From Onchidella celtica (lineage: Eukaryota; Mollusca; Gastropoda; Systellommatophora; Onchidiidae), in NCBI GenBank assembly GCA_963931925.1, contig OZ007569.1, positions 16,851,045 through 16,915,044 on the forward strand: DNA of 64,000 nt. Reading direction: 5' to 3'. The notes under the pieces were generated by a model that was given only the letters and a program-made list of their open reading frames with translations, was not told the origin of the DNA and did not search any database. Below, piece after piece: positions 1 through 64,000 of this stretch. The first letter of the stretch is position 1. Every line of letters starts with the position of its first letter. A program made the position numbers and the translations under genes.

Positions 1-2120
<2,120 letters not shown>

Positions 2121-2260
2121 CCTCTCTCTCTTTCATTCTCTCTCTGTCTGTCTGTCTGTCTCTCTCTCTCACACACACACACACTCACTCCCTGTCTCTT
2201 CTATCGCTCTCGCTCACCCCCCCCCCTCCCCCCCCTCCTCCCCCAAGCAATTTTTGAGAA
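2121..2260 (+). repeat. CT/GTCT/CA simple repeats followed by a C-rich run
   Basis: CTCT and GTCT tracts pass into (CA)n near 2170-2190 and then C-rich sequence at 2216-2245. Confidence 0.9.
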
Positions 2261-4442
2261 TATTGAGGTTAGAGATTTCTAGTCCTTGGCAAATGCCTAG
2301 ATCTCATTGATTGCATGTTGAGTAAACCCACGTTTGTAACTATGGACTGGAAACAAAACATTTCACAAAGGCAGGACGACACTTACATTTGCCATTAACT
2401 GCGAAATCCGAACTTTCGACGAAAACGCGGGTTCGCTCATTTGTCTTTAAACCGACCAATAATTATTGCTCATTGGTTTTCCGTAATCCCAGCCGCATAC
2501 GAGTGATTATTTTTGGTTGCCTGGTCCGAGAAACCACGTATTTTCCGGATTTGAACAACCCATCCTCCTGTTGGAAGTGAAGTGCACACGAGTGGGTTTT
2601 TTTTTTCTTTCTTTTTTTTCTGCAAAGTGAAAAGTAACTTTGTGAGCACCGGTAACTAAATACTTTATCGGACTGAGTAACTAAAAAAAATCACTCGTGT
2701 GCGCTTGGCGCCCGATGAAGTGGCCTCGTCTCGGCCTCGGCCAAAGTTGAGCTGTTTTCTGCCACCTTTTTTTTTTTTTACCAAGTCAGAGACCATTTTT
2801 GTGTCCTGATCTGAGGAACATTTCCGTTGAGCCCCCGCCCTCTTCTAAGTCATCTGTAGTTTATGAGCTGTCAAATGTAACAGTCTGGACCTCAGAAAAC
2901 TGGGGTGCCACCCACATTGTCACAAATCCCAGACTGGGAGATGTAATAAGTTATGACAGGACAACAATCACGAACGAACAAGTTTAACACTTAACAGAAC
3001 AACCCATCAGACTCACACATTTATTAAACATAATTATACAGATAATAGCGCAATTACATACATTATATTATTGAAATTAACTGCCGTACAACGGCCTTAT
3101 TCTCACATGCACTCTTCCTCGGATCCACAACCCGGTAGTTACTTCCTAAAGGCACTTCGGCCTCAGCCTCTCCCCTCAGGGTCTTAATAGCACATTAATA
3201 ATTCACTGGCACCGCAGTCTCTCAATATCACCTTCCTATTGTCATACACCTTAGCATTCCACTAGCACCTCAGCAGGGCAATAGCACATTATCATTTCAA
3301 TAGCCCATCAACATGGCAATAGTACATTATCATTTCAATAGCCCATTAACATGGCAATAGTACATTATCACATTCACGCTCATATCTACGTCCCTGTCCG
3401 TGGCCAGACTGCCACGACTTTATGTGCCTCTACTGTCCTGCACCGACAGCCTCACTCTTGGCCTATGTGTGGCCTCCGGCCCTATGCTGGCCTATCCCCT
3501 GTGCTCACCGAGGCGGCTCTTTGGCCCGTCCCCGACACCTACAAGAATAACATTACATTGGTATAATACCATACCATTTCTATTCACTCCACCTCTCCTT
3601 ACAACCCATGAAGCGTACACACAATAGTTCACATTTCACTCACCAAACATCTTACGGTAACACACCTCCATCGGAGTACACACTACTCACTCGCGCTACA
3701 AATCCATGAACTCAACTTTCATCTATCGCTCATGGCGCACATTGCTATATCCAATATCAAGGACTTCCACATTCCTCACATATACTTATTTACATCATGG
3801 TAATAGACGAATATAATACATCAATCATAATTATCAATCATCGTTTCACCTACCAGTCATCACTGGAAAGACTCTCTCACTAGTCTTCTGACTGCTCCCC
3901 TTATGTTCGCCCGCTGGGCTCTTACTAGCGTCCGTTCTCTTTGGGCTATCTCTGTGCAGTGAACTGGTAAACACACTGATCTCACCCCGTTTAATCCTTA
4001 CTCACCCCCTTTCACGTTTTTCCCTACTTGTCTGCCGTGAGCCCTTCTTACTATACACCCGCTCTGTAGCAATCCCCTTAATTGCACTCACTCCACTCGT
4101 GACACACATATTAATTCCGCAGATTGTACGCAATACCGGCAGAGTGGCATTTAGCAAACGAAAGTATTCATAAGTTTTGACCTCGCCCAGAATTATGCTT
4201 GTGCTGAACATTATTTATCTCTACGCTGTTTCTTCTATATTATTTCTATCTACAACAGGCGTGGAGTATAGGAGAGAAGGGAACAGGGAAACAGATGGCC
4301 TTGGCAGATCCATTTGACTGTACTGCGGTTATCAATCTGTCGAACTGCCGGGGTCATATTGAAGGAGCAAGAAGATGTATAAGGGTGGGAGCTGCATTAT
4401 TTATATTGTCCAATTCAATTCAGCCAAACAAGCTCCAAGTCT
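2261..4442. other. Unassigned block, possibly including an LTR-like end near 2917
   Basis: No coding region is convincing. On the minus strand an AATAAA-like signal (plus TTTATTAAACAT near 3019) lies about 100 bp before a segment ending in TTTGTGACA. This is the arrangement seen at the 3' edge of some LTRs. No second LTR, primer-binding site or target duplication was found, so a solo LTR is only a possibility. Confidence 0.25.
3277..3378 (+). repeat. 38-bp tandem repeat, about 2.7 copies
   Basis: Units starting GGCAATAG at 3277, 3315 and 3353 repeat with a 38-bp period and one or two substitutions each. Confidence 0.85.
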
Positions 4443-4445
4443 TAA

Positions 4446-4620
4446 GCCGTGTTTCCATGTTTACAGAAACGGAAACGTCAAAAACTCTTCAAGTAGTGGA
4501 ATAGAAAGAATGGTTTCATTTATACGCGAACTCTCGTTTCCGTACACACGGAAACATTATTTCTTTTTACTTCTTGATGGATTTTGCCGTTTCCGTTTCT
4601 GTACACATGGAAACGCAGCC
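4446..4620. mobile_element. 175-bp Harbinger-like MITE with TAA target duplication
   Basis: Terminal inverted repeats of about 60 bp start GCCGTGTTTCCATG on the left and GGCTGCGTTTCCATG on the right arm read in reverse. Both contain ACAGAAACGGAAACG. The element is flanked by TAA at 4443-4445 and 4621-4623. The 3-bp TAA duplication and the GGAAACGGAAACG subterminal motif link it to the larger element at 11650-13887. It carries no coding capacity, so it would have needed a transposase made elsewhere. Confidence 0.8.
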
Positions 4621-5071
4621 TAAGAAATAATAAAGAAACGAAACAATAAAACGCTAAGGAACACTAGAGTTTTGCTACATACAACTTTTTCTTTTTGCCA
4701 TATTTTCACTCCGCTTCAAACTTTGGTGCGCGACCCCGCTGATTTTCTGTGGTTTTTGTAATATTTTGTAACTCTACGTGTTTCTAGTTAATCAAATCAG
4801 ATTATACTACGATTACCTAACTTTAGGGGCGTTCCAGGTGAATCTAGAACACTCGCCAGGACACTAACGATTTCAGTCACGGAGTGCACCGTTATACAAC
4901 CATGTCAGTCAGGCTTGCTCGTGAATTCATCATGAGAATGTCCTTGGAACAGCCAGGAAAGTGCCTCGCATGACCTGAGAACGGGATTTTCGAAAAGCTT
5001 TCTAATTTATTTGACACGCGCAAGGTTAAACTGTGACTTAATTGTTGTACGTGTGTGAGCAAGACTACTTA

Positions 5072-5553
5072 GGGTTAGTTCACACCAAACTGGTGACAAC
5101 GGGCGTGTGAACACAGCCGAGCGCCCGTTTTGAAATGACTAAACATGAATATTTACAAAAATATTCTTTATAAAGCGATAAAACGCCAAGCCTTCGCGCC
5201 CGTACGTATTTTAGGGTCGTTGAATTCAAATCTGTGCTCAAAAATAAAATTTGATGAAAAATATTATTTTTTTTTCCAAGCATCCTGCCTGTTTTTTTGT
5301 TTTTTTGAGACGCCATGGGCCTGGCGGCTTTGAGTACGCGAAATTAAAGAAAAACAATCCCACGGCTGAGTGTCGTTGAAATTTCACTGCAGCGGTAAAA
5401 GTGAAAAGTCGGACGGGCGAGAGAAAATGACTCGTCTGTTGTGGGTAGGTTGGTCTGAATCCGATCATAATACGATTTAGAGAAACTTCGTACCATTGTC
5501 GCTCGGCCGTGATTGCACGTCCGTTGTCGCCAGTTTGGTGTGAACGTGCCGTT
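5072..5553. mobile_element. Inverted-repeat DNA element of about 480 bp, class uncertain
   Basis: Arms at 5078-5107 and 5516-5545 are 28/30 complementary and contain CACACCAAACTGG followed by GACAACGG. No transposase is encoded inside. Termini and target duplication could not be fixed; GGGTTAG and GGGCTAAC just outside the arms may be the true ends. Confidence 0.7.
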
Positions 5554-6486
5554 AGCCCGGGGACCGGATGAGCAACGTGTGAACGCGCCATTTACCGTAA
5601 GTGGAGGTAATCCCCGCCCGTAATCGCCCCTGTTAAGTCTTTCTGGCAGACAAGAAAACAAATGCACGACCTACCACAGCAAGACGGGTAGTCATGAATT
5701 CTGGCCGGGCGATCCTAACCGGTTTAGCCTTGACCAGTGGTTCTCAACCTGGGTGATATTGTCCCCCCAGGGGGGGGGGGTGATTTTGATTTTTTTTTGG
5801 GGGGGGGGGGGGGCCAAAACAGTGAAAGGGACGATTTGTGGGCAACTACAGGGCAGCCACTGTCAAGTTCAACAAAATGTTTAGGTGAGTTTTATGACTA
5901 GAAAAGGCCTGCTTGTGTGTGTGTGTGTGTGTGCATTTAAAAAAGAATGATCAACATGCTGAGATGAAAAACATCATAATTTGTGTGTGGTCTGTCTTCT
6001 TCTGGAATATATTATCGTTTTTGTGGGGAGGGGGTGATGAAAGAAAATTTGGAGCCTAAGGGGACGAATGCCCGAAAAAGGTTGAGAGCAGCCAGTGGCC
6101 TTGACATTGCCAGGGTTTCTGGTTTCTGGCGAGTTTACTGATGGTGTGGAGGTCTCAAGAACTGCTGTGTTTGTAGCTGGGAAGACAATACATGTACTAT
6201 TATTTGTACAGGATGGGAATTTATGTAAATAATATGTATTGTAGAATTGTTTCAAAGGCCTGGAAAAAATACGAGCAAGGATAATTCACATATTGTACTT
6301 TCTTCTGTTTCATCACCGTAGCGTTGGGGCCTTTGCCCAACAGCAGATTTTGGTCGGCCCAGTGGTTGGATGATGACGTCAGGATATTGAGTTTTAGTGA
6401 GGCTTCACGCACTGGTCAACTAGTTGGGGCTCATTAAAACCAGAGAGTACGTATTGTATACAGAGAAATCACTTCGACGAAATCGC
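5554..6486. other. Unassigned, with G-runs and a short (GT)n
   Basis: G-runs at about 5768-5812 sit beside a T-run, and (GT)n lies at 5914-5932. No gene or recognised repeat copy is supported. Confidence 0.4.
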
Positions 6487-6630
6487 GAAACTAGGTCGCG
6501 GCGGTAACAAGAATCAAAACAAAACACACACACACACACACACGCGCGCGCGCGCACACACACACACACAACTATTTAGAGCCTTCGTGAGACGCCGTGG
6601 AAATATTATTTACCGCCGCGACCTACTTTC
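6487..6630. repeat. Inverted repeat enclosing alternating CA/CG sequence
   Basis: Arms at 6487-6507 and 6610-6630 match at 20 of 21 positions; the core AGGTCGCGGCGGTAA is exact. The loop contains (CA)n(CG)n(CA)n at about 6524-6570, alternating purine-pyrimidine sequence of the kind that can adopt Z-DNA. Confidence 0.85.
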
Positions 6631-7436
6631 TGCTCCAAGGTAACAATGACTTTTGCGGCGCCTCCCGTGTCTCACAGTGCAAAGCGGCCGATAGTGAAAC
6701 CTCCCTATATACATACATACATCCTCCCTGCTAAAACTCATGTCGTGACACCACCATCGAACTAGTTGGCCGATCGAAGTCGGCTTGTACGCGATAGGCC
6801 TTAAAGTTTGAAAAACCGGTCGTAAAATTCACAACATGTACATGAGTCACAGTTTGGGGGGGGGGGCGGGGGAGGAGGAACAGCAAGAATCGGAGGATAT
6901 CCCTGTTAGTGAAACAATTGAAAACAGCCTGTCGTCAAATATACATTGGTACCTTGCTGTGTAATGACGCTGTTGTCAGCAATTACAAACATGCGATTTT
7001 TTTTATTTCTTTTTCGCGTAAGCGACTTTCGCGGTGGGAGAGCTCAGCCTCCCGTGGTGGCAATTTTCAGTATGGTATGAAAATTTTAAGCCTCCAGCCA
7101 CAGACCCGTAGAACGTGAGGTGAGAATGATTTGACATAGCTGGAGGTGAGGATGGTTTGGGGAAATAACGTCCTTTTTTTTTTTTTTTTTCATTCCCGGC
7201 TCAATTTTACCATGTCTACATTATTCATTGCATTCATCAGCTCCGACAGTACAGGACGAAATCTGTGTGTCCCATCACTGGTCATTGGGGAGTCATAGTC
7301 ATGCCCATTTATTATTATCGCGAGTAATCTGTGAGCAGTCAGTGCCACCTAAGGCGGTACATATTTTGCGTAAGCTTCTATGTTCACAGCTGGGAGACAC
7401 GTTGCATCATCTTCAGCACCATTATTTTCAGCGCAA
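6631..7436. other. Unassigned, with poly-G and poly-T runs
   Basis: A G-rich run (6856-6878) and a T-run (7174-7190) are the only landmarks. No gene is supported. Confidence 0.4.
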
Positions 7437-7692
7437 TCGCCATCATCATTGCCGTCGTGATCATCAACATCAGAGTTACCATCATCATCATCGTCGTCGT
7501 TGTCATCATAATCGTCGTCGTCGTCATCATGATGATGATCATCATCGTCGTCGTCCTCGTCCCCATCATAATTGTTGCCGTCTTCGTCATCATCATCATC
7601 ATCGTGGTCGCCAGCATATTGTCGTCGTCGTCATCATCGTCGTCATCATCATAATAATTGCCGTCGTCATCATCATCATCAGCGTTGTTGAC
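7437..7692 (+). repeat. CAT/CGT trinucleotide microsatellite
   Basis: Interspersed CAT and CGT triplets run for about 250 bp. All three plus frames and the opposite strand stay open over parts of it and give Ile/Val, His/Arg or Asp/Met runs. This is an effect of the triplets, not evidence of a protein. Confidence 0.92.
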
Positions 7693-8236
7693 GTTATCAT
7701 TGTAATCAGTACCGTCATCAACACCACTGGCATGATCCGAATATTTTGCTGCTGTATAAATAACCATAACCGAATCGCTGTTGTAGCGACTGTTTGTATT
7801 GTTTGCAGTTACAGGACTGGTGATTCCTTTAAGAAATTTTAAAAATGTAAAAAATACAATGATCTTTTTTGTAAAAATGTCCTCCCTTTGATTAGCTCAC
7901 CACACGGGAGACTGCGGTATCTTACCTGCGTTCAGTTGGGTGTGTAGGTCCCTGGTGCGCATGAAACATGAAGCAAGACTGTGGGCTCTTGTGGAAAAAC
8001 TTTCTAGATGAGAGAGAGAGAGGAGGGGGGAGGGGGAAGCAAGAGAAGGGTGGTAGCACAGGATTAGGCCGGGTATCTCATCTAGCAATGTTAAAAAATG
8101 AATTTGATAAAGATTGGCGCTTGCGGTTTTCTTTGGCAACGCGGCAATACGCACATGATGTCTCACATGTTATGCGCACGGTCTGGATCGGTCACTCTGC
8201 ACACATGCCATGTAATAACTAATATCCAGCACGCGT
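7693..8236. other. Unassigned
   Basis: A short GA-rich stretch lies at 8009-8045. No gene or repeat copy is supported. Confidence 0.4.
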
Positions 8237-8400
8237 GGTCTTCATGCACTGACACCAAGGTGACATATTAAGACTCGCGCGCTCTCTCCAAATTAGATCA
8301 AGTTCCAAGGGCGTTCCTGACATTCCATGTTGAGATTCAAGTCCTAAAATGAATTGTCGTAATTTGTTTAACATGTTCGAACCCGGGTGTCCCCTCCAGT
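8237..8400 (+). repeat. Isolated unit of a ~240-bp degenerate tandem family
   Basis: It shares CATTCCATG, AAAATGAATTGTCGTAAT and neighbouring order with 9880-10020. It is separated from the other units by about 1.4 kb of unrelated sequence. Confidence 0.6.
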
Positions 8401-9778
8401 GTTACGAGTCTGGTCTGGGTGTTCTGAATTAATGGGGTTATGACTGCATTTAAAAATCGAGAGGTATTTACTAATTAAGCTTTCGTACCATGCCACACAC
8501 TAATAACAATCTGAATAAGTTTTTTTTATCAACAGACCTGCAGGGCCACAAATTTAATTACCTTAAATATCCTAACAATTTTGTCTAAATCTCTTACATA
8601 CTAAAAAGACAACATCAGCAGCATCAAATGAAAATTCAATAATATGTCACTAGAAGTCTCTTCTAGATTCCTATAAGGTTAAGATCATTCTGACTCACTA
8701 ACAATTTAAGTATGAATTATCTATCTCTCAGATATAGTCTGCCTACTATCTATCAAGCAAAATACTCATGTCTCTGGCGACAATGTCATCTCAGCTATTT
8801 GTGCCTACCGCTTATAATGGATCAAGCTCGTCAATACAAACTGACGTAGTTAAGTTAGGTCTACTCTAGGATGGGCTGGCAATCCCCAGCCTCATCCAGA
8901 CAAATCAATTTCAATTTACATATGTGTATGCCAAACATTCATACTAGATCTAGTTGCAAGTTAATATACATCTTGTCTTGCATTCTTGGTTAGCACTTCT
9001 AGCAGATGCAGCAATCCTGTCCTACTGGAAAAATTACTTTCAGCTCCTCGTTCATTGTTGAATCAACAGACAAACACTTACACTTGGTCCCTGGTAAGGA
9101 ACCAGGGAGCAGCAGACAACAGCAGTGGGTAAATCATGCTGGAGCATATGGCACCATCGTAATGCCTATAATGGACATAGACATGGAAATAACAGTCTTC
9201 TGATTCTTCTGGCAGAATCACGCCGACGCCTGCACAGATGGAAATTTCTGTATGGAGTGCAGACCATGGTATGGCTACGCTTATATACTGTGCGGCCAGC
9301 TGCAAATTCCCGTCCAACTGCCTGGATTTGATTGGTGCATCCATTCCGAGCTCAGCTCGTAGTATTAATAGATCTACATGGAAGTCGGTCACGGCCTTGT
9401 ACCAGAAACAGACAAGGTCGAATTAAAATGTCAAAACCATTACTAAAATCTCTAAACCCTCGTGCTTTCTACGTTTTATGTACGAATTTCTGAACGTGAC
9501 TAAGCGTCTTAAACTATCTAACCTTATTCACCCCTTCTCTTCCCTCGTAAGAGTTCATCAAAATCACGGGGTCGAGAACTGCACCGTCACTCCTAACCCA
9601 TCCATTTATTCTATCTTGCCCCACTTTCTTTCTATCTCTAAGAAAAAGTGTTACAAAAACAAACTGCCCATGAAAACAGTTCAAGGACACTTACGCTGGC
9701 TATAATCAACGAGACCGTGAAAAAAACAAGTCTCTTCTAATCGTGACCCAGCACGACATTTATAACTTTAACCTTGAC
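8401..9778. other. Unassigned ~1.4-kb segment between related tandem units
   Basis: The segment is AT-rich and shows no recognisable coding domain. Its position between homologous units suggests an insertion, but no termini or target duplication were found. Confidence 0.35.
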
Positions 9779-10130
9779 AACTGTGAGTCCCGAGAAATGT
9801 CGGGTGGACATTTTGTATCTAAAGGAATCGTCATTTTTGTTGTAATATAATTATCATGTTTGTCCACTTTCTCACGGTCTTCTGCACTCATACCAAGGCC
9901 ACATAATACACGCGCTGTCTGCCCTAGTTTGATGAGGTTACAAGGACGCTCGTGCGTGACATTCCATGAGGAGATTCACGCCGCAAAATGAATTGTCGTA
10001 ATCAATTTAATATGTTTGAACTGTGAGCCTTGAGAAGTGTCCAGTGGACATTTTGTACTGAAACGAGTCATCACGACTTTTTAATATGTATCGCGTTTGT
10101 CCTCCTACTTGCAGTTTTCCTGTAACATAA
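9779..10130 (+). repeat. ~240-bp degenerate tandem repeat, about 1.5 units
   Basis: AACTGTGAGTCCCGAGAAATGTC-like sequence at 9778 recurs at 10018 as a diverged copy, followed in both by GTGGACATTTTGTA. The period is about 240 bp. Confidence 0.7.
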
Positions 10131-10235
10131 TTATTATTAACTGCTGAAAGACCCCGGAAATGCGCATATCATTTTTGCAGTACAACAATCTTTCATATTA
10201 TTATTCTGCAGTCAGTGTATGCTGCATTATGACAA

Positions 10236-10701
10236 GGGGGACAAGGTGGTCTAGAGGCAAGGTGCTCGCCTCTCGTGCCAAGGGTCCCGGGTTCGAAACC
10301 CGGGCCGTGCAGGCATGTTGGAAGTTTGGGATTTTTCTCATATTTTCGTGTCCCTGATTCTATTGAGGGGTAGGATCGAGTACCTAGTCTTCTCGGATAA
10401 GGACGAAAAAATTCGGAGGGCCCGTGTGCACGTTGCGCACGTTAAAGATACCTTGGCAGTTGGAAATCGTAAAGAGCAGGCCGAACAGGCCGCTGCCCGG
10501 GCAAAATTAAATTAAATTCATCTCTACCAGTCCCTCCCCCTCCCCCCTCATCTCCCCCCCCCCCAAAAAAAAAACAACGCCTACCGGCGCTGCACTGTGG
10601 CGACGACGTGCCTGCTCCAGTTATAACTGGGCTGCAATGGCACAAAGGCAAAATTTCCCAAATGGGATTAAAGAGTTATACAAATACAAATACAAATTAT
10701 G
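10236..10701 (+). mobile_element. tRNA-derived SINE, full-length copy (SINE family 1)
   Basis: The 5' part is tRNA-like, with an A-box-like TGGTCTAGAGGCAAGG at 10247 and a B box GGTTCGAAACC at 10290-10300 inside a strong T-arm stem. A conserved body follows (CGGATAAGGACGAAAAA, CCCGTGTGCACG). The 3' end (GGGATTAAAG, then ACAAAT repeats) is probably taken from a partner LINE. ATTATG precedes the element (10226) and follows it (10696), a likely target duplication. The same body is found at 17965-18400 and, degraded, at 35372-35612. Transcription would be by RNA polymerase III. Similar SINEs with conserved central domains are known from molluscs; the exact family is not assigned. Confidence 0.85.
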
Positions 10702-10734
10702 TATCGTGTAAAAATACTACCCAGTCCTTTCTTT

Positions 10735-11100
<366 letters not shown>

Positions 11101-11384
11101 TAAAGAAGCAATAAAAATCCTGAGACAGCTGTTGCAAAATCCTATTTTTATGAAATCATCCGTCTCCCAGTCTGTGAATTATTCATTACCATACGCCGGC
11201 ATTTCTCCACCATTGGAATGGTAATTACCACTGAAAAATACATCAAAGTAAATTCCTCCACCTAGGCTTGTTTTAAAGACACCACGGACAAGCAATCCTT
11301 CTTACATCATAATATTATCTATACTAACATATTTGTGGACTTAAGATTTTTCGTTGCAAAAGGCTTCTGAACCACTCAACACTC

Positions 11385-11646
11385 AGACTTCAAATTTTAT
11401 ATGGTGCATCAGAATGGATGTAAGGGTGCACAGTTTTTAATAGAAGTCTCAAATCGGTGTATTTTTTTTTTTTATTGGAAATTTATTGTTTCGCCATCAT
11501 TTAGATCTATTTCGAGTCATGGTTCGCCATTTTAAGGTTTCGTTATCACTTCCTGCGATGTGTTCACTATCAAAACACACCAACCCGTGTGCAAATCATG
11601 CTGTTGTACGGGATGCGCAGGGTGTCAACTCACAAAGGCAGAGCAG
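11385..11646 (+). repeat. Left part of interspersed repeat C, interrupted
   Basis: It matches the reverse complement of about 26700-26960 closely over 260 bp (for example ATCAGAATGGATGTAA, TAGATCTATTTCGAGTCATG). The match stops at GGCAGAGCAG (11646), where the Harbinger-like element begins, and resumes at GACTTATTTAAAA after it. Confidence 0.8.
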
Positions 11647-11891
11647 TGAAGGGGTGTTCTCATGTGTACGGAAACGGAAACGTCTACGACGTGCAGAAAC
11701 GACTAAAAAAATCCACCAAGTAGTAAAACAGAAAGGGTGTTCTCATGTGTGCGGCAACGGAAACGACTACGACGTGCGGAAACGACTAAAAAATTTTGTT
11801 CGCACTGGGTAGCGATTTTTAGCCGTTGCCGCACTGGCGCAGGCCGGAACTTACGTCATTCCCGCCTTTTTTTCCCCCGCGCTTTTTTGGT

Positions 11892-12116
11892 ATGAACAGA
11901 AACCTGGCTCTGTGGGCCAAAAAGTGTGGCGAAAACCTTCGTTTTGCAAAGATGCCAAGACCGTGGCATATATCAAACAGTGATATGGAGAAGCTCATTG
12001 GGCTTGTTAGACAAAACAAGACACTTTTTGACGTGAGGAGGCCAGACCACAAGGACTCCCATTTACACAATTAATATATTTGGGAAAGTACAGCAAAGGC
12101 GATGGGGAGAAATGAT
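11892..12116 (+). pseudogene. Broken MADF-domain gene of a Harbinger-like element
   Basis: Reading from the ATG at 11892, a segment about 20 codons in (DMEKLIGLVRQNKTLFDVRR, then PDHKDSHLHN) resembles the start of the MADF (Myb/SANT-like) domain, whose usual pattern is LI.LV...P.LYD...PDYKD..... An in-frame TAA at 12072 follows. After the stop the same frame continues YIWESTAKAMGRND, matching the MADF continuation (W..IA..M). The stop therefore falls inside the domain and the copy is probably dead, unless an intron removes it. MADF proteins act as DNA-binding partners of Harbinger transposases, which fits the surrounding inverted repeats. Nothing recognisable follows for the C-terminal half. 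Confidence 0.65.
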
Positions 12117-13106
12117 ATGACTGTTGAGTTTGTGCTTTATCCTTTGACTTCACATTTGTACTAAAGTGTGTTTTGTTTCGTAAAGCTGTAAAGAAACTGC
12201 TGCTACGTGAGCACAATGATTACCAGCTAAACTGATATCTTTATGTATGTAGTAATCATCATCAGCGGGTCACCTCACAAACGGCTGTTTTAACACCAAC
12301 CCTGTATGTATTTATATTTGGCTTAATGTAGGTCTATGCGGGATTGACTTTATCCATTTCTCACTTACCCCACATTCACTCCGTAACCATGTACACCTTT
12401 TATAATCTTGACTTCAACCCCCCCCTCCCCCCGTACGAGCAGCCATTTGAATGGTGAATGTCCATGACAAGGCATGACAAGGCCTTCATGTTCTAAAACT
12501 TGGTAGAATTTTGTATGGACTAGATCTAGATATGTACTATTTGACTGTTGTGTAAGAAACCAGATCTATTATTTAATTTGAGTTTTATAAAATCCAACCA
12601 CTTAATTTGCTTTTTTCCTCTTTATCCTTTTAAAACAAAATCATTATCATAATTAAAAACTGCACAAATCCCCTTGCTTTCCCGACATCTCCCCCGCCCC
12701 TATGTACAATTTTCATTCGCTGACACTCTCTCATCCCCTTTCCCCTTTACGGCTCTGAGTGCAAGTCTAGTCTTTGGATCTCTATTCCAGTATTCCTGAG
12801 TTGAGAATATGGAAATACGTGAATACATATATATATATACATATAAGACATATACATATCTGTATCATAACATGATTGCTTTAAGTGTGGAGTCTTTGAG
12901 AATTGTGCATTAAAAAACAAAAGAAAAGAAAAACCTCAGGGCTGATAAGTGCTAAGAGTTTCCAATACAGATTAGAAATCAGGATTATTTGCAATTACAT
13001 CACCGCCAGGCGAAATCAGTTCGTTTAAAAAATGGAAAAAATGGAATGTCTGTAATGAAACAGTTAACATCTATTGCATTGTTAACCATTGTAATTCTTG
13101 TGGCAA

Positions 13107-13180
13107 ACAACATAACATAAGATAAGATACAACTTTATCATCCTATTGTTAGGAAATTTGTTGTCACACCACCAGTAGTA
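13107..13180 (-). mobile_element. 3' tail of a TAAGA-type LINE or SINE
   Basis: On the minus strand a small hairpin (CCTAACAATAGG) is followed by TTATCTTATC repeats. It is the same arrangement as the LINE 3' end at 52720-52775, including the AAATTTGTT word. Confidence 0.6.
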
Positions 13181-13903
13181 GAACTACATTGAATATAATA
13201 TCAAAGGCACATAGGTCCCTAACGCATGCCGCACACACGCACATTGCTCACATGAAGAACATTACTTCCACACACTGTCAGAACAATGGATTTGGAAAAC
13301 TCACAATAGAAAATGTATACCAAATTTGGAAACATTACTGCTTCGAATGCTGGATGGCAAAAAAGATTTCTTACAAAGCTTTCTGTTTGTCTTTCAGTAC
13401 ATTATTCGTCTGCTTCTTTGGGATCGAACAATCTGATGGAACAGAAGGTGGGAGCAATCATTTAGAACTGATTTCAGTACTCTTCCTCAATTTCTCACAC
13501 GCTGCAACATGTCAATTTCAGCGGACAGCTGGAAGAAAGAATGGAGAAATAATCGTGGACCTACCACCGGCGCTGTCGACGGCGTTTTTGTTTTCTTTTG
13601 ATACATCTGTGATGGAGGAATGATATTAAAACCAACTCCTCCTCTCAAAGCAAGAAACTGCATTCGGCTCTGAACGAAACAGATGCCATGGTGGCAGAGA
13701 GAGAGAGAAAAAAATAGCAGACTACAAAGAACGAATATCATGACGAGAGAAACAAAAGTGATGTTTTCCTTTATTTTGGCCGTTTCCGTTTCCGTACACA
13801 TGGAAACACAAAATTTTATTTCCGCACGTCGTTTCCGCATATCATTTTCGTTTTCGTTTCCGTTTCCGTACACATGAGAACACAGCTTTAGACTTATTTA
13901 AAA

Positions 13904-14235
13904 GGCAGTGGCTACAGTTACGGCAGCCAGTGAATACAACTCACCATTTTTCTTTGTTTGGCTTTACTCCCGCTCGAGCGCCAATGGCTACCCCAGCCCC
14001 TTTTCGCCTGATTAGTCAATCTGACCACCGCCCATTGATACAAACTGACTAGACTCTCACGCCCCCCAAGTCCATCTGACCATTCCAATGCACACTTGAA
14101 GTGACAATTGGATGAACTAACAAAATTAATAAGTACAGAAAAAATAGACATTGTTTTTTTATCAAAAAGTGGCGTTCCTCCCGTTTCTTTTCTATTGGGA
14201 TATGAGCGTAATCTGCCGTAAACGTAGCCACTCCG
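13904..14235. mobile_element. 332-bp inverted-repeat element with 9-bp target duplication
   Basis: Left end 13904-13926 and right end 14213-14235 are 19/23 complementary (GTGGCTAC...TTACGGCAG). TATTTAAAA is duplicated exactly at 13895-13903 and 14236-14244. The same site occurs once in the paralogue at 26691-26698. A 9-bp duplication fits Mutator-like elements; hAT elements make 8 bp. It contains a 125-bp module (13976-14104) also found at 60350-60473. No transposase is present. Confidence 0.78.
13976..14104 (-). repeat. Shared module M, copy 1
   Basis: About 85% identical by eye to 60350-60473, including CCCAGCCCCTTTTCGCCTGA and CTGACCATTCCAATGCACAC. It lies in the middle of the 332-bp element. 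Both strands show short open frames only. Confidence 0.85.
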
Positions 14236-14244
14236 TATTTAAAA

Positions 14245-14385
14245 ACAAACAAACAAAAATAAAATAAACAAATAGGAACAGGCCAGATGAAGCAGGTCCG
14301 TAATAACCACCCAGAACTGAAACCAATATTCAAACCGATTTATCCCGGGCAGGGCCGGGGACCTCAGCTAGTAGTATTATAAAGG
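14245..14385 (+). repeat. Right part of interspersed repeat C
   Basis: It matches the reverse complement of 26562-26690: AAACAAACAAA, GATGAAGCAGGTCC, TTTATCCCGGGCAGGG, then CAGCTAGTA at the end. Confidence 0.8.
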
Positions 14386-16194
14386 AAGTAAGGCCTCCAA
14401 TGTAATCATGAACGGCTTTTTAACCGTTGAGCCTCAATACGAAATATCATATTACGCATAGGCGTAAAGATGTACATCAACATATTTAAAAGGTCTTGAA
14501 GTTTAATATATTTTTAATACCTTCGTTGATTTTGAGCCATATCTGACTTGAACAGAAGCGAGTATTCCGACTTTTTGAGCTGAAAAAAAAAAACAAAAAA
14601 ACTGCAGATTCCTGGAGTAGAATTTACGACCAGAAATTTCATTTTATGCCTCAATTTACACATTGATGATCCAAATTCAAGGTTTAAAATCACATCTGTG
14701 TATTCCCTAGGTGTGCAGGCGAACTAGTTATTTTGAACAGTTTTCTCAGCTCGGCCAGCGACCTCCGTGCCAATGTCATTGTTCAGATGTTCATTGTTAT
14801 CTACCTGGATTTAACCAGGTTGTCTTTGGCTCCATCCATTAACCTGAACTCATCCAGACAAAACCCCTGCGGTGATTGTCGTTAACTGGGGGAAATGGGG
14901 CGCGGCATTGTTTGTTGTGGTTGTTACTTCTGTTTTTGGTTTTTTTTCAGAGGAGTAATCAAGCGAGAATAATGAGTTCTTTTCTTTCCTTGAGTTGAAG
15001 AATCAGGTTTTTGAGTTTTTGTTTTTTTTTTAGTTTTATTCTCCTCACCAATGTCCAATTTTTGGTTTCTCCACAGCGTCCAATTATCTACCCAAAGTGG
15101 TAAATAGGCGCTAGGCTGGTCTTTAGTACATCCGCATGCTTAAGTAAGGTTAGAAAATTGCAGACATTTTTGCTTTTTTTCTAAGAAAACTACATGTATT
15201 AAAAGTACAGAGGCAAGGAGAATCAATAGGTTGTTGGATTAGTTCATGTGAAGGGGGTCCTCCCACATCTTCACTCCGGTTTTCTTTTCTACTTTTTTCA
15301 TGAAATCTCAGAACGAATGATCAGAACTAATTATGTCCTTGAAGCGAAATTGGCAGTGTCTTTTGGTAAACATGAAGTTGCAAGTCGCCTCACTCTGTTT
15401 CTTTCTTTTTTCGTTCCTTCTTTCTTTCTTTCTGTCTTTCTTTCTTTCCTTTTGCTGTCAGAACTGATTATGTCCTTGCAGTGAAATAGGCAATGTTGTT
15501 AGTTTTGTTCTTAAAAATGAATTTACAAGTCACCTCTCTCCCTTCCCCACCCCTTTTGCCGGTGTGGGGTCATTAGGATGGTGAATGCCAATAATGGCAT
15601 CTTCATGTTATAAAACTTTAAGAGACATTTTTTCACTGAATATTTTACTCTCTCTCTCTCTCTCGCTCTCTCTCTCTCTCGTCCTTCCTCTCAACTATGC
15701 CCCCCCCCCCCAACCCTTTCTTCCGTTTCCCTCTCCCCCATCCCCACTTTCTCATCCATGCTACCTTCCAAATCCCAATCAAATTCAAGGAAACAATATT
15801 AGTTGGGTTTTTTTTTTCCCAGATACCCTTTCTTCTCTATATTTCCTAAATTAAAATATCTATTTTGTTTCAAGATTAAACTCAAATAATTTGAGTATTC
15901 TTTCTGAATGTATTTCAAGGGGTGAATGCGCAGATACCATTTAACTCGAACATTTTCGATTTTAGTTTTTTTTTTTGCATATTCTGTTTGCCTTGGTAGG
16001 TACTACATTTTGACATGATGGGAATTCCATTATCGAATTAATCGACCAAATTATTTATGGGGATTAAAAGCTCGTAACAGACATTTGATACTTCATGTCA
16101 AACTTTTTCAAATCGCTCCCGTGTAAAATTTACAAAGCTGGCGATATGGTCTTTGCGCAGGCACCCGTCGATTTTTTTACAAGCAGATGGGACA
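14386..16194. other. Unassigned, with TTTC and CT microsatellites
   Basis: (TTTC)n lies at about 15402-15450 and (CT)n with a C-run at 15649-15712. No gene is supported. Confidence 0.4.
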
Positions 16195-16345
16195 CCCCCC
16201 CCCCCCCCCAAACCACCCAGGTTTTAATACTTTTACCATAGTGACCCAGTGGACGCTGATGGCAGGCCAGTGCACTAACTTGGAGCACTTTGGGACGAGG
16301 TAATACCTGCTTATAACATTGGTAATTGCTCAACCTTTCACATGC
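16195..16345 (+). repeat. Dispersed repeat G, copy 1, next to a C-run
   Basis: TTTTACCATAGTGACCCAGT and the following 100 bp (GGCAGGCCAGTGCACTAACT, GGACGAGGTAATACCTGC) recur at 21785-21897 with few changes. Here the copy follows a poly-C run. Confidence 0.85.
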
Positions 16346-16534
16346 AGGGCGTGAACCCGTATCACATCTAATCTATGTTGACAGGACATTGGCAGATTCC
16401 CGTTCGCTGCTGCACTATCGTCGGCCAATGCGAGTTACATAACTAGATTTGCTGGATAAACAGGACACCGCGTTGTTTTCTCTGCTTTCAATATCCAGTG
16501 CATCCATTCGTGGATTCATGGAAGTGGAATGGGG

Positions 16535-16785
16535 GTTCTCTGTCTGTCTCTCTCTGTCTCTGTCTCTCTCTTCTCACTCTCTCTCACACACACTCGCTCT
16601 CTCACACACACACTCGCTCTGTCACTCTCTCTCTCGCTCTCTCACACAAACTCTCTCTCTTTTTCTCTCACACAAACTCTCTCTCACTCTCTCTCTCACA
16701 CACTGTTTCTCTCTCTCTGGCTTTCTCTCTTTCACTCTCTACCACACACACACACTCTCTCTCTGTCTCTCTCACTTCACTATTC
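16535..16785 (+). repeat. CT/CA compound microsatellite
   Basis: CTCT tracts alternate with short (CA)n blocks over 250 bp. Serine/leucine/histidine open frames over it are artefacts of composition. Confidence 0.95.
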
Positions 16786-17964
16786 AGCAATAGCTTATAA
16801 TGTAATATACCTCGCTCCCCTATCCACAGCCTCTGCGTTATAACATGCCCCAACCCAATGTAAAATAGGGTTAAAGAAATCAAGCTTTAGAAGCTGTACC
16901 ACATTAATATTTCTATTGAAACCATCAAATAACCCATACAAGCTGCCACTTGGAAATTTTGAAGACACCAATGTTTTATCACAGAATAGGCTGATATTCA
17001 CTAGTAATGGCCGAAACACACAGAATGCCGAGACGGATCATTCCTTCTTTCACTATTATTATATCCTCAACATGCTGGCCTGTGAACCCGGTGAGTACCA
17101 CTCACAGAGCTTTGCGGTACTAGTCTTTTTCGTTCAATTATGAAGGAGTGTAGTGCGAATTGTTGCATTATTGACATGGATGATACGCGCGCCAGTCGAC
17201 AGACACGGAATTTGGCGAGTTGAACCGGGACGGTGATGGTCACAGATAGAGCGTAGCTGTGGGAAGAGGATGAAAACATTGATACCTTCTAGATGGCCCC
17301 TTATACCACAGACCAAAGACCACCCAAGGCTTGACCAAGAGTCCTTTGTACTCAGTACTGGGTCACCGAGTTTTCATATTGGATAATGACAGAAGAAAGA
17401 GTCCCGGATTTGACTAATGGTGATTTTGATGTAAACGGATGGAAGTACCCAGCTGTGAGTCCGGCTATATAAAGCAGGTAGTGACGTTTATGACGTCAGT
17501 CCTATTATATTGAATGATAATGGTTGGAGAGAACTGACACTCGTAAAGATTGACGTCACAGTCTATATCAGGCCGTTCTCATTAATAAGAAATGCCCGGC
17601 CCCAGTTAAAAAAGGTCAACAGTAATTGATATTGTTTGAAAATGTCAAGTCGTTATCTTTTTTTTTTTTTTAATTTGCTTGATTTCAGAGAACTGTCCTA
17701 CTTCACTATGTGGACGTTCTAGCCGCGCACAGCGAAGAGTTCTAGCGAAAAATCACTATGGTAGTAATGTTAGGGAAGAAAATCATTATATTTAGCGTCA
17801 TCTGGTTTCATTCTTTTGTTGTTGTTTTAATGTGTTATTTAACTTAGGTTTTCCCAGCTAAAGATTGAGAAAATTTTGAACTGAAATATCAAAACGAAAC
17901 AAAACAAAGGAAAACAGTTATTGTTTACCATCTGGCTGTTCGGCCGAAATTCTATGTATAAATA
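16786..17964. other. Unassigned, with a TATATAAA and two TGACGTCA-like sites
   Basis: TATATAAA occurs at 17465 and TGACGTCA at 17491, with TGACGTCAC at 17553. These match TATA and CRE consensus words, but no gene starts nearby, so they may be chance. Confidence 0.3.
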
Positions 17965-18400
17965 TTATTTGTATGTGTATTTGTATACTACTTTAATCCC
18001 ATCTGGGAAATTTACCTTTGTGTCATTGCACCCAGTTGCAACTGGAGCAGGCACGTCGTCGCCACAGTGCAGCGCCGGTAGGCGGTTTTTTTTATTTGGG
18101 AGTGGGAGATAAGGGGGGGGGGGAGTGGATTAATTTTATTTGATTTTGCCCGGGCAGCGGCCTGTTCGGCCTGCCCTTTTCGATTTCCAACTGCCAAGTT
18201 ATCTTTAAACACGGGTGCTCCGAATTTTTTCGTCCTTATCCGAGAAGACTATGTACTCGATCCTACCCCCCAATAGGATCAGGGACACGAAAATTTGAGA
18301 AAAATCCCAAAACTTCCAACATGCCTGCACCGGTCGGGTTTTGAACCCGGTACCCTTGGCATGAAAGGCGAGCACCTTGCCTCTAGACCACCTAGTCCCC
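17965..18400 (-). mobile_element. tRNA-derived SINE, full-length copy 2
   Basis: Read on the minus strand it starts GGGGACTAGGTGGTCTAGAG, keeps the A-box region and a B box with one change (GGTTCAAAACC), and has the same body and CAGTTGCAACTGG...GGGATTAAAG 3' end as the copy at 10236. It lacks about 12 bp in the GTGTGCACG region and has a G-run near 18112. The 5' end abuts 18401. Confidence 0.87.
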
Positions 18401-18474
18401 TTATATGTGAAGTAGTGGCTGTATGGGCGGGGAGAATGGGGTACAGAAGATCACAGTGTAAACTACCGCCAGCA

Positions 18475-19450
18475 TGGCGTCAGTCCGACACTCTTGCAAA
18501 AGCTTTATTGTGTATGTGTTTGAGAAAAGATATTAACTCCAGAAAGAGCACAAGGTACAGTGTCACAGCATCAGTGGTGTTAGGGAGGTTTCATACTAAG
18601 CCTGGAACGGCACAGTCAGCTGCCGGCAGACAAGAAGTGCACACCAAAATTTCCCATATTTTCTTAGTAAATTTCGGACTAACCAGTCATACTAAGCACG
18701 GTCAGAAACTTTCGGCTTCTGCCATTGTTTCTTTCGTGTAAATTTTCCTGGCAGCATCTGACTGTATCTGACCGGGCTTAGTATGATACCGCCCTTTGGC
18801 ACACTTTCAAAGCTTCATTGTGGTTTCCAGCTCAGCTTGCTTGAGAAAAGACTCCAGAAAAAGCCTCTGAAAGAGCGCGAGGTACATTATCACTAGCCTC
18901 TGTGGTGTTAGTTCCACACTCTTTGCAAAGCTTCATCGTAGCTTCCAGTTCAGTCTACACGCTTGAGGAAAGACATCAACTGCAGAAAGACCTCAAAGTA
19001 CTTTATCACTGACGTCAGTGGTGTTAGTTTGACACTCTTTCAAACGTCATCGTGGCTTCCAGCTCAATCTATACGCATGAGAAAAGATACAAACTCGAGA
19101 GAAAGCTTCGGAAAGAACCCGAAGTACGTTACTATCAGCGTCAGTGGCCTTAGTTCGACACTCATGCAGAGCATCAGCTTAGCTTCCAGCTCACTCTACA
19201 CACTTCAGAAAAGATAAAAACTTGAGAAAAAGCTTCGGAAGGGGGGGTTAAGTACAATACCATCAGCATCTGTGGTGCTAGTTCAACACTCTTGCAAAGC
19301 ATCATCATAGCTTCCAGATCACTGTACACACTTCAGAAAAGATACAAAATCGCGAAAAAGCTTTGGAGAGAGCGCAAAGTACATTACCACGAGCATTTGT
19401 GGTGCTAGTTCAACACTCCTGCAAAGCTTCATCCTACCTCCGAGTCCACT
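18475..19450 (+). repeat. ~125-bp tandem array, seven diverged units
   Basis: The phrase (T/G)GTGGTGNTAGTTC.ACACTC.TGCAAAGC recurs near 18481, 18572, 18901, 19018, 19143, 19271 and 19398, giving periods of 117-128 bp once the inserted MITE is removed. Each unit also holds AGCTTCCAG and AGAAAAGATA. No unit is an open frame throughout. Confidence 0.85.
18587..18790. mobile_element. MITE family T, copy 1, inserted in the tandem array
   Basis: Ends are inverted repeats GGTTTCATACTAAGCC and GGTATCATACTAAGCC (reverse of the right end), continuing with CACAGTCAG and TGCTGCCAG-like sequence for about 45 bp. The insertion divides one tandem unit between GTGGTGTTAG and CACACTTTCAAAGC. The sister copy is at 48950-49156 in inverted orientation. 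Confidence 0.82.
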
Positions 19451-19843
19451 TGGAAGCGCGAACGTTTACACGCTCATTTGTAATTAGTCTTGTTGAAACC
19501 AATTCCAGCATGACATGCGCATACCCGACTGTCTCACCACTTTGTTGTCAGTTGGAGAGAAGAAGTTAACAGATCGCTGTGCGCGATTGGACAGGACGAA
19601 CGATCGAAAAACTGTAGGGGCCTTTAACTCTTGTTTGTTCTGTCTCCAGTAAAAAAAATAAAAATAAAAATGGACATCTTTTAATGCGTAGAAGAGGCAT
19701 ATCAAAATATGCACACTCGGATACGTGTGGCACTTATCAAGTTGGTTCACAGTTGCGATTAACTCCTTATCATAATAACTAAAACCGCAAACGTTTAACG
19801 TCGAATCCCTCAGTTGTGCAAAAAGTAGAGTTGGAACAACCAC

Positions 19844-20090
19844 GATATCGAGGGGTATTTGCCATATCATTGTATGCGACATTTTGCCGATTTCGAGGTG
19901 TTTGTCATGAAAATGATTCTCTCGCTCCTAATTTTGTTATGTATAATTATGTGTCATTCCGATCGGTTAAAAACTTTGCGAGATATTTGTCTGTAATGTA
20001 ATGTTGTATGCGTTTTTAGCACTTTTGCCGACCTACTTTCAATCCCCCTTTTCTGGAAAAGACAAAATTGCACATACGTCAATATGGAAA
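19844..20090 (+). mobile_element. Partial copy of the TTAA-type element (family E)
   Basis: ATATCGAGGGGTATT, TGCGACATT(T/C)TGCCGATTT and GTGTCATTCC.ATCGGTTAAAA are shared with 57000-57230 in the same order. Neither terminal TTAA/CCC end is present, so this copy is truncated. Confidence 0.75.
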
Positions 20091-20220
20091 ATACCAGGCG
20101 ATATGTAAAGCTTTTCATGAACGGTCTCATGTTAAATGGTCTTGAGCAAAAAATGGTCGTAAGCATAAAAACCGAGAATTTCGATTTTTTATCAGATGCG
20201 GTTACATTTACCCCAAGGCA

Positions 20221-20293
20221 TGGCAATGAAACATAAAAATAGAGAATCTGGAACAGGGCAATGAAACATAAAAATAGAGAATCTGGAACAGGT
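20221..20293 (+). repeat. 36-bp direct duplication
   Basis: GGCAATGAAACATAAAAATA and the next 16 bp occur twice in a row, just before the CT tract. Confidence 0.9.
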
Positions 20294-20307
20294 CAAGGTC
20301 TGAGCTT

Positions 20308-20500
<193 letters not shown>

Positions 20501-21284
20501 GTATGTCTGCCTATGTGATTTTTTCTTCCTCTGTCTCTCTGAATAACTTTCTTTATCAGACTTAATATTTAATAAAAGCAAGAACTCGCAGCTTAGTAGA
20601 CATATTCTATTTAGATTCTATATATTTCATATTCAAATCTTTCATTGTTCGGTTGTTTTATCTCTTCAATTATATAATTTTTGTTTTTTCATGGTTTCCT
20701 TAAAGAAGGCTGTTGCCGAAATACAGGCCATTTTCTGTCTTCTCTTTTAGTTTGCCTTTCGTTGTATCGTTTGGGTATTATTTCTTACCCGAGGCTTTGC
20801 TACCTACAACTTTTTCTTTTTTGCCAAAGTTTGACTTTAATAATTACGAAACTTTAAAAACATTATTTAAGCTTTAGTTTTCAGAATTGAACTCCCAGTT
20901 TATGATGCAATCCGCGAGCTGTCAAGGATAGCCAGTGTACTAAATATCTCAATTTTTGAAAAACGTCGAGTTACGACAGTTTATCATGCGGCTTTTCAAT
21001 GGATGCACGACCTGGTAAAGTGTGATTTAACGTAATCTGTTGTGGAATGAAGACGTATTGTGTCATGAAGACAAATGAATCGACAGTTTACAGAGCAAAG
21101 CTTGTGGAGACATATCGGCCTTCATTGATTGGTTGCCTTCACACCTTACAGTGATGGTCCAGGTCTCAAAGCCTCTGTTAAAGACCTTTCATTCTGTGGT
21201 TCCTCTCCTGGTTAACGGTTAACTGACAGGTGACACAGGTACACGTTTTCTCTTTCTCTCTTCCATTACTCTTCTCTTTTGGTC
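20501..21284. other. Unassigned
   Basis: At 20700-20760 the words AAGAAGGCTGTTGCCGAAAT and ACAGGCCATT resemble a phrase at 57240-57285. No gene is seen. Confidence 0.35.
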
Positions 21285-21366
21285 TTCACACCCCTCCCCC
21301 CCCCTCCTCTCTCTGCATACACTGACACGCCTCTCTCTCTTCCCCCCCCTCTCTCTCTTTCCCCAG

Positions 21367-21399
<33 letters not shown>

Positions 21400-21965
21400 T
21401 TCTTTCTCCCCCCTCTCCGTCCTTTTCTTTCTCTCTTCATACCCTCCTTTTTCTTCTTCTCCCTCTCTCTCTCTCTCTCTTTCCTCCTACCCCTTCTCTC
21501 TCTCTCTCTCTCTCTCTCTCACACGCTCTCTCTGTCTTTCTCCCACCCCCTCTCTCTCACTCCATCCTTTTCTTTCTCTCTTTATACCCTCCTCTTTCTT
21601 CTTTTCCTTCTCTCTATCCCCCCCCTCTCTCTCCACATACATTGACATGCTCACACATTCTCACTCTCTCTCTCTCTCCCCCCCCCTTTTCTCCCACTCC
21701 GTCCTTTTCTTTCTCTCTTTATACCCTCCTCTTTCTTCTTCTCCCACTCTCTCTTTCCTCCCCCCCCCCCCTCTCTCTCTCTCTTTTACCATAGTGACCC
21801 AGTGGGCGCTGATGGCAGGCCAGTGCACTAACTTGGAGCATTTTTGGGACGAGGTAATACCTGCTTAATAAATAACATTGGTAATTGTTCAACCTCTTCC
21901 CCCTCTCTCTCCCTCCGTCCTTTTCTTTCTCTCTTCATACCCTCCTTTTTCTTCTTCCCCAGCCC

Positions 21966-22037
<72 letters not shown>

Positions 22038-22250
22038 CTCCCCCCTCTCTCTCCCTCCGTCCTTTTCTTTCTCTCTTCATACCCTCCTTTCTTCTTCTCC
22101 CCCCCTCTCTCTCTCTCTTTCCTCCTCCCCCTTCTCTCTCTCTCTCCCCTCCCTCCCTCTATCTCTTCCTCCTCTCTCTCCCCTTCACTGTCCCCCTCTG
22201 TCTATCCCCCCTCTCCTCTCTCTACCTTTCCGTGTCCTCAACCTTCTCAC
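21285..22250 (+). repeat. Long polypyrimidine block
   Basis: Nearly 1 kb of C/T-only patches with repeated 60-80 bp segments (CCTCCGTCCTTTTCTTTCTC then TCTT.ATACCCTCCT at about 21415, 21562, 21700, 21914, 22055). It therefore has higher-order tandem structure, not just CT runs. It is interrupted by repeat G at 21785-21897. Confidence 0.93.
21785..21897 (+). repeat. Dispersed repeat G, copy 2, inside the polypyrimidine block
   Basis: It matches 16228-16340 with a few changes (GTGGGCGCTG against GTGGACGCTG; AATAA inserted near 21870). Pyrimidine-rich DNA lies on both sides. Confidence 0.87.
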
Positions 22251-22479
22251 TCCCATTTCCCTGTTTGCGTTTAAACCAAGACCAGTTGGATGAAAGGGGC
22301 GATGAAAGGGAAATAAATAAAGGAAGCAATCTTGGAGCAAATTAACTATGATCAGGGCGTGACCCGTCCCCGCGTGATTAAAGACGTGGCATGATTTCTG
22401 TTGCAGTCATGACACTTTCATGCCGTGTGTGGCTTGTTCAAGAGCGGAAGAACCGCAAACAGAGATCCAAGTTTTACAT

Positions 22480-22660
22480 TTCGAAGTGCGTATCCGTACA
22501 ACATGTTGTACACACAATTCGATGACGTGGGCTGGGGTAGCTCTACCTGATTGGTCTAAAATGTAAGCGCTCTTCAATGACTGAAGAAGATTCATTCACA
22601 TTGTGTGTTCTACGTCATCGAATTGTGTCCACAACATGTTGTACGGATGTGCGCTTCCAA
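22480..22660. mobile_element. Foldback/MITE-like inverted repeat 1
   Basis: Arms 22480-22528 and 22612-22660 agree at about 43 of 49 positions. Each contains the palindrome ACAACATGTTGT and ACACAATTCGATGACGT. An 83-bp spacer lies between. No coding capacity. Confidence 0.8.
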
Positions 22661-22892
22661 TTTCCCCTAAGATGGTGGGTCGGAATGATGATGTTTCACT
22701 GATTAAAAAATGTCGAAATTGTAAAACAGTAAATGAAAAGAAAACATCATCGAGTTTTCTGGTGTAAATGCCCAGGTAAACCGACGAGCTATCCACCAAT
22801 ATTGATAGTTTTTCATGAGTAGTTCTCGAGCCTTATCACTAAATACGATTATAGACCTATCTCCGGTGTAGTATGAGGGTGATTATTAAACA

Positions 22893-23130
22893 GTTTATAC
22901 TCGTTTACAAAACTTTTTCCAGTTCTCTACAAAATAACTTTTTTTTTATTTTTTTAGAATTTTATCAATGTGTTAAAATTATATGGATTTAATTAATTCT
23001 ATGTTAAACTTAACAGCTCTGAATACGAAACATAAACAAAGAAAGTGTACCCAAACAGATTGAAAGGTGCAAAGTGGCCGTTATCGTGCCGACGCGCTGT
23101 GAAACCCAAACTTAAACTCAAACTAACTCA
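22893..23130 (+). mobile_element. LINE 3'-end-like repeat B, copy 1
   Basis: TTTATACTCGTTTACAAAAC, GTGTTAAAATTAT, GTGTACCCA.A.AGA and GTGGCCGTTATCGTGCCGAC end in AAACTCAAAC-type repeats. Copies: 31096-31262, 46597-46829, and diverged 50790-50925. Confidence 0.8.
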
Positions 23131-23690
23131 ATACCCAAACTGTGAAAGCTTCAAACACCCCCCACACCCCCCCCCCCCGCCCATTTTTTGAAACTGACCA
23201 AAAAAAAACAACAAAGGTAACTAACCCCAATTGTGTTTGAATATGAATTAACCTTTTGAGCGCGTCCAGGGCCATCTAATCTTTCGATGACACACAAGTT
23301 TAAATCCCGCAGTTAATATAAGCTGGTTATTTCGTATCATTCCTCTTAGACTACAAGCAAAAATACTACATACAATTAGATGAGACAGCTAGCGCGTTTA
23401 GCGCGCGTAGAGTTCGCACCGCCACCTAGCGGCGAATACGCGGATGTCATGAACAATGCCTTATTTAACGTAGCCAATGCCGAAAAAAGATTGGATATTG
23501 TTCACTTTTCAACTGTCTCTGTAGGCCTTGATTGAAGTCAGATATTTAGTAATTATAACTTCAAGTTCAGTCGCTGTAGGAAAACTCTGGCGTTTTTTTC
23601 TTTCTAGTCGCAGTAGCACTGTAACAAATCCGCATCATTAATTTATCACTATATCTAGCATGCAATACGCCATGAGCCCCGCCCACGGGA

Positions 23691-23934
23691 ATTTTTTTTT
23701 TTCCGCACGAGCTTTAGCTAATTCAGCAGTGGGGCAGCAACACACCCCCAAACACAGGACAGCTCCAAAATATCACAGGGATTTTCGGTGACGTTCAGAG
23801 TCCAGAGATAGCATACTAGCAGCAACCATGGCAGTGTTCGATAGGACGAGAAATCCCTTGGCTGATGACCTGTGTTTGGGGGTCTGTTACTGCCCCGCTC
23901 CTGAATTTGCTAAAGCTCGTGCGGAAAAAAAAAT
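23691..23934. mobile_element. Foldback inverted repeat 2
   Basis: Arms 23691-23760 and 23867-23934 pair with about six mismatches and a 2-bp T-run difference. Shared words are CCGCACGAGCTTTAGC and CCCCCAAACACAGG. The spacer is about 106 bp. Confidence 0.87.
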
Positions 23935-24399
23935 CACGCGCCCCGTCCCCGATCAGAGCGCAAACTGGGTGCACACTTTTTTTTTTAGAGGCACTAAGAA
24001 GGGAATGTCTCATTTTATTGCATCTAGGCTAATACGTTTGGTTCTAGTTCACTGAGGAGGAACCCTTTGTCTTGGTGTTCCCGAGTGCAGTTGTTCCCAC
24101 CACTCATATATCTGGCACCTGCCTGGATGAAGACAGCCCCATGACAAGCACGCATGTAAGTAGGTAGATAATGTGTGCCCCTCTCAATTACGTGCGTACT
24201 CAATCAGGCAAGGGGGCCAAGCTGAGGCAGGCACGCGAAAAGCATGTTTGCTGCCAAACGCTGATCATCTGGAATGATGGTTTCCCCCCACTGCTGGTCA
24301 TCGCAGTTAGGGAGGGGGCAGAATGATGATCTGGAGGAGAAAAATATTTGCCGCTTTTTTAAGTTTTTACATGTGCTATCCACATACTCACTGGTCCAC

Positions 24400-24800
<401 letters not shown>

Positions 24801-25319
24801 CTGATTATGTGGGCGGCAGGGAAAACGGCTGTAGATGGATCCAACCGAGATAATGCATCAGTTGACCACAGTTAATTAATGCATTAGACCTCGGTGTCTG
24901 GAAATGTTGCCATTTTGCCTTTTTGTAAAGGACTAGACAGTCAAGATTTATTAGTTGTTTCCGATTTAGTCTGGGTCATGTCGCGAACTGTAATATTAGA
25001 ACGTACCTGGCTATGACATATTGTGGGCATTTTATACTGCTAGAGACTGTGGAGAAGAAAAAGTTATTGTGAGAGTGAAACCATGAGATCTTGAATGAAA
25101 GACACACACTCCACCCCCCGGTCAAATGATTTATCACCTCATAGAACAAGTGCCTAAGACAATTTTAACGTTTTTGTGTAAACGTGAAAAAAAGCTGTAC
25201 ATTTTGTTAGGAATTTCGGCAAAGTACTTTCAGATTAGTTCTGAAACCTTGACTTTGTTACAAATGTGTCTAAGACTGTCCTGCAGGTGGTTGGTGGGCA
25301 TTTCTGTCAGGGTCACAGG
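24801..25319. other. Unassigned
   Basis: Nothing beyond background sequence is seen. Confidence 0.4.
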
Positions 25320-25672
25320 CTAATAAATTAACCAGACTGGATGATCCCATTGTGTGACGTCACAAAACAGCGAAAGGTCATGAACCATCCGCCATATTAG
25401 GTTTAAGGTAGCGACCGACGCTTCAGCATAGCTACAATTTTGAATGATACCATTTTGACGCGTCTACTGAACGCGGAAGTTTGATTCCGCACCAAGAAAT
25501 TAATACATGTACAACCAATCTTGACAAATGAAAAGAAATTTCTACTGCAGATAGAACTAGAATCGGAATTTCCCGAGCGGCGGCCATGTTGGTTATACAG
25601 TCGTCGCTCGGGAAATTCCGTAAATAACGACACAGCCCGAAGCTCGTGTTTCCAGTCTGGTTAATTTATTAG
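25320..25672. mobile_element. 353-bp element with exact 22-bp terminal inverted repeats
   Basis: Ends 25320-25341 and 25651-25672 are perfect inverted copies (AATTAACCAGACTGGA inner part). A second perfect 16-bp inverted pair, CGGAATTTCCCGAGCG (25564-25579 with 25605-25620), lies inside and would form a stable hairpin. No reading frame for a transposase. Target duplication not resolved. Confidence 0.85.
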
Positions 25673-25861
25673 TCTGTGGTCAGGGTCTCCGTTTGTTCTA
25701 TCACACTGATATATTCTGTCTATCGCCTTTGCTTTTTCCTAGCACAATGTGACCGTTGTCATGACGACGTGCAGTCTCCAAATTCAAACTCAAAATTCTT
25801 TCCATGTAGGTCGTGGAATTCGGGAGGACTCGAATAGTCGTGCAAATAGCGAACGGGATTT

Positions 25862-26079
25862 AATGACACAATTACTCTATTTAAATTTACCGATGGGACA
25901 TTCGAACTGTTCAACGTGGTGATTCAGCACAGTTGTTATGGACTTTGTAAGGGCGAATCGAGGCACAAAGATCAACTGCACATGAAAAGTGTGTACAAAG
26001 TCCATAATTGTGCTTAACCGCCGCGTTGGACAGTTCGAATGTCGAATGATGTAAATCTAAATAGAGTAACATTGTCATT
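25862..26079. mobile_element. Foldback inverted repeat 3
   Basis: Arms 25862-25949 and 25994-26079 are imperfectly complementary over about 86 bp (TTACTCTATTTA, GACATTCGAACTGT, ATGGACTTTGTA shared). Nearly the whole unit is arm, with a 44-bp loop. Confidence 0.85.
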
Positions 26080-26561
26080 CAATCACCTTCCCTATACTAT
26101 CCCAAAAATGACGTTTCTATAAACTAGCCAAAGGCTTTGACCCATGGCACCGCATAGGGTATGACACCGCATTTTATGAACATGGTAGTCAAATGTCAAC
26201 TCGGGAAAGTCAGTCGGCTATGTCAGTGACTTACGTCCTCAACCACTGAGGCGTTGCTTTTTTTTATTTCAACATAAATATCTTGAAAATCCCAATATGT
26301 CCTAATGTAAACGGTGTGAAGAATTGACAAAAAAGAAAAAGTCGTATGTAGCAAACCGCGCGTAAGAAATAATATCCAAACGATACAATGAAACGCAAGA
26401 AAAAAGGGAAGACAAAAAAAATGGCAATATGTCGATGCTGTACCTTTATCAAGTCCAAAAAAAAAAAAAAAACCCACAAAAACATCAACAACAACCGAAA
26501 AACATAATGCAAAACTAAACAGATAAAACAATCGAACAATAAAAACATGAAGAATATTTAA

Positions 26562-27010
26562 TACTAGCTGGGTTCCCCGGCCCTGCCCGGGATAAATCGG
26601 TTTGAATATTGGTTTCAGTTCTGGGTGGTTATTATGGACCTGCTTCATCTTGCCTGTTCCTATTTGGTTATTTTATTTTTATTTGTTTGTTTTTAAATAA
26701 GTCTTACTGCTCTGCCTTTGTGAGTTGACACCCTGCGCATCCCGTACAATAGCATGATCTGCGCACGGGTTAGTGTGTTTGATAGTGAACACATCGCAAG
26801 AAGTGATAACGAAACCTTAAAATGGCGAACCATGACTCGAAATAGATCTAAATGGTGACGAAACAATTAATTTCCAATAAAAAAAAAAACTACACTGATT
26901 TGAGACTTCTATTAAAAACTGTGCACCATTACATCCATTCTGATGCCACATATAAAATTTGAAGTCTGAGTCCCCCCGAGAAGCAAAAGGCCTCCCATCT
27001 CCTATGTAAT
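26562..27010 (-). repeat. Interspersed repeat C, uninterrupted copy
   Basis: It starts TACTAGCTGGGTTCCCCGGC and is the reverse-orientation counterpart of 11385-11646 joined to 14245-14385. It serves as the empty-site reference for two insertions. Class unknown; the terminal words recall Penelope-like or LINE ends but this was not verified. Confidence 0.8.
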
Positions 27011-27249
27011 TTCCAATAGGAATTTTGAAAGTACCTAGTAAAGGTAAACTAGTTGTTATATATATTTGAGGAAACATGGTTAACGAAGTCAACAACTGTT
27101 GTTTTCTGTTGTTGCCGGTATGGAACAGATGTGGGTCTAATTGCAGCACAAAATGACGGCATAGCTTTTATGTGGTTACTGAGCGGCCATGGATAAGTGA
27201 CACCGTTGGGACAGATGTATTTCATGTCTCTGATCCTTCTCTTTCTCAC

Positions 27250-27391
27250 TCCTCCACCCCTCCCCATCTGTGTGTGTTCGCGGGCGCGCCTCTTCCTCTA
27301 TCTGTCTGTCCCATTCTCTCTCTCTCCCTTCTTTTCCTTGCTCTCTCTGTCTGTCTCTCTCTTTTTCTGTACTATTCTCTCTCTCTCTCTC

Positions 27392-27440
<49 letters not shown>
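27250..27440 (+). repeat. CT-rich microsatellite
   Basis: Broken CT, GTCT and C-rich patches lead to continuous CT at 27376-27437. Confidence 0.95.
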
Positions 27441-27635
27441 GCCATTGCCTTACTTTTTCCCCACACGCGCCTTTGCCATATTTTATGTGGATTCATCCCT
27501 TGCGCTCCATAGCTGGGCACACCCTGGTTCAATTTCAGTGTAGTTTTCTGTGAAGCTTCAAGTGTTGTAAAAGTAGGATTGAGTCTTGCCAATACATAAT
27601 TATACTTGCAAGAAAAGTGCTTGCAACCCGTCTCT

Positions 27636-27712
27636 CTGTCTCTCTGTCTCTCTCTCTTTTCTTTCATCCTCCCCCTTCCTCCTCTTCTCTCTCCCCCCCC
27701 CCCCCCCCGTCA
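27636..27712 (+). repeat. CT/C-rich tract
   Basis: CTCTGTCT repeats and an 18-C run. The tract abuts a truncated LINE. Confidence 0.9.
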
Positions 27713-27722
27713 CTTTTTAAAG

Positions 27723-27905
27723 TAGCGCAAAAAACGAAACCGCGCGGAACGTGGAGAAGAGCCAGAGAAAATGATGTGCAACGAAGCGGAAAGACTTGGA
27801 ATAATGTAAAGAGGCTGGCCCATGATAGAGAGGGATGGAAAGTGTTTGTTGGTGGCCTATACCCTGATCCAGGGTGAGAAAGGCAATGATGATGATGATG
27901 AAAAA
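27723..27905 (+). pseudogene. 3'-terminal fragment of a non-LTR retrotransposon ORF
   Basis: The frame ending at the TGA 27875-27877 reads RGTWRRARENDVQRSGKTW then NNVKRLAHDREGWKVFVGGL. This is the pattern of LINE ORF2 C-termini (GRP..TWRR......G.TW.....LA.DR..WR..V..L). A (GATGAT)n tail follows directly, as in RTE/jockey-type elements. Only about 45 codons remain, so it is strongly 5'-truncated at the C-run. Confidence 0.72.
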
Positions 27906-28245
27906 ACGAAACGGAAGAAATTTAATATTCACGGATGCATTATCGTAATTAATTCCTGATTATGAATATTTCATGCTCTTCGCTCATTGTTTTCCTTTTT
28001 AATCTATAGCTGGAGTGTCCCAGTAATGGCTTCCCCCCCCCCCCCCATTAAATGGCCTGTTACATTCTGATGTGAGATTATTAATGAGGCCCATCATTGG
28101 CCTCCCCGAGCTATATTTTGGATATTTTATTGTGTATACACAACTTCTAAAGAGACACTGAAGATGTAGATACGAAGTGTTTATTCGCCGATAATTGGGT
28201 AAGGGATGTTTATTTTGGAAAAAAATTCTTCACATTTATACAGGA

Positions 28246-28314
28246 TCCGCAAAAGCGTAGTGATTAGCATCTTCGCCTGTAATCGGGTGACTGCGGTTCG
28301 ATTCTGAGGCGGGG
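28246..28314 (+). other. tRNA-like sequence, Asp-like body, probable relic
   Basis: GCGTAGTGATTAGCATCTTC resembles the D arm and GCGGTTCGATTC the B box of tRNA-Asp. The anticodon position would read GTA, the anticodon stem needs an 8-nt loop to pair, and the acceptor stem does not pair fully. It is more likely a tRNA pseudogene or SINE head than a functional tRNA. Confidence 0.4.
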
Positions 28315-29606
28315 TTGTTTTTTGTTTGTTTTTAAAAATAAAATTCTGTTTTATTAGGAATCAATCGGTTTAATTTTGTTTAATCCAACAACAATATTAG
28401 AGGATAAATCCAGTTTTTTTTTTTGTATTTTTTTTTTGGTATTTAGTCCATACTGGCGGATAAACCCGGGCCGGTATTGTTGGCGGATAAACCTGGATGG
28501 TACCTGCCGATAATGTTGGCGGATAATGGCAGCCACGTAGATATTTTCTAATTTTGTCAGTGTGACAATGATTGGGGGCCATCCAGTCAAGTACATATGC
28601 TCGGGGGGCGCGGCGCTGGGGGGAAGGGGGAGGGTGAGGAGGTTTCCCCCGGCTTACGAAACAAAAAAGTGTGCATAGGGGGGTCGGGGTGTAGGGGAGC
28701 GTGCTTACACTTTGCTAATGGTCGTAGTGAATTTCGAAAAAAAAAAACAGTTGGTTTGATTTACTTTTTGTTTTCAGCAAATTAAGTGTTTGGATTACAT
28801 AAAAAACATGTTTCTAATGAAACAGAAAAATGTCACACAGCAGTTTAAGCTTTTGAACAGCCGGATCGGACACTGGCCATTCCAATGGTTGTGCCCCAAA
28901 AAGAAGAAAAAAAGATGGTGGAAGCCAAGCATATGGAAAGCATAATATAATATTTGGCATGCGCGCTTTATGGGTGACGCCTGATGAGATTGTTACATTG
29001 CTCTGCTTCTTTCGGCAGTAAGCAAAAACACAACTACACAGCTGACGCTGTTTCAAGTTTCTTTTCATCGCTCTATTATTCGCATTTTTGAATTTTCTGA
29101 AAACTCTTTTTACCTAGTCTGTCAGTGGCACGTGTATTTTAAGAAACAGTCGCGGGTGCCAATCTGCTTCACTGCGCAGCTGCCACGTTAATTTTCAAAT
29201 CATGGCTCTCGTGTCCTAAATCCGCGCGAAGTGCACCGGAAAACGCACCTCTGTTGACGCCGGTGCGAGACAGCGTGACTGCTGCACTCCAGAAGTGGCG
29301 CGTGGATGTAGGCGTGTTTCCGGCGTCTCGACGTCCTTCAGCAGTGTAATGGGGCATTTAGTGGGTCAACGTTTTCTTTTCTTTCATTTTTCCCCTCTTC
29401 TGTGATTACTTTTCTTCGGTTTGTTTCTTCTGTCTTTCTTTCCATTTTGTATTCTGTTTTATACACTTTATCCCCTCCTGTCTCTTTCACAAGGGCGGGC
29501 GCGTCAAAACTTGTTTTTGAGTCAGATGGCGGACAGAAAGACCTGGCGCACTAAGACAAAACAGACTTGACCAGTACGTTGCATTGAGGCTGACACAGAC
29601 TGCACT
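28315..29606. other. Unassigned, with a short GGCGGATAA repeat
   Basis: TTGGCGGATAA-like words recur near 28453, 28481 and 28516 (period about 30 bp). G-runs lie at 28602-28700. No gene seen. Confidence 0.4.
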
Positions 29607-29924
29607 AATAGGCCGTGGGACCAAAATCCTAGCTAGTCTCTAAAGTAAATTTCGTTACGCACCCCCTAGGGAAAATCTAGGTATGGTTTTAATGTTCCCA
29701 GTAACCATCTTTGACTAAAAATCAAATGTTGTCATCCATAACTGTGCATATTAATAAGTTATTTTTAAAAAATAACAATGTTTTATGTAACATCTGTATT
29801 TTTGCATGTTTGTTTCGTTTTACATAATTATATATTTCACAGAGCTTGCATGCAAAAAATCAGCTTATTCCCTGAGGTGCGTAACGGAATGACAAGCTAC
29901 AAGTTTGGTCCCACGACCTATAAT
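29607..29924. mobile_element. ~318-bp inverted-repeat element
   Basis: ATAGGCCGTGGGACCAAA (29608) pairs with its near-exact reverse near 29905-29923, and TTCGTTACGCACC (left, to 29663) with GGTGCGTAACGGAA (right, from 29876). Arms of about 50 bp enclose AT-rich DNA. Confidence 0.75.
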
Positions 29925-30504
29925 CTCTGAATACGTAACGGATCACTTGAAGTCTCTCAACAGAATTCCGCGTGCGCACAGTGCAGTAACTTTCCCCTTT
30001 GTCGCATGACCTTTTTTTTTCTCCCCACCCGATTTGTAAATCGCTGAGCTAGGACTGGATGATTACGACGTATATTAAGACGAGATCGAAAAGTTAACCG
30101 ATTAGATCTTCCTGGCGCAAAGACTACAAGATAATAATTATACCCTTTGCGGATGTTGGTAAGTCAAATAATTTAACCAAAATCTCAGTCAACATCGTAC
30201 CGTAGTGCTCGTAGAGAACTCTCCACAGACCGCCAATACCGTTATTTTGTCGCCTATCCCCATCACCATTTATCATCCTGCGACATTCCGAATGGCAGAG
30301 ATTCCGCTCTCAAGCTGATATCTGCATTTCAGTCTAGACTCAAAATGTTTTCACGCGAGCAGTCACAGAATCACTTCATTCCACCACTGAAATAAACCGC
30401 GCTGTCAAAATGTTGATATTGGCTCCAAAATTTATTCGGCAAAGTTGCTGTCTGTTGCCGTCCGTTTGATTTTTCTTTGCGCTCTTCGTTCAAAACTAGT
30501 TCAG
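29925..30504. other. Unassigned
   Basis: No gene or recognised repeat copy is seen up to the minisatellite. Confidence 0.4.
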
Positions 30505-30980
30505 TGTTTCATTTCTCGTGTGATTCCGTTGGTTTAGGCAGGTTCTGCAAGTGTTTTCCTTGTGTTTCATTTCTCGTGTGATTCCGTTGGTTTAGGCAGG
30601 TTCTGCAAGTGTTTTCCTTGTGTTTCATTTCTCGTGTGATTCCGTTGGTTTAGGCAGGTTCTGCAAGTGTTTTCCTTGTGTTTCATTTCTCGTGTGATTC
30701 CGTTGGTTTAGGCAGGTTCTGCAAGTGTTTTCCTTGTGTTTCATTTCTCGTGTGATTCCGTTGGTTTAGGCAGGTTCTGCAAGTGTTTTCCTTGTGTTTC
30801 ATTTCTCGTGTGATTCCGTTGGTTTAGGCAGGTTCTGCAAGTGTTTTCCTTGTGTTTCATTTCTCGTGTGATTCCGTTGGTTTAGGCAGGTTCTGCAAGT
30901 GTTTTCCTTGTGTTTCATTTCTCGTGTGATTCCGTTGGTTTAGGCAGGTTCTGCAAGTGTTTTCCTTGTGTTTCCTTCGT
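30505..30980 (+). repeat. 58-bp minisatellite, eight copies plus a partial
   Basis: Units start at 30505, 30563, 30621, 30679, 30737, 30795, 30853 and 30911; a partial ninth starts at 30969 and diverges after TGTTTCC. The eight units look identical by eye (TGTTTCATTTCTCGTG start, TGCAAGTGTTTTCCTTG end). Since 58 is not a multiple of three, it cannot encode a periodic peptide in one frame. Confidence 0.97.
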
Positions 30981-31095
30981 AATTGCTTCTTCTCGTTGTT
31001 GGTTTTTTTTTTCTTGTCATTTTTATTGATGTTCATCATTTTCCTTCTTCCTATTGTGTCGTACTAGGTGAGTGATTGGTGGGTGCTTGTTTTCA

Positions 31096-31262
31096 CCAAT
31101 ATGTTAAAATTATATGAATGTATTTAATTCTATGTTAAACTTGACAGCTCTGAAAACGAAATACAAATTAGGAAAGTGTACCCAAACAGACCGTGAAGGG
31201 CGGAAAAGTGGCTGTTATCGTGCCCGGGCGCTGTGAAACCCAAACTCAAAACTCAAACTCAG
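31096..31262 (+). mobile_element. LINE 3'-end-like repeat B, copy 2 (5'-truncated)
   Basis: It begins at ATGTTAAAATTATATGAATG and continues to AAACCCAAACTCAAAACTC, lacking the first 70 bp of the other copies. Confidence 0.8.
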
Positions 31263-33486
31263 AGCTGCTGATATGGGCTCTTTCTGTTCTGTTTTTCCCT
31301 TATATTCTGTCCATTGTGATTGTCTTGCTTCTTCCTAGTACAATACCACCGTTATCATGTCCACGTGCCTTTTCCAAACTCAAACCTTGTCCCACTTTCT
31401 CTTCTTGTCCTCATTCCCCCATTTAAAAAAACAACAACAACAAAAATGAAATGGCTATTTGGCATGACGTGTGGCCAAACTAATTGGATTTGGTTTCCAC
31501 AGTGAATTTTTGGGGGGAGAAAGTGCAAGGGCTAGAGTTAGGGTTACGTTTCACAAGTTGGCTACACAAACATTTTCACTGGCGAAATAGCCAGGGTAGA
31601 ATTTTTGAAAGACATTGGTCACAATGTGGTCACCAAAACAAACCCAACAGTCAGTATTTAGGCTGCCTGGCCAATATGATCACTGCCGCGCACACCACCC
31701 AACCGCTCCTCCCGATATCGAAAAGATGTTCTACCTTTGTTAATACTCTGCCTATTCCATACAAGTGTCAGATTCGGAAAAACCTGTCTTCCGTTGGCGT
31801 CACATCCAGTTTCGTGCCAAGGATTATTCTCAAAGCAAACTCTCACCATTTTGTCTGTGCCCCCTTGCCCAGCATTTTGTCAACGTCAATGCCAAATCTG
31901 CGCTGCGGCCAGAGTTTGTCTTAAGCTTGTTATACTTCTGTGGGGTTTGTTTGTTTCTATCGCCGGACTCTAACAATCTATACCCCCTTCCCTTTGTTTT
32001 TTGTTCGGCCATTTTCACTTACGCCTGTGTGCTGGACATCTGTTTTCTCGTGCAGTTGTCCGTAGCATTGGCGATTAGATCTAGCAACCTGGTCACCCCG
32101 AAACACCATATTTCGTGACACAGTGTCGACAGCGCAGTGTTTTATTATCATTTTAAACCTGGGGCACATGGCTATTAATTACCAGCCTTCGCCGCGCGCG
32201 GGGTAGTTTGTTTTACGATAAGCTCGAATTTATCCTTGCATTGAATTGTTACTTCATTGTTATCGTAATTGTAATTGTCTCAGAATAATTATCTCGTTCT
32301 CCAGAGAGGATAATGATTGAAAAAAACGACAACAATAGAAAACACGCTTAATCCCATGAGATTGGCTTAACCATCGTATCTCCTTTTTCTTTTTCTTTTG
32401 GTTATCCTTTAGTGACATGATTTTTGCATCAGTGTCCGATAGCTTATCTGGAGTTTTACAGGAGAACAAGGGAATGGGAAGTTTTTGCAAGAAGCGTAGG
32501 CTAATCCATCCACAGAGTCCCACTGATAATAATTGGCATTGAAGGCTGGCATGAAGTTTGATACGATGAGTGCAGCATCTGCAAGCTACCCCCTGCCCTT
32601 CCCCGTTGCTTGTTATACTGGTGACTGAGCACGTGTTCACTTCTTTTTTCATTTAATTGTTGTCGTTCGCCAGAGTGACCTCGCCCTCCCTTCCTTGTGA
32701 GTCGTTTTTTTCCTCGTAAATATTAGTATGTTCCCGAACATTCGATAACGTTGTGGATATAGATGTTTACGCCAGATTTGGCCTTGAGTGATGTAACCTG
32801 GTGACGTATTGATATGTGATTGGTTAGTTTGTGTGTTTCGGGCGAAGGCAGAGGTCAGATTAATTTCGGGAATTTTCTACAGAAATACCTATATATATGG
32901 ACCCATGTGAGTGGTTGGTCGGTGAGTAATTGAGTTTTCCTTCTCTGTGGCGTAGGATATTTACTTGTTCGTTGGTGCCTTCCTAGTATTTTATTGTTAA
33001 GATACAGTTATTAAACTTTAGTATTATTTAATCGATCGTCGGATCTCGTGTTTTTTATTCTACAGCTGTAATAGTTTCGTTTTCTAAAGGGTTGTAGTTA
33101 GATCTACTAACTCCCCCCTACTATAACGTGCTAGAACAACCTCAGCTGTTACAATGAGTGATTTAGAAACATGCAAACGCCTGTCACTCGATATAGCCCC
33201 ATTCTCCGTCCTCACACACCAAGAAGTGGCAAAAGGTTTTAGGTTTACGGACATTGTGACACGGCATTGACCATGAAAAATGTATGTCATGCTGTCGTGT
33301 AAAAAAAACCCAACAAAAAACCTGCCAATCGGCCACTGCTTTACTGCCACAAGAAGCTCAGAATCCACCCTCTCTCCCCCCCCCCCCCCTTCCCCAATAG
33401 TCAGTCACTCCGAAAGGAGTAACTTTTTCTTTTTGTTTCAAATTAAACGGTAAATTATTTTATGGAACCAGTGGGAAAAGATCAAT
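31263..33486. other. Unassigned 2.2 kb
   Basis: Open frames up to 146 codons overlap on both strands near 31480-31925, but none shows a recognisable domain or splice context, so no gene is called. Confidence 0.35.
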
Positions 33487-33745
33487 TATACAACTACAAA
33501 TTCTTTTCAGCATTTACCATTGAAGAATCCACCGATATCAAAAACACATAGCTAATAACCAAAAGCTATTGTACAACTACACATGCCTTTAAGCGTTTAC
33601 CCCTGAAGGATCCACCGGTATCAAAAGCACACAGTTCATAACCGGAAGCTGCCCTATTGTACAACTACAAAAGCTTTTTTTCTCGTTGAAGAATCCACCG
33701 CCCTCGAAAGCACGGTAATTAACAACCAAAAGCTGGTCTATTGAA
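33487..33745 (+). repeat. ~85-bp degenerate tandem, three units
   Basis: TTGTACAACTACA, GAA(G)GATCCACCG and AACCAAAAGCT recur in order at 33487, 33570 and 33658. Confidence 0.75.
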
Positions 33746-33964
33746 TGGCTACAATAATTATAACAATGAAAAACAACATTGTGCAGTTTATGCCACAGCA
33801 GACTTGCCAACTACCCCTTGTTTTGCAGGACTGTCCTGCGTTTAGTGTAAAAGGCCACAGGAAAGAGGTAATTGTTTTCCTGCCACGTTCGAGGATAAAA
33901 GGCTGGTCCAATTGACTGCAAGACAGTGGCGACAGTAGCCATGCTATAATGAGTTTACGATGGG

Positions 33965-34090
33965 TATGTTGCGACCTTAGTTCGTGTTTGTTCCAACTCC
34001 ACTGTTTGCAGTCAGCACAACGGAAAAATTCGATTTTAAGCGCCTTCGGCTTTCGTGTTATGATAAGGAATTCGAATAAATCGAAATCTA
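33965..34090 (+). repeat. Dispersed repeat F, copy 1
   Basis: CGACCTTAGTTCGTGTTTGT with the following TCCAACTCCAC, and AGAATTCGAATAAATCG-like sequence, match 49788-49900. Confidence 0.7.
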
Positions 34091-35199
34091 CATACTACAA
34101 GATCTCCACTTTTTCAGAAAATGGGGGTAGAACAAAGAAGGACCAAGGTCCTGGTTTTTTCTCTGGAAATTATGACTAACAGTGTCAGTTTGCCTTTGTA
34201 CGGCATAGGTTTACTTGCCCTTTGGGGTGACCTTTATTGAAGTGGTCATAATAGACCTGGCCGGTCTGCGATTGGATATACATGTGTAATTACTATGTTA
34301 GACCGGGAAAAGTATCTAATCAAGTCTTTTGAACCAGCTTATCAATCAGTATCCCATATCTGCCATTTCCCATCCAGCGCCATGAACTTTCCTGCCCATT
34401 TTGGCTCATCCCATCCTGTGGCACTGATTTAATAAGGAAGAATTCGCGCAAAAAAACCACAAAAAAACAACGGATGAAAGTTCCAGCAGTGCGCCCACGG
34501 GGCCAAAATGGTAATTAACCCATAACACGATGGCCCTGCATGTTGCGTCATACATGCAGTCTGTGTCAGTGGCAATAACAGTAATGGCATTGGAATGAAA
34601 TCTCATCACGATTTCTAATGGCTGGATGGATTTTATGTGGCGGCATCCTTCAGACGGATTACCGAGAAGAAGCGTATAAAATCTGTCGGTTTTTTTTAAA
34701 ATAGACATTTGCTATTAACGGGGGCGCAGGCCATGGCCTAAGGCAATGTCGTTAACCTTGTAGTACCCAGAAAAAAGATTGTGTTGTTACCTTGCCCTGA
34801 AAACTAAGAACTCGCTTAACTGGTTTACGAAAGTCAAATGAATGATGAAAGGTAAAAGTTACTATTTATCAGGAAAAATGTATTTACTAATAAACAAATG
34901 AAACGTATTTTTATAACAGAGAACGCGCAGAACAATATATGGTGGTAGGACCCAAATATGTAACACTGGGCAGTTGAGGGTTAAACCTATTTTTTATTAA
35001 TACAGAATAACAGATTTAATCATTAACATAATTCGTCACCGACTGCCATAGCTCACCGAGTCAAGTCCGTTTTATGTGAGTTGTGGATTATGGAATGAAA
35101 AGGCACATTGCACGTTAGTGCCACTGAAACAAACACGTGTCGCTAGATGATTCAAAGTAAATTCAAGTCTGGGTCAAAAAAGGAGGCGGAACGGACTTG
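34091..35199. other. Unassigned
   Basis: No gene, array or repeat copy was recognised. Confidence 0.35.
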
Positions 35200-36370
35200 A
35201 CGATTAGTGAAGATCATGTTGTAGTCATCCTTTTACTTTGCTATTGTTAAAGAATACCAGTTAGACATTTCCTTTAGGTGATCTTATCCAGGTTATAATC
35301 ATTGTCTTCGGGAATGAGGATGAGCGGTGACCAAGGCGGTACTGACACTGTGTATCACCAGCCCTACTACGATTGGTCTAGCCTAGAGGCAAGGTGTTCG
35401 CCTCCCATGCTGAAGGTACCTGGCACGATCCCCGGTCGGTGCAGACATGTTGGAATTTTTTTTTTCTTTTCGGGGAGGGGGAATTCGTCTCCCTGAGCCT
35501 GTGGTACGTCTGTAGTGCTTGGTCTTTTCGGATAAGGACGAAAAACCCGGAGGGCCCATCTGCAGGTTATGCACGTTCCCAGGGCATCTGCCTTGGCAAA
35601 ATTCTAAATAAAAAAACAAAAAAACTAGGGCTCTAATTCCTACCATAGCAAGAAAAATAAAAATAAGAAAAGAGGTGTAAATGTAAAGGGCAGGAACCTC
35701 CTAAAATAAAGAGCTAAATACAGTCGTACTACCATTTTTAACTTTCATTCTGTAATCACCGCTTTACTTGCTTTTGTCGGAGAAATTACCGTTGATTATG
35801 TTATCCTCGGGAATAAGGTTGATCTGCGACCAAGGCAATAGTAACGCAATGTGTCGCCAGTCGCACCGCGATTTGTAAATTTCATTCTGTACTCACAGTT
35901 TTACTTACTGTTGTGGAAACATTTCGAAACATTTCCTGTAAGCTGTCTTATCCAGGGCACATTCAAATTTGTTCTCCTGAACAAGAAAGGTCTGTTCTTC
36001 GTCCAGTATCAACACGGTTTTTCACTTATCGTATGACTGGTGAAATTCATTCTTGTAGTCCGGGTTTTACTCGTTTCTATCGCAGTATAACAATGTAGTC
36101 ATCTCCTATACCCTTCATTAACCAGGGCATATTCTGCCCCCTTGAATAAGGCATACCTGCGCTCAATCCAGCCTTAACACAGTTTATCACCGTACGATTG
36201 GTGATGTTCATCTTGTAATCAAAGTTGGACTGGTTTTTCAAGTTCATTTCGGAATCGGCATTTTACTTGCTTTTGACGGAGTACAACCATTTAAATATTT
36301 CCTCCCTTTACGCAATCTTACCCCGGGTACATTTATCCCCGTGAATGCGGAAGCTCTTTTGCTGAATCCA
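35200..36370 (+). repeat. ~140-190-bp degenerate tandem array split by a SINE
   Basis: TTTTACTTGCTTTTG.CGG-like anchors at 35232, 35760, 35899, 36064 and 36254, together with TTATCC.GG, GAATAAGG and CG(A)TTGGTGA words in constant order, show a diverged tandem array. The 528-bp gap between the first two anchors is explained by the inserted SINE. Confidence 0.75.
35372..35640 (+). mobile_element. SINE family 1, copy 3, degraded
   Basis: CTAGAGGCAAGGTGTTCGCC (A-box region), a damaged B box, GACATGTTGGAA and CGGATAAGGACGAAAAACCC follow the order of the copy at 10236, but the 3' third is missing and A-rich DNA follows. It interrupts the tandem array after CGATTGGT. Confidence 0.8.
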
Positions 36371-37916
36371 GTCGTGTCCAGATAAGGATATTGGCAGGTC
36401 AAGCTATGGGAATGGACCGAAAATCGATGTGAGTGCGAGATGAGAAAAGATTAAGGACCTAGCTCTGTAACCCTGGTTAGTTCTGTCTTATCCCGTCTCC
36501 ATTTTTAGGGATTTATCCTATTTTATTTGGTTCTATTTTTAGGGACCCTAACTCTTATTACTTGTGTTGTATCAGTCTTCATTTATAAGAGTTGTTTTTG
36601 TTTTTTTTAATTTCATTTTGTTTCATTCTATTTTAGGAACCCATAACTCTTTACTTCCGTCTAATCGGTCTCCATTCTTTGGGATTTATTTCATTTCATT
36701 TCATTTTGTGGTCTGTCATTTTGTTCTATTTTCTTTACTTTTTCCTGATTTTAAGGACTTGACCCTAGTTGCTCCTGTTGTATTAGACTGGGCTTCATTT
36801 ATTGAGGTGTGATAAATGTTTGTGTGATGATGCGTAAATGTGTGCACCATGCATACTATATTCGGAACAATCCACCTGGTGCCTGATGCTCTACATTTTG
36901 GACAATATCTCCTGTATCAAAGAGTCAGTTTTACATGATAACATGTCACTCATTCATTCGTTCGTTCATTCATTCATTCATTCTTTATTTATTTATTTAT
37001 TTCACATGACATTCACTTTGAGTAGGTTTCAAAATTTTTAGGTGTAGGCTTTAGAGGGTTAAACGTACTCTGAAGGAGAATGTCCCTCATGAGATAATAA
37101 ATTGATTCTTGTCTTATTTTCATGGACCTGTTTTATTAATTTTTTTAAAAAATATAGTTTATTTCATATTTTATCTTATTTCTCTTCCCCCCCCCCCCCA
37201 CCACACACACACACACATGTAATACATGTGGACGCAACTCTTGGGCTTGGAGTGGTGTAATGTATGCAAGGTGTCGAAAATTGAAATACATTCTAGAGAG
37301 TACAGTTCATAATTTCGAGAAAATTCCAGTAATGTGGTTCATAGGTTATGCTGATGCGATTTTTTTTTGGTCTGCACTTTTTTTTTTTTTTAAACACATA
37401 GGTGCCTTTCATTTTCAGCGTTTTGGAAAGTAGGATTCGATACGACTTTCTGAAGGGTCACCATATCGCTAATTTGGTCAAATTACTGCATTGTGATGTT
37501 TTGTTTGTTCACTTGTCATAATAATATAACGTAGTGTCAGTACCGCTCCTTACATTAGTATTTAAAGTTCAGTACAGGCCGATTTCACGGGCATACTGGC
37601 GTCCCATAGATGTTGAGACTGTTCGAATAAAGGTGGCAATTGTCTTCCTCAGAGCTCACCTTAGCCGATCGAGATTTTTGTCTACCCTCCTAGTCCGTTT
37701 GTAGACATTTATAATTATGTGTTCATAAAAATCTGACATAATTATATCGTCACTGCTCTACGATAATGGCATATGCCAGACCCATGCGAGAGGACAACTG
37801 ACGGTTCATTGCTTTCCTGAGCATGAGGGTCATTAGCTGACATTAGAAGAAAAAGAAGTGTGTAAACGGGAAAATGCAATATAATCCAAGATAACTATAA
37901 TGGCATAAGTCACGAA
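36371..37916. other. Unassigned, with ATTC/TTTA tetranucleotides
   Basis: (ATTC)n then (TTTA)n lie at 36948-37001 and C-run plus (CA)n at 37187-37216. No gene. Confidence 0.4.
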
Positions 37917-38037
37917 ATGGGCTGTTGTTATCGGACCGTTGTAATTTACGTAGTAAGTTACAACTGAATAGTGAACACAGCTGAGTATTTTGTATGCTCG
38001 GCTTTGTAATAAGATTGCTATCCTCTTATCAACAGCC
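37917..38037 (+). mobile_element. Short MITE-like repeat D, copy 1
   Basis: GGGCTGTTGTTAT at the left and ATAAGAGG...CAACAGCC at the right form short imperfect inverted ends. The middle GTGAACACAGCTGAGTATTT and GCTTTGTAATAAGA are shared with 54792-54912 and 55860-55976. Confidence 0.65.
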
Positions 38038-38545
38038 GTCAAATGACTTGAAAAGAAAAAGTCTTATCTTAATATCCCAAAAAGTGTCAAAAATGACTTA
38101 TGCCATTGTCGTAGTGCAGTGATGAATGTGCAGATTTACAGCTAGGTTCAGACCTGTCTCAGGTGGTTTCAGGCTATTTCGAGCCTTCGAACAATTTTCC
38201 AGTTCCCACCTATCTTGAAGGAACAGAGAAAACGCCGTGAAACAAAACATAGGGTAATTTGCAGTTGTACACAAACACTTTATAATTCATTTCCAATACA
38301 GAATCAGCACATTTTATTCTGTCAAGTACACTTTTATTTGAATAAACAAACCCTCTCTTCATCATAATCAAAGAGTTATAATAATAAAAGTCATACTGAT
38401 GAACATACAAGGATAGCAGTAATCAAATAATTTGATGATGAGAATTAATGATAGTATCAATAATGTCCGAAGTATAATTGGACTCTTTTTCTGTTTTAAA
38501 ACATGGAAATTGAAGTGCATTTGGCCGAAAATTCACTTGACTGAT

Positions 38546-38938
38546 TTAAAAAATCCACCGACACATCGGATATTTTGAGTTGGGTGTCGTTAAGGGACAC
38601 AGGTGTTTTACATAATAATGGAAGGCTATAGGTAGAATGCGCATATCTCCCATCTTGGCTGTCCGGACCCACGCATCACCATGGCGATGGCGGCATTGAT
38701 TTTGATTCGTTGCTGATTTGCACTGCGAGCACTTAAGGCGTCGCGAACCAATCGGAGGCGAGCTGAAAATAGTTCGCTGCAGTAAACAATGGCACGTTGC
38801 ACATGCACATGGGAGACGTTCGGGCAAGTCTTTCACTTCCTTTCCCATGTTTACACGGATGCTAGGGAATCTGACCAGCTTGGGTCCATCCTCTCCACCC
38901 CTATCATAACAATCAGCTACAATGTAACCTGCAGGCAT
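38546..38938 (-). pseudogene. THAP-like N-terminus, probably a relic
   Basis: The minus-strand ATG at 38938 opens MPAGYIVADCYDRGGEDG then KLVRFPSIRVNMGKEVKDLP. This resembles the start of a THAP zinc-binding domain (MP..CV..GCSNR...G.SFFR.P...). The position of the first zinc ligand is Tyr (Y5) and not Cys, and the expected RRR..W stretch after residue 45 is replaced by unrelated cysteine-rich sequence, so a frameshift or decay is likely. THAP domains occur in host DNA-binding proteins and P-element transposases. The remaining residues to 130 match nothing I recognise. The match could be coincidental. Confidence 0.35.
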
Positions 38939-41900
38939 TTTAACCGCTTAGACATATCTCGAAGTTACACTCATCAGCTGATCCACCCGCCATCTTGTTT
39001 GGAAGAACAAAACAAATAACACTCTGTGACGTCATTCGCATTCTGCCTATATATTATTATATACCTGTTCATATCAAGAACTTTTTTTTTAAAAGTTAAT
39101 TTGTTTTTCTATCCCTGTGAGATTTTTAGACCAGAAATGAAAGAACACGTGAATTTGAACATGAACACATTTGCATGTATAAAGTAACGTTGGTTTGTAG
39201 GAGGAAAAAAAAACACATCATTAATTAAAGGAGCAATAAAAAAGAAAAACATAATTATAATGGCATGCATTAATTTATTCAGCGAACATGTCAAGACAGT
39301 TTCAGAAAAAACAAAAATATGATTATGCGTAGGTATGTAAATATTTCAATTAAATTGCACATTATGTCACAGCGAGACTTAAAAACCTGAGAAATCCGAC
39401 AAAACCAAGCAAACAACAAACACAGAGAAAAAAAAAAAGGCGTAAGATTTGACAGTCTGAAATAAGTCGTGTGTTGATCCATGGCCTTCGTTATCACGAG
39501 GGTCATGGAAGGAGAAGAATTTTTTTTTTTTTTGGCTGATTCAGGGAGCGAGCAGTTGTATCCAAGTGATGTCTTGGCCAGTGCCAGAGTGTTCCAAGTC
39601 GTGGAGAAAACAACAGTCTACAGATTACATACAGCAGACATTTGCTGAACTGTAGACAACGCCGAGTGAAGACCAAGTCTTATACTGAAGCAACGCTGGC
39701 TTTCTTTTGCGTTTTAGGGAGTGTTCATTGTAAAATACACGACTTTTCTTCATCCGCTCCATGAAGGCACATAAATGGACCTTTTTGGAACACCACTTGT
39801 ATTCCATTCAACAGCATCATGACTACGATTAATCATCCCAGTATATAATCTTTTTCTTCTTGTGATTTTAGTACTGGCTCCATCGTTAACAATGCACATC
39901 GACTGGAACTGGTAAATGAAACCGCATATCTGATATCCAGCTAACGCGCTGTACAGCTCAAATTTCAAAACTGTAAATTTGCTTTGCAAAAACCGCTCAA
40001 CAATCTTCCCTGCAGAGACTAGTTTATTGGGTGGAGGCGGACATCTTCATACGCCACTTCCACTCGAAGATCGCTTTCCAACAGCTGCGTGTGCCCATGA
40101 ATATCGTTTCTTCAGTTATCGACTGACACTCTACAACAGCGGACACTTCCCGTTGACCAATCTTTCCCGTACATACAGACTGCAGTCCCGCTGGTGGGGA
40201 AAATACTGGCAAGACGGATGGACGGAGACACAACTGGCGTAGCCCCGTTCATCACCAGCTTTGTCTAGAGCGGAAGAAAAAAAGCAGCCCAGCGACTCAG
40301 ATGCACAGATATAGCTGTAGTAATTGATGTTCTGGTCGAGTCTGCGTTATTTCCAGTATGTTCATGCGGCAAGGGCGATCACTTTACATCTGTATCTCCG
40401 TCCTATCTGACATCCTCATTTACTCGGGGATATCCCGGAAAGACCCGGGATGTCATATAAAAGCTGGGAGGGGGGAGAGAAAGAGATGATCCAGCTGGGT
40501 GACGTGGCGGCATTGGGATAGAGCGTTCATTAAATCGATCAGTATTGCCCCCATCAGCTCATGAAATGAAATGAGACTGCTTGTGTATGGGACATCCATA
40601 AGTGTGCATAATATGTGTGTGTGTGTGTGTGTGTGTATGTATATCTCTCAATATGTGTGTGGATGTGCACCCGTGTGTGTGTGTGTTATTATCTCTGAGC
40701 GGCCGTAGAAAGGCGAGTATAATATTCGAAACTGACCAAAAAAAAAAACAAACATGACAGCAGTGAGTGTCCATGAAAGTTATTCCGGTACTCAGTTTTC
40801 TATATCCTATACGGGCGGCTGGAGCTTTCAAGTGGACTGCCAAACTTTGTTGAAATGACACTTGATGGCTATCGAGCTGATACCGGAAATTGAAATTTGA
40901 GTTAGTGCTAGACATATTTATCAACAACTCACTCTACTTGAATAATACAGCCGATCAGGGACGCTGGTAGAAAAGTACTCTGAGAACTAACAGTTTCTCC
41001 GAGCATCCGAAAAGGGCATAGACTTAGATTGGACCTGTCGGATGTACATTGTAGTTCTGACATGCCGTTCACTTTTCTGACAGGGGACTGTGTTTCTTCT
41101 ACAGGGGGAGACAGAACAATGGATTTGCTTTTTCCATGTTGACATTGAAGGTAAGGCCACGCCACAGAGCGTCATGATAAACTAAACCACAAATCTGTGA
41201 TAAATCGGCTCACACTATAGATTATTCGGTACCGGGATCAGATTTCCGTGTGAGCGGGAAGTTATTTCGTTTTATCAGAATTACATAACGCTGTCTGGCT
41301 TTTTATCGATATACTAGACAGAAAGTCTGATTGAGATGAAATTCTTAAACCTACGAGTATGACGTGTCTTCCGTTTACGAAATGACATGTTTATCGTGAA
41401 ACCATTATCTTTGCATGGAAGGAGGTTGTGTGGGATGGTCAGCGTTTCACGGTGCGAAAATTTATGTAAAAATTAAAAAAGAAAAAAAAGAAAAATTCAA
41501 GCCGCATGAACATTGTTGTCTTGTTTCCTAGTACTACTATAGAGGGAAAGGAGGGGGGGGGGGGGGGAGGGTGTCGCCTTGCGTTTCGATTATACTTTCC
41601 CAAGTTAACGTGCCATGTGTCTCTGTGTCGCTGGAGATTGGAAAACAGCGCTACTTGGTCATTATCTGGGTACTTGGCAAGGTGTAACGAATTTTGGATC
41701 AATTTGGAACAATTTGTTGGAGGTCAGCGGTGAATGGTGTTTTCATCACACAGAGGATCAATGATCCAGCATCTGGTTTAGCTCAGGGCTGGCTAGGCAG
41801 AAGTGTGAGCGATGGTTCATGTCATGCCAGGCAAAGAAAACGAAAACACCCAGCCTGTTCTAGAAATGGGTCCTTCTTGTGGTCACCACAATGTCAAAAC

Positions 41901-42060
41901 ACTGTCTTGGGATGTTGAGGCGTCTTTATTCCCTGCATGGCAGTAAGTGCTGTACACATCAGAACTAAATAACACCAAGAGTGATTATTCAATTTTCCTA
42001 TGTTAACGATGTGTAATGAACCGTGTGTCACTCCGGGGACATGGCTTGTCTTAGTCACCA
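38939..42060. other. Unassigned 3.1 kb
   Basis: (GT)n lies at about 40614-40690 and a G-run at 41551-41568. Several open frames of 60-120 codons have no domain-like content. No gene is called. Confidence 0.35.
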
Positions 42061-42180
42061 GTGCAGTCTGAATGGAAAGGGATTGAGTCCCTGTGGCGAC
42101 ATATTGACATTCTGTACAATTTGCCACCCGCAATCAATGCATGGAATTCAGAAATCGCCATGTTTTGGGAGTATATGTGT
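42061..42180 (+). pseudogene. Possible Tc1-like transposase C-terminal relic
   Basis: The frame reads WKGIESLWRHIDIL then NLPPAINAWNSEIAMFWEYM. The order (I)E.LW..(I/L)D.....PP.......EI...W resembles the end of Tc1/mariner catalytic domains (NPIEHLWDEL.RR....PP.N..EL...L..EW). The catalytic PDLNP stretch is lost and no inverted repeats were found. It lies 400 bp beyond the receptor stop codon on the opposite strand. Confidence 0.35.
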
Positions 42181-42576
42181 GTGTTTCTCTTGACAGAGCA
42201 TGTTCAGTCAGCCTTATACTTAGTGGTTGGTGCTTCCCTGTTCACAGTAGACCTCGGTGAGGAAGTCATGGCATCATTTCTTCTTCGTTCCCAATGAAAA
42301 TGTGCGTGGCGTAGGAACTCAGGAGCCGAAGAGCTCACCGAAATCCACCGAAAAACATCTTCAGTTTGTCCACGTAGTTGTTCAGTTGAACATTCTTGGG
42401 AAATGAATTTGATCAGTATCAATGATTATCTGTAACTGGCCCGGCCTACGTGCTCAATCTAACCCGTGTAGTTTCTGCAGGATGTAGTTTATGCATTTTC
42501 ATAGGAAGTTCGGCGTAGCTCTGCCAGGTGAGACAAGAACTGGAGAAAAGTGTATCTGGTGACCCCTAGCGGTTGA

Positions 42577-44166
42577 TCAGACAACACTCATGTCTGGCTT
42601 ACCCTTGGTGTACATCTCCGACTTGAGAGTTATCCCGTTAATGTCTGTAGTACGGGAGTATGACGTCCCGCTGCGTCCGTTGGATCTGCTCCAGCAGAGT
42701 CTGTAACCAAAGAGTTTGCCCAACTCTTTCTTGAAGTTGTCATTTAGCCAGCCGTACAGGAAAGGGTTGATGCAGGCGGAACTCATTGCAAATACTTTGA
42801 GGATGAGGTCTATGAGAATGAAGTAAGGTCCGCTGACCACCGTATGGCTGAACTCGGACGTCAGCGCGAACAGTCCCCAAGGCAGCCAGCAGATAGTGAA
42901 TGTCAGCACCACGGCTATAAGAATGCGGTTGGTACGCTGGTTTCGTCGTGTGTCGTGTTTCTTGACAGGCCGGTTGTGTAGCACATGGCAGATGTGCTTG
43001 TAGAAGAAGGAAGTGAGACACAATGGAAATACAAACTGTAGCAGGAAAGTGGAGACGGAGTAAATCTGCTTGTGAAGATAGGACGGCCATTCTTCAGTAC
43101 AGTAAATCTGGGGAAGAGAATTGAAAAACGTTGGAGTAAGAGTGTCATTGTAGAACTCCGATAATCAGACAATTGTCAGTTGTTTTCTTTTGTCATGTGT
43201 TAATACCTGGAGTCGAGATTGAATTTACAAATATTTAGGAAAACATTTTCCTTTGTGAAACGTAATAATAAAAACAACAGTTATAGACAAGAAATAAAAT
43301 CTATAAATTTTACATACTTGCTCTGTCGGGGTCGGTGGACAGAGGAAGGGAGGGTACGCGGAGTAGAGAAATACCTTTTGAAGAGTAACCAGTTATGCAT
43401 CGGTGGGTGTCAGTTTTGTTCTTGCAAGGAATAGATCTAGGGATTTGTATCTTAGAGCGCGATTTTCTAAATACATATATTTTTGTTCATATAAGAGTTG
43501 CATAATAATGTGAAGGAGCTGAGTATGTTTTTTCTTGTTTCGTTTGGAGAGGGTAAATAGAAAAAGTTAGACTGAACTTACCTTCCGCTCCCTCATGAAA
43601 GGGTCATTAATCTCCACGTACTTGGTGAAGACCAGCAGTGGGGTGGACAGGGCAATGGTCAGCAGAATGATCAAAAACACGGTCAGGATGGCCTGTCGAT
43701 TGGTCATACGCGTCTTGAAGGGGTAGACGATCAGCATGTATCTGTCCACAGCGATCATCAGGATGGAGATGGAGCTGGAGAAGAGCGGCACGCCGAACAT
43801 GGGCATGGCCACATAGCACAGCACACGGCCGAACATCCAAGTGTTGATCAGCTGGTAGTGAAGCTGAAGGGGCAGGTTGAAGACACATAGAGCCACGTCA
43901 GCTATAGCCAAGTAGCAGATGAAGATGTTCGTGACCGTGTGGAGTTGCTTGTAGCGGATGATGACCACAACGACGAGGAGATTAGCAAAGAAGCCGAAGA
44001 TGATGACCAGGGAATAGATCACAATGACGACGATTTCTAGACGATTCTCGGCCAGCACTGTCCAGTCCTGACGCCAGAGGTCGTAGTTCTCTGTGCCGTT
44101 CAGTAAGGCCAGCATCTCCATGCTGACGTTGTCATACAGCATCTCAAGCTCCAGTGGAAGTGACAT
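42577..44166 (-). CDS. Neuropeptide Y/F-type G protein-coupled receptor, two exons (join 44166-43582, 43107-42577)
   Basis: Predicted 371-residue class A (rhodopsin-like) peptide receptor of the plasma membrane. Exon 1 encodes residues 1-195 and exon 2 residues 196-371. The donor reads AAG|GTAAGT and the acceptor TTCTCTTCCCCAG|ATT, giving a phase-0 intron of 474 bp at the start of extracellular loop 2. Visible hallmarks: N-glycosylation sequons at N13 and N23; TM1 with N62; TM2 LAIAD with D90; ECL1 W110; disulfide cysteines C117 and C198; DRY at 141-143; TM6 CWLP at 268-271; TM7 NPFLY at 309-313; helix 8 NDNFKKELGKLFGY followed by C333, a possible palmitoylation site. ECL2 IYCTEEWPS and the NPFLYGWLNDNF segment are typical of NPY/NPF receptors. 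Ligand and G protein are not readable from sequence; related receptors bind RF/RY-amide peptides, often through Gi/o. The start is the ATG at 44166 in an ACCATG context; the frame continues upstream for 20 codons but without an ATG. A non-coding 5' exon is possible. The gene looks intact. Confidence 0.93.
43108..43581 (-). other. Intron of the NPY/F-type receptor gene
   Basis: The 474-bp intron is bounded by GTAAGT on the 5' side and a pyrimidine-rich CAG acceptor on the 3' side. Splicing joins K195 to I196 without changing frame and supplies the ECL2 cysteine and TM5 that exon 1 lacks. No repeat family from elsewhere in the window was recognised in it. Confidence 0.9.
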
Positions 44167-45164
44167 GGTGACTCCAACAGGTAAGAGGTTCACACGAAAG
44201 ATCGGTGACAGATATCCCAGCAACACGTGGATTTGTTGAGAGCGAAGATCTCTACCTTTTTCCTTAATCTGATGTAGTCTGAAATACTGATTTAGCCACT
44301 GATTTGAACACTTTTGGTGAAGTATTCCAATTTGAAGAGTATAAATTGAAAGTGACGTAAAGTACTTGCACAGAAAGTTCCTTTTAGTTAGATCGGAAGT
44401 TTAATCACATAAGAGAATTCACAGCAGACACTAAACAATTCCTTCGAGAATTAGAAAATGATCATTAAATCAGTTCTTGAACAGATTTTGGAGTAGCACT
44501 GAATCCTTCATAATTATGTCCTCACATGTACAGCAAATGATTGTCATAAACACAAGGTCCTTCATATACTCCACGAATATCAGAAGCGTTGTCTTTAAGA
44601 CGTTACAGAAGCCGTAAGACGTCCTAAGCAGAGTTTTTCCTGGGAAAAGTGCATGGCTGGACTGTGTTCTGGTTGTATAAATTTGTCAACGGGTAAACGA
44701 AACAGGTCGTGAGGTTCACACCTCGGCCGGCCCACACACACAGCTGGGGTGGCAGGTACCTCGAAGGGAAGTCACAACAGATGGCATCGGGACACGCGAT
44801 GCTGATTTAGCCCCCCGAGAATAATCACACGTTATTTGGCGCAGGACCTAGGCAAAGCCGCTTGGAAGATCACCAACGAGAGGGTTTGTGTGTGATAAAA
44901 AAAAAAAAAACCTCAATCCTATTAAAACGCAGTCAATTTGGATCCTGATCCGCTGTCCAGGCAGCTCCTGTGTCGGGTCTTTCCTGGTCTCGGGGAAACC
45001 TGTAGATGCCAGAAATATGGAGGGAAAAAAATGATTACAGTGAAATCAGTAATGAGATTACCGCCATATTTCATGGACGACGGCTTGACATGACAGCGGG
45101 ACATACCATGAAGGATGAGGTCAAGAGGGTTATTGGCCTGTGCGTAAGTCTTAGCCAGTGGACA
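44167..45164. other. Region upstream of the receptor gene
   Basis: This holds the 5' flank and any 5'UTR of the receptor. No TATA box, second exon or repeat copy could be supported. A short A-run lies near 44898. Confidence 0.4.
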
Positions 45165-45845
45165 CTGGTCGGCCATGATGAAAAAAATATTATGAAAGAA
45201 CTGTGTGGCAAAACTAGATCGGCGGATGGTAGTTGGTCACAATGAAAATGTATAAGTGATAATTATGTGAAAAACAACCGGTCGGTTAAATTAAGAGAGA
45301 TGTATAAAAAAAAATATAGATAGCCGGATAGTGATTAGTTTTTATAATTACATGTATAAAAACGGTGTGGCAATAATAAAAATATATTAAAAGATGTGCG
45401 AAAAATAATATTCATTTTTGGTCAGTTGTAACTACAATAAATTGTATAAAGAGATATCTGAAAGATAATATTGATCGACCATAATAAAAAATACATTAAA
45501 GATGAGCGAAAACCAAAATGCATTTATGGTCGGTTATACAAGAAATATATAAAAAGATATCTGAAAAATAACATTGATCGTCCAGAATAAAAATATGAAT
45601 ATGTGGAAGACAATTTTGGTCTGTCATAATAAAAAATATATGAAAAAAAGATATGTGAAAGGCAATACTGGTCGGTTAATATAAACAGATATGTGAAAAA
45701 CAGTTTACATGGACGGTCATAATAAACTTATATGAAAAGAAAAGTGAAAAACAGACTAATAGTCAATATTTGGCTATAACAAAAATGCGTAAGTAAATCT
45801 GCGAAAAATTATATAGATCTGCATTGGTCGGCCGTGATGAAAAAA
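45165..45845 (+). repeat. AT-rich degenerate tandem array upstream of the receptor gene
   Basis: About ten units of 55-80 bp share GGTCGG(T/C), ATAATAAAAATAT and GATATGTGAAAAA(C/T)A words. Both ends carry TGGTCGGCC(A/G)TGATGAAAA. A G-run follows at 45850. Confidence 0.75.
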
Positions 45846-46596
45846 AAGGAGGGGGGGGGGGAGGGGTGGGTGGGGAAGACGTGATTTACAAACTGCTGGG
45901 CAGTGACCAGTCAAAGAGGCAGGGAAAATGATAGGAGGGGAGAGACAGGAAAGGGGGTGGAGGGAGAGTTGAAAGAGGAGATCGAAGATCAAATAAAGAG
46001 CGACCTGGTTTTTAGCTGAGAGAGAGGAGGGAAGACGAATGAAAGGAGCGAGGGAAATTGTGGTCGACGTGGAAGAACAAAATCTCTGATAGAAAATCTA
46101 ATAAAAAGCGACCGTGCTTTGGGAGGAAGGAAAGAAGAAGGCATTTCTTTCATTTATTCTTTTTATTTTGAAGGCCCATTATCTAGTTATGTTTCAGCTC
46201 TCATCCATCACATAAATGGGAGTCCATATGGCGTCTTCTTGCTCGGGATGTGAGTACCCTCATTGATGTTGTTTTTGGCCAGTCTCTTACCAGAGCAAAT
46301 GATGATTTGGCATGAAATATTTTAAAGGCATTTTTTTGGGATTTGTTTTATTTTCGGGAGATATTCGTATTTGCTGCTGTTTATTATGTTCCACTGAAAC
46401 TGCTGCAATGTTTACTGTTTCCACCACACCAATCGCCGTCCATGAACGCGTTTTTAAACATTTTGGCCCTGCCTTCGCTCAAACTACTGAGATATAAGTT
46501 GATCACGCTATCCAGTTATTTCAAATCCTCACTGGATCTGCAACGCACCCTGTCCTTTCTGAGAGAGGCTAAGATGTACATCTTGATTTAATAACT
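45846..46596. other. Unassigned, with an open frame abutting repeat B
   Basis: The frame ending at 46591 (SSYFKSSLDLQRTLSFLREA and a short tail) stops 5 bp before repeat B starts. It could be the last codons of the parent LINE, but no diagnostic motif is present. Confidence 0.3.
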
Positions 46597-46829
46597 TTTA
46601 TACTCGTTTACAAAACTTTTACGAGCTCTACAACTTTTTTTTTTTTTTTTTAAAGAATTTTACGAATGTGTTAAAATTATCATTATGAATGTATTTAATT
46701 CTGTGCTAAACTTGACAGCTCTTAATAGGAAACATAAATAAAGAAAGTGTACCCAGATAGACCGTGAAGGGCGTAAAGTGGCCGTTATCGTGCCGACCTG
46801 CCATAAAAACCAAACTCAAATTCAAAACT
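46597..46829 (+). mobile_element. LINE 3'-end-like repeat B, copy 3
   Basis: It begins TTTATACTCGTTTACAAAAC like the copy at 22893 and ends with ATTCAAAACTCAAAC. The two share their left boundary, suggesting an element end or common truncation point. Confidence 0.82.
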
Positions 46830-48949
46830 CAAACAGTTTTCTGGAACGGTAACGATTTTTCCGTTTGGCCAAGCCTTTCTTGCTGCGCTATAGGTTTTCT
46901 GTGAATTTTCTAGAAATATTTAAGTCATTATTGTTGATGGAAAATACGGCAAAGATAAGCGAAACAAACTCTGAAACAAACTTAGAAATGGACACACGTA
47001 CAGAACTGTAATTTCAGTTTGAGTCTGAGGTCGGATCGGTCGCTGACCCGGCCTTTAACTTTAAAAATCGCGGTCTTTGTCAAACGGCTTGACTTCTGTG
47101 ATACTGAAGATGTCGCTCTGGAAGTTCCACTCATATGCCATCTAGTTGTCCTTTCAAGAGACACATCCCTCCTGGCTCCTGTTTATGAGGACTTTCTGTC
47201 CTTTCTGTGTACTCTCCTGAGGGAAATCTTCCTTTCTTTTGATCTGGTCGCGTGGCTTACATCCGGTCCTACCAACCCAGCGCTGTTGGTTAATGGGAAA
47301 TGCGGTTGTTTTTCGAAGTTCTAAATGAGTCTACGATCAAACACCGCGCTGCACGTCAACAGTAGTTGATCTCCACAGGTCAGTGCTCTGTTTTAAAGGC
47401 AACGAATGGCGTGTTTTAAAAGATAATGAAATACATATCAATTTTCACGCATTCACAGGAATTTAATGTTTATTTATTTAAAAAGAAAAGTTCGGTTCTA
47501 CAAGACCTGGATCGGATTCATCAAGATATGAAGAATATCTAATTTCTCTATTCAACCTCATCCATACATGCCTATCGGGTTTCATTCTTGGAATATATAC
47601 AAGCAAAAACGCTTAAAACGATAGCCAATTCTTCACACATCTATTGAGATATGATCTCCCTCTGTCTCTTTCATGGCGCAGAGAACCAGCGGCTGAGGAG
47701 GTCTCAACTCTTGTCATTTCTAGCAGATAAGCATTTTGAAACCTGTCAGAAAATGGATTGGGTGCGAGCGGCTGAACCTGACCTGAGGACAATGTTTTCT
47801 TTCTCATCCAGGTCGCGAACTAGATTGATTTCCCCCCCCCCCCCCTCAATATAATTTTATTCTCTTTGTCCCTTTCAGATTCATTCCCCGCGTCCTTTCA
47901 GATCCAAATAACTGATTGTTAACGAATGGTGTGGTCCAGGTATAAGGTGTCCCGCTGCTTAGGAAACTTGAATGGAATGGCCCTTAATTGTACCAGGCTC
48001 TTATCTGTGTAATCGACACCGACTGGATTAATGAGCTCCTTGTTTCCCGGAATGCGCTGTCGTAGCGTGAGGCCGTGGCCATGTCTGCTATGGAGGACCA
48101 TCAGACAAACTCTGCAGTGCCACCAGTGGGGACGCTAATGGCGCTGGCTCTGGCGCTACGCCTACTACTTTTCGATCTTCGTTCTGGCTAATACTGTTCT
48201 TTGTTTTGTTTTTTTTAACAATTTCAGAATTTTTAACTTCGAATTCATTATGCTTTTGCATTTATCTCATCATAATTATGATTACCGGTGTATCAGTTTC
48301 GTTCGTTCTCAGTATTTTTTTTTTTTGCACTACGTTCAAGATAATTATGTATTGTTCTTTTGATTTGTTGTTGTTTTTGTTTTTTGGCAAATGGCGTATG
48401 ATGAATTTAATTATGATTGAATTGGTTGAATTGTTTGAATTAATTAAAAAAAAACAAAAAAAAAACAAAACAAAGAGAACAAAAACGACGGAAGAGCAGT
48501 ACATGGCGAAATGCGGCCTCCTTTCCACTTTGCATTGTTGAGCCAAAGTTAAGTTAATAGCAGTTAGGGAGAGAGAGAGGTAACACCGGTGTAAGCGTTG
48601 AAACTGGTGACAATAAGCAAAAGCCATGAACGTGAAATATTCCTGTGTAAATCTCTTCTGTCCAAATTGTATAATTATGTCAACTTCAGCGCGCGCCATC
48701 TCAGAATGATAGACTAGCTGTGCCTGGGTTGTTGGCGAGCCGCTTTGAGTATTTCCTTCAGTTTCATCACGCGTTTATGGCATCCATCTTCATGATCTTG
48801 TGTCAATTCAGCCTGGCTCTAAATAGTCACCATCATGTTGGTGTCAATAAACACAGACTGCTAAGACTGCGACATTCCCTGAATTGTCCAGTAATTACTG
48901 CCACCCTCTGCTTATCTGTGACCACGATCTGCGCATTGGTTACCTAGAG
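46830..48949. other. Unassigned 2.1 kb
   Basis: A C-run lies at 47831-47845 and A-runs near 48448-48470. No gene or repeat copy is supported. Confidence 0.35.
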
Positions 48950-49156
48950 AGGTATCATATTTATTGAGCCCGGTCAGACACAGTCAGATGCTGCCAGCAA
49001 AATGTACATCAGAGAACGTGTGACAGAAGCTGACTGTCTGATCGGCTTGGTATGGTAGGTTCTTTCCAGATTGACTAAGAAAATATGGGAAATTACAGTG
49101 TGCACTTCTTGTTTGCCAGCAGCTGACTGTGTCTGACCGGGCTTAGTATGATACCT
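48950..49156. mobile_element. MITE family T, copy 2
   Basis: AGGTATCATA then AGCCCGGTCAGACACAGTCA on the left and the same words reversed on the right give about 45-bp inverted repeats. The interior (GGGAAATTACAGTGTGCACT) matches the copy at 18587-18790 in opposite orientation. Length 207 bp, no coding capacity. Confidence 0.87.
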
Positions 49157-49787
49157 CAGGCTATTTATCAATCGTACTGTGGTCACTGGTGAAACTTTGC
49201 TTTGTCATAGTCAAGTTAGGGGCTATCCATAATGTAAAGTTTTTTATACCCTGGGGACGCCACCGCTCCCACTATCTCCGAGTGTTCATTCTTAGTGCAT
49301 GCCCCCCCCCCTCTCTCTCTCTCTCTCCCGACCCCTCATCACCACCATACATGGACACCCCCAACCGCTAGTTTACAAAGCAGATCCGGCCACTTACGGG
49401 CGTGTTCCCGTTCCCGGTAATGGGCATTACAACTCTATTAGAAACTTTCTGGTGCCCAGTCCAGCGAGTCAAATTTGTTAGTCAGGCCTTGTCGCCTCTT
49501 CAGTCGTCTTTACTGGCGGTTAGAGCCGGTGGACCTTCAGATTTAATTTGTAGCGCAGGGTAATTGGGTTAAAAGTATTCAAAGAAGTGTTGGATGCCGA
49601 TGCCGAAAGCGGGCCAGGATTTGAGTTGAAGAGGTTGGTATTGCTGGGTTAAAGTAATAAACTACAAATTTTGTCAGGCATCGCCTGTTGTTGGCCCACG
49701 TTGAAAGGATGTTGACCCAGGCTCATTTAGTGCTACTGCAGTATTGGGTTTTTAGATTTCACGGCTTTAAGCGCGATGACAATAACC
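49157..49787. other. Unassigned
   Basis: A short C/CT run lies at 49303-49328. Nothing else is recognised. Confidence 0.4.
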
Positions 49788-49900
49788 GACCTTAGTTCTT
49801 GTTTGTTCCAACTCCACATTTTGCACAACTGAGAAATTCGGCGTTAAACATTTGCGGCTTCAGCGGTACTATAAGGAGGTAGAATAAATCGGAATTTTGA
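49788..49900 (+). repeat. Dispersed repeat F, copy 2
   Basis: Same order of words as 33965-34090 with about 20-25% divergence by eye, in the same orientation. Confidence 0.7.
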
Positions 49901-51410
49901 GACAGCTTGATGAGTGCCACAACACATTTTAAACAAGTGTCAAAGTCAAGGGAAGGGAAGAATGCCTACAGCATAGAAACGGAAAGTATGCACGGGGGAG
50001 AGGCGGTTCTGGGCAGCGAGCGAACCCTGTCTAATTTGGTGACAAATGACAAAAAGATTCTTTCATTTAAGTACTTTTCTTCAGCAAATTAAATTTGTTG
50101 GATTATAATAATTATAAAAATCATTTTTCTCACGAAACAGTCAATTAATCCGCGCAAAAAGGCATCCCTGTAGGTGCTTGAAGCCACGTGCATGAAAAGC
50201 GTTCAGGCATGCCGGCGGGGGGGGGGGTGGGGGGGAGGAGGGTTTGGAGAGCAAAAAATAGAACGTGCATACTTTGCAATGGGTAGCCGATAATGCGGCC
50301 CGCACCGTCGACTGTAATAATAATTATTATGATCAGCGACAGCAGTTACGCTGATGATAACTATCTGGGGCCGAGATAAGGGGGGGGGGGGGGGGAGACG
50401 GTTTTCTGAAACCTCTGAAGCCTTTTTTCTTCTTCTTCTTCTTCTTTTTTCAACTTCAAAGACAAGACGTGCATTTATGTAAGTAGATACGGTGATTAAT
50501 AACGTAGAGACAGTTTAGAAAAAGGTGCCACCAATGAAAGGCTTCGTTTTGTGTTAAAAATTCAACGTATATATTCTCCCCCCAGCCTGGCTCCTGTGGA
50601 AAAGCACTCCGGGTCTCATTGCGTGCTGTTTGTTGTGTAACATGTACGAGGGAAAAGGTTAGGCCTATAGACGGTTTTGCAGTAACAGCATGTAATATGC
50701 TTTGCACTTTTAACCCAATGTACTCAGCTGTACCAGATGATTTGGCATATTGAATTTGTGTCATGGACTGTATATTATGTCAGACATGTTGTTTGATCTT
50801 ATTTGTAAGAGTTTGAAAGCTGGAAACTAAAAAGCAAAGTAAGAGAATGAAGAAATTGTGAAAGGAGCAAAGGGGCCGTTATTCTGCCGACGCGCGGTTA
50901 AACCCAGACTCACTTAGAAACCATGTCAGAATTGAACGAAATAGTAAAGTACAATAATATTAATTTACTTTTTTCTTCTAGGTTTAGTTAATGAAAATCA
51001 TAACCAGTGCGTCTCAATCTTAAGGACTCTGCGGTATCCATGACTTGGCTCGTGTTCACAAGTAAGAATACATAGGTCCCAAGGTGTAGAACACAGACGT
51101 AGTAGTGCTGAGCATCGCTGATGCATAGCAGAGCTAGATGACGTGAAAATCTGTTTGGACTGCAGGATGAAAACGGTTGATTAACCATGAGGTGTTCAGG
51201 TGCAGACTAATTATCTCTGATACTTTGTTTGGATTTGCAGTGTTTAATTAGGTTACATCGACGAAAAACCGAGATTGCGTCTCTTTAGGATCTGTGTTAT
51301 AGCCAATACTGTCGTAAGTGCTTGCCTGTATTAATACATGTATAATTATTTTTTATATGCCTTTCATTTGGTCCGTACTCATGTTTGTCTTTCGGTTCCC
51401 ACTTCCACTC
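49901..51410. other. Unassigned, including a diverged repeat B copy
   Basis: G-runs occur at 50217-50240 and 50382-50397. At 50790-50925 GGGGCCGTTATTCTGCCGAC and AAACCCAGACTCAC resemble the repeat B 3' end. Confidence 0.45.
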
Positions 51411-51535
<125 letters not shown>

Positions 51536-52002
51536 ACAGCCTCCGCCAAAGTTTCGCCAACGAAACCAAAATTGCTTGCAGTTCCTCGCATACTAAGTGC
51601 GGTGTCTTTAACTCGAAACTATGTGTTCAAATTGCATAGCGACATCAAGGACAAACTCCAATATCGCTCCGCTATGAAATGTAAGGAAAAACGAAAAACA
51701 GCCGTTCTTTGATCTGCGTTAATGAAGAATTACGTTTTTGAGCATGTATTTTCTTCAGGTGTTACATTCTCACCCCCCCCCCCTTTCCCCTATCGGGTTT
51801 AATCTAGACTGCTCCAAAACGAGGCCCCCACCTTGGTTGTTAATATTAACGGTATGGTTTTATGAGTCGTTATCCATTAACATTTGCATTATAATCTCAG
51901 GTAATAATTATTTCAACGTTGAAATGGAAGATTCTGCACAAAGGGGATGCCTGGCTGTTCCTGGGCTCATTTTTGGTTGTGTTCTTACATCACACCCCCC
52001 TC

Positions 52003-52044
<42 letters not shown>

Positions 52045-52719
52045 AGGTGTGTGTGTGTGTAGAAACCATCTTCCTGTTGTCTTTGCCGGTTTTGTAGCAC
52101 TAACTAAACATGGAACATTTCCACAATGTCTCTTTCAAAAGCTCCAGCTACTCGCCAATATTTTCATATCCAGATAGGATTTCATATTCTGAAATATAAT
52201 AATAGGCCTATTTCCCCGCCTGCACATTTGCAAGTGTTGGCCACATGTATTAATACTTACATTGTCGGCAAAAGAAGAAAAGACCTTTCATGTCTTGCAC
52301 GAAATATTCTGTGCATTGGGGAATGGAAAGAGAGAGACTTTATAGACCGACGGGTATTTGCAGTATTGTTTCTTTTGCATTTTGGCCTTCTGGAGAAAAT
52401 GAGGATTGAAGTTTTTTACTCGGCAAGAGGACTAAAACGCATAAAACATTACATCACAAACACATATCTCAGAAAGTTTTTACTAACTAGTTGGAATAAC
52501 ACGCATACATAATGAAATTGGGAGTGAGAGAACCACTTTCATGACACATCCTCAAAATCGGCAAAATGACGTATACAACAATATGGCAGATACCTCTCGA
52601 ATTTTTGTTTTTGTTTTTTGATTGAATAGAGTTTTGGACAGACCAATTTGCACGTCGTGATTCATGTATTTAAAATGTCGATACAGTACGTTCAGCTCGA
52701 TATATTATCTATTGAGTAT
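51536..52719. other. Unassigned, with (GT)n at about 52010-52060
   Basis: A 128-codon open frame at 52126-52512 shows no recognisable domain and is not called. Confidence 0.35.
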
Positions 52720-53520
52720 ATAAGATAAGATAAGATAAGATAAATTTTATTCGTCCTTGTACAAGGAAATTTGTTTTGATCATTGAATACATAACAATAT
52801 AGTTACAGAAGCAGAAAGTATGATACATAGCGCGCACACACACATTTATACACACACACTGATAAATTAACTAAATTAACAAAATTAACAGTGCACACAA
52901 TATGCTTCCCTAACTAAAACACATTGACCTGACACGCAGGACATAATTCAACTGTGCACAGATTACGATCAAGATGACGACATTATTGTAACATCCTAGT
53001 TGATGATGGAATAAACGATTTAAAGTAGCGCTCAGTTTTAGTTTTCTTTGACAACAGCCTTAAACTTCTAACAGATCTTATATATTCCTTGTTCAGGGGA
53101 TGTTGGGGGTCATTTATAATAATATTAGCTTTTTTAATACAAGCACCAGTGTACAGCTCATCAAAATATGGCAGATCACAGATACAAATTTTGGATGCTT
53201 TTTTAATTAAATTATTGATCTTATTTTTATCTTTTTGTAAGATGTTTCCTCCCCAACAGACAACTCCATACATCAAAACGCTCTGAATAGCCATGGTGTA
53301 AAATATTTTCAGAATGCTTTTGCTAACTTTTAAAAAGCGGAGCTTTCTGAGGAAATACATGCGCTGGTTGGCTTTCTTGTATACATATGTTACATGCGCA
53401 TGCCAGTTAAGCAATGAATCAATAGTAATGCCAAGATATTTGGCCTCTGTGACAATTTCAACCTCTTCATTGTTGATAGTAAGAGGGCAAACAGAGTCTT
53501 GACAGTCACAGTTATAGACC
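52720..53520 (-). pseudogene. 5'-truncated LINE: ORF2 C-terminus plus 3'UTR and (TTATC)n tail
   Basis: On the minus strand the frame from about 53520 to the TAA at 52983 reads EAKYLGITIDSLLNWHAHVT, then YFLRKLRFLKVSKSILKIFY, MAIQSVLMYGVVCWGG and GACIKKANIIINDPQHPLNK. This is the conserved region downstream of the reverse transcriptase core in jockey/CR1-like LINEs, where YLG..ID..L.W..H and Y....WG.......L...QKKA are typical. The catalytic domain is missing. The 3'UTR contains the hairpin CCTTGTACAAGG (about 52756-52767) followed by TTATC repeats, an arrangement in which the reverse transcriptase recognises the RNA 3' end. This stretch of about 178 codons is uninterrupted, so the copy may be fairly young. 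Confidence 0.87.
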
Positions 53521-54265
<745 letters not shown>

Positions 54266-54462
54266 CCCCATTATATTTGTCGGCGATACCTACATAAATG
54301 CTAATACCACCCCGGTGAACGAATGAACTAAATCTTAAGAACATTCATAATTGAATTCCATGCGACGCGAAACATTGCACAGTGATAATTTTAAACTTTA
54401 GCTTCTTTGGGCCATGAAGTCCAAGAATTCACAGTAGTGACCAATTTGTGGTGACCTCACGA

Positions 54463-54659
54463 ACTAAATGAAACGTTTTCTCAAACCTAAATAGAACGTT
54501 TACTCAAAACTAAAGGGAACGTTTACTCAAAACTAAATGGAACGTTTAATGAAAACTAAATGGAACGTTTACTCAAAACTAAATTGGAACGTTTAGTGAA
54601 AACTAAATGGAACGTTTACTCAAAACTAAATGGAACGTTTACTCAAAACTAAATGGAAC
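54463..54659 (+). repeat. 23-bp tandem repeat, about 8.5 copies
   Basis: CTAAATGGAACGTTTACTCA with the next three A's repeats; two alternate units have TTAATG or TTAGTG in place of TTACTC. Confidence 0.95.
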
Positions 54660-54791
54660 AAAGGAAAATGTTTTTGTGGCCCGCGACCAGAGTTGAAGAA
54701 AGCGTATCCTGAGTACATGGCAAGTACGATGAGTAACAGTATGAGAGGAATTCAGTATAGAAAAACGCAAGATCTGAAGAATGTTCCAAGT

Positions 54792-54912
54792 AGGGTCTTG
54801 TTAGGGAACTGCGGTATTTCACACAGTGAGCTACATATGAGCAGAGAACACAACTCAGTATTTTCTGTTTTCGACTTTGTAATCCGACTACGGTCACATA
54901 ACAGCAGCAGAC
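54792..54912 (+). mobile_element. MITE-like repeat D, copy 2 (diverged)
   Basis: GAACACAACTCAGTATTTTC and CGACTTTGTAATCCGACTA match the other D copies. Inverted ends are weak here. Confidence 0.6.
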
Positions 54913-55859
54913 TTCAAGGCAAGACGAACATTTTGATTGCTCCATCTATAATATATATATATATTTTTTTGTTTTTGTTTGTACCCTTGATCAAGAGATA
55001 GGTCGTAATTTCAAGCATTTCTCCTTCTTCTCTCCTATTTCCTGTGCGTTTTTCCACGTCGGGGCGTCGTAAAAAATACATTACCAAGGCATTTTCATTG
55101 CCGATAAGTAGATAGCTTCCCGTATATCGCCCGGTGTAATGTGACACTATCGACAAACTTATCAAGGCTAAGGAGATGTAATCATGGCAGATGAGTGTTA
55201 TCATCCTTTGAATGGAAATCTAATTTCAGAGAAGTCTTGAGGTAATGAAAATGAAGAGAAATCGTGATCAACTTTATGAAAACAAAAAGTTGCAAAAATA
55301 TTTACAAATTATTACTTTTCAAAATTTTTATTTATTTATTTATTTATATCTACAGTTAGACACCCCCCCCCCCCCACCTCTAAAATTTTAGACTCGGCAG
55401 TTTTTCACAGAAAAATATTTACAGTTGTTTATTTTCAATTTGTTACTTTTCGAAACAATTATTACATTTATTTATTTATGCATTTATTTTTCCAATTAGA
55501 CCTCCCGCTTCTTTACCTAAAATTTTATCTGCGGCAGTTTGCACATTTCACCAACTATCCGGGACGTGAGCACTAAGTCATCGCCTGTGATTTGTGCAAT
55601 TTTATACAGGTGAACACTCAATAAATGCTTGCTTATCAGATAAAGTGCACGCTCACTTAGGTCGGCTCATCCCCTTTCGCCTACATCTCTTTAAAGTGGC
55701 GTGCTCATCCACAGCGATAGCGCTTGGTACAAAGCCTTTGAAGCCATTTTTTTTTTTTTGTTGTGCGCTTGATGCTTGATCTAGCACGGGTAATCACAAA
55801 TTACCTTGTCACTTCGAGAAGCCGTCGAAGAGCATTCTTTTCATGTTTTATTACCCAAG
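54913..55859. other. Unassigned, AT-rich with a C-run
   Basis: TTTA runs occur near 55327 and 55469, and a C-run at 55363-55375. AAAATTTTA and GGCAGTTT recur about 120 bp apart (55382-55405, 55520-55540), hinting at an old tandem duplication. Confidence 0.4.
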
Positions 55860-55976
55860 CGGCTGTTGTTACGGGGACGTAGTATTGTACATTATAAGCC
55901 ATTGTTGAACAGTGAACACTGCTCAGTATTTTCTCTATTTGGCTTTGTAATTAGACTGCGCGCCTCTAACAACATT
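55860..55976 (+). mobile_element. MITE-like repeat D, copy 3
   Basis: It begins CGGCTGTTGTTACGG and ends CTCTAACAACA; GTGAACACTGCTCAGTATTT and GGCTTTGTAATTAGACTGCG are shared with the 37917 copy. Confidence 0.68.
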
Positions 55977-56399
55977 CTTTACCTATTGGTTTTGCAATCT
56001 CCAAAATCAGCTGGCGGTGTCGGGGTAGGAAATTCAGTTATCTATTTGTCTTCAAGTTGGCAGGCCAAGGCAGTAATTGCGTATTTTGTTGCAGATCGAT
56101 TTGCATTGTCATGATGGTTCAGTATGAAAGTAAACGTTGCTTTGTGGTGATATGCATAAATTTTTTATATAGGTTATGTTGTATACATTAATTGCTTACT
56201 GCAGTGGTAAGAAACTCCTCAGGTAGAGCGGGGCAGATGACGATCTGCAGGGGAAGAGCGGATTCTTTCATTAGATGTTTCGGCCTTTAACTTCCTGACA
56301 ACTTCTGAAACCCCGGCTACACCGAGGTCATGACTCTCATGAGTGGAGAAAGATAATTATTATGAGCTTTAGCCAGCGTCATAGTTCTAATAGAGGTAA

Positions 56400-56790
56400 T
56401 AATTAGATAATAATTATGATAGTAGTAGTGAAAGCAGTGGTATCAATGGTAACAGTGTGGCAGCACAGTGTTAGTGGTGATGGTGATGGTAGTAGTGGCA
56501 GTAGTAAATGATAATTATAGTGGCACTAGGAGTAGTAGTGGCAGCAGCAGGCAGTAGTGGTGGTAGCAGTAGTAATACATATAGTAGTAGTCGTAGCAGT
56601 GGAAATAATAGTCTTAGAGGTTATGGTAGTTTTAGTGGTAGTAGTGACAGTGGTGGGACTATAGTAATAATGATAAGAGCGATAGTAGCAGTAGTAGTTA
56701 TGGTGGTAGCAGTAGATATAATACCGTGATAATAATTAATATTAACAATAATAATAATAAACGACAATAATAATGACAGTAATAATACTG
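56400..56790 (+). repeat. Imperfect AGT/GGT trinucleotide then AAT repeats
   Basis: TAGTAGTGG-type triplets over 320 bp pass into ATAATAATAA. Confidence 0.9.
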
Positions 56791-56961
56791 ATTAGGTGAT
56801 CAGAACCTACAAGGACAACAGCATCAGAACAATTGCTAGAACATTTCTGTCTCAGCACGCTGCCCGCGGTGCAGTAAATTGGTTCGGATTGTTTTGCACT
56901 TTCGGTTTTCCTCTGATTCAATATGCTATTAGTGGTTAAACATCAGGATAAGGATTCTTAA

Positions 56962-57546
56962 CCCCTTTTGCTGCCACGGGGCCGATATATCGGCCCATCA
57001 TATCGAGGGGTATTGGCCGTTATTGTTGTAAGCGACATTCTGCCGATTTTGAGGTCTTGTTTGAAAGTGATTCTTTCAGTCCTAATTTCATTATGTATAA
57101 GTGTCATTCCAATCGGTTAAAAGCTTTTCGAGATATCTGTTTGTGACGTCATGTTTTATACGTTTTAGCCCTTTTGCCGACCCAAACTTCAATCTTCATT
57201 TTCTCGTAAAATACACATAGAACAATATGACAAATGTCCTGAGGAAGACTGCCGCACGGCCGAAATATAGGCCGACATTGTTCTGGAATTATTTTTTTTT
57301 GCACTCCTAATGTTGTCCTGCTTCCTGCAGCCTTTCTTCCCCGATAATCCATTGCTCTTGTTTTGTAATAGATACAAAGTAATCGATGTGCAGAGATAAT
57401 TTTTTCACGCGTTTTTGATGTAAAAAATTATATCCTGCGTTATTTGCACATTGTCTCAGAAAGCTCTTGTCAGTCTTCATTACTATTATTTTGTTAACCC
57501 TCGTAGTCTAAGGGAAGGATGGACTTTGGGCTTGACAGCAAAAGGG
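56962..57546. mobile_element. 585-bp piggyBac-like non-autonomous element flanked by TTAA
   Basis: TTAA at 56958-56961 is followed by CCCCTTTTGCTGCC, and the right end reads GACAGCAAAAGGG then TTAA at 57547-57550. TTAA duplication with CCC..TTT ends is the piggyBac signature. A palindrome GGGGCCGATATATCGGCCC lies about 20 bp inside the left end. No transposase frame. A truncated relative is at 19844-20090. Confidence 0.8.
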
Positions 57547-57878
57547 TTAAACTTTTAACATTAGACTCAGAGCTTTTGACCGTGTCGTATTGACCAGACA
57601 AAGTGGTCGGAAACAGAGACCAAATGTGACTGTTTATCCTCAGAGCACAGCTTGGGCGTGCATGCCGTAATGCGATTAAAACTGCTAACGAACGCGCCCA
57701 TATTTTTGGCCTTCGGGAAATCTGAACAGACGAGCCGTGTCTCAGGAGGAGAAATTTCACCTCTAAATATATTTTCCAGGAAACTGCGAATTCTCAGGTT
57801 TTTAAAGAATTTTCGTGTGTTCAACTATTTCAACAAAGTCACATGGACCACCTTGTGAAAAGGAATACTGTAGGCGTT

Positions 57879-57880
<2 letters not shown>

Positions 57881-57950
<70 letters not shown>

Positions 57951-58038
57951 TTCTTTCTCTCTCTCTCTCTGTCTCTCTCTCTCTCTTCTTCTTTCTGTTT
58001 GTTTCTGTCTCTCTCTGTCTCTCTCATGTGTGTGTGCT

Positions 58039-58105
<67 letters not shown>

Positions 58106-58122
58106 CTCTCTCTCTCTCTTCT

Positions 58123-58177
<55 letters not shown>
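57881..58177 (+). repeat. (CT)n tract with TTCT/GTCT interruptions, about 300 bp
   Basis: Almost pure pyrimidine apart from a GTGTGTGTGC patch at 58027. The open frames here encode only Ser/Leu or Arg/Glu runs. Confidence 0.97.
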
Positions 58178-58180
<3 letters not shown>

Positions 58181-59285
58181 CTCCCCCCAAACATGAGTTC
58201 CACGGGTGTGAAGTTGCTTCATTACACCGTGAAAAATCGAGTTGTCTAAAGCTTGAAATTCAAGCTCACCTTGAATCCATTTACCTTTGGCGTGATTTTC
58301 ACGGCATCCAGTGCAGCATATTCATTCCCCATCTTGATGCAAATTCATTAGCCCAAGTCTTTGAGGGACGAGGCACAGCATGTATCTTAATTGCCAGACG
58401 TTTTACACGCTCGTTTAATAAAAGAGGCGCTTTGAAGATGAGGGGGCGGACACAGCAAGCTTAAAGAACCGCAGCCTTCCTGTAATTTTCCATGGTTTTA
58501 CCTCTCATACGTCTCTGATCAGGTCTCAGTTTTGGGCTGTTTGAAGAAATCAATGGATGTTTCTCACACCAGGAATTAATGTGGTTTTTCCTCGTTTTTT
58601 TTTTCCGTTTTTGTTTTTCTCGGAGAAGGTTTTTTTTTTTTTCTTAGGAAGACCATTTGATGACGGCTGTGGGGAGGGTTGGAAGAGAGGGGTCGGGGAG
58701 ACGGGGGGTGGGTGGGTGGGGGGGGGGGAGGCTCTGGGAGACAGAGATCAGAAAATTATAATGTGTGTCAGATTAAGGAAAATGGGCTGTTGTTATGTTG
58801 AAAGGGCCGTTGCCTGTCCAAGAAGCAAGACACTTTTGGTTCCTTTTTCCTTGCCCTTTCCAAAAACCCTGTTTTAGGCTACGGATAGCAGATTACCGAT
58901 TCTTGCGAAATATTTTGGAGGATTCCATTGTTTCGAAACATTTCGAAGTGTTCCATTTTTTTTTCTCGGGTTGTTTAGAAAACATCCTTTATTTACTAGA
59001 TCTAGATATGCTTTACTTCATCAAATTCATAACTAGACTTGATTTTTCTGCATGTAGTATGCTACCAGGACTGGAAATGGGCATCTCAGTGTAGTTTTGT
59101 CTTTTGTCCTTGGTTTTGTGAGGGTGGGAATATATGCACAAAAAGAACATTTGGATACTCACCTGTTAGCTCTCGGCAAAACAATAAAACGTTCGAGGTA
59201 TAGAATTTCCCACCGCATGAAGACAATCGCATTGAAGAAGAAAAACGGGAATAAACGGAAGTTAGTAAAGCTTGTGAAAGAGACA
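58178..59285. other. Unassigned, with a G-run at 58699-58730
   Basis: GGGCTGTTGTTATG at 58784 resembles the left end of repeat D, but the rest of that element is absent. No gene. Confidence 0.4.
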
Positions 59286-59339
59286 TGCGACTAAATCGTA
59301 AAGAGCAGCAGGGCGTTTATTGGCTGTTATTTTTGGTAT

Positions 59340-60282
59340 CGCGTTTTGCGGTGGCTATTGACGGCAGATGATGCTGCAATCGTGGCCCACGATGAAACCA
59401 CGCTCCAGGCTCTCATCAATAGCCTTGCCAAAGCCTGTGACAAATTCATGCTAAAGATCAGTGTCTCAAAAACTGTAGTTTTGACACAAGGCTTGAGAAA
59501 CCCCAACCCAATCATGCTGAATGGCTCTCCTCTGGAGCAAGTGGGAAAATTCTGCTACCTAGGCTCAACCATCAGTGGTAGCACAGACATAACAACTGAA
59601 ATAAATGCCAGAATAGGAAAGGCGGCCACAGCTTTTGGCAAACTCTCAAAAAGGGTGTGGAACAATAGCCAGCTGACCATCAAAACAAAGGTACTCGTGT
59701 ACCAAACTTGCGTCCTAAGCACCCTGCTGTATGGCTCAGAGACATGGACCACCTACTCCAAACATGAAAGATCCCTCAACTCCTTCCACCTGCGCTGCCT
59801 ACGCAAAATTCTCAAGATCAAGTGGCAAGACAGGATCTCAAATATCGAAGTTCTGAGCCGAGCCAACATTCCATCAACTCAGGCTCTCCTAGGCAAAAAA
59901 AGACTGCGGTGGCTTGGACATCTCCACCGTATGGAAAATGATCGCATCCCCAGACGGGGAACTTGCTACTGGCAACCGACCCAGAGGTAGGCCACATCTG
60001 CGATTCAAAGACACTTGCAAGGTCACGATGAAAGCATTCAACATCGACCCCAATGAATGGGAGAACCTTGCAAATGATCGAAGCAGATGGAGACAAAAAT
60101 TGCGCAGTGGCACGCTCGCAATAGACTTCAAGGCAAAAGAAACATACCTGACAAAACGACAGAGGCGGAATGAAAACACTCGCCAAAGTGAACCCAAAAG
60201 ACTGACCTGCAATCAATGCCATCGCACTCTCGGGTCAAACATTGGTAGAATAAGCCACGAGAGAAGCTGTCAGTCAAAGTGA
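59340..60282 (+). pseudogene. LINE ORF2 C-terminal half with a frameshift
   Basis: The frame begins mid-reverse-transcriptase: LTADDAAIVAHDETTLQALI carries the catalytic ADD (Tyr/Phe before it is Thr here). Thumb and connection motifs follow: KTVVLTQG, GKFCYLGSTIS, LYGSETWTTY, LRCLRKILKIKWQDRISN, LRWLGHLHRMENDRIPR. At about 59955-59960 the frame shifts. The next frame continues GELATGNRPRGRPHLRFKDT, DPNEWENLANDRSRWRQ and a final zinc-finger-like CNQCHRTLGSNIGRISHERS C. Relatives usually read IP..LYGEL at the break, so a short deletion is likely. The fingers, endonuclease and first half of the RT are absent. The stop is at 60280-60282. It cannot make active enzyme. Confidence 0.88.
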
Positions 60283-60349
60283 AAGTGAATATTCTAGCTG
60301 CTAAGACCGTCTGTAAAGACGCTAAAGGCCATATATTGACGGTACGTCG

Positions 60350-60473
60350 ATCACCAATGGCCAACCCAGCCCCTTTTCGCCTGATTAGCCAATCTGACTA
60401 CCACCCATTGATATAAACTGACTAGATCCTCACGCCACCAGGTCCACCTGACCATTCCAATGCACACTTGAAT
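60350..60473 (-). repeat. Shared module M, copy 2
   Basis: It matches 13976-14104, in the same plus-strand orientation. Here it follows the LINE 3' flank and lies 64 bp inside the right inverted repeat. Confidence 0.85.
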
Positions 60474-60551
60474 CGACAGAGGACACCGTATTCCGCGGGG
60501 GCAGTTGTAACAGGCAATCAACGCCCGGCTGCTCCTCACGATTTAGTCGCA

Positions 60552-61897
60552 AGTGTGGAAGAGTGGATACGTAGATTGGAAGAGTTCTCAGTATTTGGGA
60601 GGGTGAAAATGTGGAAGGGACTTTTTAAGTCCTGTCGGTAAATAAAAGCTTCACGTAACTCTCCCTAAAAAACGTTCTCTCCTTTCCTCACCCCACTTCC
60701 ATCAAGAACAACATGGCCCGCCGATTGGATAAACAAGCCCACCTACAGTAACATTACGTAAGCCGCGAACTCTGTCAGGCGCCTCTATTATCGTACATCT
60801 CAGCAGCTTGTGTTGTGGTATACAAGACGGGGAAGCATGCGTTTCTGATGACGGGAACGATAAGACCTCTTACCTGCACCAGGTCGGAGCATTTTACCTT
60901 GTGTACATTACCGATTTTTGCACTCGATTGACAGCGTGGAGGCAGGAGAGGACCTTGTGCCAAGTCTCCAACTCGCCGTAATCTGGGAAAACCTAGTAAC
61001 TGTATTTGACCTTTTTTTTCCCCCTTTTTATTTCTTTCTTTCTTTTTAGAGAATTCAGAAATTACTGGATTTATGTAGAGGAAAAGATTTCAACGAAAGA
61101 ATGTTTTAGGCATTTTGCATGATCAAAAGACGAGTATGAAACCTCGAAATTGTCGTTTCAACCAAAATTTGAGCCAGTTTTCTTTTTAAGTTACTAGAGT
61201 TTTTGCCAATCAGAGTTTTAATCTACTCCAAACTGACTTCGTACGATCTACCAAACATGTCAAGAAAAGTGAGTTTTATATGGTAAACAGAAGAAGGTAT
61301 AACCTCAACATCCAAAATCGAGGCCTAACTTAATTTCCACCCAATTTTGACTTTATAGTTTGTTCTGTTTTTGTGCGTTTTTTCTTTTCTTTCAATGAGC
61401 GCTTCAAAAAAAAATACTGAAAACCAACTGACTTACTAGGTTCACCCAGAGCAAGGTACGTCAGCAAACAGGGAGTTTTAGCCATTTTACCTGTAAACGA
61501 TTTTTTTTAATGATGGGGGGGGGGGGCGGGGGGTGACGATAATGATAACCAAAAAAACGACGTCCAACTAAATGTTCACCAAATTTTGACCTACTGGGTT
61601 TTTCCAGAGTGTAGTAGACCGCTCAGGGTAATCTAACTATCAAGAAAGTCACTCAACTGTATGGGGCGCACACTTTGCCTATCACCACCGTGTCTCAGGC
61701 GGTTATGAAATGTAACCTGTACAGCCAAGCACTTCTAATGAATTCATCTCCCCCATGAGTGAATATATTTATGTCTTGATAGTAAGGATGAGGCCAATGT
61801 CCCAGTTAATCAAATGAGTTCTGTGTGGGTTTTGACTCAGACATGAACTTCATTTCAGTCATTTTGCAGACATGCCTGTGTCACGAGTGCGCAAGGC
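60552..61897. other. Mostly unassigned; possible ~200-bp degenerate tandem
   Basis: CCAA.TTTTGA(C/G) with neighbouring ACTA/TTTAACT words recurs near 61165, 61340 and 61575, and TCAAGAAAAGTGAGTT-like words near 61260 and 61640. A G-run lies at 61517-61534. Confidence 0.4.
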
Positions 61898-62118
<221 letters not shown>

Positions 62119-62538
62119 ACCCCCACCTTCCGAATCACAAACCACCACCACCAAATCAAATCAGGAACAGTTTGTTTTACCTCAAGACATATTATACCCG
62201 TCTAATCACCTGGAACTCGATTGACGTCACAGAAAAGACCCCCAGACTCCGGGCAAAATTTTCATTGCTCAAACCGAAGCCCGTGCAGACGCTGCAATAA
62301 AACCCTCTTAATGAGCAACACTTCTCGCTTCATCCCAGATTTAAAGCCTGCTCAGTCGGTGTGATTTCTGGACGGAGTTTGGCAGTTTGTGTGTCTTCAA
62401 AGGAGAGTGGCTGTTAAATGGGTTTCCGCCCGCCTTCCCCACCCCATTGGGCACACAGACATTACACAGACACATTGCGCTCGGCATTGTTTGTGGGCAT
62501 GTGATCCTCATCATCCTATCGTTTTGGGGACAGATTTC
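62119..62538. other. Unassigned
   Basis: Ordinary sequence between two tetranucleotide arrays. Confidence 0.4.
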
Positions 62539-62652
62539 CGTCCGTCCATCGGTCCATCCATCCGCCAGTCCATCCATCCATCCATCCATACGCCCGTCTG
62601 TTCATCTATCCATACATTCATCTATTCATTCATTCATCCATTCATATCCATC
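62539..62652 (+). repeat. Imperfect CATC/CATT tetranucleotide array
   Basis: CCAT, CCGT and CATT units on the same pyrimidine-rich strand as the other arrays. Confidence 0.93.
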
Positions 62653-64000
62653 CGTGGACCCACCCACCTACCAATTACTTTCGAGTCGAAAAGAGACAGC
62701 AAAATTCAGTACCCCAAGCACCAACAGACACGCAATGTAGACAGAGAATGACGGTGCGGAGACCAGACAGTGTTGCCTTTGTTCTCAGCCTGAAAATATA
62801 CAGAAAACTGAACCATCGTTAGAAGATGAAACAAGTTTCCATTTAAAATGTCACAGCCTTGGCAGGACAGAGTGACACACTGAAACCAAGCCAGACATTG
62901 TACAAGTGCACTTGCATATTCTAGAAGATATGACAGTGGCAGTGTTTTTGACCGTCGCTATTGGCAACCAACTCGGAAAAGCAAGACGGTTGGACATTTT
63001 TGCAATGCTAAACTTCCAACTAAAAGTACATTGCCATGTTCAGCTAGGAGGCTGTTTGTGTTGTTATTGTTTCTATTGTTGTTTGTCTTAATGTCCACAT
63101 TGTTGTCAAGAAAAGCTCTTTAATGCCGTGTCTTGTTCTTTATCTCCTGCCTAAAGTGGATGGCGTGTTTTTAAAGCATACAGTGCAAATAACTTCTGAG
63201 GAAATTGATCGACACAGATCTCTGTGTGTTTTCCTTACTTTTTCCCCACTTGACCTTAGTCCTAGCGTCAACGTAACGACCAATTAACAAATTACTCTGG
63301 AGGATGAAACGCGGGCCATCCAGTGAGTTAAAATGTCAGCAGATCCAATCTGGGAACGCATTTTTTACTCATGTTTACTGGCGGATGGATCTGCTAATGA
63401 AATGGTTTACACGCGTGACATTTTGTTTGGGTTAGCAACCAACCGGAAAATGACTGGATTTATTCTGCTCGCTCCCAGCAGGTGCAGCGTTTTAATTGGG
63501 AAATTTTGAGATTTAATAGAATATACATTTTTTTTTTATACTCACAATTATTTTTTTCTCTCCATTCTTTCTCTTTTCATCTATCTTCTTCCTCGCTCTT
63601 TCTTCCGCTTTGATTTTTATTGTATCAAATTTATTTTTCAGAGGTCTCGATTTCAAACCCATCTCTGAAGCATTACTTCAAATGACGTCAGAAACAGAGA
63701 TTAATCTAGTAATGAATCGGAATTATTCGGGGTCACGCCTGCCTGTGACGTCAGATCACGGTGTCCGTACCTTGTATTGATTGCTGTGGACATGATGTTG
63801 CAACTGCGGGCTCCAGGGTCACCCAACTTAACTGATGTTTGCTCGCCATTAGCCTCCAGCCCCGTCTGATTGACAAACCACAGATCTTGTTAAACTCGTG
63901 CGGGCGGTCTTCTGGCACAATAAAAACTCTTGTTCTGAATTTCGTAGGACGATGTTGTTATTAGAGATAAAGAGGTAAAAGAGTTTCCAAATCATCTGAA
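62653..64000. other. Unassigned, with two TGACGTCA sites
   Basis: Exact TGACGTCA palindromes at 63683 and 63746 match the CRE consensus. No adjacent gene start is visible within the window. Confidence 0.35.

Follow-up and report, generated by a model that had tools for sequence, protein, structure and literature searches.

Two separate transposon insertions into one copy of a repeat, here called repeat C, are supported by comparison with a second copy, which probably represents a paralogous empty site. Both copies are in our window, the 64-kb stretch of DNA analysed. The interrupted copy starts at 11.4 kb and contains two inserts, named H and M. The uninterrupted copy is at 26 kb. Both insertions are evident in the sequence, as are a 9-bp duplication flanking M, inverted ends at H, and a relative of H at 4.4 kb. 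Note that arguments from paralogous empty sites are standard practice, as illustrated in two earlier works (PMC4067079, PMC4482050). The features defining the locus are as follows.

11382..11646, plus strand: 5' part of the interrupted copy of repeat C; agrees with the 26-kb copy at 251 of 264 aligned sites, with 1 gap column
11647..11649, plus strand: TGA, the left target trinucleotide of H (TAA in the empty copy)
11650..13887, plus strand: insert H, 2238 bp, a probable PIF/Harbinger-related (PHIS) element, decayed; missing from the 26-kb copy
13888..13890, plus strand: TTA, the right target trinucleotide of H
13891..13894, plus strand: GACT, 4 bp of C between the site of H and the target of M
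13895..13903, plus strand: first copy of the target-site duplication of M, TATTTAAAA
13904..14235, plus strand: insert M, a 332-bp non-autonomous element with ends GGCAGTGGCTACAGTTACGGCAG and CGGAGTGGCTACGTTTACGGCAG
14236..14244, plus strand: second copy of the target-site duplication of M, TATTTAAAA
14245..14371, plus strand: 3' part of the interrupted copy of repeat C, ending with a palindrome and CTAG, then T
26564..26970, minus strand: uninterrupted copy of repeat C, 407 bp; the empty site for H and M

The two copies of C have opposite orientations and are about 12 kb apart. No third copy was found within the 64-kb window. On the left, positions 11381-11651 match the reverse complement of the 26-kb copy with 94.5% identity over 271 columns. 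On the right, the equivalent figure for 14236-14373 is 95.7% over 138 columns, and 130 of 136 sites are identical between 14236 and 14371. Counting only sites within repeat C, with both inserts left out, 381 of 400 aligned sites agree. The differences are 11 transitions and 8 transversions, plus one gap column, and the K2P distance is 0.049.

The initial annotation described C as broken twice and named two results that would speak against this: remnants of either insert in the 26-kb copy, or flanks that do not match it. We looked for remnants of H or M in the 26-kb copy and found none. Furthermore, both flanks match and every junction fits. When 11385-11646, 13891-13903 and 14245-14385 are joined (416 bases), the first 407 bases align to the 26-kb copy in one piece. 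The alignment has 386 identical columns out of 410. Its 4 gap columns are the TAA between GCAGAGCAG and GACTTATTTAAAA, plus one single-base indel. The 26-kb copy is unbroken, reading GCAGAGCAG-TAA-GACTTATTTAAAAACAAAC, and TATTTAAAA is present once. Note that, while this copy is indeed continuous, it had been placed at 26562-27010. The shared stretch is 26562-26971, making the earlier interval about 40 nt too long.

The inserts are 13 bp apart, as originally stated; the space is occupied by 4 bp of C and the first copy of the 9-bp duplication of M, and it too matches the uninterrupted copy. A single compound insert was rejected, since GACT and the target of M, both from C, separate H and M. The locus had been called a case of nested transposons. 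This is correct in that both elements are nested in C, but they are not nested in each other. H and M are adjacent, with neither inside the other, and either may have come first.

Both copies of C terminate in the same way: CCCGGGCAGGGCCGGG, 7-8 further bases, CTAG, and then T. The palindrome is at 14344-14359, and the distance from it to the end is 10 or 11 nt, according to where the palindrome is taken to end. Canonical Helitrons begin with TC, end with CTRR, and have a palindrome of 16-20 nt about 11 bp from the 3' end (PMC4067079). They insert between A and T, and no duplication is made (PMC4067079). Repeat C resembles canonical non-autonomous Helitrons in having a 3' palindrome 10-11 nt before a CTAG end, with no duplication visible. 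If C is taken to start with CTC, each copy is also preceded by A and followed by T. Conversely, the shared start reads A then CTC, compared to the TC of Helitrons, only two copies are seen, and the hairpin is weak compared to shuffled sequences. The z values for the hairpin are -1.2 and -0.8, with 25 and 47 of 200 shuffles folding at least as well. A scan for any hairpin with CTRRT found 16 in the window, two of which are the ends of C, while 30 first-order Markov sequences had 16.5 on average. Since hairpin and motif are not above chance, it is their location, at the end of the homology, that supports a Helitron. By our own arithmetic, from the density in the scan, a hairpin with CTRRT would lie this close, a few bases at most, to one or other end by chance in about 2 of 1000 cases. 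The CCCGGGCAGGGCCGGG pattern, allowing up to 2 mismatches, occurs twice in the window, with a mean of 0.07 in shuffles, though it was derived from the C copies and these shuffles are not an independent test.

We consider that C is probably a short non-autonomous Helitron-like element. Some other type of dispersed repeat, such as a MITE remnant, a SINE-like sequence, or a 5'-truncated retroelement, would better suit the CTC start and a hairpin and motif at chance level. Even so, such an origin is unlikely, given that homology stops at the palindrome and CTAG, before T, in both copies. In addition, none of the 6 inverted repeat pairs in 26540-26990 joins the two ends of C, and neither copy shows a flanking-base duplication or an A-rich tail.

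Insert H has the following internal features, and one relative elsewhere in the window.

11649-11689 and 13848-13888: inverted ends of H, 41 nt, 88% complementary
11731..11793, plus strand: inner copy of the left end (subterminal repeat, family D1), 92% identical
11994..12131, plus strand: probable MADF/Myb-SANT remnant, matching positions 1-44 of 84 in the PF10545 profile, with an in-frame stop at 12072-12074
13109..13245, minus strand: segment resembling 52722-52846, with 65% identity over 139 columns (E 9.9e-7)
13781..13810, minus strand: inner copy of the right end (subterminal repeat, family D3), 93% identical
4445..4620, plus strand: 176-bp MITE of the H family, flanked by TTA and TAA, which aligns to both ends of H and repeats the end motif internally

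The end motif of H, GTGTTYYCATGTGTACRGAAACGG, is found 7 times in the window when up to 3 mismatches are allowed, and in none of 100 shuffles. Four of the matches are in H and three are in the 4445-4620 element. If the target site is TNA, the ends of H start with A or G (AGGGGTGTTCTC and AGCTGTGTTCTC). Two of our sources describe PIF/Harbinger elements. One gives TWA target sites, a second open reading frame of Myb/SANT type, and inverted repeats starting with A or G (PMC4482050). The other gives the second gene as MADF/Myb-SANT (PMC9710019). The related NuwaII group is described in the first source as using TNA sites preceded by C and followed by G (PMC4482050). For this context there are only two elements to consider, too few for a choice: at 4.4 kb, TTA follows a C and TAA precedes a G, while the site of H has G on both sides. 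The H family resembles PIF/Harbinger and NuwaII elements, both groups of the PHIS superfamily, in having inverted ends that start with AG, or with GG in the case of one end of the 4.4-kb relative. Similarly, H has TNA beside its ends and a stretch with weak similarity to MADF (Myb/SANT). It differs from them in having no DDE transposase, unequal target trinucleotides, and a decayed sequence.

The coding signal in H depends on the segment considered. A 70-residue piece of the MADF remnant, picked by eye, gives an E value of 6.2e-4 and 20.5 bits, compared to a gathering cut-off of 22 bits. A longer piece (E 1.7e-3) and the whole frame (E 0.028, 15.2 bits) are also below this cut-off. Across all six frames of H, with E values up to 1 accepted, there are two Pfam matches: MADF and Orf78 (E 0.057), the latter looking like a chance event. 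No transposase of any family was detected in the same search, and a search of PDB sequences with the MADF remnant gave no matches. Because there is no transposase, H can at most be a non-autonomous derivative, and is better described as 'PHIS-like' than as a full member. The initial description of a 2.24-kb element with Harbinger-like ends was right about the insert. The label itself draws on the ends, on the target site and on what is a weak remnant of MADF, in an element where no transposase was found. By inference from sequence, 13109-13245 could be the 3' end of a LINE. With such a segment inside it, H seems itself to have been invaded.

The PHIS superfamily appears to fit H best. A competing possibility is a TTAA-type element, either piggyBac or Kolobok, with an eroded site. 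Both piggyBac and Kolobok have TTAA target sites. TTAA is indeed found at the left edge of the 4.4-kb relative, and the sequences at the four ends are TGAA, TAAA, TTAA and TTAG. The weakness of the MADF match over the whole frame (E 0.028) counts somewhat against our preferred explanation and in favour of this one. Nevertheless, TAA is all that separates GCAGAGCAG from GACTT in the empty copy, so that loss of a base there and two substitutions would be needed, and the coding signal of H, such as exists, favours PHIS. On balance, a TTAA-type origin is quite improbable. A TA site, as for mariner, was rejected, since the junctions do not have TA on both sides.

Returning to H as a PHIS-like element, its target copies are TGA and TTA, while the empty copy has TAA. 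It follows that the boundary of H can be placed no more closely than about 3 bp. The trinucleotides flanking the 4.4-kb relative, TTA and TAA, differ at the middle base too. The simplest reading is a TWA site with later changes. Alternatively, the H family may not copy the middle base of its target faithfully, leaving T-N-A at either end but with N varying (TGA and TTA against an empty TAA; TTA and TAA), though we regard this as very doubtful. On a star tree whose branches each carry half the divergence between the C copies, the probability that all three bases differ is about 0.001 for a given site, or 0.003 for any of three sites. Note that the pattern was noticed post hoc, that the 4.4-kb relative is old, and that we do not lean on these values.

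Insert M is defined precisely. As reported initially, TATTTAAAA is found on both sides of 13904-14235. The duplication is exactly 9 bp and cannot be extended, because the next base differs on either side. The claim that comparison fixes both element boundaries holds to the base for M, but for H only within the 3 bp noted above. With the base frequencies of the window, the probability that two independent 9-mers match by chance is about 5e-6. This 9-mer, which is AT-rich, has 6 occurrences over both strands of the window; 3 of these are in the two C loci. The inverted ends of M, about 23 nt, are imperfect, with agreement at 19 of 25 terminal positions. Their common core, allowing up to 3 mismatches, has two matches in the window, both at the ends of M. 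The left terminus starts with GG and the right with CG. No Pfam family, and so no IS1595-type transposase, was matched in six frames of M at E values up to 1. This is expected for a non-autonomous element of 332 bp.

Mutator-like elements (MULEs) make 9-bp target duplications. Merlin elements are described as having target duplications of 8-9 bp, termini starting 5'-GG, and inverted ends of 24-462 bp (PMC8101967). M is like Merlin in its 9-bp duplication and the GG of its left end. It is unlike Merlin in the CG of its right end, in its imperfect inverted ends of about 23 nt, and in having no coding match. The 9-bp duplication is equally shared with Mutator-like elements, and fails to separate the two. 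We infer that M is either Merlin-like or Mutator-like. The left end also contains CAGTGGC, which we take to be a hAT motif. Even so, a hAT assignment was rejected, since the 9-bp duplication directly abuts the terminal GG and CG. Duplications made by hAT elements are listed as 5-8 bp (PMC4482050).

The only relatives of H and M in the window are the 4.4-kb MITE and a fragment at 60 kb that corresponds to the middle of M. The latter, at 60347-60478, is 88% identical to 13974-14106, and the ends of M do not align there. An open LINE-like frame precedes it by about 70 bp. Either M may have taken up a segment of this kind, or the fragment may derive from a relative of M. Inverted repeats of 47 nt (59283-59329 and 60508-60554, 87% alike) surround both a probable LINE remnant and the M-like segment. 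By eye, two stretches in the window resemble remnants of LINE reverse transcriptases; one, at 59295-59987, has a sub-threshold RVT_1 match (E 7.7e-4). Also by eye, a frame at 52986-53528, on the minus strand, resembles the terminal part of a LINE protein, and its sole Pfam match is ALKBH8_N (PF09004, E 4.6e-10).

The window is 42% G+C, with many CT microsatellites, and is eukaryotic and animal-like; our mere impression is that the source may be a mollusc. Pattern scans of viral contigs, with the end of H and the 3' end of C, gave no matches in either case, as expected for animal-like DNA. There were no Rfam matches in the window at gathering thresholds. A gene for a rhodopsin-type GPCR, comprising at least two pieces, is on the minus strand at 42580-44400 (PF00001, E 9e-31 and 7e-19). 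A probable SINE at 10237-10631, with a tRNA-Glu-like head (ARAGORN, 10241-10311), has an inverted copy at 18031-18400 and a head-like piece at 35383-35460. Another dispersed repeat, at 31091, recurs at 22960-23124, 46658-46831 and 50813-50912. About 120 bp upstream of 31091 are 8.1 copies of a 58-bp unit, with 100% identity (30504-30974). Finally, a minisatellite at 54462-54659, with 8.6 copies of a 23-bp unit, is about 200 bp after a pure TC run of 150 bp (54114-54263).

Our preferred explanation, which we consider likely as a whole, is that a Helitron-like C was followed by insertion of a PHIS element, H, and a Merlin- or Mutator-like element, M, into the 11.4-kb copy. Specifically, C would be a short rolling-circle element, and its two copies would have been made first. 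Later, the 11.4-kb copy would have been struck twice by cut-and-paste DNA transposons. H, now decayed, would have entered at a TNA trinucleotide. M would have entered at TATTTAAAA, with a 9-bp staggered cut duplicating the target. Each was presumably moved by a transposase supplied in trans, from a partner outside the window. The 26.6-kb copy would have been struck by neither element, keeping the pre-insertion sequence. It is extremely improbable that this copy is instead not ancestral and has lost both inserts, through precise excision or gene conversion from an empty copy: excision and conversion do occur for DNA transposons, and two copies alone cannot polarise every change, but two exact losses would be required, each taking one duplicate and leaving no footprint, from a copy that has a single TATTTAAAA and just TAA in place of H.

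The elements are near to known kinds, and the case is neat but ordinary genome archaeology. The two insertion junctions define M to the base, and H almost as closely, which is useful for annotating repeats in this genome. The mismatched centre of the target trinucleotide of H is one point of some interest. If young copies of H also show a differing middle base, the family would be a PHIS variant, with a T-N-A target and a centre that is either not duplicated or repaired.
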